A DNA stretch of 43,098 nt from a bacterium (lineage in GTDB: Bacteria; Patescibacteriota; Doudnabacteria; UBA920; VMFF01): the NCBI GenBank assembly GCA_027348385.1, contig DAIEPO010000003.1, positions 1 to 43,098 on the forward strand, read 5' to 3'. The position numbers and the translations under genes are program-made. Within the stretch, counting starts at the first letter, position 1. The number at the start of each line of letters is the position of its first letter. Below, one piece after another: positions 1 to 43,098 of the stretch. The notes under the pieces were generated by a model, which saw nothing but the letters and a program-made list of their open reading frames with translations, did no database searches and was not told the DNA's origin.

Positions 1-7
1 TAGGCAG

Positions 8-56
8 CGCAAAAAAACAGGGAACCGGCAGGTTGTGCGGTTCCCTTTTGCTTAGC
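8..56. terminator. Bidirectional terminator-like hairpin GGGAACCG...CGGTTCCC flanked by A- and T-rich tracts
   Basis: aaaaaaacagGGGAACCG-like stem (gggaaccg gcaggttgtg cggttccc) followed by ttttgctt. Confidence 0.6.
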
Positions 57-96
57 CCATACTGCGCCTTAAGAGCGCGGCTTTTTCAATTTCTCT

Positions 97-657
97 TTGC
101 GGGTTTTTGTTTTTGAGCAGCTTTTTGTGGAATTGCTGGATAGTGTCACTCCTTCTCCAAAATATGAAAAGCTATTTAAAGCGGCGGTAATTAAAATATG
201 GAAAGATAATTACCACAAGTTTGATTTAGAGAATGCCCGGATCAGAAAAGAAATAGCGGTATTGGAGCAGGAGCGACAAAAAGTATTTGAACTTCATCGT
301 GACGGTAAATATAGCGATACAGAGTTCATTGAACAGAAACAATTGGTTAATGACCGCATAAATGCAAAACGCCTTCTGATCCAAGATAAAGCAGTTGAGG
401 AAATGGATATGGAAGAGGCGTTAAGCTATTGTTTTGATTTTGTTAGAAATACCGCTCAAACGTGGCTGGAGCTGGAACGTAATTATTCCGCACGTTTACG
501 CTTCCAAAAGAAAGTTGTAGCCGGAAATATAATGTTTGATGGAAGAAAGTTTGGAACTCCAGAATTGACCCGTGTTTACAGGATAAATCAGGAATACAAA
601 GGTAAGAAATCTTCTCTGGTAGCGCTACGGGGAATCGAACCCCGGTTACCAGGATGA
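97..657 (+). pseudogene. C-terminal remnant of a serine site-specific recombinase running into tRNA-Glu antisense
   Basis: Coiled-coil/C-terminal style of large serine recombinases (ENARIRKEIAVLEQERQKVFELHRDGKYSDTEFIEQ...); no catalytic domain upstream, in-frame stop at 70-72; ends ...LVALRGIEPRLPG, translated from the antisense of tRNA-Glu. Confidence 0.65.
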
Positions 658-691
658 AAACCTGATGTCCTAGCCACTAGACGATAGCGCC
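617..691 (-). tRNA. tRNA-Glu (anticodon TTC), CCA encoded
   Basis: GGCGCTATCGTCTAGTGGCTAGGACATCAGGTTTTCATCCTGGTAACCGGGGTTCGATTCCCCGTAGCGCTACCA folds as a canonical cloverleaf. Confidence 0.95.
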
Positions 692-816
692 ATAATCAAT
701 TTTACTGTTTGATTTTACCACATAGCCCTGCTTTTTTCAAGGGCTTTTAAAGCCCTTTGGCTCACAAACAAACTTCTGCTAAACTACATAAGCCATATAA
801 AAAAGGGAAGAGAAAC

Positions 817-1749
817 ATGAATGAAATTTTAAATACAGTCATAATTGGTTCTGGACCAGCAGGGCTTACAGCTGCAATCTATGCCTCTCGTGCTGAGCTA
901 AAACCTCTAGTTATAGCAGGGTTAAACCCAGGCGGACAGCTTATGCAAACAACTGAGATAGAGAACTACCCAGGTTTTGAAAACGGAATCATGGGGCCTG
1001 AGTTAATGCAAACCATGATTAGACAAGCTGAGAAGTTTGGAAGCAAGGTAATCTACGAAACAGTTGAAAGCATTGATTTCAAAGAACAACCATTCAAAGT
1101 TAAAACTGACAAAGCAGAATACCTAACAAAAACCGTTATCATTGCAATGGGTGCTGATGCTAACTGGTTAAATCTTCCTAACGAACAAAGACTCAGAGGC
1201 AAAGGCGTTTCAGCTTGTGCTACCTGCGATGGTTTCTTCTTCAAAAACAAAGAAGTCGCGGTTGTCGGAGGGGGCGATGCTGCTATGGAAGAGGCTAACT
1301 ATCTAACAAAGTTTGCCAACAAAGTAACAGTAATACATAGAAGCGATGAGTTTAGAGCATCAAAAATCATGCTAGCAAGAGCTCAAAGCAATCCAAAGAT
1401 TTCCTTCATCACCAATTCCTCGGTTATAGATGTCCTCGGAACAGATCATGTAGAAGGAGTTAAATTAAAGGATACCAAAACTGGTGCAGAAACAGATTTT
1501 AAAACCGACGGGGTATTCCTAGCGATCGGACATACCCCTAATACAAAGATTTTAGGTGGACAAATAGAGTTAGATGAAAAAAAATACGTTCTTGTAAAGA
1601 ACAACACCAGAACAAACATTGAAGGAGTCTTTGTAGCAGGGGACATCTCAGACCCAAGATACAGACAAGCAGTTTCTGCAGCAGGCGTTGGCGCTATGGC
1701 AGCACTAGATGTAGAGAAATATCTTGCTGAAAAAGAACTTAAGGAATAA
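817..1749 (+). CDS. trxB: Thioredoxin-disulfide reductase
   Basis: GSGPAGLTAAIYASRA, CATCDG redox motif, GGGDAAMEEA; start at ATG 817 preferred over 757. Confidence 0.96.
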   Translation: MNEILNTVIIGSGPAGLTAAIYASRAELKPLVIAGLNPGGQLMQTTEIENYPGFENGIMGPELMQTMIRQAEKFGSKVIYETVESIDFKEQPFKVKTDKAEYLTKTVIIAMGADANWLNLPNEQRLRGKGVSACATCDGFFFKNKEVAVVGGGDAAMEEANYLTKFANKVTVIHRSDEFRASKIMLARAQSNPKISFITNSSVIDVLGTDHVEGVKLKDTKTGAETDFKTDGVFLAIGHTPNTKILGGQIELDEKKYVLVKNNTRTNIEGVFVAGDISDPRYRQAVSAAGVGAMAALDVEKYLAEKELKE

Positions 1750-1751
1750 AT

Positions 1752-1777
1752 AAAGACCCTGGAATTCCAGGGTCTTT
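1752..1777. terminator. Bidirectional Rho-independent terminator AAAGACCCTGG-AATT-CCAGGGTCTTT
   Basis: Perfect inverted repeat with A/T tracts on both sides; serves trxB (+) and small RNA A (-). Confidence 0.85.
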
Positions 1778-1804
1778 AATACGGGAACAGTGCTTTATTC
1801 GACA
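1752..1804 (-). ncRNA. Candidate small RNA A, 5' end antisense to the anticodon arm of the tRNA-like RNA at 1844-1914
   Basis: Minus-strand promoter TTGACA (1832-1837)-16-TAAAAT (1810-1815) predicts a TSS near 1803; 5' UGUCGAAUAAAGC; ends in terminator 1752-1777. Confidence 0.55.
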
Positions 1805-1809
1805 CTCGT

Positions 1810-1837
1810 ATTTTAACAAAGTATGATTACTTGTCAA
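1810..1837 (-). promoter_or_regulatory. Promoter for small RNA A (TTGACA-16-TAAAAT)
   Basis: Direct match to sigma70-type hexamers. Confidence 0.6.
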
Positions 1838-1843
1838 AATTGA

Positions 1844-1914
1844 TGGTGGAGGTGACCGGATTTGCACCGGCATCGCTTAATGTCGAATAAAGCTTAGGAA
1901 CTATTCCCACCCCC
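1844..1914 (-). ncRNA. tRNA-like RNA L1 (71 nt, encoded CCA, degenerate D-arm, unusual T-loop)
   Basis: GGGGGTG...CACCTCC-A-CCA acceptor (one G.U), T-arm GCCGG-TGCAAAT-CCGGT, anticodon-like arm CTTTA-TTCGACA-TTAAG (one mismatch), D region GGAATAGTTCC. Confidence 0.6.
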
Positions 1915-1975
1915 ACTTAATGATATATACTCAAAATTTATTAAATAATCATTAGAAATATATTAAGACATAATT

Positions 1976-1999
1976 AAAACCCCAGCAACCTGGGGTTTT
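1976..1999. terminator. Terminator AAAACCCCAG-CAAC-CTGGGGTTTT
   Basis: Stem plus A/T tracts on both sides. Confidence 0.8.
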
Positions 2000-2028
2000 A
2001 ATATAGGAAATAGCTATCCCGCTTCGAC
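1976..2028 (-). ncRNA. Candidate small RNA B, related to small RNA A
   Basis: Putative promoter TAGACT-17-TAAAAT (-10 at 2035-2040), 5' UGUCGAAGCGGGAUAGCUAUUUCC, terminator 1976-1999; shares AGTGTCGAA with small RNA A at the same distance from its -10. Confidence 0.45.
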
Positions 2029-2060
2029 ACTTACATTTTAAATAAAGGTATCTTGAAAGT

Positions 2061-2627
2061 CTAGTTGTTTGCTCGTTCTACGTATTCTGCTGACCTTGTA
2101 TCTATCCTCAACACATCTCCTTCTTTAATAAACATCGGAGCTTGAACTACTAAGCCAGTTTCTAAGGTTACAGGTTTTGTAACGCTGCCTGCTGAGTTTC
2201 CTGTGATTCCTGGAGGAGCTTCAACTACCTTAAGCTCTACTTTGACTGGTAGATCAATTGAAACAGGATTGCCGTTGTAGCGAAGGACTGTTACTTCCAT
2301 GCCCTCTTTCAAGAAGTTTTCTTGTTCTGCAGTAACATCCTTTGGTAAGTCTATAGTTTCAAAAGTTTCTTGATTCATGAAATGCGTTCCAGAATCATCA
2401 GCATAGAGAAAATTAGCTCTTTCTCTAGCAACGTCTGCTTCATCAATCTTTTCACCAAACTTAAAGGAATACTCTAAAACTTTTCCGGAGATAATATGCT
2501 TTAGTTTAGTTTGCATGACTGGTTTACGCTGTGCGGTGCGCATACGGTTAGACCAGATTACTTGGTAAGGCTCGCCGTTTAAAGACAAGACCAAACCCAA
2601 TTTTACGTCAGAGATATCTAATGACAT
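2061..2627 (-). CDS. efp: Elongation factor P
   Basis: DVKLGLVLSLNGEPYQVIWSNRMRTAQRKPVMQTKLK...; typical EF-P length and C-terminus. Confidence 0.93.
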   Translation of the reverse strand: MSLDISDVKLGLVLSLNGEPYQVIWSNRMRTAQRKPVMQTKLKHIISGKVLEYSFKFGEKIDEADVARERANFLYADDSGTHFMNQETFETIDLPKDVTAEQENFLKEGMEVTVLRYNGNPVSIDLPVKVELKVVEAPPGITGNSAGSVTKPVTLETGLVVQAPMFIKEGDVLRIDTRSAEYVERANN

Positions 2628-2647
2628 TGTTCTTTCCTTGTTATGAA

Positions 2648-2863
2648 TTAGCTAGCGATGAAAGGCAACAATGCCATGTGGCGGGCGCGTTTTAATGCGG
2701 CTGTTACCATTCTTTGATGCTTCGGGCAGGTGCCAGTTTTGTTGTGAGACAAAATCTTTGCATGTGGGGACATGAAGCGACGTAAGGTTTGAGTATCCTT
2801 GTAGTCAACTACATTAACCTTGTTGCTGCAAAAGAAGCAGGTTTTTTTTGGTTGTGGTTGCAT
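2648..2863 (-). CDS. rpsR: 30S ribosomal protein S18
   Basis: CFFCSNKVNVVDYKDTQTLRRFMSPHAKILSHNKTGTCPKHQRMVTAALKRARHMALLPF. Confidence 0.96.
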   Translation of the reverse strand: MQPQPKKTCFFCSNKVNVVDYKDTQTLRRFMSPHAKILSHNKTGTCPKHQRMVTAALKRARHMALLPFIAS

Positions 2864-2870
2864 ATGTTAA

Positions 2871-3326
2871 TTAAAATGGAATATCTTCAACCGAGATTTC
2901 TTCTTCCCCCGGTTGTTCTTGATTAATAGTTGGAACTTGTTCTAAAGAGCTTTCAAAATCACTTTTGGAAGGAGTGCCAGCACTTGCTGGAGCAGAGCCT
3001 TTAGAATCTAGCATGATCATGTTTTCTAAAACAATCTCAGTGCGGTTTTTCTTGGTACCGTCTTGGGCATCCCAGGATCTGGTTTGAATCCTGCCTTCAA
3101 CATAGACTCGGCTTCCTTTTTTCAAATATTGGCTAGCAATTTCTGCTAGTTTTCTCCAGGCAACAATATTGTGGTATTCAACCTGTTCTTGTTTACCACC
3201 AGTTGGACTGTTGTAAACATAATTAGTTGCGATTGAAAAAGAACAAACATTTGTGCCTTGTGGCGTGGTTCGCAATTCTGGATCGCGAGTCAGTCTACCG
3301 ATTATTAACGCTTTGTTTAAATCCAT
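2871..3326 (-). CDS. ssb: Single-stranded DNA-binding protein
   Basis: MDLNKALIIGRLTRDPELRTTPQGTNVCSFSIATN...; acidic C-terminal tip ending DIPF. Confidence 0.96.
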   Translation of the reverse strand: MDLNKALIIGRLTRDPELRTTPQGTNVCSFSIATNYVYNSPTGGKQEQVEYHNIVAWRKLAEIASQYLKKGSRVYVEGRIQTRSWDAQDGTKKNRTEIVLENMIMLDSKGSAPASAGTPSKSDFESSLEQVPTINQEQPGEEEISVEDIPF

Positions 3327-3356
3327 AGTTTTTCCGCTTTAGCGGCCTTTTAATGA

Positions 3357-3806
3357 TTAAACGTTTTTTAGGTCTTCGGTTAAAGCTTCTTCAATCTTCT
3401 GATCCAAGTTTTCAGGAGTTACTTCGCTACCTTCTGCAACTGGTGCAGTTTTTGCGCGCTCGCTTCTGTTCTTGTTCATCTTCTCTTGAGCAATCTCGTC
3501 TTTTTCTTTACGAGCAATATCCTCATCGATGTTTATGATAAGGTGGCGGACAAGATCAGGAGTTGTTCTGAGCTTGGCATCAAACTCATTGATTTTTGCA
3601 CCCGGCATTTCAAAAGTAACGCCTGCGTAAAAACCGTTCTTGGTTTTCTTAATTGGATAGGCGAGCTTCTTCTTGCCCATCAAATCTTCTCGAATTACCT
3701 TGCCTTCGTAGTTCGATATAAACGATAAAACCCCATCAGTTACTGTGGGGATTTGGTCATCGGAAACTGTTGATGCAACAATGTACATCAATTCATACTT
3801 TGGCAT
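3357..3806 (-). CDS. rpsF: 30S ribosomal protein S6
   Basis: MPKYELMYIVASTVSDDQIP...; classic rpsF-ssb-rpsR order; ATG at 3806 preferred. Confidence 0.92.
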   Translation of the reverse strand: MPKYELMYIVASTVSDDQIPTVTDGVLSFISNYEGKVIREDLMGKKKLAYPIKKTKNGFYAGVTFEMPGAKINEFDAKLRTTPDLVRHLIINIDEDIARKEKDEIAQEKMNKNRSERAKTAPVAEGSEVTPENLDQKIEEALTEDLKNV

Positions 3807-3986
3807 GATGATCAAATTCCTTTCTCATCATCATCCGAAACTAATTGTTCGGACGAATATTAATATTGATTTGTAAGAGGAGTATACCAAAAACCCGCTA
3901 TTTTTGCAAGACCCTAAAGAAGCCTTAACTTAGTCCTACTATGTATACTCCAGAAGCATTAAATCTTCGTTAAATATATATTAAAC

Positions 3987-4325
3987 TTATTCTTTAATTA
4001 ACCCGCGCCTTTTAGCTTCCTGATACAGACAGTCATAGAAAACCGTGCTTTTTGCCCAGTTACCCATGCTACTAAACTTGATCTTAGACATGATTTCATT
4101 ATCCTGAAAATGATCAATCATAGTTTCGTAAGCTTTTGCTTGCCTTGCTTTTTCAAAATCATCAGGCATGTAGATTTTTAAAGCCTCAAGCATGGTAGCA
4201 AGATGCTCTGGAGAAATTTCAGTAACTAACTCATTCTCATCTGCTTCAGTTGGTCCTAACTCAGAATCTGGATTTTCTTGATCAGGTCCATGCCACTGTC
4301 CAGGAAACTTTAAAATATCACCCAT
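3987..4325 (-). CDS. Hypothetical protein (112 aa) upstream of/adjacent to ychF
   Basis: Intact ORF, acidic N-terminus, low-GC codon usage like neighbours. Confidence 0.75.
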   Translation of the reverse strand: MGDILKFPGQWHGPDQENPDSELGPTEADENELVTEISPEHLATMLEALKIYMPDDFEKARQAKAYETMIDHFQDNEIMSKIKFSSMGNWAKSTVFYDCLYQEAKRRGLIKE

Positions 4326-4329
4326 AAAT

Positions 4330-5388
4330 TTAAACGTTAAATCTAAAGTGCACTACATCACCATCTTGCAGGAGATATTCTTTTCCTTCAAGTCTAAGCC
4401 AACCCTTGTCGCGAGCAACACCATAACCACCAGCTTCTAAAAGTTTGTCCCAGGAAATTACTTCTGCACGTATAAAGCCTTTTTCAAAATCAGTATGAAT
4501 AATGCCTGCGCCTTGTGGGGCTTTAGTACCTAAAGGACAGGTCCAAGCTTTAGATTCCTTTGGTCCTGCAGTTATGAAAGTAATTAATCCTAAAGTCTTG
4601 TAGGCTGCGCGTATAATCTTGTCCAACCCAGATTCAGTCATACCGAGCTCTTTGAGATATTCATCTCTTTCAGCATCAGGTAATTCTGCAAGCTCGCTTT
4701 CAATCTTAGCTGAAATTGGGATAAAGGAAGAGTCTTTAAACTTAGCAACCTCTGTTTCAGCAACATTAGCAACATACAAAAATGGTTTTGTTGTTAAAAG
4801 TTGTAATTCTTTTACAGCTTTAGTTTCTTCTTCTGTTAAAACTGCTTCACTGGCACGAGTTCCTTCTGCTAAAACCCTTTGATATTTTTCCAAAGCAGCT
4901 TTCTTAACTAGAGCCTCTCGATTGTTTCCTTGCTTTGCATCCTTAGAGGCTGCTTCTAATCTTTTACCAACTGTTTCTAAATCAGCAAGGGCTAATTCAA
5001 TGCTAATGACATCAACATCGCGTTTTGGATCAACTCCACCTGAAACATGAATAATGTTCTTGTCTTCAAAAAAACGAACAACTTCTAAAATAGCATCAAC
5101 TTCTCTGATGTTTGCTAAAAATTTGTTTCCTAAACCCTCTCCTTTATGTGCTCCGGAAACCAACCCTGCAATATCTACAAACTCTATTACTGTCGGAACA
5201 ATTTTTTCAGAGTTTTCTAAAGCAGCTAGTTTTTCTAAACGCTCATCAGGAACAGCCACAACTCCAACATTTGGATCAATCGTAGCAAAAGGGTAGTTTG
5301 CTGCTTCTACCTTACTTTTTGTAATTGCATTAAACAGTGTTGACTTGCCGACATTTGGTAAACCAACGATTCCGATTTTAAATGACAT
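4330..5388 (-). CDS. ychF: Redox-regulated GTPase/ATPase YchF
   Basis: FKIGIVGLPNVGKSTLFNAITKSKVEAANYPFATIDPNVGVVAVPDERL; C-terminal TGS-like region; start at ATG 5388. Confidence 0.96.
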   Translation of the reverse strand: MSFKIGIVGLPNVGKSTLFNAITKSKVEAANYPFATIDPNVGVVAVPDERLEKLAALENSEKIVPTVIEFVDIAGLVSGAHKGEGLGNKFLANIREVDAILEVVRFFEDKNIIHVSGGVDPKRDVDVISIELALADLETVGKRLEAASKDAKQGNNREALVKKAALEKYQRVLAEGTRASEAVLTEEETKAVKELQLLTTKPFLYVANVAETEVAKFKDSSFIPISAKIESELAELPDAERDEYLKELGMTESGLDKIIRAAYKTLGLITFITAGPKESKAWTCPLGTKAPQGAGIIHTDFEKGFIRAEVISWDKLLEAGGYGVARDKGWLRLEGKEYLLQDGDVVHFRFNV

Positions 5389-5436
5389 GCGCATATTATA
5401 CTTAAAAAACGACCTAAAATCAATGTGATTAGGGCT

Positions 5437-5465
5437 TTGCTTTTTTTGTTTAAGTGACATAGAAT
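5437..5465 (+). promoter_or_regulatory. Promoter TTGCTT-17-TAGAAT for GC-rich cassette 1
   Basis: Hexamers with 17-bp spacing at the AT/GC boundary. Confidence 0.5.
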
Positions 5466-5511
5466 GAGCCTACGAAGTACAGTTTTCACCCCAGACGCGC
5501 GAGGTGACGCA

Positions 5512-6003
5512 GTGCGACTACCGGTTCGACGGGTCAGCGGGACGTTTCAGGGCATTCGTCAGCCCCAACCCAGGGGTTGGCGGAAGTATCCTGGACCCCA
5601 ACAGCGAAGACAGCGCCGGGTGGACCAAGACAACAACAAGCGGAGGATTTGCGTGCAAGAAGGATTGCGCCATCTTTCCGCCCTTGTTGTTTCCCGGGCG
5701 GTAGAACAGATTCTCCGCTCCCTCAGCACGCCGTACATGCTAAGGAGCAGGCAGTGCCTGATCAAGTATCTCAAGGCCAACTGCCCGAGGATCTCTCGGC
5801 CGTACCAGATGGTCATCTCGGATGCTGAACCCGATCCCGCAAGCAGTGACCTGGTCTGTATCTCGATCCAGTTTTACCCCGACCGTTTCAGTCGTAGTCG
5901 GAGGAGCTGTCTCGATGTCAGCGGGACGCTGAGTTTCAGCGCAATCGTCTCGAGTGCGTTCGATTCCCGGCGGCTCCGTCACCAGAACCGCCTCGCTTCC
6001 TAG
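5512..6003 (+). CDS. GC-rich orphan ORF (cassette 1), unknown function
   Basis: Frame 5464-6003 has strong G/C third positions; GTG 5512 preceded by GAGGTG is the better start because the -10 overlaps ATG 5464; stop lies just before hairpin 6017-6051. Confidence 0.55.
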   Translation: MRLPVRRVSGTFQGIRQPQPRGWRKYPGPQQRRQRRVDQDNNKRRICVQEGLRHLSALVVSRAVEQILRSLSTPYMLRSRQCLIKYLKANCPRISRPYQMVISDAEPDPASSDLVCISIQFYPDRFSRSRRSCLDVSGTLSFSAIVSSAFDSRRLRHQNRLAS

Positions 6004-6016
6004 CACAACCAACCCA

Positions 6017-6051
6017 GAGAGGGCTGCGGACAACACGTCTGCAGCCCTCTC
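6017..6051 (+). terminator. Long GC-rich terminal hairpin of cassette 1
   Basis: GAGAGGGCTGC-N13-GCAGCCCTCTC. Confidence 0.7.
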
Positions 6052-6061
6052 GCCATTTGTA

Positions 6062-6090
6062 TTGACCAAGTTTGAGTTTAGGAATAATAT
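6062..6090 (+). promoter_or_regulatory. Promoter TTGACC-17-TAATAT for cassette 2
   Basis: Hexamers with exact 17-bp spacing. Confidence 0.6.
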
Positions 6091-6161
6091 ATCTTTAAGT
6101 TTCAAACGGGCTTTAATTACCCACCCAAACCATACAGGAGGATATTACTAAGGTTTAATAA

Positions 6162-6710
6162 GTGTCCGTTGCTGATTCCCACCGTTTAACCCCCAGGGAA
6201 ATGCCAGAGAAACCAGTTCGTAGAGCAGTGCCGGATGTGTTGGCGATGCTTCCGGCGCATGTGTTGCCGAGCTTCCGCTTCCCATCGCGGCTCGCTCAGC
6301 TGGGCGCAGAACATGCCAGAACGCACGTCTTCGACAGAACTCTGCATGCGTACAGACACGAGGTGCAGAGCGCGCTTTCCCAGTTCCACGGCGTCATTCT
6401 GCAGCGCGATGGCGGCACGATGTCGAACGTTGAAGTGCTGATTCTCCCAGTCGTCGAGACCTGCTATCGCGGGATGATCGACGAGGAGAACTTCTCCTTC
6501 GAACGTCTGTACAGCATCACGCTGTCGTTACTCCAGGATCCACGTCTGGGTCTGGAAATTAGCAGTTCCCGTGTTACGAACAAGGGAATGCTGACGTTCG
6601 TTGCTCGACAGAGGATCGAGGGCAACGGGCGCGCGAGCGGATTCCAGACGGTGCGCATCCGGGTCATGAAGGGACGACGCCGCGCCAAGCGAACGAGCAA
6701 GGCGCACTGA
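6162..6710 (+). CDS. GC-rich orphan ORF (cassette 2), 182 aa, unknown function
   Basis: High GC3, upstream AGGAGG, stop TGA just before hairpin. Confidence 0.8.
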   Translation: MSVADSHRLTPREMPEKPVRRAVPDVLAMLPAHVLPSFRFPSRLAQLGAEHARTHVFDRTLHAYRHEVQSALSQFHGVILQRDGGTMSNVEVLILPVVETCYRGMIDEENFSFERLYSITLSLLQDPRLGLEISSSRVTNKGMLTFVARQRIEGNGRASGFQTVRIRVMKGRRRAKRTSKAH

Positions 6711-6734
6711 ACCTAGCAACCTTAGGAAAGCAGC

Positions 6735-6769
6735 GAGGCCGCTTCACATTTTTGCAGTGAAGCGGCCTC
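6735..6769 (+). terminator. Long GC-rich terminal hairpin of cassette 2
   Basis: GAGGCCGCTTCAC-N9-GTGAAGCGGCCTC perfect 13-bp stem. Confidence 0.8.
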
Positions 6770-6780
6770 TTACGATATAT

Positions 6781-6809
6781 TTGACTGATATTTTTTCAAA
6801 GAGTAACAT
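6781..6809 (+). promoter_or_regulatory. Promoter TTGACT-17-TAACAT for cassette 3
   Basis: Hexamers with exact 17-bp spacing. Confidence 0.6.
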
Positions 6810-6894
6810 TTGCATATACGTCTACGGGCTCTTCCGATCTTCCCGTAGGGTTCCCAAACAGATCGGGGATACACATATTGAGGGCTTTATTACC

Positions 6895-7326
6895 ATGCGT
6901 CAGCTGCAAGGCACGACCACTCCCCACCACGGCAAGAACAAGCCGAAGGTCACCAACGACGCAGCACAAGGAGGAACAAGGAAGGAGAAGAGCTTCAAGC
7001 TCGCGAGCAGGATCGTCGATCGTTGTCTCGGATCGTCGCGGTCAGAAGTCAGCGCTGAGTTTAAGCGTTGCCTCGCAGAGGCACTGCTTGCAACCAGCGC
7101 CGTCCCTGATTTCGCGGACCGCGAGATGTCTGTGAATTCAGCGTTCCGCGAAGCTCTGCGCGCAGCAGCGCCTCTCGGAGTGCACACCGCAATCTACGCC
7201 CTTGGCAACGGCTCGACCCTTGCTGAGTGGCGGGATGTAAGCGGTGTTCATTACCGCTGCGAGATCGACATCATGGCCGAGCTCGGCAAGCACCATCGTC
7301 GCCTCTGTGACGGAGTGTTGCACTGA
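6895..7326 (+). CDS. GC-rich orphan ORF (cassette 3), 143 aa, unknown function
   Basis: MRQLQGTTTPHHGKNKPKVTNDAAQGGTRKEKSFKLASRIVDRCLG...; high GC3; stop TGA just before hairpin. Confidence 0.78.
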   Translation: MRQLQGTTTPHHGKNKPKVTNDAAQGGTRKEKSFKLASRIVDRCLGSSRSEVSAEFKRCLAEALLATSAVPDFADREMSVNSAFREALRAAAPLGVHTAIYALGNGSTLAEWRDVSGVHYRCEIDIMAELGKHHRRLCDGVLH

Positions 7327-7343
7327 GTTCTCCTTCGCCCCCC

Positions 7344-7374
7344 CGGCCAGACATGGATTCTTCGTGTCTGGCCG
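7344..7374 (+). terminator. GC-rich terminal hairpin of cassette 3
   Basis: CGGCCAGACA-N11-TGTCTGGCCG followed by a T-rich stretch. Confidence 0.75.
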
Positions 7375-7382
7375 AGTCGTTT

Positions 7383-7411
7383 TTGACTTAAAATATATTC
7401 AACCTTACAAT
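7383..7411 (+). promoter_or_regulatory. Promoter TTGACT-17-TACAAT for phosphomannomutase gene
   Basis: Hexamers with 17-bp spacing, 31 bp upstream of ATG 7443. Confidence 0.65.
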
Positions 7412-7442
7412 TTATAAGCAACATTAAATAATCTAGAGATAT

Positions 7443-8822
7443 ATGGATATAAACCAGGGGATCTTTAAGGCTTACGATATTAGAGGCATTTACCCAGATC
7501 AATTAAATGAAGACGGCGCTTATGCGATTGCACGAGCATTTGTTTCTTTGGTTAAAAAAAGAATAGGTACAGAAAAGAAACTTAAAATTGCAGTTGGTTC
7601 TGACATGCGTCTTTCAAGCCCCTCTTTAAAAGAGCGCGTAATTGCAGGGTTGTTAGATAGTGGTGTTGATGTTGATGATATTGGTTTAGTTTCTTCACCT
7701 GCTTTTTACTTTGCAGTAGGTTTTTACGGATATGATGCTGGTATGCAGGTTTCAGCTTCGCATAACCCCAAAGAATACAATGGTTTAAAACTAGTCTTTG
7801 AAAAAGGTTTTCCAGTAAGCAAAGAAAACGGTATTTATGAGTTAAGAGAAATGGTTACAAACGACCAGTTACCTGAACTTGCTTTAGAAAAAGGGACTCT
7901 TGGTAAAAGAGAAAATATTGCTGAGGCTTGTGTTGCAGAACAAACAAAAAATCTTGATCTTTCAAAGATCAAGAAGTTTAAAATAGTCATTGATCCGGCA
8001 AATGCCATGGGTATAACTGACATGCAAGCATTGTTTGCAAAACTTCCATGTGAATTAGTAAAGATGAATTTTGAACTAGATGGTAATTTTCCAGCACACC
8101 CTGCAGATCCAATGCTAGCAGAAAACATTGCTGCATTAAAGGAACGAGTTATTGCTGAAAAAGCAGACTTAGGAATTGGTATTGATGGTGATGCTGATAG
8201 ATACTTCTTTGTTGATGAAAAAGGCGAACCAATCAAACAGGGGATCATGCGCGGATTAATGGCTCAGATTGAATTAAAAGATCATCCTGGAGCAACCATT
8301 GCATATGACATCCGTCCTGGAAGAATAACTTTAGACATGATTTTAAAGTTTGGTGGTAAACCTCTTTTAACTCCTGTTGGACATTCTCTGATCAAAAAAA
8401 TGATGGTTGAAAACAACGCCATCTATGGTGGAGAATCATCCGGACACTTTGCTTACAAGTTTGATTACGGAACTTTTGAAGCACCAATTCCAGAGGTTGT
8501 TAAATTCTTAATATATATTTCAGAACAAAACAAACCAGTTTCAGAGATAATAAAGCCGTACGATGTATATTATCATTCCGGGGAAATAAATATGCATTTG
8601 CAAAGCAATGAAGAGGCACTAAGCAAGATTGAACAAATAAAAGCAATGTTCCCAGATGGCAAAGTAAACCTCATGGATGGTTTAAGCGTAGAATACCCAG
8701 ATTTCTGGTTTAACTTAAGACCTTCAAATACAGAACCGCTCTTAAGATTAGCGGTTGAGGGTGCAAGTAAAGAGATTGTTGAACAGAAAGTAGCGGAAAT
8801 GAAAAAGGTTTTAATGGGATAA
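7443..8822 (+). CDS. Phosphomannomutase/phosphoglucomutase
   Basis: FKAYDIRGIYPDQL, ASHNPKEYNGLK phosphoserine loop, GIDGDADRYFF metal loop, GGESSGH, RPSNTEPLLRL. Confidence 0.95.
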   Translation: MDINQGIFKAYDIRGIYPDQLNEDGAYAIARAFVSLVKKRIGTEKKLKIAVGSDMRLSSPSLKERVIAGLLDSGVDVDDIGLVSSPAFYFAVGFYGYDAGMQVSASHNPKEYNGLKLVFEKGFPVSKENGIYELREMVTNDQLPELALEKGTLGKRENIAEACVAEQTKNLDLSKIKKFKIVIDPANAMGITDMQALFAKLPCELVKMNFELDGNFPAHPADPMLAENIAALKERVIAEKADLGIGIDGDADRYFFVDEKGEPIKQGIMRGLMAQIELKDHPGATIAYDIRPGRITLDMILKFGGKPLLTPVGHSLIKKMMVENNAIYGGESSGHFAYKFDYGTFEAPIPEVVKFLIYISEQNKPVSEIIKPYDVYYHSGEINMHLQSNEEALSKIEQIKAMFPDGKVNLMDGLSVEYPDFWFNLRPSNTEPLLRLAVEGASKEIVEQKVAEMKKVLMG

Positions 8823-8823
8823 T

Positions 8824-8851
8824 AAAAAAAGGCGCCTCAGGGCGCCTTTTA
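8824..8851. terminator. Bidirectional terminator between phosphomannomutase gene and trpS
   Basis: aaaaaaAGGCGCC-tcag-GGCGCCTTTT. Confidence 0.85.
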
Positions 8852-8854
8852 AAT

Positions 8855-9829
8855 TTATAACAATCCAATTTTCCCTTTTATCTCCTCAATCGTTTTGTTA
8901 GCAATACTTTGTGCTTTCTTCGATCCTTCTGCTAAGACTTCTGCAAGGTATTCTGGATCAGCAAGCAACTTCGCTCTTTTTTCCCTGAACTCTGCAAAAT
9001 GATTTGCGATTGCTTCTGCTAGAGCATCTTTTAAGTGTGAGAATTGAATAGTGTTATCTTTAAGCTGGCTTTGGAAAAATTCATACTGTCCTTCAGTTCC
9101 GAATTCTTTTAACAACCGCATCAGGTTATCAACTCCCTCAGATTTTCCTTTAGCATCAGTTGCTGTGACTGCTTTTTTAAGTTTCTTTTTAATTTCTTCA
9201 GGAGAATCAGCTAGCAATATTCCTGAACCACTAGTTTTACTCATTTTCTTTGTTGGTTCAGAAAGACTCATGATTTTTGCTGTTTTGTTTAGGATTGGTT
9301 TTGGTTCAGGAAATGTTTTGCCAAATGCATTATTAAACTTTCTTGCAATCACTCGGGAAAGTTCTAGGTGTTGCACTTGATCTTCACCAACAGGTACAAC
9401 CTCACCTTTGTAGAGCAAAACATCAGCTGCCATTAATACAGGATAGTTTAATAGCCCTGCATTAATATTCTTAATGTTTTCTCCAGAAGCTTTGTCTTTA
9501 AACTGAGTCATTCTTTGTAATTCAGAAACAGGAGTAATACAATTAAAAATCCAAGCTAGTTCTGTGTGTTGTGGCACTTGGGATTGTAAAAAGATTGTGC
9601 TTTTCTTAGGATCAAGTCCAAGGGCTATATAGTCAGCAAGAACAGCCCAAGAGCTCTTTCTTAATTCTTCAGGCTGAAACGGTGTTGTTAAAGTATGTAA
9701 GTCAGCAATGAAGAAATAGCAGTCATAGTCATCTTGTTTTTCTATGAACTGCTTTATCGCTCCTAAGTAATTGCCAATATGTGGTTCACTACTTGCTCTT
9801 AATCCAGAGACTAAAATCTGTTTTTTCAT
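8855..9829 (-). CDS. trpS: Tryptophanyl-tRNA synthetase
   Basis: KKQILVSGLRASSEPHIGNYLGAIKQF; KMSKTSGSG (KMSKS-type). Confidence 0.95.
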   Translation of the reverse strand: MKKQILVSGLRASSEPHIGNYLGAIKQFIEKQDDYDCYFFIADLHTLTTPFQPEELRKSSWAVLADYIALGLDPKKSTIFLQSQVPQHTELAWIFNCITPVSELQRMTQFKDKASGENIKNINAGLLNYPVLMAADVLLYKGEVVPVGEDQVQHLELSRVIARKFNNAFGKTFPEPKPILNKTAKIMSLSEPTKKMSKTSGSGILLADSPEEIKKKLKKAVTATDAKGKSEGVDNLMRLLKEFGTEGQYEFFQSQLKDNTIQFSHLKDALAEAIANHFAEFREKRAKLLADPEYLAEVLAEGSKKAQSIANKTIEEIKGKIGLL

Positions 9830-9883
9830 GCTTAAAGTATAGCATATTTGGGTTATGATATACTCATACAAAAGAGAGTTTTG

Positions 9884-10420
9884 ATGAAAATATTCAATAT
9901 ATACAAGCAAACAAAAAGAAAAAATCAAAAGGGTTTTACCCTAATAGAGCTTTTAGTAGTTATCGCCATTATTGGTCTGATGGCCTCAGTTGTGACTATG
10001 GGTTTAGGTAGGGCTCGTGCAAAAGCACGGGATGTTAAAAGACGTGCTGATTTAAAACAAATCGCAACTGCCATGGAGTTGTATTACAATGATCACAATT
10101 CTTTTCAGGTTTCAGGTGGTGGATATTTTGGCGGCGGACAAGGTTGGTTTTCATATGAAAATGGTTCATCATATGTCACTTCAGTTGCGCATCAATTAAA
10201 TATTCTTGGGTACTTAGGAAATACAAAAGCAGAGGACCCAATTCAAAATCCTGGATATATGATATATCTTTGTAATAACGCGCAGGTCTATGCAGTTTCA
10301 GCAACCTTGGAATATCCAACTGCAGATGATATTGCTTTCATCCAAACAACTTGTAATGGAGTTGGTGGAAACGGAACGTACACGATTTATGGAAAAAACT
10401 TCGCAGTTGGACACAATTAA
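9884..10420 (+). CDS. Type IV pilin/pseudopilin-like protein
   Basis: QKGFTLIELLVVIAIIGLMASVV prepilin methylation motif. Confidence 0.9.
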   Translation: MKIFNIYKQTKRKNQKGFTLIELLVVIAIIGLMASVVTMGLGRARAKARDVKRRADLKQIATAMELYYNDHNSFQVSGGGYFGGGQGWFSYENGSSYVTSVAHQLNILGYLGNTKAEDPIQNPGYMIYLCNNAQVYAVSATLEYPTADDIAFIQTTCNGVGGNGTYTIYGKNFAVGHN

Positions 10421-10448
10421 AAAAGCGGGCTTTAAAGCCCGCTTTTAA
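10421..10448. terminator. Bidirectional terminator
   Basis: aaaaAAGCGGGCTTTAAAGCCCGCTTTT. Confidence 0.85.
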
Positions 10449-10457
10449 ACTATTAGA

Positions 10458-12257
10458 TTATACTTCCATAACCACTGGCAGAATCATTGGTCTGCGCTCG
10501 GTTTTTTGATAGAGGTATTCACCAATTTGGTCTCTGACTGTTTGACGAATCTGAGCATAGTTTGCTTCGCCATGTCCTTTGTTTTCAAAGAGCTTGCGAA
10601 CTTCGTGTTTAACTTCACGGATTAGTTCATCAGAACCTTTCATGTAGATGAAACCACGGGAAAGAATTTCTGGTTGAGAAATTAATTTTCCGGTTTTACG
10701 ATCAACGGTTAAGATGATCACAAACATTCCATCTTTGGCCATGACTTGTCGGTCACGGATAACGACCTCACCAACATCGCCAACACCTAAACCATCAATG
10801 AAGACATAGCCACCTGGAATCTTTGCTTCAGCAAGTTTGCCTTGCTGTGCTGAGTTAATTTCCATGGCTTGTCCATTGTCCATGATGAAAATGTTTTCAT
10901 CTGGAATACCAAGTTGTTTTGCTAATTCTGCGTGAGCTACTAACATGTAGTGTTCACCGTGAATTGGCATGAAGTACTTTGGTTTAATCAAAGACATCAT
11001 CAACTTTAAGTCTTCTTGTTTAGCGTGTCCGGAAGTGTGAATGTCTAAGTTTTTGTAGTACAAAACTTTGGCACCTTCACGAGTTAAGTTAGAAAGAACG
11101 CTAGCAACAGATGCTTCATTTCCAGGAATTGGAGTAGAGGAGACAACTGCTGTATCACCCTTTTTAATCTTAATGGTTTTATGTTCGCTGCGAGCAATTC
11201 TAGCAAGCGCCGCAGCTTCTTCACCTTGAGAACCAGTAACTAAGATGACCACATCTTTGTCAGGAAACTTTTTCATTTGTTCAGTTTTGATGACAATCTT
11301 TGGTTGGATCTTTAAATACCCTAAAGACAAAGCTATCTCAATGTTTTGAACCATGCTTCTACCGATAACTACAACCTTGCGGTTAAACTTAGCGGCTGAA
11401 TTAAAGACCTGTTGAATACGGGAAATGTTAGTTGCAAAGGTTGCAAAGATAATACGACCAGTCGCTCCTTGAAAAACTCGATCAATCGTATCAGAAAGCT
11501 CGCGTTCAGATATGGCATAACCTGGAACAGCAGCGTTCGTTGAGTCGCTCATTAAAAGCAAAACTCCGTCTCCACCTATTCTCGCAATCTTATCAAACTC
11601 AGCAGGCTTACCATCAACTGGAGTGTAGTCAAACTTCCAGTCTGTTGCATAGACAACAGTTCCAACCGGAGTTTTAATTGCTAAACCAACTCCATCAGGG
11701 AAGCTGTGGTTGACTCTGAAGAATCTAAATTGAAATGCTCCTAGAGTTAAGACATCATCAATGTGCAAAGTGTTAATTTTTGCACGATGCACCATATTAA
11801 ATTCTTCTAATCTTTTCTTAACAAAGCCAGCGGTCAAAGGCATGGTGTAGATTGGAGGATCACCAAGCTTAGGCAGGATGTAGGGAATACCACCAGTGTG
11901 GTCTAAGTGACCATGGGTGATAACTACTCCGCGGATGCGACGTTTGTTTTCTTCAAGCCATTTAGTATCAGGGATGATGTAATCAATACCAGGCATGCTT
12001 TCATCTGGGAAAGCAAAACCCATGTCTATAATTACGAGGTCATCACCGTACTCGAAGACAGTCATGTTTTCACCGACTTCTTCAACACCACCCATTGGGA
12101 TGATGCGCAAGTTCTGGCGTGATGCTGTGAACTTGCTTGTGTTGATGCTGGTTTGTGGCTGAACTGTGTGTCCGTGCGGCACACCAACAACTGTGGGCTT
12201 GTGCGGCGTTTTGCCAGCAGCCCTGTTTCTTATCATAAAATTCCTATTACCGAACAT
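10458..12257 (-). CDS. rnj: Ribonuclease J
   Basis: GGVEEVGENMTVFEYGDDLVIIDMG, VITHGHLDHTGGIPY metallo-beta-lactamase/beta-CASP motifs. Confidence 0.95.
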   Translation of the reverse strand: MFGNRNFMIRNRAAGKTPHKPTVVGVPHGHTVQPQTSINTSKFTASRQNLRIIPMGGVEEVGENMTVFEYGDDLVIIDMGFAFPDESMPGIDYIIPDTKWLEENKRRIRGVVITHGHLDHTGGIPYILPKLGDPPIYTMPLTAGFVKKRLEEFNMVHRAKINTLHIDDVLTLGAFQFRFFRVNHSFPDGVGLAIKTPVGTVVYATDWKFDYTPVDGKPAEFDKIARIGGDGVLLLMSDSTNAAVPGYAISERELSDTIDRVFQGATGRIIFATFATNISRIQQVFNSAAKFNRKVVVIGRSMVQNIEIALSLGYLKIQPKIVIKTEQMKKFPDKDVVILVTGSQGEEAAALARIARSEHKTIKIKKGDTAVVSSTPIPGNEASVASVLSNLTREGAKVLYYKNLDIHTSGHAKQEDLKLMMSLIKPKYFMPIHGEHYMLVAHAELAKQLGIPDENIFIMDNGQAMEINSAQQGKLAEAKIPGGYVFIDGLGVGDVGEVVIRDRQVMAKDGMFVIILTVDRKTGKLISQPEILSRGFIYMKGSDELIREVKHEVRKLFENKGHGEANYAQIRQTVRDQIGEYLYQKTERRPMILPVVMEV

Positions 12258-12404
12258 TTAGTAGCGTTCGGTTTAATTATCTATATTCAAATGTTTTTTG
12301 GTTTCCTTAAAGAAGGAATTACACGAAAAACTAAGTTATTAACATTCTACATGTTTTAACTGTTTTTGTCAATGTGGTATAAAAAGTGTAGAATGAAAGC
12401 AATA

Positions 12405-12872
12405 ATGAAAATACTACAGAAACAAAAGGGTTTTACGCTCATAGAGCTCATGGTGACCATGGCAATGATCGGTTTTCTTGCATCCATAATATTGATAGCT
12501 TTGGGTAGTGCTAGGTTAAAAGCACGAGACGCTAAAAGAGTTACAGACGCAAAAAATGTCATCAAGAGCTTTGAGCTGTATTTAAATGATAACGGGGTAT
12601 ACCCGCAATATGGTACAGCAGGAACAGAGTATGATTTAACAACAGCAATGACCAATGCAACACCTGTACCTTTAGTTCCAGGGTATATGAGTCAAACACC
12701 AGTAGACCCAGCGCTTCTAGCCCAAAATCATCCATACAGATATGTAACTGATGCAGGTGGCAGAAATTTTGGCTTAGCAATATATTTTGAAGCAGATGGT
12801 GCATATTGTAAATATCACAGTTCTGGAGGACTTGCTTCTTGGTTTTCAAGTGCACCAGATTGTGTGAGATAA
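12405..12872 (+). CDS. Type IV pilin/pseudopilin-like protein
   Basis: QKGFTLIELMVTMAMIGFLASIILIALGSAR; start uncertain, ATG 12405 fits the promoter best. Confidence 0.88.
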   Translation: MKILQKQKGFTLIELMVTMAMIGFLASIILIALGSARLKARDAKRVTDAKNVIKSFELYLNDNGVYPQYGTAGTEYDLTTAMTNATPVPLVPGYMSQTPVDPALLAQNHPYRYVTDAGGRNFGLAIYFEADGAYCKYHSSGGLASWFSSAPDCVR

Positions 12873-12874
12873 CT

Positions 12875-12900
12875 AAAACACCGACAATGGTCGGTGTTTT
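12875..12900. terminator. Terminator hairpin, near-copy of 13880-13906
   Basis: AAAACACCGAC-AATG-GTCGGTGTTTT. Confidence 0.85.
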
Positions 12901-12946
12901 AAATATGAGGATATTTTACTGAGCTTTGGAGTTTTGATAACAATTT

Positions 12947-13777
12947 CTATTCGTTGTCTTCTACCTTATTACCTTCTTTCAATTGATTTGAAGAACCTGA
13001 ATCTTGAGAACTATTTTTTTCGTCTGCATCCTCTGGCTCATCGGTTTCTTCCGCTTCATCAATCTCTTCTGGTTCCTCTGCTTCTATAGCTTCTTGCTCT
13101 TCTTTTTGTTCAAGCTCTTCTTTTTGCTGATCATCTTCACTCATTTCTTTCTCTATGTTTTTCTGTTCATTCTGGAGAGAATCTTTAAGCTGATCTTTTT
13201 TTTGTTCAAGTGTGTCAATCTTTCCATCAATATCCTTTAGCTGTGCTTCTAACACTGCTATCTCTGCTGTATCTCCGACACGGCGAGCTTCTGCAAGAAG
13301 TTTTGTTTTGATTTCTTTACGCTGGATTTTTAATTGTTCTTTAGCGTCTTTGAAAGTTTGCTCTAAAAGTTTGTCTCGTAAGTCAAACTCATCATTCAAT
13401 GTTTTAGCAAGCGTGGAAACATCCTTACCAGATGTTTTCTCCTGATTAACTATTTCTGCAGCATAGGCTATATTAGTTTTAAGAAGTGACTCAGCTATTG
13501 CCAGTCCCTTGGCATTAACGCCTTTTTTCTCAACCATTATTTTAATCTCAGCAATGCGCTCTCCTGCAAATTCAATTTGTAACTTAGCCTTTGCTTCAGG
13601 GTTAAAGGTAAAGAATTGGCGAAAATTTTCTCCGAAACGATCAAGGAAATAGAAAGGGTTGGCAGGGGTTAGTCCTGGAGATGGAAGTGTTACTGTTGTG
13701 CTTTGGGCAAAGACAGTACTATTAGTAAGGACAAGCAGAGTTGCCAGCACGATGCTAGATGTAAATAGTTTTTTCAT
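12947..13777 (-). CDS. Exported DUF5667-type protein with acidic coiled-coil tail
   Basis: Signal peptide; LTPANPFYFLDRFGENFRQFFTFNPEAKAKLQIEFAGERIAEI; Glu/Asp-rich C-terminus. Confidence 0.8.
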   Translation of the reverse strand: MKKLFTSSIVLATLLVLTNSTVFAQSTTVTLPSPGLTPANPFYFLDRFGENFRQFFTFNPEAKAKLQIEFAGERIAEIKIMVEKKGVNAKGLAIAESLLKTNIAYAAEIVNQEKTSGKDVSTLAKTLNDEFDLRDKLLEQTFKDAKEQLKIQRKEIKTKLLAEARRVGDTAEIAVLEAQLKDIDGKIDTLEQKKDQLKDSLQNEQKNIEKEMSEDDQQKEELEQKEEQEAIEAEEPEEIDEAEETDEPEDADEKNSSQDSGSSNQLKEGNKVEDNE

Positions 13778-13879
13778 AGATTTTTGTTATGTTTATTTAA
13801 TTCTTACTGTATGAGTATAGCATAATAACCCTAGTAATAGTGTTTATGGTTGAATGAACTTTTTGGTTTACTAAATTGT

Positions 13880-13906
13880 AAAACACCGACCATTATCGGT
13901 GTTTTT
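13880..13906. terminator. Terminator hairpin, near-copy of 12875-12900
   Basis: AAAACACCGACCATTATCGGTGTTTTT. Confidence 0.8.
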
Positions 13907-13923
13907 AATTTAAGAATATTTTT

Positions 13924-14010
13924 TGGTGCCCTGGGTGGGACTTGAACCCACACGGGATTACTCCCATACGTACCTGAAACGTACGCGTATGCCAATTCCG
14001 CCACCAGGGC
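13924..14010 (-). tRNA. tRNA-Leu (anticodon CAG), CCA encoded
   Basis: GCCCTGG...class II variable arm...CCAGGGCACCA. Confidence 0.95.
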
Positions 14011-14016
14011 AGGGAA

Positions 14017-15777
14017 CTATTTCCAGTCTCTACCAGTATCTAAATACCAGTGATTTACATCATAGAAGCGATCTTCTGGATTTGCAAGCACCTTAATATT
14101 GATTCCTAAGACATCAGGACGCATCTCGTAAACAAAAACACTTTGATCCAGGATTATTGCAGGCAAGTCGTATGAGAAAATGTCTTGAAACTGTTTGTAA
14201 AAGCCTGATCTTGTTGAACCGTTGAAAGTTGTTCTCGCATCCGCTATTATCTTGTCTATCGTTAAGTTTTTGTATTGGGATAAGTTAACTCCCGGGTTAT
14301 TACTCTGTGAAGAATGCCAAAAGATAAACGGATCTGGGTCATAACCACTGCTTTCTGCAAAGAGCAAGCCTTCAAAATTTCTTGTTCTGAGATAGTTTTT
14401 TTCAAACTCAGCTCCGGCAACAACATTGATATTAATATTTAAACCAATCTTCGCCCACTGTTCTTTTAAGTTTTCTGCACTTTTAACATTTAAAGAAAAG
14501 TCATTTGTGGTTATAGTGAACTGCAGCGCATCCTTACCTTTAAAACGCATCCCTGATGTATCTTTTTTCCAACCATCTTTTTCCAAGATCGTGTTTGCAG
14601 CATCTAAATCAAAAGAGTTTTTCAAAGCACTGTTTTGATCATAGCCAATTTGCCCTGGAAGGATTGGGGTGTATGCAGGGATGGCCATTCCAGAATATAC
14701 ATTATCGATGAAGCTGTTTCGATCAATGCTTTTTGCCATGGCTTCTCGAACTGCATGACTACCAAGTGCTTTGTTCTTGCTGAGGTTAAAAAACAAAGCT
14801 TGGTATTGAAAAACTGGGATTTGTGAAATATTTAGTTTGGTATTCTTTGGATCAACAAAGATTTTCTTGTCAAAAGGAATGAAACCAATTGCATCAACTT
14901 CTTTAGTGTGTAGTCCTGAAATTATGTCTTGGTTTGTTTGATAAAACTTCAAAGTAATTTCATCAATATATGCCTTACCATTAGCATAGTTTGAGTATGA
15001 TTCTAAAAGTACAGACCTAACTGTGCCATTAGGTAGCTTGTTAATCTCTTTTACAAAATATGGACCATTGCCAACTGGCTCGAGATTATACTTAGCAATG
15101 TAAAAGTTTTGAGCTGGTACATTTTGCCAAATGTGTTTAGGTAAAATACCTAAAGTTAAATTAGTTACAAAAGGAGCTGAAACGTTTTTGTTTGAAAACT
15201 TAACAGTTAAGTTATCAATTTTTTCCGCTGTGATGTTATTCCAAAGCGCATGCATCGGACTCTTGTAATCAGGATTTTGAATTGTTTGGATTGTAAAAAT
15301 TACATCATCTGCAGAAATGCTATGTCCGTCATGCCACTTTAAATCTGGTTTTAGAGAAATGGTGTATTGTTTTTGATCATCAGAAAGTTTAAAATCTCCA
15401 CTTGCTAAGTCTGGAACAATGTTTCCTTGGTTGTCATATTTGTACAACCCTGAAAAAACAAGTCTGGTTAAATCTTTGTCAGTTTGAGTTTGTGCAAGCA
15501 GGGGGTTAATGAATCTTGGTTCACCAACCATACCTTCGCTGTAACTACCACCATTTGCAGGCACTTTAACCGTGTTTGCAGTATAAAAGGTTGCTGCTAA
15601 CAAGAACACATCAATGATTATTAAAGCAAGCAGTGAAATTACCCAAATCTTTTCTTTTCTGCCAAAGAGCTTGAAGATCGGTCCGAGATGCTTAAACTTA
15701 AAAGAACGCAGATTTTTAATTCCGCGTCCAGTTCTTTTAATCTCTGATATTGAGTTTTCTAACAAGATCTTTTGCAA
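14017..15777 (-). CDS. Peptide/nickel-type ABC transporter substrate-binding protein (SBP_bac_5-like)
   Basis: GGSYSEGMVGEPRFINPLLAQTQTDKDLTRLVFSGLYKYDNQGNIVPDLA; N-terminal TM helix. Confidence 0.9.
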   Translation of the reverse strand: MQKILLENSISEIKRTGRGIKNLRSFKFKHLGPIFKLFGRKEKIWVISLLALIIIDVFLLAATFYTANTVKVPANGGSYSEGMVGEPRFINPLLAQTQTDKDLTRLVFSGLYKYDNQGNIVPDLASGDFKLSDDQKQYTISLKPDLKWHDGHSISADDVIFTIQTIQNPDYKSPMHALWNNITAEKIDNLTVKFSNKNVSAPFVTNLTLGILPKHIWQNVPAQNFYIAKYNLEPVGNGPYFVKEINKLPNGTVRSVLLESYSNYANGKAYIDEITLKFYQTNQDIISGLHTKEVDAIGFIPFDKKIFVDPKNTKLNISQIPVFQYQALFFNLSKNKALGSHAVREAMAKSIDRNSFIDNVYSGMAIPAYTPILPGQIGYDQNSALKNSFDLDAANTILEKDGWKKDTSGMRFKGKDALQFTITTNDFSLNVKSAENLKEQWAKIGLNININVVAGAEFEKNYLRTRNFEGLLFAESSGYDPDPFIFWHSSQSNNPGVNLSQYKNLTIDKIIADARTTFNGSTRSGFYKQFQDIFSYDLPAIILDQSVFVYEMRPDVLGINIKVLANPEDRFYDVNHWYLDTGRDWK

Positions 15778-15781
15778 GGTA

Positions 15782-16009
15782 TTATTTTACTAAAACAATC
15801 GCTAAGCTCAAACCTACAAAGGCAATCGCTAAGACAATGGTAAAGTAGAAGAGCCATTTTTCAAAGCCACGCTTGGTTCTGTAAACAGCATCTGCGCCAC
15901 CGAAAACCCCTGAGAGGCCAACACCTTTGTTCTGGGAAAGGATTACTGCAGTTAGGACTACTCCCACCGCGATTTGAATCAAGCTAAGTATTTTTTGTAG
16001 ATGAGTCAT
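15782..16009 (-). CDS. secG: Preprotein translocase subunit SecG
   Basis: Two TM segments and LSQNKGVGLSGVFGG motif. Confidence 0.88.
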   Translation of the reverse strand: MTHLQKILSLIQIAVGVVLTAVILSQNKGVGLSGVFGGADAVYRTKRGFEKWLFYFTIVLAIAFVGLSLAIVLVK

Positions 16010-16056
16010 GCGAAAAGTATACCAAATATAGGGATTTGTGGTCAACGCTCCCTTTT

Positions 16057-17835
16057 TTAGAGATTTTCAAGCAGTTCTTTGGCAGTCTTTGAACCTAGTA
16101 TTAAATCAAGCTCTTTCTTAGAGGCTTTACGTATACCAGCAACTGAGCCATATTTTTTAATAAGCAGTTTTTTCTTCTTTGGACCAATCCCAGCAATCTC
16201 ATCAAGCATTGATTTGTAAGCAGTCTTTGAACGCAGTTTTTTGTGAAAGGTAATTGCAAAACGATGTGCCTCGTCTCTTAATCTTTGCAAGAGTTGTAAG
16301 GCATAATTTGATTTAGCAAGTAGAATTGGCTGAGCTTTTCCTGGAACGAATATCTCTTCCTCTCTTTTAGCCAGAGCAATGACTGGGATTTTTAATTTGT
16401 ATTGAGCAAGCACATCAATAGCAACTCCAAGCTGTCCTTTACCACCATCAACAACTAAAAGGTTTGGCAGAGGCCATTTTGCTTCAGCGCTGTTTTTAAA
16501 TCTTCTGCTTAATGCCTCTTGCATCATGCCAAAGTCATTTGGTTGGCCATCATTTTTAATCTTAAACTTTCTGTATTCGGATTTTTTTGCTTTGCCTGCT
16601 TCAAAAACAACCATACTTGCAACTGAGTTTGTTCCTTGAATATTAGAAATATCAAAACACTCAATTCTAAAAGGTGTTTCAGCAAGCTTCAAGGTTTTTT
16701 TCAATTCATCCAAGGCAAGCGTTGTTCTAGAAAGCTCAGATGCTTGACTTGTTGCCCAAGACTCAAAATATTCCCGAGCATTTTCAACCCCAAGTTTGAT
16801 GATCTTTGCTTTCTTGCCAAGTTTTGGTCTAAGAACCTTAATATTTCTACCTGAGTTTAATGTCATGACCTTACGCAAAGCAGAAAGTTCGTCAGGCATT
16901 TCCTGGACATAGATTTCTTTTGGTAGATCTGTTGCTTGAGCATAGTAATTCTCAAGAAATGCTGAAAATATTTCAGCAAACGTTTTGTTTTCCGTGTTTT
17001 CTAAAATGAAGTTCTTTCGATCATTTAACTTACCATTACGAATGACAAAAACATTAATCGTTGCTTTGTCTGCGCTTTGAAACAAAGAAACAAAATCCCA
17101 CGAAACTTTTTGAGAGAAGATAACTTTTTGGCGTTCTTCAATAATCTGCAGGGATTGCCATTGATTCCTTAAGTCCGCCGCTCGTTCAAACTGCTTTTTC
17201 TTAGAAGACTTTAGCATTTGTCCCTGAATCTCTTTTTTAATTTCAGAAATGTGTCCACTTAAGAACAAAGAGATTTTATGCATTGTTCCTTGGTATTCTG
17301 CAATACTAATTTTTCCAATACAAACACCCGGACAACGATGCAGATAGTAGTAGAAGCAAGGACGATTAGAAATTTTTTTGTTTGCACAATATGGAAAAAC
17401 TTTTCTTAAAATGCTTAAAGTCTCTCTAATCTTCTGCGCTGAAGAATACGGGCCAAAATACTTGGCGTTTTTGGAATCAGGATTTCTTACAGAGTATATC
17501 TGTGGTATTTCAGTTTCATAGTCAATCTTAATATATGCATAATTCTTGTCATCCCGAAGCATGATGTTGTATTTTGGTTGATGTTTTTTAATCAACGTAT
17601 TTTCAAGCATCAAAGACTCTAACTCATTGTCTGTAATGATATATTCAAAATCAACCGCATCATTAACTAAAAAGGGGATTTGCGGTCTAGTGTCATGCCC
17701 ATCAAAGTACTGGCTGACCCTGGATTTTAGGTTTAGAGCCTTACCAATATATATGACAACGCCTTGTTTATTCTTAAAGAGATAGACCCCGGTTTTTTTG
17801 GGTGTATTCTTTAGTTTTACCTTGATCTTGTCCAT
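16057..17835 (-). CDS. uvrC: Excinuclease ABC subunit C
   Basis: GIY-YIG start (GVYLFKNKQGVVIYIGKALNLKSRVSQYF), ECFDISNIQGTNSVASMVVF, C-terminal HhH. Confidence 0.96.
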   Translation of the reverse strand: MDKIKVKLKNTPKKTGVYLFKNKQGVVIYIGKALNLKSRVSQYFDGHDTRPQIPFLVNDAVDFEYIITDNELESLMLENTLIKKHQPKYNIMLRDDKNYAYIKIDYETEIPQIYSVRNPDSKNAKYFGPYSSAQKIRETLSILRKVFPYCANKKISNRPCFYYYLHRCPGVCIGKISIAEYQGTMHKISLFLSGHISEIKKEIQGQMLKSSKKKQFERAADLRNQWQSLQIIEERQKVIFSQKVSWDFVSLFQSADKATINVFVIRNGKLNDRKNFILENTENKTFAEIFSAFLENYYAQATDLPKEIYVQEMPDELSALRKVMTLNSGRNIKVLRPKLGKKAKIIKLGVENAREYFESWATSQASELSRTTLALDELKKTLKLAETPFRIECFDISNIQGTNSVASMVVFEAGKAKKSEYRKFKIKNDGQPNDFGMMQEALSRRFKNSAEAKWPLPNLLVVDGGKGQLGVAIDVLAQYKLKIPVIALAKREEEIFVPGKAQPILLAKSNYALQLLQRLRDEAHRFAITFHKKLRSKTAYKSMLDEIAGIGPKKKKLLIKKYGSVAGIRKASKKELDLILGSKTAKELLENL

Positions 17836-17910
17836 ATCGCTATTATATAGTATATTTTTTAGCTGTGTCTTAAATAGTATTCCCAGAGGTCTCTCCTAGA
17901 GGAGGCAGCA

Positions 17911-18408
17911 ATGACGCATAGCAATGGGGTTGAGACCCTATTCTGGGTAACCGAGAGGTACAGAGAGCTTCTCGAAAACTTGGAGCGGGAGATCAACAGC
18001 GCCGGGCAACTTGACGGTTTCAGGCTCCTTCCGTACTACGCTGAACGGATGGAGTTTGTCACCCTCGAGGTTGGCAAGATTCAACCCTCGTTAGCCGAAC
18101 GGGACAGAGTCGTCCGGTACCAGTGGGCAGTTGCGCAGCTCTACGGGTTGCTACGTCAACTCGAAGCAGATCAGCTCAACTACCTCAAGCACCGGGCGCA
18201 CGTTTTGCTGAAGAACTTCTTCAGGTTTCGGCGAGACGCGCGTAGTCACGCCGATGGTCCACGCCTGATGTTGTTAACCAGGACGTGCGAACACTCGGTC
18301 AAAGACTTTGTTGACCACGCCAGGCAGCCAGATGCAACCGTGCACATGCTCCGACCGAAGCTGGTTGGAATTCAGGCACGGATGCATGAGATTGAAGAGA
18401 AGTTCTAG
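17911..18408 (+). CDS. GC-rich orphan ORF (cassette 4), 165 aa, unknown function
   Basis: AGAGGAGGcagcaATG; high GC3; inserted between divergent uvrC and uvrA. Confidence 0.83.
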   Translation: MTHSNGVETLFWVTERYRELLENLEREINSAGQLDGFRLLPYYAERMEFVTLEVGKIQPSLAERDRVVRYQWAVAQLYGLLRQLEADQLNYLKHRAHVLLKNFFRFRRDARSHADGPRLMLLTRTCEHSVKDFVDHARQPDATVHMLRPKLVGIQARMHEIEEKF

Positions 18409-18462
18409 AGGAGGAAACAAACGTCACTGCTACACATCAAGCAGTAACTCTCTGAACAACCA

Positions 18463-18495
18463 CAACCGCGCCCCGGATAACTCCAGGCGCGGTTG
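18463..18495 (+). terminator. GC-rich terminal hairpin of cassette 4
   Basis: CAACCGCGCC-N13-GGCGCGGTTG. Confidence 0.72.
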
Positions 18496-18514
18496 GTTCG
18501 TTTCACTTGGCTCC

Positions 18515-18544
18515 TTGACCTGGTGTTGACATTGGGTGTATACT
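18515..18544 (+). promoter_or_regulatory. Promoter TTGACC-18-TATACT for uvrA
   Basis: Hexamers with 18-bp spacing upstream of ATG 18573. Confidence 0.6.
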
Positions 18545-18572
18545 TTTTCTTACTTTGTCTGTAATAAAAGGT

Positions 18573-21395
18573 ATGATCAAGATCAGAGGCGCAAAACAGC
18601 ATAACCTAAAGAACATAAACTTGGATCTTCCAAGTAATAAGCTTATCGTAATGACAGGACTTTCCGGCTCGGGAAAGTCTTCTTTAGCGTTTGATACGAT
18701 CTATGCTGAAGGACAACGTAGATACGTTGAGTCTCTTTCAGCATACGCTAGACAGTTTTTGGGCTTGATGGATAAACCAGACGTTGAAAGCATTGAAGGT
18801 CTTTCTCCGGCAATTTCCATTGATCAAAAAAGCGCTTCACATAATCCTCGTTCAACAGTTGGTACTGTTACTGAGATATATGATTACTTACGTTTACTCT
18901 ATGCCCGAGTCGGTATACCGCATTGTCCTGTTTGTGGAAAAAAGATTTCCGGACAAACAGTTAGTCAAATGATTGATCAGATTTCCAACCTGCCACATGG
19001 CACCAAGATTATCCTAATGGCACCATTCATTAAAGACCAAAAGGGTGAGCACAAACATGTTTTGGAAGAAGCTAAAAAAGCAGGCTATGCCAGAGTCAGA
19101 GTAGATCACATTGTTATGGATTTAGACGAAGCTTTAAGATTAAATTTAGACAAAAAAAAGAAACACTCCATTGAAGTTGTCATTGACCGCATTACAGTTG
19201 ATAAAAATGAAAGAGGTAGACTTGCTGATTCCTTAGAAACAGCTTTAGAGCTTGGTGATGAAACTGCAATTGTTCAAACTGTTGATACAAACAAGGAAAT
19301 CTTACTTTCCCAGAAATTTGCATGTCCTCAAGGACACATGAGCATGCCAGAACTTGCACCAAGAAACTTTTCTTTTAATTCTCCGCATGGAGCATGTCCT
19401 GAATGTACAGGTTTGGGAACAAAATTAGAAATAGTTCCAGAGCTAGTCATTCCAAATCCAAAACTGACACTTGCAGAAGGCGCGATCAGGCCTTGGAGTA
19501 AGACCACTTCTCGTATTTCTTGGTATACCAGAATTTTACAGGCTGTTGCTGATGAGTATGGTTTTTCAATGGATCTGCCAATTTCTAAACTTCCTAAATC
19601 TGCTGTGGATATAATCCTACATGGAACAGGGGAGAAAAAGATTTCAGTAGAACATGGTGAGGATGATTTTGAATATGATTACAACACAACCTTTGAAGGA
19701 GTCATCCCAAACCTTGAACGTCGTTACAGAGAAACAGATTCAGATTACATGCGCAAAGAAATCGAAAACTATATGCGTATTACAGAATGTCCTGTTTGTC
19801 TTGGCAGACGATTAAAACCAGAAGCTTTAGCTGTGACAGTTGGTGAAAAGGGGATTGTTGATGTTTCCAAGCTAAGCATTGATGATGCTGATATTTTCTT
19901 CAGAGACTTAAACAAAAGGCTTTCTGAGAAAGACAAGAAAATATCATATCAGATACTAAAGGAAATTAGCGCCAGACTTTCCTTTCTAAAAGATGTTGGT
20001 CTAAACTATTTAACTCTTGATCGAAGCGCAGATACTCTTTCAGGCGGTGAAGCTCAACGTATTCGTTTGGCAACTCAGATTGGTTCTGGGCTAACAGGTG
20101 TTTTGTACATTCTTGATGAACCATCAATTGGTCTACATCAAAGAGACAATGACCGCTTACTCAAAACCCTTAAAGGTTTGAGAGACTTAGGAAATACTGT
20201 CATTGTCGTAGAACACGATCAAGACACCATTGAATCATCAGATTGGGTTGTTGATATTGGTCCAGGGGCTGGCAAACACGGTGGTGAAGTCATTGCCGAA
20301 GGAACCCCAACTCAAATTAAAAAGAATAAGAATTCCATAACTGGGCAATATCTTTCAGGGATTGAAAATATTGAGGTGCCAAAAAGAAGGCATCCGGGAA
20401 ATGGCAAAAAATTAAGCATCATTGGAGCAGAAGAACACAATTTAAAGAATATTAACGTTGAAATCCCACTTGGTAAGTTTGTTGTTTTAACCGGCGTTTC
20501 AGGTTCTGGAAAATCAACCTTGCTTAATGAAATTCTTGCTAAAGCTCTATCAAACTATTTCTACAATTCTAAAGAAGCGGTTGGTAAACACAAGAAACTC
20601 CAGGGTGTCGAACATATCGACAAGATCATCAACATTGATCAATCTCCGATTGGTAGAACTCCAAGATCTAACCCAGCAACATATACCGGAGTTTTCACAT
20701 ACATTAGAGATCTTTTTGCAGCCACACCTGAAGCAAAAATGCGCGGTTACAAAGCAGGCAGATTTTCTTTCAATGTAAAGGGTGGTAGATGCGAAGTTTG
20801 TGGTGGCGATGGTGTCATAAAGATTGAGATGCATTTTTTGCCTGATGTTTACGTTGCTTGTGAAGAATGTAAAGGCAAACGATATAACAGGGAAGCCTTA
20901 GAAATCCATTACAAAGGAAAAAACATTTCTGATGTTTTAGAAATGACAGTTGATGAAGCAAAGATTTTCTTCAAACACATCCCTTTGATTTACAGAAAAC
21001 TAGAAACTCTCTCAGAAGTTGGTTTAGGTTACATGCATTTGGGTCAACAAGCAACAACTCTTTCAGGTGGTGAAGCTCAGCGTATCAAACTTTCCTCAGA
21101 GCTTTCCAGAGCATCAACCGGTAGGACCCTTTACATCTTGGATGAACCTACCACAGGCTTGCACTTTGCTGATGTTAAACGATTGCTTTCAGTTCTAAAC
21201 AAACTTGTTGAAAAAGGAAACACAGTCGTAGTTATTGAACACAACTTAGATGTTATAAAAAGCGCAGACTGGGTGGTAGACTTAGGGCCTGAAGGCGGGG
21301 ACAAGGGTGGTGAACTAATCGCAGCTGGCACTCCTGAGGATGTTTCAAAGATAAAACGAAGTTACACCGGACAATACTTAAAAAAGATGCTTTAA
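18573..21395 (+). CDS. uvrA: Excinuclease ABC subunit A
   Basis: [63 protein letters not shown]; duplicated ABC and Zn motifs. Confidence 0.97.
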
Positions 21396-21397
21396 AA

Positions 21398-21421
21398 CAA
21401 AACCCCGCTTACGCGGGGTTT
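21398..21421. terminator. Terminator AAAACCCCGC-TTAC-GCGGGGTTTT
   Basis: Serves uvrA (+) and small RNA C (-). Confidence 0.85.
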
Positions 21422-21455
21422 TTGATCGGTTGACTTTGAGCCACCGTTTCACCAG
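21398..21455 (-). ncRNA. Candidate small RNA C, 5' end antisense to the anticodon arm of the tRNA-like RNA at 21495-21567
   Basis: Promoter TTGACT-17-TAAATT predicts a TSS near 21455; 5' CUGGUGAAACGGUG; ends in terminator. Confidence 0.6.
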
Positions 21456-21461
21456 TAAATT

Positions 21462-21490
21462 TAATTTAGCTCAAATGCTTTAAAGAGTCA
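21462..21490 (-). promoter_or_regulatory. Promoter for small RNA C (TTGACT-17-TAAATT)
   Basis: -35 revcomp at 21485-21490, -10 revcomp at 21462-21467. Confidence 0.65.
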
Positions 21491-21494
21491 ACCT

Positions 21495-21567
21495 GTGGTG
21501 GAGATGGCGGGAATCGAACCCGCTAGATGCCGCTGGTGAAACGGTGATCTCGCTACCAAGCCACCCC
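21495..21567 (-). ncRNA. tRNA-like RNA L2 (73 nt, encoded CCA, reduced D-arm)
   Basis: GGGGGTG...CATCTCC-A-CCA acceptor (two G.U), T-arm GCGGG-TTCGATT-CCCGC, anticodon-like arm ACCGT-TTCACCA-GCGGC. Confidence 0.65.
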
Positions 21568-21642
21568 CATATTTGTTTCTCTACTAGTTAATACTCTAAG
21601 TTGATTAACTAATCGTTAAAAAGATATTAAAAAAAGGTGTAT

Positions 21643-21669
21643 TTAGCACTTGACAGGCTTGAGTGCTAA
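21643..21669 (+). promoter_or_regulatory. CIRCE element (HrcA operator) 1
   Basis: TTAGCACTT-N9-GAGTGCTAA, one mismatch to consensus; overlaps the -35 TTGACA (21650-21655) of TTGACA-18-TAAAAT. Confidence 0.9.
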
Positions 21670-21683
21670 ATATTAAAATGTTT

Positions 21684-21710
21684 TTAGCAAACGACTTAAA
21701 AGAGTGCTAA
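21684..21710 (+). promoter_or_regulatory. Second, degenerate CIRCE abutting the hrcA start codon
   Basis: TTAGCAAAC-N9-GAGTGCTAA with the same 9-9-9 geometry. Confidence 0.6.
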
Positions 21711-22442
21711 ATGACTGAAAAAAAGCCTTTAAACATTACTCCTAGACAAGCCAAGATCCTAGCGGCCATAGTTAGGGAGTATTCAAATACCTCAGAACCT
21801 GTTAGTTCTGAAGAAATAAGCTCAAAATACAAGCTGGATATTTCTTCAGCAACCATCCGTAATGAGATGATGGCTTTAGAAAGAAATGGATTTCTGGGGC
21901 AGCCACATACTTCAGCAGGCAGGGTGCCAACAGACCTTGGCTATCGTTACTTTGTAAATGAGTTAATGAAGCGTTTTGAGCTTTCCTTGAAAGAACAACA
22001 TGCTTTAAGGGAGCAGCTTGGCAAGCTCCAGCAACAGCATCAGGAGATAGGCAAGAACATTGCCAGATTGCTTGCAGAAAAAACAGATCAAGCAGCTTTT
22101 GCGCTTTTACCAGAAGAAACTTCAGCCAGTGGTCTTTCAAATATCTTGCAACATCCAAAGTTTGACCAAAGAGATGTTGTTGAAGTAGTCCAGTTCTTTG
22201 AAGATATTGATGAATATGCAGATCAGATGTTAAGCGATTTCTTTAAAGAAAGACCAGCAGCATTAATTGGTAAAGAGCACCATTTAGCACCAATTAAAAA
22301 TTACTCTTTGATTGTTTCTAAGGTTGAACTACCAACAGGAGAGCGCGGATTGATAGGGATAGTCGGACCAAAATCCATGCGCTATGACAAAAATATTAGT
22401 TTAGTAGAATATTTCGCAAAATTTTTAAGTACAGGAGAATAA
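21711..22442 (+). CDS. hrcA: Heat-inducible transcription repressor HrcA (short form)
   Basis: ITPRQAKILAAIVREYSNTSEPVSSEEIS...SSATIRNEMMALERNGFLGQPHTSAGRVPTDLGYRYFV; CIRCE upstream. Confidence 0.95.
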   Translation: MTEKKPLNITPRQAKILAAIVREYSNTSEPVSSEEISSKYKLDISSATIRNEMMALERNGFLGQPHTSAGRVPTDLGYRYFVNELMKRFELSLKEQHALREQLGKLQQQHQEIGKNIARLLAEKTDQAAFALLPEETSASGLSNILQHPKFDQRDVVEVVQFFEDIDEYADQMLSDFFKERPAALIGKEHHLAPIKNYSLIVSKVELPTGERGLIGIVGPKSMRYDKNISLVEYFAKFLSTGE

Positions 22443-22444
22443 CT

Positions 22445-22975
22445 ATGGATGAACAACAAATATCAGCAGTAGGTAGCGGTGAGATAACCATTGAGCAGCT
22501 GCAGACTGAGCTATCCGATGCACTAAAGCAAGCCGAGGATAATCTTTCTGGATGGAAGAGAACCCAAGCTGATTTAGAAAACTACCGTAAAAGAAAAGAG
22601 GCTGAAGGAGCAGAGCTCGTACAATTTGGTAAACAAGCAGGTTTTGTTCAAATCTTACCAATTCTAGACTCTCTGCAAATGGCCATGATTCACGCACCTG
22701 AAATATCAGATGAGAAATACCAGAGCTTTAAAAACGGACTTGATGGTATTGTGAAGCAAATAGATGTAGCAATAATTGCCATGGGCATACAAAAGATTGA
22801 AGCAGTCGGAAAAAAGTTTGACCCGAATATACACGAAGCAATCAAAGAAGTGGCAGGAGATGAAGACGGTTTGGTTGTAGAACAATACCAAACTGGTTAC
22901 ATGCTACAAGGAAAGCTTTTAAGACCAGCGCAAGTAGCAATTTCAAAAAAAGATAATTCAAAAATCAGTAATTAA
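22445..22975 (+). CDS. grpE: Nucleotide exchange factor GrpE
   Basis: [17 protein letters not shown]...; C-terminal [15 protein letters not shown]; operon context. Confidence 0.94.
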
Positions 22976-22994
22976 CATTAAAGAAAGGAAGATC

Positions 22995-24821
22995 ATGTCA
23001 AAAATAATTGGTATAGACTTAGGTACATCAAACTCTGCAGCCTCAGTGATGGAAGGTGGCAAACCAGTAATCATCCCGTCAGCTGAAGGAAACAGCATTG
23101 CCGGAAAAGCATTCCCTTCATACGTTGCTTTTACAAAAGAAGGCCAGCTTTTAGTTGGTGAACCTGCACGTAGGCAAGCAGTTACCAATGCAGAAGGAAC
23201 AATCTTTGAAGCAAAAAGAAAAATGGGAACTAGCTTTAAGTATTCTGTTAATGGTAAAGACTACACTCCAGAACAAATTTCAGCTTTCATTTTACAGAAG
23301 ATTAAAAAAGATGCTGAAAGCTATGCTGGTGGAGTAGTCACCAAAGCAGTTATTACAGTTCCAGCATATTTTGATGATGCTCAAAGACAAGCAACAAAAA
23401 ACGCCGGAGAAATTGCTGGTTTAGAAGTTGTTAGAATAATCAACGAACCAACAGCAGCGGCTCTAGCTTATGGTTTAGACAAAGTTGGACAAGAACAAAA
23501 GATTTTAGTCTTTGACCTTGGTGGTGGTACATTAGATGTTACTACCATGGATTTTGGTCAGGGCGTTTTTGAAGTCATTTCAACATCTGGAGATACTCAG
23601 TTAGGTGGTAAAGACATGGACTCTGTGTTAATCAACTACATCATCAGCACTTTCAAACAAGAAAATGGTATTGATATATCAGCTGACAAGATGGCAATGA
23701 ACCGTGTTAGAGAAGCTGCTGAGAAAGCAAAGATCGAGCTTTCAACAACCATGGAAACAGATTTAAACCTGCCTTTCATTACAGCAGATGCTAATGGTCC
23801 AAAACATTTGACCATGAAAATTACCAGAGCAAAATTAGAAGAGTTGGTTAAACCAATAATTGAAAAAATGCGTCATCCAATGGAGCAGGCAATTGCTGAT
23901 GCAAAACTAACACCACATCAGATTGATAAAGTGATATTAGTTGGTGGTCCAACACGTATGCCTGTGGTGCAGAAATTCGTTGAAGACTTTATCGGTAAAC
24001 AAGTAGAACGTGGTATTGACCCTATGGAGGCAGTTGCCAAGGGTGCTGCAATTCAAGCCGGTGTTTTAGGTGGAGAAGTTAAAGACATTCTGTTGCTTGA
24101 TGTTACTCCATTAACACTTGGTATTGAAACCATGGGTGGTGTTAGAACAGCATTAATTGATAGAAACACAACTGTACCAACTTCAAAGTCCCAGGTCTTT
24201 AGCACAGCAGCTGATAATCAAACATCAGTTGAAATAAACGTCTTACAAGGGGAACGTGAATTTGCTGCAGATAACAAAACATTAGGTAAATTTATTCTTG
24301 ATGGTATTCCACCAGCACCTCGTGGTGTACCACAAGTTGAAGTTGCTTTTGATATAGACGCCAACGGAATTTTAACCGTTAGAGCAAAAGACAAAGCAAC
24401 CGGTAAAGAACAGCACATCACTATTCAAGGTTCTTCCAACCTTTCCAAAGAAGACATTGAACGAATGAAAAAAGAAGCCGAAGAGCATGCTTCTGAAGAC
24501 AAGAAGAGAAGAGAGACAGTTGAAATTAGAAACCAAGCTGATACTTTAATAACTGTTTCAGAAAAAACTTTGAAAGATGCCGGCGAAAAAGCTCCAGAAG
24601 CAGATCGAAAAGAGACACAAGAAAAACTCGATGCTTTAAAAGTAGTTAAAGACAAAGACGATGTTGAAGCAATTAAAAAAGCCTTAGATGAGCTTTCAGC
24701 TGCAATCCAAAAAATAGGTGCTTCAATGTATCAACAAGGACCAGAGCAAGCACAGGGTGCTAACCCAGAAGCATCAGCAGAAAACAAAGAAGGTCCGGTT
24801 GATGCAGAGGTGGTTAAATAA
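22995..24821 (+). CDS. dnaK: Chaperone DnaK
   Basis: [29 protein letters not shown]...; full HSP70 signatures. Confidence 0.98.
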
Positions 24822-24835
24822 CTAAAAGCAAACAA

Positions 24836-25138
24836 ATGACTCAAGAACAAAACCAAGGACAACAAATTCAAGTTAAGATCACAGACGAGATATTAAAAGG
24901 TGTCTATGCAAACAGCATGCAAGTAAGCCATACTAATGACGAGTTTGTTTTAGACTTCATGAACATCTTCCCAGCAAATGGTGTTGGCATTGTTACATCA
25001 AAAGTAATTGTATCTCCCGCACATTACAAAAGAGTTCTTGCAGCAATGCAGCAAAATCTTAAGCTCTTTGAGGATAAATTTGGTACAATTAAACAAAGCG
25101 ATACGCCAGAGCCGAAAATTGGCTTTAAGGCAGAATAA
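24836..25138 (+). CDS. DUF3467-type protein
   Basis: YANSMQVSHTNDEFVLDFMNIFPANGVGIVTSKVIVSPAHYKRVLAAMQQNL. Confidence 0.82.
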   Translation: MTQEQNQGQQIQVKITDEILKGVYANSMQVSHTNDEFVLDFMNIFPANGVGIVTSKVIVSPAHYKRVLAAMQQNLKLFEDKFGTIKQSDTPEPKIGFKAE

Positions 25139-25148
25139 CTAAACAAAA

Positions 25149-26033
25149 ATGAAACTAAAAAAATTCTTTCTTAGTCTTGGCACCGTTGTTTTCTCAGGTT
25201 TAGCTTGGTATCTTTTCTCGCAAATCTTTGATAGCAGCAGTGTTTTTAAGCACAATGCATTGAATTGGTTTGGTTTCGTTTTCAGTATAGCCCTAGCTTA
25301 TGCTTTTAGCTTCTTAATTGCAGCAACTAGAGATCGTTTTGATTTTGAAGTAACTTCCTTACTTTCAGTGCTTTGGATTCCAGTGTTTTTAGGAACAAGC
25401 GGCAGAACTTTAATCGCCGCAGCAGTGCTCTTCCTCTTTACCCAAGTGCTTCTAGAGTTTGCCAGTGCCTTAGAACATTCCATTAACCTCAATTATTACT
25501 CAACAGCATATTCTAAAATTGCTCTAGTTATCATTGCTTTGCTTGCCATAACCTCAATATATTTTCAGGATCGGGTTGTAGCAAACGTAGGAAACACTGC
25601 AGTTTCTCAAAAAGCAGTAGGTACACTTTGGCCGTATGTTAGCAAATACTTTGGTCAGTACAACACCAATGGCACAGTTAATGAATTCCTAGTAACTGAA
25701 TTTAAACAACAAGGAGTAGCTCAACCAACACCACAAATGATAACTCAGGCAAGAAATGAGCTTTCAGAACAGTTAAACTTAAATCTTACAGGTAAAGAAA
25801 GCATGGCTGCTTTAGGAGAAGATTTCGTAGCTAATCAATTCAACAGTTTCTTGCAAGAATACCATATTGAAAAATCAGGTATCTATGTAATATTCCTTTC
25901 ACTTCTAGTTCTTTGGCCAATTGGCAGAGCACTCTTTGCACTTTTCGCACTCATACTCTTTAAGATCTTCAAAGCATCTGGATTGGTCAAAATTAAGCAA
26001 ACTCAGGTTACAGCTAAAACGTTAGAGATTTAA
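25149..26033 (+). CDS. Multi-TM membrane protein of unknown function in the heat-shock operon
   Basis: Several hydrophobic segments at both ends; intact ORF between DUF3467 gene and dnaJ. Confidence 0.8.
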   Translation: MKLKKFFLSLGTVVFSGLAWYLFSQIFDSSSVFKHNALNWFGFVFSIALAYAFSFLIAATRDRFDFEVTSLLSVLWIPVFLGTSGRTLIAAAVLFLFTQVLLEFASALEHSINLNYYSTAYSKIALVIIALLAITSIYFQDRVVANVGNTAVSQKAVGTLWPYVSKYFGQYNTNGTVNEFLVTEFKQQGVAQPTPQMITQARNELSEQLNLNLTGKESMAALGEDFVANQFNSFLQEYHIEKSGIYVIFLSLLVLWPIGRALFALFALILFKIFKASGLVKIKQTQVTAKTLEI

Positions 26034-26036
26034 ACA

Positions 26037-27107
26037 ATGCCAAAAAACTATTACGATATTTTAGGTATCAGCAAAACAGCAAATGCTGATGAGATTAAAC
26101 GGGCATACAGGAAACTTGCCTCAGAGCACCACCCTGACAGAGGTGGACATTCTGACAAGTTTAAAGAGATCAATGAAGCATATCAAGTTCTTTCAGACTC
26201 TGCTAAACGCTCGCAGTATGATCAGTATGGTCAAACCTTTGAACAAGCCCAAAGACAAGGTGGTTTTTCAGGCAACCCTTTTGGAGGCTTTGGTTTTGAA
26301 GGAAGTTTCAATGGTGCTTCCGGAGGCTTTGGTTTTGAAGATATTCTTTCAAGCATGTTTGGAGGAGAAGACACTCAAGCAAGAAACCGTGGTATTGATT
26401 TAGAGATGCCTTTAAGAGTCACATTCAAAGAAGCGGTTTTTGGTGTTGAAAAAGACATTACTATAGAAAAGAAAAATCCTTGTCCAAAGTGTAGTGGTAG
26501 TGGTGCGGAACCAGGCAGTAAAATCAACACTTGTCCAAAGTGTCATGGTCAAGGACAGATTAAAACACAACGCAGAACCATTTTTGGAACAGTCGCTACA
26601 TCATCAACTTGCGATCGTTGTGAAGGAACAGGCAAAGTTCCTGAAAAACCTTGTAGCGAATGTAAAGGTATTGGCTTAAAACGTGGCAGAAAAACAATCA
26701 AGGTATCAATTCCAGCAGGAATTGATAACGGGCAGAGGATTAGAGTAAAAGGTGAGGGTGAGCAAGGGTATCGTGGTTCAGCAGTTGGTGATTTGTATAT
26801 CCAAATTGAAGTTTTAGAAAGCAAAGACTTTTTAAGAAAAGGTTTTGATCTTTACAAAGAAGAACGTATTTCTTTTCCACAAGCAGCATTGGGTATGACT
26901 TTAGAGACAGCAACCATTGATGGAACTGTAAAAATTAAAATACCAGCAGGTACACAATCAGGAAAAGTTTTTAGAATATCAGATACAGGTGTGCCATACC
27001 TAAACCGTTCTGGTAGGGGAGATATGTACGTAACAATTCTAGTACATACTCCAGAAAAACTAACTAAGAAACAAAAAGAACTATTAAAGCAATTTGAAGA
27101 AGAATAG
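26037..27107 (+). CDS. dnaJ: Chaperone DnaJ
   Basis: J domain with HPD; four CxxCxGxG zinc repeats. Confidence 0.97.
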   Translation: MPKNYYDILGISKTANADEIKRAYRKLASEHHPDRGGHSDKFKEINEAYQVLSDSAKRSQYDQYGQTFEQAQRQGGFSGNPFGGFGFEGSFNGASGGFGFEDILSSMFGGEDTQARNRGIDLEMPLRVTFKEAVFGVEKDITIEKKNPCPKCSGSGAEPGSKINTCPKCHGQGQIKTQRRTIFGTVATSSTCDRCEGTGKVPEKPCSECKGIGLKRGRKTIKVSIPAGIDNGQRIRVKGEGEQGYRGSAVGDLYIQIEVLESKDFLRKGFDLYKEERISFPQAALGMTLETATIDGTVKIKIPAGTQSGKVFRISDTGVPYLNRSGRGDMYVTILVHTPEKLTKKQKELLKQFEEE

Positions 27108-27115
27108 AAAACAGC

Positions 27116-27142
27116 AGACCCCGCAAAAACCTTGCGGGGTCT
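27116..27142. terminator. Terminator hairpin AGACCCCGCAA-AAACC-TTGCGGGGTCT shared by dnaJ and cassette 5
   Basis: Perfect 11-bp stem between convergent genes. Confidence 0.75.
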
Positions 27143-27165
27143 GGTTGCACTCCTTGTCCTCCTTG

Positions 27166-27510
27166 TTATCCGGCGATGATCCTGAGTAGCTCAGGGAACT
27201 GGGCATGTCCCAGGAAGAACACACGAGGCCTTGTTCGCGAGCGGTGCAGGCTCTTCCTGATCTTGGCCTCAGCGACCGCAACCAAGGCTTGCGGATCAGA
27301 ATTTTGCTGTTCAATATCCCAGGAGAGTCCGCCCCGCTGTTCATAGAGCTCCCAGGCGCCTTCCACGGCCGTGTCAGTCTGGGTAATCGCCTGAAGCAGA
27401 GCTTGAATGACCTGGTTCTTAGTCTGTCTCCGACAGCCATCTCTGACCGAGTGTTCCAGGATTCGGCCGTTCCTGACCAGAACAAATCCGGTCGCAAACT
27501 TGGTTAGCAA
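27166..27510 (-). CDS. GC-rich orphan ORF (cassette 5), 114 aa, unknown function
   Basis: TTG start with upstream CAGGAGA; high GC3; MLTKFATGFVLVRNGRILEHSVRDGCRRQTKNQVIQALLQAI... Confidence 0.7.
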   Translation of the reverse strand: MLTKFATGFVLVRNGRILEHSVRDGCRRQTKNQVIQALLQAITQTDTAVEGAWELYEQRGGLSWDIEQQNSDPQALVAVAEAKIRKSLHRSRTRPRVFFLGHAQFPELLRIIAG

Positions 27511-27623
27511 GCGATTTTCTCCTGATGGGGTCAGGAATAATATACCAGAAAATCAATTCTAGGCAAGTAAATCCAAGTAGTGTGATATAATTAGAGAAAC
27601 AAGGGTTTTCAAAAGAAACAAAA

Positions 27624-28163
27624 ATGCCACAAGATTACAACTCGCTTCTAAACAGTGTTAACTTCCATAACCCAAGCTGGGATGCTTTCATCTTCTTCTT
27701 CTGGGCTATTGTTGCGGTAATATACAGCTTTTCGGCAGGTCGTGGCAGAATCATCAGTATCTTAGTTGCAGTGTATATGTCTGAGCTTCTGGTAATTCAA
27801 GCTCCTTTCTTAAGTACAGCTGTTGGTGATCAGTTTGGTTTAGCACTTTACCTTGGTCGTTTGATCACTTTCTTAGTTTTGTTTGGATTCTTCTTCCTCG
27901 TGCTTTCAAAGTTTGTCTTTAGAACTTCAGTTGAAAATCGTCGTTGGGGATCTTGGCTCTTTTCCTTGTTCTTTGCTGTATTACAAGTTGGTTTTTTAAT
28001 CAGCGTTATTCTTTCATTCCTACCTCCTGAAGTTAAGACTAGTTTTGCACCACTAGTAAAGTTTGTTTTCATTTCAGAAACTGCAAACTTTGTTTGGCTA
28101 CTTCTGCCCATTGCTTTCTTAGTGTTCATGGGTAGGCATATTTCTGATCACAGACTAGAGTAA
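27624..28163 (+). CDS. Small multi-TM membrane protein (CvpA-like topology, tentative)
   Basis: Four to five hydrophobic segments. Confidence 0.7.
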   Translation: MPQDYNSLLNSVNFHNPSWDAFIFFFWAIVAVIYSFSAGRGRIISILVAVYMSELLVIQAPFLSTAVGDQFGLALYLGRLITFLVLFGFFFLVLSKFVFRTSVENRRWGSWLFSLFFAVLQVGFLISVILSFLPPEVKTSFAPLVKFVFISETANFVWLLLPIAFLVFMGRHISDHRLE

Positions 28164-28176
28164 GGGAAAAGACCAA

Positions 28177-28206
28177 TTTAAAAATCCCGATTTGCGGGAT
28201 TTTTCT
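28177..28206 (+). terminator. Rho-independent terminator
   Basis: aaAAATCCCG-attt-GCGGGATTTTTC. Confidence 0.75.
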
Positions 28207-28207
28207 T

Positions 28208-28283
28208 TGGTGGGTCGGGTGGGGATCGAACCCACGACAAACGGCTTAAAAGGCCGCTGCTCTACCAACTGAGCTACCGACCC
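28208..28283 (-). tRNA. tRNA-Lys (anticodon TTT), CCA encoded
   Basis: GGGTCGGTAGCTCAGTTGGTAGAGCAGCGGCCTTTTAAGCCGTTTGTCGTGGGTTCGATCCCCACCCGACCCACCA. Confidence 0.96.
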
Positions 28284-28359
28284 GCAAGCTTTGCGGGCTA
28301 AAATTGATTTAACTTCCGTATTTTACAATATATATTAGAAAACTTCAAGGTATTTTCGT

Positions 28360-30162
28360 ATGTTCAAATATATCAAATTTCTTTCAAACTACTTAAAAGA
28401 AGAGCGCAAAAACATTGCACTAATCTTTGTTTTTGTGATGCTTTCACAAACCTTCTCTTTGGCAGAACCTGTTTTCTATACTAGAATCCTGGATCGTTTC
28501 TTAAGGGACTCGCACAATCTAACAAAGTTTCCGACTGAACATGCTTTCTTTGTTGCTTTAGGTTTAACTGTCTTGGCATGGATTGGTGCTGCATTTGCTG
28601 CTAGGATCTTCAAAAATTTGCAACAATACTTTGTTAATACAGTTAGTGACAGAATAGGTATCAATGTTTTCAATCATGCTTACGAGCACGTCATATCCCT
28701 GCCCATTCAATTTCATGCTAACCAGAAAACTGGAGAGGTTTTCAGAAAGATTTCTAAAGCCAGAGAAGATATTACTACGCTCTTTGCAGTTGTTTTTGAC
28801 AAGATTTTTCAGAACATTTTTTCAATATCCATCGTTTTAATATATATCTTCATCAGAGAGTGGCGCGTAGGTATCATTGCAATAATCCTAGTTCCAGTAT
28901 TCATCATTGCAACAACTTTCTTTACCAAGAGAGTTAAAAGAATACAGAATGAAATAAACAAAACAAACGAAAAGCTTTTTGGTACTTCTTTTGAAGCCTT
29001 AAATCATATTGAAGTAGTTAAATCATTTGCTTCAGAAGAACATGAAGTTAACCAGGTTAGGGCTGATAATCGTATTACACACGCAAACGTTAAAAAGAAA
29101 ACCGTTGCATATCAGCAGCTCTTCTTTGTTCAAGGGACCATTGTAAACCTTGCCCGTGTTTCTTTAATCTGGTTTGGTTCAGTCTTAGCTTTTAAAGGGA
29201 TACTTAATTTTTCAGATGTTGTTTTGTTCGGGGTTTATTCCTTTGTCATATATCAACCACTCTATGACCTCGGAGACATCTATGCTAAATACCAGGAGGG
29301 CGTTAGTGCTGTTGATCGTTTACAAACCCTGCTTTCTGAAAAGGCAACAATTTTTTCAAAGCCTAATGCTTTAAAACCAAAAAAGCTTTTAGGTAAAATT
29401 GAGTTTAAAAACGTTTCATTCAACTATAGCCAAGAACGAGAAATATTAAAGGATATTTCTTTCAAAATAGAACCAGGGAGAAAATTAGCCATAGTCGGAC
29501 TTTCTGGTTCTGGTAAATCAACAGTTGTTAAATTGTTGCTCCGTTTCTATGAACCAAGTTCTGGTGAGATTTTAATAGACGGCAAAAACATTGCTGATTA
29601 CGATTTACAAGCATTACACAAACGAATTGGTTTAGTTTCGCAAGACAATATTCTCTTTAACACAACTCTTGCAGAGAATATCCGTTATGGTACATTCAGT
29701 GCATCTCAAAAAGAAGTTTCAGAAGCAGCCAATCGAGCATACCTTTTCTCCTTTTTGAAAAAACTGTTATCTGGTCTAGATACTTTAGTCGGCGAGCGAG
29801 GCGTTAAACTTTCAGGTGGTGAAAGACAAAGAGTTGCCATAGCAAGAAGCATAATTAAAAAACCAGATATCTTGATATTTGATGAAGCAACGTCATCCCT
29901 AGATTCACACTCTGAAGAGATGATCAAAGAAGCAATTTCTGAAGTTTCCAAAGATGTGACAAGCATAACCGTAGCGCATCGTTTTTCAACAGTTGTTAAT
30001 GCTGACGAAATAATCTTGCTGGAAGCAGGAGAAATCAAAGAGCGCGGTACACATAAAAAATTACTTGCAGAAGCAGGTAGATACGCAAGCTTGTACCAAC
30101 TTCAAACCCAAAGAAAAACAGAAGACTTTTCAAGTCCTGCAGAGATTGACAATATTGCGTAA
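28360..30162 (+). CDS. ABC exporter, fused permease/ATPase (MsbA/LmrA-type)
   Basis: TM domain plus [43 protein letters not shown]. Confidence 0.95.
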   Translation: MFKYIKFLSNYLKEERKNIALIFVFVMLSQTFSLAEPVFYTRILDRFLRDSHNLTKFPTEHAFFVALGLTVLAWIGAAFAARIFKNLQQYFVNTVSDRIGINVFNHAYEHVISLPIQFHANQKTGEVFRKISKAREDITTLFAVVFDKIFQNIFSISIVLIYIFIREWRVGIIAIILVPVFIIATTFFTKRVKRIQNEINKTNEKLFGTSFEALNHIEVVKSFASEEHEVNQVRADNRITHANVKKKTVAYQQLFFVQGTIVNLARVSLIWFGSVLAFKGILNFSDVVLFGVYSFVIYQPLYDLGDIYAKYQEGVSAVDRLQTLLSEKATIFSKPNALKPKKLLGKIEFKNVSFNYSQEREILKDISFKIEPGRKLAIVGLSGSGKSTVVKLLLRFYEPSSGEILIDGKNIADYDLQALHKRIGLVSQDNILFNTTLAENIRYGTFSASQKEVSEAANRAYLFSFLKKLLSGLDTLVGERGVKLSGGERQRVAIARSIIKKPDILIFDEATSSLDSHSEEMIKEAISEVSKDVTSITVAHRFSTVVNADEIILLEAGEIKERGTHKKLLAEAGRYASLYQLQTQRKTEDFSSPAEIDNIA

Positions 30163-30203
30163 GCCGGTTAATATATTAGGTACTAACATATATTTTAAAG
30201 TTT

Positions 30204-30659
30204 GTGAAATATAACCGTGAAGAACAAGTAAAGAACTTTTTTGAAGAAATAGCTAAGTTGCAAAGACTCATTTTTTCAAGGAAAGATGCTTTTTTAACAA
30301 AACATAAACTCAGCCGCCCACAGATGGTTGTGATGTATTTTTTGTCAGAAGGGGGCTCTAAGAGCATTAAAGACATTGCTGAGATTATGAATATTTCAAG
30401 TAGTGCTGCTACTCAGATGATTGAGGGCTTAGTACGTAATGGATTTTTAGAAAGAGTGGTGCATCCTACAGATCGTAGATCAGTACAGATTAGCATTTCA
30501 AAGGTTGGCAAAAAGAAATTTGATGAATTCAAAATTCAGTTGCTCAGACAAATGCAGAATCTTTTGGCAACACTAAGTGATCCTGAGATTGATCTGTTAA
30601 TGAAGATTCCTGAAAAGATTCGTCAACAACTAGGTCATACAAAAGTAAGAAATAATTAA
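30204..30659 (+). CDS. MarR-family transcriptional regulator
   Basis: MNISSSAATQMIEGLVRNGFLERVVHPTDRRSVQISISKVGKKKF winged-helix signature. Confidence 0.88.
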   Translation: MKYNREEQVKNFFEEIAKLQRLIFSRKDAFLTKHKLSRPQMVVMYFLSEGGSKSIKDIAEIMNISSSAATQMIEGLVRNGFLERVVHPTDRRSVQISISKVGKKKFDEFKIQLLRQMQNLLATLSDPEIDLLMKIPEKIRQQLGHTKVRNN

Positions 30660-30668
30660 AGGAAAGAA

Positions 30669-32219
30669 ATGATTGCATATATAAAGAGAAAGAAATATTG
30701 GTTCATTGGTGGAATAATTTTACTTGCGTTAATCATTTGGCGCCTTAATTCTGGTGGTGGTGTTAAATACACCGTGGCATATACTGTTGCTAAACAAGAC
30801 GTTAAACAAACCGTATTAGCAACAGGAACTGTCACCTCCCAATCAAACCTGAACTTGAGTTTTAAAAATGGTGGCATTTTAAACAAGATTAACGTTAAGG
30901 TTGGAGACAAAGTTAGAAAAGGTCAGATTTTGGCAATGCTTGATCAGCGTGATGCTAGTGCTTCAGTTAATCAAGCAAATGCTTCCTTGCTTTCTGCACA
31001 AGCGAACTATCAAAAAGTTAAAAGTGGAGCATCTCAACCAGAAATTGCTGTGGCACAGGCTTCCGTTGATGCTGCAGAAGTGACTTACAAAAATGCGCAG
31101 AACACTTACACTGCAACTGAAGCCCAACAAAAAATATTAGTTGCATCAGCACAAAGTGCAATGCTTAACTCTGGTTTAACAGCAGTTGCTGAAAGCGGAA
31201 CAATAACTGTTAGCGCGACAGTTACCGGAACATATACTGGAAAAGAACAGGGTAGATACAGAATAGTCATAGGCACGAGTGGTTCAGGGTTAACTTATAA
31301 TGTTTCAGGACTTGAGGGATATTACGCAGAGTTTCAGCGAGGTGTTCCAGCAGCAATTGGCAGCAGAGGTTTGTATATAACCATAGGTACAAGTGGTACT
31401 TTAAATAGCGGAGACTCTTGGACTATTGATGTTCCAAATACCCAGTCTTCAACATACATTACTGCGTCTAATGCATATCAAAGTGCTTTGCAAACACAAA
31501 ACCAAGCTTTAGTTACAGCTCAAAATACTGTTGATTCAGCACGTGTTGCTCTAACCCAAGCTCAAGCCAATCTAAACTTAAAACAAGCTCAAGCAAGACC
31601 CGAAGATTTAGCAGCTGCAGATGCTGCTGTTAAAACTGCACAAGCACAGCTACAAGCAGCTCAAAATCAATACGCAAACAATATCATTACATCACCAATA
31701 GATGGCACTGTTACTTCTGTTGATTTAAAGCTTGGAGAAAACGTTGCTCCACAAAAAGCCGTAATTGTTGTTTTAGATCAAGCATCCTTACACGTTGAAT
31801 CAAACATTTCAGAATCATCAATTGCTTTGATTACAACAGCGCAGAAAATAGACATGACTATGGATGCCTTTGGTCCAGACAGACACTTTAACGGTGAAGT
31901 GCTATCAGTTGATCCTGCTTCGACAGTTGTTTCAGGAGTCATTAACTACAGAGTTGTTTCGTCAATCCCTCAAGATGTTGATATTAAACCAGGTATGACT
32001 GTTAACCTAGTTGTTTTAGTAAACGAAAAAAACCAAGTACTTGCAGTTCCAAACAGATTAGTTAAAAGCAATTCACATAAATACGTTAGCATCTTAGAAA
32101 ATGGCAAAGCTAAAGACGTCGAAGTAACCCTAGGTTTAGCCGGTGATACATATACAGAAATACTTAGTGGTTTAAGCGGTGGTGAAGAGATAGTCACAAC
32201 CTTAGAGAGTAAGAAATAA
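30669..32219 (+). CDS. HlyD/MacA-like efflux adaptor with extra inserted beta-rich domain
   Basis: N-terminal TM, ATGTVTSQSNLNLSFKNGGILNKINVKVGDKVRKGQILAMLD lipoyl motif, coiled-coil halves, ITSPIDGTVTSVDLKLGENV. Confidence 0.9.
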   Translation: MIAYIKRKKYWFIGGIILLALIIWRLNSGGGVKYTVAYTVAKQDVKQTVLATGTVTSQSNLNLSFKNGGILNKINVKVGDKVRKGQILAMLDQRDASASVNQANASLLSAQANYQKVKSGASQPEIAVAQASVDAAEVTYKNAQNTYTATEAQQKILVASAQSAMLNSGLTAVAESGTITVSATVTGTYTGKEQGRYRIVIGTSGSGLTYNVSGLEGYYAEFQRGVPAAIGSRGLYITIGTSGTLNSGDSWTIDVPNTQSSTYITASNAYQSALQTQNQALVTAQNTVDSARVALTQAQANLNLKQAQARPEDLAAADAAVKTAQAQLQAAQNQYANNIITSPIDGTVTSVDLKLGENVAPQKAVIVVLDQASLHVESNISESSIALITTAQKIDMTMDAFGPDRHFNGEVLSVDPASTVVSGVINYRVVSSIPQDVDIKPGMTVNLVVLVNEKNQVLAVPNRLVKSNSHKYVSILENGKAKDVEVTLGLAGDTYTEILSGLSGGEEIVTTLESKK

Positions 32220-32229
32220 CTAGACCAAG

Positions 32230-32928
32230 ATGCACTTGATAAAAATGGAGCAGATCCGAAAGATCTACAACAATGGCGAAGACAACCAAGTTGTAGCATT
32301 AAGAGACCTTGATTTAAAAATAGAGCAGGGTGATTTTGTTGCAATCATGGGTCCTTCAGGATCAGGTAAATCAACCCTAATGCATGTCATTGGTTTTCTA
32401 GACAAAGCAGACTCTGGAAACTATTTCTTTGAAGAGAAAAACGTTGTTTCCTTAACTGATGATGAGCTTGCAGAAATACGAAACAAAAGAGTTGGTTTTG
32501 TTTTCCAAGCCTTCAATCTTTTACCAAGAACATCAGCGCTGGATAATGTTGCCTTACCAATGCTGTATTCAGGGAGTGTAGCTAAAGCAGAAGCAGAGAA
32601 TCGAGCTTTAGAGATGCTTAAACAAGTTGATTTAGAAAGTAGAAAAGATCATCATCCTTCAGAGCTTTCCGGAGGACAACAGCAACGTGTTGCCATTGCC
32701 AGGGCTTTAGTTAATGATCCTGCAGTTATTTTTGCTGACGAACCCACAGGAAACCTAGATACCAAATCATCTGAAGAAGTCATGCATATCTTCAAGCGCC
32801 TAAATGATTCAGGAAGAACCTTAATCTTTGTGACGCATGAAGAAGATGTTGCAAGTTATGCTAAAAGAATTATTCGTTTAAAAGATGGGGTCATTGTTTC
32901 TGACGAAATTAATAGAAACAGAAAGTAA
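32230..32928 (+). CDS. MacB-type ABC transporter ATPase
   Basis: [51 protein letters not shown]. Confidence 0.95.
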   Translation: MHLIKMEQIRKIYNNGEDNQVVALRDLDLKIEQGDFVAIMGPSGSGKSTLMHVIGFLDKADSGNYFFEEKNVVSLTDDELAEIRNKRVGFVFQAFNLLPRTSALDNVALPMLYSGSVAKAEAENRALEMLKQVDLESRKDHHPSELSGGQQQRVAIARALVNDPAVIFADEPTGNLDTKSSEEVMHIFKRLNDSGRTLIFVTHEEDVASYAKRIIRLKDGVIVSDEINRNRK

Positions 32929-32929
32929 T

Positions 32930-34162
32930 ATGTTTTTTCAATCCATAAAAATAGCTGCTAGAGCGTTGCTACTTAACAAGACTCGTTCTTTCCTGACCAT
33001 GCTAGGAATAATCATCGGTATTACAGCAGTCATAGTTTTGATCTCAGCAGGACAAGGTGCTCAGGAGTTAATAGTTAATCAGGTTAAGGGGATTGGTTCT
33101 AATCTGCTTTTTGTCATTCCAGGTGGTAGTGGTAAATCACAGTTTTCGGCACCAGCATCAGCTCAGGGCATCATAATTACATCTTTAGTTGATGCGGATG
33201 TTAAATCATTACGTAATAAGTTGCTTGCTCCAAGCATTGAATATGTTAGTCCAGAAGTCAGGGGACAATACACTGTTTCTTACAACAACGAGGATCAGAT
33301 TGCACCAGTTGTTGGAGAAGACGAAAACTTTGGAGTTGTTAGAAATATAAATCTTACAGCAGGAAACTGGTATACCAAATCTGATGTTGATGGCTTAACT
33401 CAAGTTGCAATATTAGGTTCAACTATAAAAGAAGATCTTTTCGGCGAGCAAGATCCAATCGGACAGCTCATAAAAATAAAGCAGGTTAGCTTTAGGGTAG
33501 TCGGTGTTTCAGAACCAAAAGGGGTTGGTGCTTTCGGTGTTGATCAAGACACTCAAATCATTGTTCCTGTGAGTACTGCCCAAAAATTACTCTTGGGAAT
33601 TAATCATTACAACTTGATTTCAATCCAAGTTAAAGATGCAGAATCAATTCCTTTAGCAAAAGAAGAAGTAGAGAGAGTTTTAAGATACAACCACAAAATC
33701 TCAGATCCTCAAAAAGATGATTTTACAGTACGAAATCCCCAAGATGCTTTAAGCTTGTTGACAAACATTACTTCAGTTCTAACAATCTTCTTAGGAGCCA
33801 TAGCTGGAATTTCCTTGTTAGTTGGTGGAATTGGGATTATGAACATCATGCTTGTGTCAGTTACAGAGCGAACTAGAGAAATTGGTTTGAGAAAAGCAAT
33901 TGGTGCTAAAAGAAAAGACATCCTTCTACAGTTTTTGATAGAAGCAGTTTTCTTAACAGTCTTAGGTGGTGTCATAGGTATAGTACTAGGATATTTAGGA
34001 GCTATTGCCATAGCCATCATTGGTAAATGGACACCCGTTGTTTCTTTAGGTTCAATATTACTTGCTTTTGGGGTTTGTACGCTTTTTGGCTTAATATTTG
34101 GAATATACCCTGCAAACAAAGCATCAAAACTCAGTCCAATAGAAGCGCTGAGATATGAATAA
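32930..34162 (+). CDS. MacB/FtsX-type ABC permease
   Basis: AARALLLNKTRSFLTMLGIIIGITAVIVLISAG...; C-terminal GIYPANKASKLSPIEALRYE. Confidence 0.95.
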   Translation: MFFQSIKIAARALLLNKTRSFLTMLGIIIGITAVIVLISAGQGAQELIVNQVKGIGSNLLFVIPGGSGKSQFSAPASAQGIIITSLVDADVKSLRNKLLAPSIEYVSPEVRGQYTVSYNNEDQIAPVVGEDENFGVVRNINLTAGNWYTKSDVDGLTQVAILGSTIKEDLFGEQDPIGQLIKIKQVSFRVVGVSEPKGVGAFGVDQDTQIIVPVSTAQKLLLGINHYNLISIQVKDAESIPLAKEEVERVLRYNHKISDPQKDDFTVRNPQDALSLLTNITSVLTIFLGAIAGISLLVGGIGIMNIMLVSVTERTREIGLRKAIGAKRKDILLQFLIEAVFLTVLGGVIGIVLGYLGAIAIAIIGKWTPVVSLGSILLAFGVCTLFGLIFGIYPANKASKLSPIEALRYE

Positions 34163-34163
34163 C

Positions 34164-34192
34164 TAAGAAAACCAGGTCAGTCCTGGTTTTTT
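34164..34192 (+). terminator. Rho-independent terminator
   Basis: aagAAAACCAGG-tcag-TCCTGGTTTTTTT. Confidence 0.75.
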
Positions 34193-34209
34193 TGTGCTAA
34201 AATACAACT

Positions 34210-35454
34210 ATGCAACAAAAACAAAAAATAATCGCAATTGTTGGTGGAGGCTTTGGTGGTTTAAATGCCGCAATATTACTACGCAAATATTTACGTAAAG
34301 AAAAAGCACACGTTGTTTTAATAGACAAAAGCCCATACCATCTTTTCTATCCCAGTCTTTATGAGGTTGCTTCTTCTGAAGAAGAGTTCGTAAGCATCAA
34401 AGCATTAAAGAAAAGCATTGCTCTGCCTTTTGTAGACGTACTTTCAAGACACAATATTCAGTTTGTTGAAGCAGAAGTAACCAAGATACATCAAAGAGAG
34501 AAATACTTAGTTTTCAGAGAAGAGAAAATCGATTATGATTACTTAGTTTTAGCAACTGGTTCAGTGGTTGATTTTTTCAACATTCCTGGAGCAAAAGAAC
34601 ATACCTTAACATTTAAGTCTGTAAATGATGCTTTAAAAATACGAGCTAGTCTTGAAGCCTTAGTTCAAGAAGCATCTGCCACGACAGCTAAAAAAGCTGT
34701 ACGTGTAATTATTGCAGGCGGAGGATTTACTGGAGTTGAACTTGCTGCTGAATTAACCAATTTAAAGAAGATAGTCGCTTGGAAGTATTCATTTCCAGAA
34801 GAAAAGATAGAAATAGAGATCATCGAAGCATCAAACAAGTTAATGCCTGGTATGGGCAAAAATGTTTGTCTACCGATAACGCAAAGGTTACAAGAGATTG
34901 GTGTGCGCTTAAGCTTTAATTCCATGATCACAGAAGTTTCAGAAAAGAGCATTACCTTAAAAAATGGTGAAGTGCAAAACTTTGACATGATCATCTGGAG
35001 TGCTGGTATCAAAGGCGCTGAGATTCCTTTTGAAACTAAAATTGAGGTAGATAAAAAGAATCGCTGCGCAACATGCACTGATCTAACCCTTAAGGATTTT
35101 CCGAATATATATTTAATAGGGGATAATGCTTGTGTCTTAGATTCAGACAAAAACCCAATGCCACAAACAGCAACTCAAGCAATTGATCAAGCAGAGTTTG
35201 TAGCACACAACATCGCAGCTGCTGTTAATGGATATCCAACCTTTGAATACAGCACCAAACCATCAGCATACATTATCCCTGTAAAAGGGAAGTGGGCACT
35301 TTTGCACCTGACAAATGGTTTCAATTTAAAAGGATTTTTTGCCTGGGTCATAAAGCAGTTTGTAAACCTTAGATATTTTATGCGTCTATTGCCGTTTTGG
35401 CAGGCTGTTAAGCTAGCCTGGTTTGATATGGATATATATACTAGGAATGATTAA
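34210..35454 (+). CDS. FAD/NAD(P)-dependent oxidoreductase, NDH-2-like
   Basis: IAIVGGGFGGLNAAILL; second GGGFTGVELAAEL; IYLIGDNA. Confidence 0.9.
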   Translation: MQQKQKIIAIVGGGFGGLNAAILLRKYLRKEKAHVVLIDKSPYHLFYPSLYEVASSEEEFVSIKALKKSIALPFVDVLSRHNIQFVEAEVTKIHQREKYLVFREEKIDYDYLVLATGSVVDFFNIPGAKEHTLTFKSVNDALKIRASLEALVQEASATTAKKAVRVIIAGGGFTGVELAAELTNLKKIVAWKYSFPEEKIEIEIIEASNKLMPGMGKNVCLPITQRLQEIGVRLSFNSMITEVSEKSITLKNGEVQNFDMIIWSAGIKGAEIPFETKIEVDKKNRCATCTDLTLKDFPNIYLIGDNACVLDSDKNPMPQTATQAIDQAEFVAHNIAAAVNGYPTFEYSTKPSAYIIPVKGKWALLHLTNGFNLKGFFAWVIKQFVNLRYFMRLLPFWQAVKLAWFDMDIYTRND

Positions 35455-35484
35455 AAAAACCGCAAGCAAGACTTGCGGTTTTTT
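35450..35484. terminator. Bidirectional terminator
   Basis: aaaaAACCGCAAG-caaga-CTTGCGGTTTTTT. Confidence 0.85.
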
Positions 35485-35486
35485 AG

Positions 35487-37715
35487 TTATTCTTTTTTCT
35501 TTCGCACAAATCTTCTTTTTGTTGTTTTCTTAGGCTTTGCTTTTTGTTCTTCCCAAAGAGCTTTTAATTCTTCTTCAGTTTGTGGTTTTTTGTTGATGAT
35601 GAACTCACAATCAGGATACCTTGAACAGGAATAGAAAGGCTGTCCGCGGCCACGCGCTTTCTTTTCAACAACTTCACCAATACCACAGCTTGGACATTTA
35701 AAACCTATCTTGTTGAAGATCTTTTTAATACCTTTACATTCAGGATATTTAGCACAACCCAAGAAGAAACCAAAACGACCGCGTTGAATCTTCATTGGTC
35801 CATTACAAATTGGGCACAGCTCACCTTTAGTTTTTTCTTCAAGCTCTTTAATCTTTGCTTCTTCTTCAGGCATTGGTTTAGTAATCTTTTCACCTTCAGG
35901 ACAAGCTAAGAACTTTCCAAAACGACCATATTTAATAATCATCGGTTTACCACAATGCGGACAAGGTGTTTCTGAAACCGTAACCTGTTTTTCAACCTCA
36001 ATGTTCTTTAAGTCCAAATGCTCTTTAAAAGGGACATAGAATTCTTTAATAACTGGTTGCCATTCAATCTTTCCTTCAGCAATCTCATCAAGCTCTGCTT
36101 CCATCTTTGCAGTGAAACCAATATCAATAACTTCTGGGAAGTGTTCTACCAAAAGATCGTTAACTAAAAATCCAATTTCAGTTGGTTTATACTTTTTATC
36201 AATCTTTTCAACATACTCACGATCTTGGATAGTTGAAAGTGTCGGAGCATAAGTTGAAGGCCTGCCAATACCATAACCTTCCAATGCTTTAATTAAAGTC
36301 GCGTCAGAATATCTTGGAGGTGGTTCTGTGAAATGTTGGTTTGGCAAAAGCTCAGAAAGTTCCAAGGACTCTCCTTTAGAAAGATCTGGTAATTGTCCTT
36401 CAACCTCAGATTCTTCATCATCCCGTCCTTCAGTGTATGCTTTAATGAAGCCTTCAAACTTAACAACCTGTCCATTTGCCCTGAAGCCATATTTTTTACT
36501 AGATTTACCAGTAGTTTCAATATCAACAGCAGTAGCATCAAAAACTGCTTGTGCCATCTGACTGGCAACTGTTCTTTTCCAGATCAGATCATAGATTCTT
36601 TGTTGTCCACGATCAAGAAAAGGACGCACCTGGTCTGGATGACGCATTAAATCTGTAGGACGAATTGCTTCGTGCGCTTCCTGAGCATTCTTAGATTTAT
36701 TGCTGTATCTTCGTGCTTGGCCATGATAGTAGTTCTTACCAAAACGAGCTTCAATTACAGTAGCAGCTTGTTTTAGTGCAAACTCAGAAAGATTTACTGA
36801 GTCAGTACGCATGTAAGTAATAAGACCGGTTGAACCTTCTTCTCCAATGTCCATTCCTTCGTATAGCTGCTGAGCTATGACCATAGTTTGCTTTGCAGAC
36901 ATACCGAATTTTCGTGCTGCTTCTTGTTGTAATGTTGACGTAGTAAAAGGAGCGGCTGGGTTTCTGCTAACCTCCTTTTTTTCAACTTCTGAAACTATGT
37001 ACTTAGCAGATTCTAAATCAGCAATAACTTCATTAGCAGACAAATCCTTAGCAATATCAAACTTTCCAAGAGTCTTGCTATCAATACGGTTCAACTTAGC
37101 TGGAAAAGACGTTTTGTCTTTTGTAAACAAAGCATCAATACTCCAATATTCTTCCTTAACAAATTTTTCAATTTCTCTTTCTCTTTCTACAATCAAACGT
37201 AGAGCAACCGATTGAACTCTGCCTGCAGAAAGACCATAACGAACTTTTTTCCAAATGAAAGGGGAAAGTCCATAACCCACCAAACGATCCAAGATTCTTC
37301 TAGCTTGTTGTGCATCAACTAAATGCATGTCTAAAGCGCGTGGGTTTGCTAAGGCTTCATCAATCGCACTCTTAGTAATTTCATGAAAGACTATCCTCTT
37401 TGGTTCTTTTTTATCTAGCTTTAAAGCACTAACTAAATGCCAAGATATTGCTTCTCCTTCGCGATCTTCGTCAGTTGCCAGAATTACTTCAGAAGATTTG
37501 TCTGCTTTTGCTTTTAACTCACTGATTACTTTTTTTGCTTTAACCGGAACAATATATGTTGGTTCAAAATTCTTTTCAACATCAATACCCATTTTGCTTT
37601 TAGGCAGATCTCTAACATGCCCAAAAGATGCTTGTACATCAAAATCCTTTCCCAAGAAGCGGGAAATTGTCTTTGCTTTAGTCGGAGACTCAACAATCAC
37701 TAATGTTTTTTTCAT
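35487..37715 (-). CDS. topA: DNA topoisomerase I
   Basis: KTLVIVESPTKAKTISRFLG, toprim ATDEDREGEAISWH, C-terminal zinc fingers. Confidence 0.97.
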   Translation of the reverse strand: MKKTLVIVESPTKAKTISRFLGKDFDVQASFGHVRDLPKSKMGIDVEKNFEPTYIVPVKAKKVISELKAKADKSSEVILATDEDREGEAISWHLVSALKLDKKEPKRIVFHEITKSAIDEALANPRALDMHLVDAQQARRILDRLVGYGLSPFIWKKVRYGLSAGRVQSVALRLIVEREREIEKFVKEEYWSIDALFTKDKTSFPAKLNRIDSKTLGKFDIAKDLSANEVIADLESAKYIVSEVEKKEVSRNPAAPFTTSTLQQEAARKFGMSAKQTMVIAQQLYEGMDIGEEGSTGLITYMRTDSVNLSEFALKQAATVIEARFGKNYYHGQARRYSNKSKNAQEAHEAIRPTDLMRHPDQVRPFLDRGQQRIYDLIWKRTVASQMAQAVFDATAVDIETTGKSSKKYGFRANGQVVKFEGFIKAYTEGRDDEESEVEGQLPDLSKGESLELSELLPNQHFTEPPPRYSDATLIKALEGYGIGRPSTYAPTLSTIQDREYVEKIDKKYKPTEIGFLVNDLLVEHFPEVIDIGFTAKMEAELDEIAEGKIEWQPVIKEFYVPFKEHLDLKNIEVEKQVTVSETPCPHCGKPMIIKYGRFGKFLACPEGEKITKPMPEEEAKIKELEEKTKGELCPICNGPMKIQRGRFGFFLGCAKYPECKGIKKIFNKIGFKCPSCGIGEVVEKKARGRGQPFYSCSRYPDCEFIINKKPQTEEELKALWEEQKAKPKKTTKRRFVRKKKE

Positions 37716-37890
37716 CTACTCTATATATTAGCTGCTTATTGGCGGTAATTACTTTAAGAGTTTAACTATATGTTTAAAAGGTTGTCAAATATGACCCTTA
37801 GAAAGAGGCATCAAAAACACAGGCATATATGCACCTGTGATATACTTAAAAACATAGAAAAAGAGTAGTAAATACAGGGGGGAAACGAGA

Positions 37891-37919
37891 TTGACAAAAC
37901 AGGACTACTATGTTAAATT
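37891..37919 (+). promoter_or_regulatory. Strong promoter TTGACA-17-TAAATT for the structured ncRNA
   Basis: Consensus -35, 17-bp spacing. Confidence 0.7.
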
Positions 37920-37925
37920 ACAGTG

Positions 37926-38107
37926 TTAGTATTGTCCTTTAGAAATATTTCATACAGCCCCCTATTTGCGAGTAGCGAAAATAGATATGAATCCCTCCTA
38001 CTATTTGTGAGTAGCTATCAAGTAAAGGTTGGCAGCGTCTGTTGTCTTCCTTTCACTCGTAAGTAGGGTATTGTATGAAATACAAAAAGCGCTTTTGCGC
38101 TTTTTTT
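37926..38107 (+). ncRNA. Candidate structured small RNA (~180 nt) with paired ends and Rho-independent terminator
   Basis: Promoter upstream; closing helices ATTTCATACA/TGTATGAAAT (37947-37956 / 38072-38081), CCCTA/TAGGG, TTGCGAGT/ACTCGTAA; terminator AAAAAGCGC-TTTT-GCGCTTTTTTT; no convincing ORF. Confidence 0.7.
38084..38107 (+). terminator. Rho-independent terminator of the structured ncRNA
   Basis: AAAAAGCGCTTTTGCGCTTTTTTT. Confidence 0.85.
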
Positions 38108-38193
38108 GTTTTGTGGTATATTAAGTTGCTCACTCATACCTGAGGGAGAGGCGCCGTGGCCAGACACACGGTACAACTCGCAGGAGGTTTGTG

Positions 38194-39123
38194 ATGTCAG
38201 TACCAGACATTGCGGGCCGGGACAAAATCCCGTCGAGTGCAACTCCGGATCTCCGTTATGATGACGGACAAGCTGCGGAGTTTCACAATGCATTGGTTCG
38301 TGCAGGGCTCACCCGGCACGACCGCCAGCTGGTCATCGGCTCGGAAGGGAACTCTGTTGCTCAGTCGCTTGTCATGGGCATCAGGCTTGTTGCAGAGCAG
38401 CAGCGCAATCTGAAGTGGCGGGACCCGAAGGCCTGGGCAGTTCCTTCAGACTGTGGCTATCCGGAGAGTTTGTCATTCCGGAGCCACGAGACCCAGGTTC
38501 GCGCTTTCAAGGAGATTTACGGCAACCTCGACAGCTCGCATGTCGAGGAGATCATCCGCAAGACCGCGTTTCCTTCGCAAGCTGATCTCTGGGCCGTGAT
38601 TCCCAAGCCGTGGGTCATTGCCTCAGATGTTTTCGCGGCGATGCGCCTGATCGTGCAACGGGTAGAACAGCTCGGCATCAAGGTCGACAACCGAGCTCGG
38701 TACGAGATGGACGAGGAGCACATGCACCTCATCACCAAGACCCAGTTCTTCTACGCCAAGCAGCATAACACGCCGGGCGACTTCATTGTCTTTCCCGTCC
38801 AGTTCGGAAAACTCTGGGCTGGACATTCGTTGGTTTCGTCCAAGCCGCAGCATGGCGTCGAGGAGTTCTCGCTGGATCCGTATGCCATTCTCGCTCTGCT
38901 TTACACGCACCCAGAACGGCTACGCGGTGAACATCGCGAGCTCGGGCTTCGCTGCGGTGGCGTACTGCTCGATCGGCATCTCGACGACAACGACGAAGTC
39001 ACCGGAGATCACCATCTCTGTTTCCGCTGGTTCCGCGATGGTCTGCTGATCTCGGCAGATCACGGCATGTGGGATCGCGAGGCGGCGCTTGGCATCCCGA
39101 CTGGTTTCGACATCACCATCTAA
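38194..39123 (+). CDS. GC-rich orphan ORF (cassette 6), ~309 aa, unknown function
   Basis: CAGGAGGtttgtgATG; high GC3; MSVPDIAGRDKIPSSATPDLRYDDGQAAEFHNALVRAGL... Confidence 0.86.
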   Translation: MSVPDIAGRDKIPSSATPDLRYDDGQAAEFHNALVRAGLTRHDRQLVIGSEGNSVAQSLVMGIRLVAEQQRNLKWRDPKAWAVPSDCGYPESLSFRSHETQVRAFKEIYGNLDSSHVEEIIRKTAFPSQADLWAVIPKPWVIASDVFAAMRLIVQRVEQLGIKVDNRARYEMDEEHMHLITKTQFFYAKQHNTPGDFIVFPVQFGKLWAGHSLVSSKPQHGVEEFSLDPYAILALLYTHPERLRGEHRELGLRCGGVLLDRHLDDNDEVTGDHHLCFRWFRDGLLISADHGMWDREAALGIPTGFDITI

Positions 39124-39135
39124 CACGACGCAAAA

Positions 39136-39178
39136 GGCGCGGGTTCTGCAAGACTAACCATCTTGTAGGACCCGCGCC
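39136..39178 (+). terminator. Very long GC-rich terminal hairpin of cassette 6
   Basis: GGCGCGGGTTCTGCAAGA-N7-TCTTGTAGGACCCGCGCC, 18 bp including two G.U. Confidence 0.8.
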
Positions 39179-39196
39179 GCTTCGTTTTAGTTTTAA

Positions 39197-39727
39197 TTAA
39201 ACTTTCTCTTTAAGTTCTAAAAGCACCCTTGCTTTAATGTTTTCAAACGGAATCATCTCTAACTCTTCTTTTGAAAAATCTTGTAAAACAAAAGCGTCTG
39301 TTGGTAAGTGTTCTTTGTTTTCTCTGCTTTCAACACCAATACGTATTCTTCTGAATTCTTTTGTACCTAAAGCTTCAATGATTGATGCAACACCATTGTG
39401 TCCAGCAGAACCTGAATCATCAGTAAACTTAATTACACCAAGCGCTAAATCAACATCATCATGTAATACTAAAATATCTTTTGCTGAGAGCTTGTAGAAA
39501 TCAAGAATTTGTTTGACTGCTTTGCCAGAGTTATTCATATATGTCTGAGGAAAGACAAAGAAAACCTTGTTTGGCATATGTACTTCACAGATTTTTGCAT
39601 CAAAGCTTGAACTACAAGAAATGGTTTGAAAATCTTTTAAAATATGATCCAAAGCTAAGAAGCCAACATTGTGTCGGTTGTTTCGGTATTTTTCTTCTGG
39701 ATTTCCTAGCCCAATGATTATTTGCAT
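39197..39727 (-). CDS. pth: Peptidyl-tRNA hydrolase
   Basis: MQIIIGLGNPEEKYRNNRHNVGFLALD; VLHDDVDLALG. Confidence 0.96.
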   Translation of the reverse strand: MQIIIGLGNPEEKYRNNRHNVGFLALDHILKDFQTISCSSSFDAKICEVHMPNKVFFVFPQTYMNNSGKAVKQILDFYKLSAKDILVLHDDVDLALGVIKFTDDSGSAGHNGVASIIEALGTKEFRRIRIGVESRENKEHLPTDAFVLQDFSKEELEMIPFENIKARVLLELKEKV

Positions 39728-39730
39728 ATA

Positions 39731-41095
39731 TTAGTAGTTTACCATTTCTTCGTTAAATTTTGGATTGCCGCGTTTAGCTTGAAGCTTTAAGACAATCGGA
39801 GTTCCCCAAAAACCAAGTTCTTTCATAATCGCGTTTTGGATGAACTTTCTAAACTGCATGGAAATTGCAGAAGGTTCATTAACCATCATCAAAAAGACTG
39901 GGGGGTTGGTTCCTGTTTGCTGTAGAGAATATACTTTTGGAACTCGTTCATCTCTGAGTCTTTGTGGCTGTCTAATTTTTTGCTTAGCGTAGAAAAAGTT
40001 TTTCAATACCTCTGCATCAATTTCTTTCTTTCTATTTTCTTCAATCTTTAAAATGTAATCTAAGACTTCTTTAACTCCCTCACCATCTTTTGCAGAGATT
40101 GGCACAGCTGGTGCCCACCACAGAAAAGGGAAGTAATCAGGAAGTTGCCCGAAAAGCTGATCCTTCTTCTTTCCCTGAAGTAAATCAATCTTGTTTGCAA
40201 CTAAAACAAAACCTTTTGATGCTTCAACTATTTCTCCAGCAATTCTTTGATCTTGCTGAGAAATGCCTTCAGAGGCATCAATCATAAACAGGCAGACATC
40301 AGCTTTGCGCATTGCTCGAATGGTTTGTAGAGCTGCATAAATATCAGGCAGTGGCTGGTTCTTCTCTTTTCGTTTTAATCCGGCTGTGTCTAGGAATTTA
40401 ATTTTATGCCCCTTGTAAGTTAAATCAGTATCCACAACATTTCTGGTTGTGCCAGGAACAGCAGATACGACAACTCTTTCTTCGCCAATAATTTTGTTAA
40501 ACAAAGAAGATTTACCTACATTTGGTTTGCCGATAATTGCAACAGAAATTGTTGAAGGATCTTTTTCAATTTGTCCAAAGCCTTGTTTTTTCAAAGACTC
40601 AGTAATGCCATCAAGTAAATCACCAGTCCCCATTCCAGAAACTGCTGAAACTGGAAAGATTTGTTTGAAACCTGTGAAAGCATATTCTGCAACTATTTCC
40701 ACAAATTTTTTTGGTGAATCCACCTTGTTAATGACCAAGAGCACGTCTTTTTTCTGCTTTCTTAGTTTTAACATAATGTTCCTGTTGATTGAATCAGCAG
40801 GTTTTTTACCGTCTAAGACATAGATAATTAAGTCTGCTTCAGCAATTGCAATTTCAACTTGCTTTTGCACGTTTTTTTCGAGCTCATCTCTTTGTTCCAG
40901 AATTATTCCTGCTGTGTCAATCAAAGAAAAATCTATGCCATTCCAAGACGCTGGCGCATAAAAACGATCACGAGTTGTTCCTGCAACTGCTGAAGTCAAA
41001 GCAATTCTTGCTTCAACAATCTTGTTCATTAGAGTTGATTTACCAACATTTGGTTCTCCGACAATTGCGACCAATGCTTCACGTCCGTTACTCAT
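39731..41095 (-). CDS. der: GTPase Der (EngA)
   Basis: Two GTPase domains (GEPNVGKSTLMNKI, GKPNVGKSSLFNKI) and KH-like C-terminus. Confidence 0.97.
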   Translation of the reverse strand: MSNGREALVAIVGEPNVGKSTLMNKIVEARIALTSAVAGTTRDRFYAPASWNGIDFSLIDTAGIILEQRDELEKNVQKQVEIAIAEADLIIYVLDGKKPADSINRNIMLKLRKQKKDVLLVINKVDSPKKFVEIVAEYAFTGFKQIFPVSAVSGMGTGDLLDGITESLKKQGFGQIEKDPSTISVAIIGKPNVGKSSLFNKIIGEERVVVSAVPGTTRNVVDTDLTYKGHKIKFLDTAGLKRKEKNQPLPDIYAALQTIRAMRKADVCLFMIDASEGISQQDQRIAGEIVEASKGFVLVANKIDLLQGKKKDQLFGQLPDYFPFLWWAPAVPISAKDGEGVKEVLDYILKIEENRKKEIDAEVLKNFFYAKQKIRQPQRLRDERVPKVYSLQQTGTNPPVFLMMVNEPSAISMQFRKFIQNAIMKELGFWGTPIVLKLQAKRGNPKFNEEMVNY

Positions 41096-41097
41096 AG

Positions 41098-42411
41098 CTA
41101 ATTACCTCCTGCTACAAAAAGTACCAAATCGACTCTCGCAGTCATACTTTCTGGTTTTGGTAATGCTTTTGTGCTGACTAATTGTTGAATATATGAAATG
41201 GTCGCAGGTTTGTCATCATTAACTTTGTAAAAAGCGCTGCTTGTAAGAGGTAATCCACGGTAAGGAACCTCGTAGACAACAACTCCTGCATTTATCAGTT
41301 GTTTTTTGATTAAATTGTAATATTCTGGATCTCTACCAGCGTTTTCTAGTATAACTGAGGCTGCTTCGGTTCTCACCGCTGAATTGCTAAAACTGTTTTT
41401 AAAATATGTTTGTACTTGGCTAGTCGTAATTCCAGTACAAGGAAAAATGACATAACCAATCTCTTCCTTATTCCCATCACAAAACATCCCGGCTTCTAAA
41501 TCCATGCTCTCCGAGGTTATCTTCACATCCGTAGATTTCATAATCTCTGCAAGGTGTAAAAGCTCGCTTGGTTCAATATTTGTGTGTGCATGATCTGCAA
41601 GAATATCTAAAAGATCATTAATTGTCCCAGAGTTTGAAAGAATCCCTAAATCTTGAACCTTAGATTTAAAAGCATCCAAAACCTTTGCTTGGCGTTTGCT
41701 TCTTGCAATATCTGAATCTTCTAAGTTGGTTCCATGCCTTGAACGAACAAACTGTAAAGCTCTGGTGCCATTCATCTTTTCCAAACCTTTGTTAAAAGTT
41801 AAAGTAGGTAAATATCCAAAAGTGTCATTTGGATATTGACTGTCTGTAAAGCTGTTATCAATTTGTACATCTACACCTCCCAAACGATCAATGGCTTTTT
41901 CAAAGCCTTTAAAATCAATGCTTGCAAAATACGGGATTTCTAAACCAGTAATTTTTCCGACAGCCTTAATTGCTTTTTCTCCAGCTTCGTTAAAATCGTG
42001 ATGTGGTTGGTAGCCTGAAGCAAAAGCAAAATTGATTTTTTGTTTACCTTCTTCCCAGAGATAGTCACGGGGGATAGAGTTTAGGGCAACCTGCTTGGTT
42101 TCTGGATTAATACTTGCAAGAATAATCGTGTCAGTTAAAAATGGGCCATCATGTCCTTCACCACCATAGCCTAAAAGCAAAATATTAATTCGTCCTTGTG
42201 CTTCTCCTTTCAAAGAAGCGCTTCCAGAAAAAACCAAAGTCGTTACCTTTTTAAAGAAAGAAGATTTGTGCACGAAAACTTTACTACCAAAAGAATATGC
42301 TTTGGAAAAAAGCATACCTAAGATTAAACAGACCACAAGAATTGCTACCCAAAATATTCTTGGTGCCCGACGTCTCTTTGGTGCTGATTGTATAGTTGGA
42401 AATTGTTGCAT
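41098..42411 (-). CDS. LytR-CpsA-Psr (LCP) family protein
   Basis: N-terminal TM; INILLLGYGGEGHDGPFLTDTIILASINPETKQVALNSIPRDYLWE; ALQFVRSRHG. Confidence 0.93.
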   Translation of the reverse strand: MQQFPTIQSAPKRRRAPRIFWVAILVVCLILGMLFSKAYSFGSKVFVHKSSFFKKVTTLVFSGSASLKGEAQGRINILLLGYGGEGHDGPFLTDTIILASINPETKQVALNSIPRDYLWEEGKQKINFAFASGYQPHHDFNEAGEKAIKAVGKITGLEIPYFASIDFKGFEKAIDRLGGVDVQIDNSFTDSQYPNDTFGYLPTLTFNKGLEKMNGTRALQFVRSRHGTNLEDSDIARSKRQAKVLDAFKSKVQDLGILSNSGTINDLLDILADHAHTNIEPSELLHLAEIMKSTDVKITSESMDLEAGMFCDGNKEEIGYVIFPCTGITTSQVQTYFKNSFSNSAVRTEAASVILENAGRDPEYYNLIKKQLINAGVVVYEVPYRGLPLTSSAFYKVNDDKPATISYIQQLVSTKALPKPESMTARVDLVLFVAGGN

Positions 42412-42548
42412 AATACTTTGGTAGTATATCTTAAAAACAAGCTTTTTTCAACGGAAAAAAGCGTCCCAGAACGCTTGCAATACTTCAATGGAACAGGTAT
42501 ATTGAATTATATGTTTTTGATTTTTTTGCCCTGACCCGTAACAGTTTT

Positions 42549-42625
42549 GGACGATTAGCTCAGTTGGTTAGAGCGCACCGTTCACATCGGTGAGGTCAAA
42601 GGTTCAACTCCTTTATCGTCCACCA
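42549..42625 (+). tRNA. tRNA-Val (anticodon CAC), CCA encoded
   Basis: GGACGATTAGCTCAGTTGGTTAGAGCGCACCGTTCACATCGGTGAGGTCAAAGGTTCAACTCCTTTATCGTCCACCA. Confidence 0.95.
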
Positions 42626-42644
42626 GATATACATAAAAAAAGAA

Positions 42645-43098
42645 ATGCAAACAGAACCAACAAATCAAAATATTCAAGATGATCAAAGCGAAAGCGGATT
42701 AAGAGAGCTTGGTCTTTTCATATGGGACCTGGTTAAGGTTTTGATCATCGCGATGGTCATAATCCTGCCGATTAGATATGCAGTAGCACAACCTTTCATA
42801 GTTTCCGGTTCTTCCATGGAACCAACCTTCTATTCCGGTGAATATTTAATCATCAATGAGTGGAGCTATCACTTCAACAGTCCAGAGAGGGGAGATGTTG
42901 TTGTTTTCAAATACCCAAAAGATACTAGTCAGTATTACATCAAGAGAATAATTGGATTACCAGGTGAAAGAGTTAAGATTGAAGAGAACAAAGTAATTAT
43001 CTACAATCAAGAACACCCAAATGGTTGGGTTTTAGCAGAAACATATATTCCAGCATCTGAAACAACTTTGCCTGTTGGTGATGGTAGCACGACCTTAG
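42645..43098 (+). CDS. lepB: Signal peptidase I (partial, runs off window end)
   Basis: TM helix then QPFIVSGSSMEPTFYSGEYLIINEWSYHFNSPERGDVVVFKYPKD...YYIKRIIGLPGE. Confidence 0.93.
   Translation, partial: MQTEPTNQNIQDDQSESGLRELGLFIWDLVKVLIIAMVIILPIRYAVAQPFIVSGSSMEPTFYSGEYLIINEWSYHFNSPERGDVVVFKYPKDTSQYYIKRIIGLPGERVKIEENKVIIYNQEHPNGWVLAETYIPASETTLPVGDGSTTL

What the first reader, a model, noticed from the sequence alone, without database searches (positions are those of the whole stretch)
21398..21567. tRNA-like RNA followed by a promoter-driven small RNA that is perfectly antisense to its anticodon arm (locus 2)
On the minus strand: a 73-nt tRNA-like RNA (acceptor, perfect T-arm, encoded CCA, reduced D-arm), then TTGACT-17-TAAATT, then a short RNA ending in AAAACCCCGCGTAAGCGGGGTTTT. 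The predicted 5' end of the short RNA (CUGGUGAAACGGUG, revcomp of 21441-21454) is a 14-nt perfect complement of the 5' strand and loop of the anticodon-like arm (CACCGUUUCACCAG, revcomp of 21532-21545). A second weaker pairing, ACCGA with UUGGU of the D region, is possible further 3'. Inference: an RNA regulator or RNA-RNA toxin/antitoxin pair in which a translation-interfering tRNA mimic is neutralised by the antisense RNA, or a riboregulator sensing a tRNA mimic. I know of no described system with this layout.
Basis: partly seen in the sequence, partly recalled or inferred. Interest (0 to 1): 0.9.

Follow-up and report, generated by a model that had tools for sequence, protein, structure and literature searches.

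The report
Antisense-controlled alanine tRNA mimic family
Small bacteria of the Patescibacteria carry a previously undescribed family of two-RNA units, in which a fake alanine tRNA is paired with a tiny antisense RNA made just behind it that matches its anticodon-like loop and is kept matching by evolution, probably to silence it like an antidote.

Summary
The window is Patescibacteria (CPR), near Doudnabacteria. I found 31 such modules in 10 genomes of the order (two in this window) and 5 more in other Patescibacteria families. Each has a 70-76 nt tRNA-like RNA (TLR), then a sigma-70-type promoter directly behind its 3' end. The RNA from that promoter begins with about 15 nt complementary to the anticodon-like loop and the 5' strand of its arm. 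Further 3' it often pairs with the D region, and a terminator ends the unit. The antisense helix covaries strongly (93% of cells paired, 13 of 15 pairs changed on both sides; slid controls 39-50% for the whole structure). G3:U70, the alanine identity element, is kept in 29 of 31 members of the order. None tested is called by ARAGORN and none reaches an Rfam threshold in the window; ordinary tmRNA and SmpB exist in sister genomes. Modules lie between unrelated housekeeping genes. Three orphan antisense RNAs were seen, but no TLR without an antisense partner. Best reading: an RNA-RNA antagonist pair, toxin/antitoxin-like, in which an alanine-chargeable mimic is neutralised by its cognate antisense RNA. 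Neutralisation is well supported; toxicity is inferred.

The parts
21592..21618 (-). Putative activator/response-regulator box of the TLR promoter: two TTAAY repeats 11 bp apart, then GAGTATTAA
   Evidence: Pattern found 10/15/4 times in three genomes of the genus, mostly before TLRs; reversed-pattern control 0-1
21496..21568 (-). Alanine-type tRNA-like RNA (TLR, locus 2): 7-bp acceptor with G3:U70, reduced D region, extended anticodon-like arm, intact T arm, A73, encoded CCA
21533..21547 (-). Target of the antisense RNA: arm 5' strand plus 9-nt loop (TCACCGTTTCACCAG; loop core UUCACCA)
   Evidence: helix A, 15 of 15 pairs here; covariation
21548..21561 (-). Reduced D region (GCTTGGTAGCGAGA), partner of helix B
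   Evidence: weak in this copy; family-wide permutation test
21463..21491 (-). Promoter of the antisense RNA, TTGACT-17-TAAATT
   Evidence: 28 of 31 modules start TTGAC, 27 of 31 have a -10 of at least 4/6 against 22% in shuffles
21398..21455 (-). Antisense RNA (RNA C), about 58 nt; antisense segment 21441-21455, terminator 21399-21422
   Evidence: ends inferred, not mapped
1928..1954 (-). TTAAY box of locus 1
1844..1914 (-). TLR of locus 1 (G3:U70, loop core UUCGACA, CCA encoded)
1745..1805 (-). Antisense RNA of locus 1 (GTGTCGAATAAAGC...), promoter TTGACA at 1837-1832 upstream
   Evidence: 14 of 15 pairs with its own TLR; ends inferred

Best explanation
The locus is one copy of a dispersed two-gene RNA unit. 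Gene 1 makes a tRNA mimic with alanine identity (G3:U70, A73, T arm, usually CCA) whose D arm is reduced and whose anticodon arm is extended and capped by a U-turn-type loop (core Y-U-Y-R-N-C-A). Inferred: it is trimmed like a tRNA, charged with alanine by AlaRS and bound by EF-Tu. Gene 2, from its own promoter directly behind the 3' end, makes a short RNA whose 5' end is the complement of that loop. Inferred: it nucleates on the loop, invades the arm 5' strand (helix A) and often the D region (helix B), and so unfolds the mimic. Shown: anatomy, covariation, cognate specificity, G3:U70 conservation, no shared neighbour gene. Inferred: both transcripts, charging, neutralisation in the cell. Most likely role: an RNA-RNA antagonist pair that behaves like a toxin/antitoxin, the free Ala-TLR interfering with translation or trans-translation.
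For: Layout repeated in 31 modules of the order and 5 outside it. Helix A: 93% of cells paired, 13 of 15 pairs with changes on both sides; whole-structure covariation 0.76 against 0.20 shuffled and 0.10-0.15 slid. Each antisense RNA ranks its own TLR first in 26 of 29 modules and second in 3; mean -30.5 against -15.6 kcal/mol for non-cognate pairs. Orthologues change together: UCACCGUUUCACCAG/CUGGUGAAACGGUGG against UGACCGUCUUACCAG/CUGGUGAGACGGUUG, 15 of 15 pairs in both. G3:U70 in 29 of 31. The antisense segment starts 4-10 nt after the -10 box. Three orphan antisense genes, no lone TLR among the checked hits in six genomes. No common neighbour gene.
Against: No RNA-seq, charging or growth data. 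Orthologous copies are kept at the same sites in two species of the genus, and TLRs in this genus share a promoter box with ribosomal protein operons, which suits a beneficial regulated RNA as well as an addiction module. The orphan count is small. A few copies lack an encoded CCA and two lack G3:U70.
Confidence: 0.5

Rival explanations
1. The TLR is a useful, regulated alanine carrier or ribosome-rescue modulator (a tmRNA tRNA-like domain without its mRNA part), and the antisense RNA only sets a threshold below which it stays off.
For: G3:U70 and a tmRNA-like 3' half; SmpB and tmRNA in sister genomes; box shared with rpsF-ssb-rpsR and rpmF; copies kept at the same sites in two species.
Against: Sporadic occurrence (13 of 384 phylum genomes at the strict cut-off), 0 to 9 copies per genome, orphan antisense genes, strict pair specificity.
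Confidence: 0.27
2. The antisense RNA is the working small RNA with mRNA targets, and the TLR is its sponge.
For: tRNA-linked sponges are known (own knowledge: 3'ETS-leuZ); the antisense RNA has its own promoter.
Against: The antisense segment diverges freely between copies with compensation in the TLR; much of the RNA before the terminator can pair with the TLR; a sponge would not need G3:U70 and a T arm.
Confidence: 0.1
3. One long transcript: the complementary stretch is a cis hairpin that keeps the tRNA-like RNA misfolded or acts in processing, without a separate antisense RNA.
For: No terminator was seen between TLR and antisense part; one shared terminator (sequence).
Against: TTGAC and -10 boxes conserved, with the antisense segment starting 4-10 nt after the -10; orphan antisense units keep promoter and terminator.
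Confidence: 0.08
4. Decayed tRNA or tmRNA gene next to a chance inverted match.
For: Similarity of the 3' half to tmRNA.
Against: Covariation in 31 modules and recurrence across families.
Confidence: 0.01

Closest known systems
SdsR/RyeA (RNA-RNA toxin/antitoxin, type VIII; PMC6610125)
   Same: Both partners are small RNAs; one antagonises the other.
   Different: SdsR and RyeA are mutually cis-encoded and SdsR acts by repressing an mRNA (yhcB); here the genes are in tandem on one strand and the target is a tRNA mimic.
Type I antisense systems such as hok/Sok (YUNR U-turn loops; PMC6562991)
   Same: Antisense RNA aimed at a U-turn-type loop (YUNR lies inside YUYRNCA).
   Different: There the target is a toxin mRNA; here it is tRNA-like.
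tmRNA tRNA-like domain (PMC3022190)
   Same: Reduced D arm, G3:U70, T arm and CCA, extended helix in place of the anticodon stem.
   Different: No tag reading frame or pseudoknots; a separate antisense RNA; full tmRNA exists in sister genomes.
CreTA (PMC8501985)
   Same: Small RNA toxin acting on the tRNA pool, RNA antidote.
   Different: CreA guides Cascade to repress transcription of CreT; no antisense to a tRNA mimic there.
Pseudo-tRNA tRNA-Other of Bacillus cereus (PMC3399842)
   Same: tRNA-like element outside translation.
   Different: Proposed to be part of a larger regulatory RNA, single locus; no dedicated antisense gene reported in the abstract read.

Membership tests
Decoding tRNA (RF00005) | reaches the tRNA model threshold / called by ARAGORN | tested here: not met
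   no ARAGORN call on the TLR at L001, L006, L009, L010, L030
Decoding tRNA (RF00005) | purine at position 37 next to a usable anticodon | tested here: not met
   loop core YUYRNCA has C at the position equivalent to 37 in all 31 aligned modules, if the loop is read in the canonical register
tmRNA (RF00023) | gathering score, mRNA-like domain with tag | tested here: not met
   38.7 of 47 bits, 73 nt only
tmRNA (RF00023) | G3:U70, T arm, CCA-type 3' end | tested here: met
   29 of 31 with G3:U70; locus 2 has all three
tmRNA (RF00023) | SmpB binding and alanylation | not testable with these tools
   SmpB gene present; binding and charging not tested
RNA-RNA toxin/antitoxin (type VIII) | both partners are RNAs and pair specifically | tested here: met
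   sequence level only: cognate rank and covariation
RNA-RNA toxin/antitoxin (type VIII) | toxicity of one RNA, rescue by the other | not testable with these tools
   needs an expression assay
Type I toxin/antitoxin | target RNA encodes a small toxic protein | tested here: inconclusive
   the TLR is a structured tRNA-like RNA; no reading frame noticed, but no systematic test was run
CreTA | CRISPR-repeat-like antitoxin and Cascade | not tested
   no search for cas genes or repeats was run

The most novel reading that the evidence does not exclude
A new class of RNA-RNA toxin/antitoxin whose toxin is an alanine-charged tRNA/tmRNA mimic and whose antitoxin is a dedicated antisense RNA that unfolds its anticodon-like arm; several mutually insulated pairs coexist in genomes of about 0.6 Mb.
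Probability: 0.4. Interest if true: 0.95.

Novelty: categorically new. Interest (0 to 1): 0.86.

Why it matters
If true, it would be the first family I know of in which tRNA mimics have their own dedicated antisense genes. It occurs in the large and mostly uncultured Patescibacteria, makes a testable link between alanine charging, the translation machinery and antisense control, and offers a ready set of naturally insulated RNA-RNA pairs.

Tried and rejected
Split or permuted tmRNA: rejected, since both halves of the acceptor are in one short RNA, no conserved tag frame was seen on reading the copies, and sister genomes have a normal tmRNA; the permuted-tmRNA Rfam hit is 22.5 of 47 bits. Coding RNA C (several start with NUG): the peptides are not conserved on reading the copies. 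Viral or plasmid origin: an IMG/VR pattern scan gave 5 contigs, none passing the antisense check; phage and plasmid blast gave only short matches, mostly to the tmRNA-type 3' end. Partner protein: immediate neighbours are unrelated, mostly housekeeping genes. A search outside Patescibacteria was not possible with the handle given. Naming the regulator of the TTAAY box: G000 has one OmpR-type regulator but its kind and binding were not settled. The G373 hit was not verified.

Full report
Rfam gives no match at threshold there; the best subthreshold match of the 3' half is tmRNA, and ARAGORN does not call the RNA.

The genome is a Patescibacteria assembly (0.555 Mb, 89% complete); the closest UvrA in the named collection is from Candidatus Doudnabacteria, 77% identity. 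A search of relatives with the 221-bp region found an 81% identical copy at the same uvrA-hrcA position in a sister species, and a second, different copy of the same layout. In another sister species that position holds no module.

A pattern search and then a covariance model of the duplex form (antisense helix, T arm, promoter; R1) found further copies. By script and by eye I accept 31 modules in 10 genomes of the order: G000 6, G001 9, G002 3, G018 3, G047 3, G020 3, and one each in G022, G032, G042 and G037. The phylum survey with R2 found 13 of 384 genomes at E <= 1e-7; of the six outside the order, five show the antisense match and G3:U70 on inspection.

On the 31-sequence alignment A3, helix A (15 bp between RNA C and the TLR arm plus loop) is paired in 93% of cells and 13 of its 15 pairs vary on both sides. 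For the whole structure no shuffle of 500 reached the observed covariation score of 0.76, and sliding the partner by 1-3 columns gives 0.10-0.15. Because A1, A3 and A4 were padded by hand with N to keep register, these counts lean on my placement of the helix; one row (G037) was placed by eye. The cognate test does not depend on the multiple alignment: cognate duplexes average -30.5 kcal/mol against -15.6, and the cognate TLR ranks first for 26 of 29 antisense RNAs (second for 3, the first in at least two cases probably being the orthologue). Helix B to the D region and the internal arm are also significant by permutation. In the rigid register of A4 the internal arm pairs in only 58% of cells, so the antisense match looks better kept than the mimic's own arm; part of this is register slip.

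The acceptor third pair is G3:U70 in 29 of 31, the known identity element of alanine tRNA and tmRNA (established knowledge; tmRNA alanylation, PMC3022190). The same-genus tmRNA has the acceptor GGGGATG/CATCTCC, identical to that of two TLRs. SmpB is present in G000 and full tmRNA in its sisters, so the TLR is unlikely to be the cell's tmRNA; the tmRNA of G000 itself was not found in this incomplete assembly. The loop core is YUYRNCA in 27 of 31; it contains the YUNR motif known from antisense target loops (PMC6562991).

The antisense promoter is conserved: TTGAC in 28 of 31, a -10 of at least 4/6 in 27 of 31 against 22% in shuffles, and the antisense segment begins 4-10 nt after the best -10; four copies have a weaker -10. 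In this genus the TLR promoters carry two TTAAY repeats 11 bp apart, also seen before rpsF-ssb-rpsR, rpmF and a PLD-like gene, identified from their first codons or from neighbours rather than by a family search of each. This looks like an OmpR-family site, and G000 encodes one such regulator, but the link is inference.

Three antisense units without an intact TLR were found in the genus: G001:C42:9452, G000:C22:8287 and G002:C31:2497, the last with half a TLR. A TLR-only model over six genomes gave, besides the modules, hits of which those I examined are called as ordinary tRNAs; lower-scoring hits were not all examined. This asymmetry fits an antidote role but rests on few cases, and orphans were sought with one subfamily's pattern only.

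Neighbours are mostly core genes with no common partner: rpoC, parB, pnp, uvrA, uvrD, typA, sortases. Paper searches in the open-access library found no description of such a system; subscription papers are not covered.

Conclusion: a real family, undescribed as far as I could find, of antisense-controlled alanine-type tRNA mimics. That the antisense RNA acts on the TLR is strongly supported by covariation. That the TLR is toxic is the best guess and untested.

Noticed in passing
window 1745-1954 (-): A second complete module with a different arm and its own matching antisense RNA, between the EF-P and thioredoxin-reductase-like genes.
   Followed up: yes
window 3946-3972 (-): The same TTAAY double box stands upstream of the rpsF-ssb-rpsR region, and in sister genomes too.
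   Followed up: partly
window 21643-21669: CIRCE-like inverted repeat (TTAGCACTC-N9-AGTGCTAA) before hrcA-grpE-dnaK.
   Followed up: no
L194 4003-5371: In G001 two related modules flank a small gene where G000 has one module, suggesting recombination between copies.
   Followed up: no
L293, L292, L291: Antisense units with promoter and terminator but no intact TLR upstream.
   Followed up: partly
L195 3564-3978: Two modules in tandem followed by an orphan antisense unit.
   Followed up: partly
L247, L250: The TTAAY box precedes an L32-like gene with a second TTGACA promoter downstream, a two-promoter spacing like that of a module but without a TLR.
   Followed up: no
L202 3466 and L206 3048 (upstream of the TLRs in G047): GTTAT-type direct repeats about 11 bp apart lie upstream of TLRs in another family, as if a related regulator site were kept with a different sequence.
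   Followed up: no
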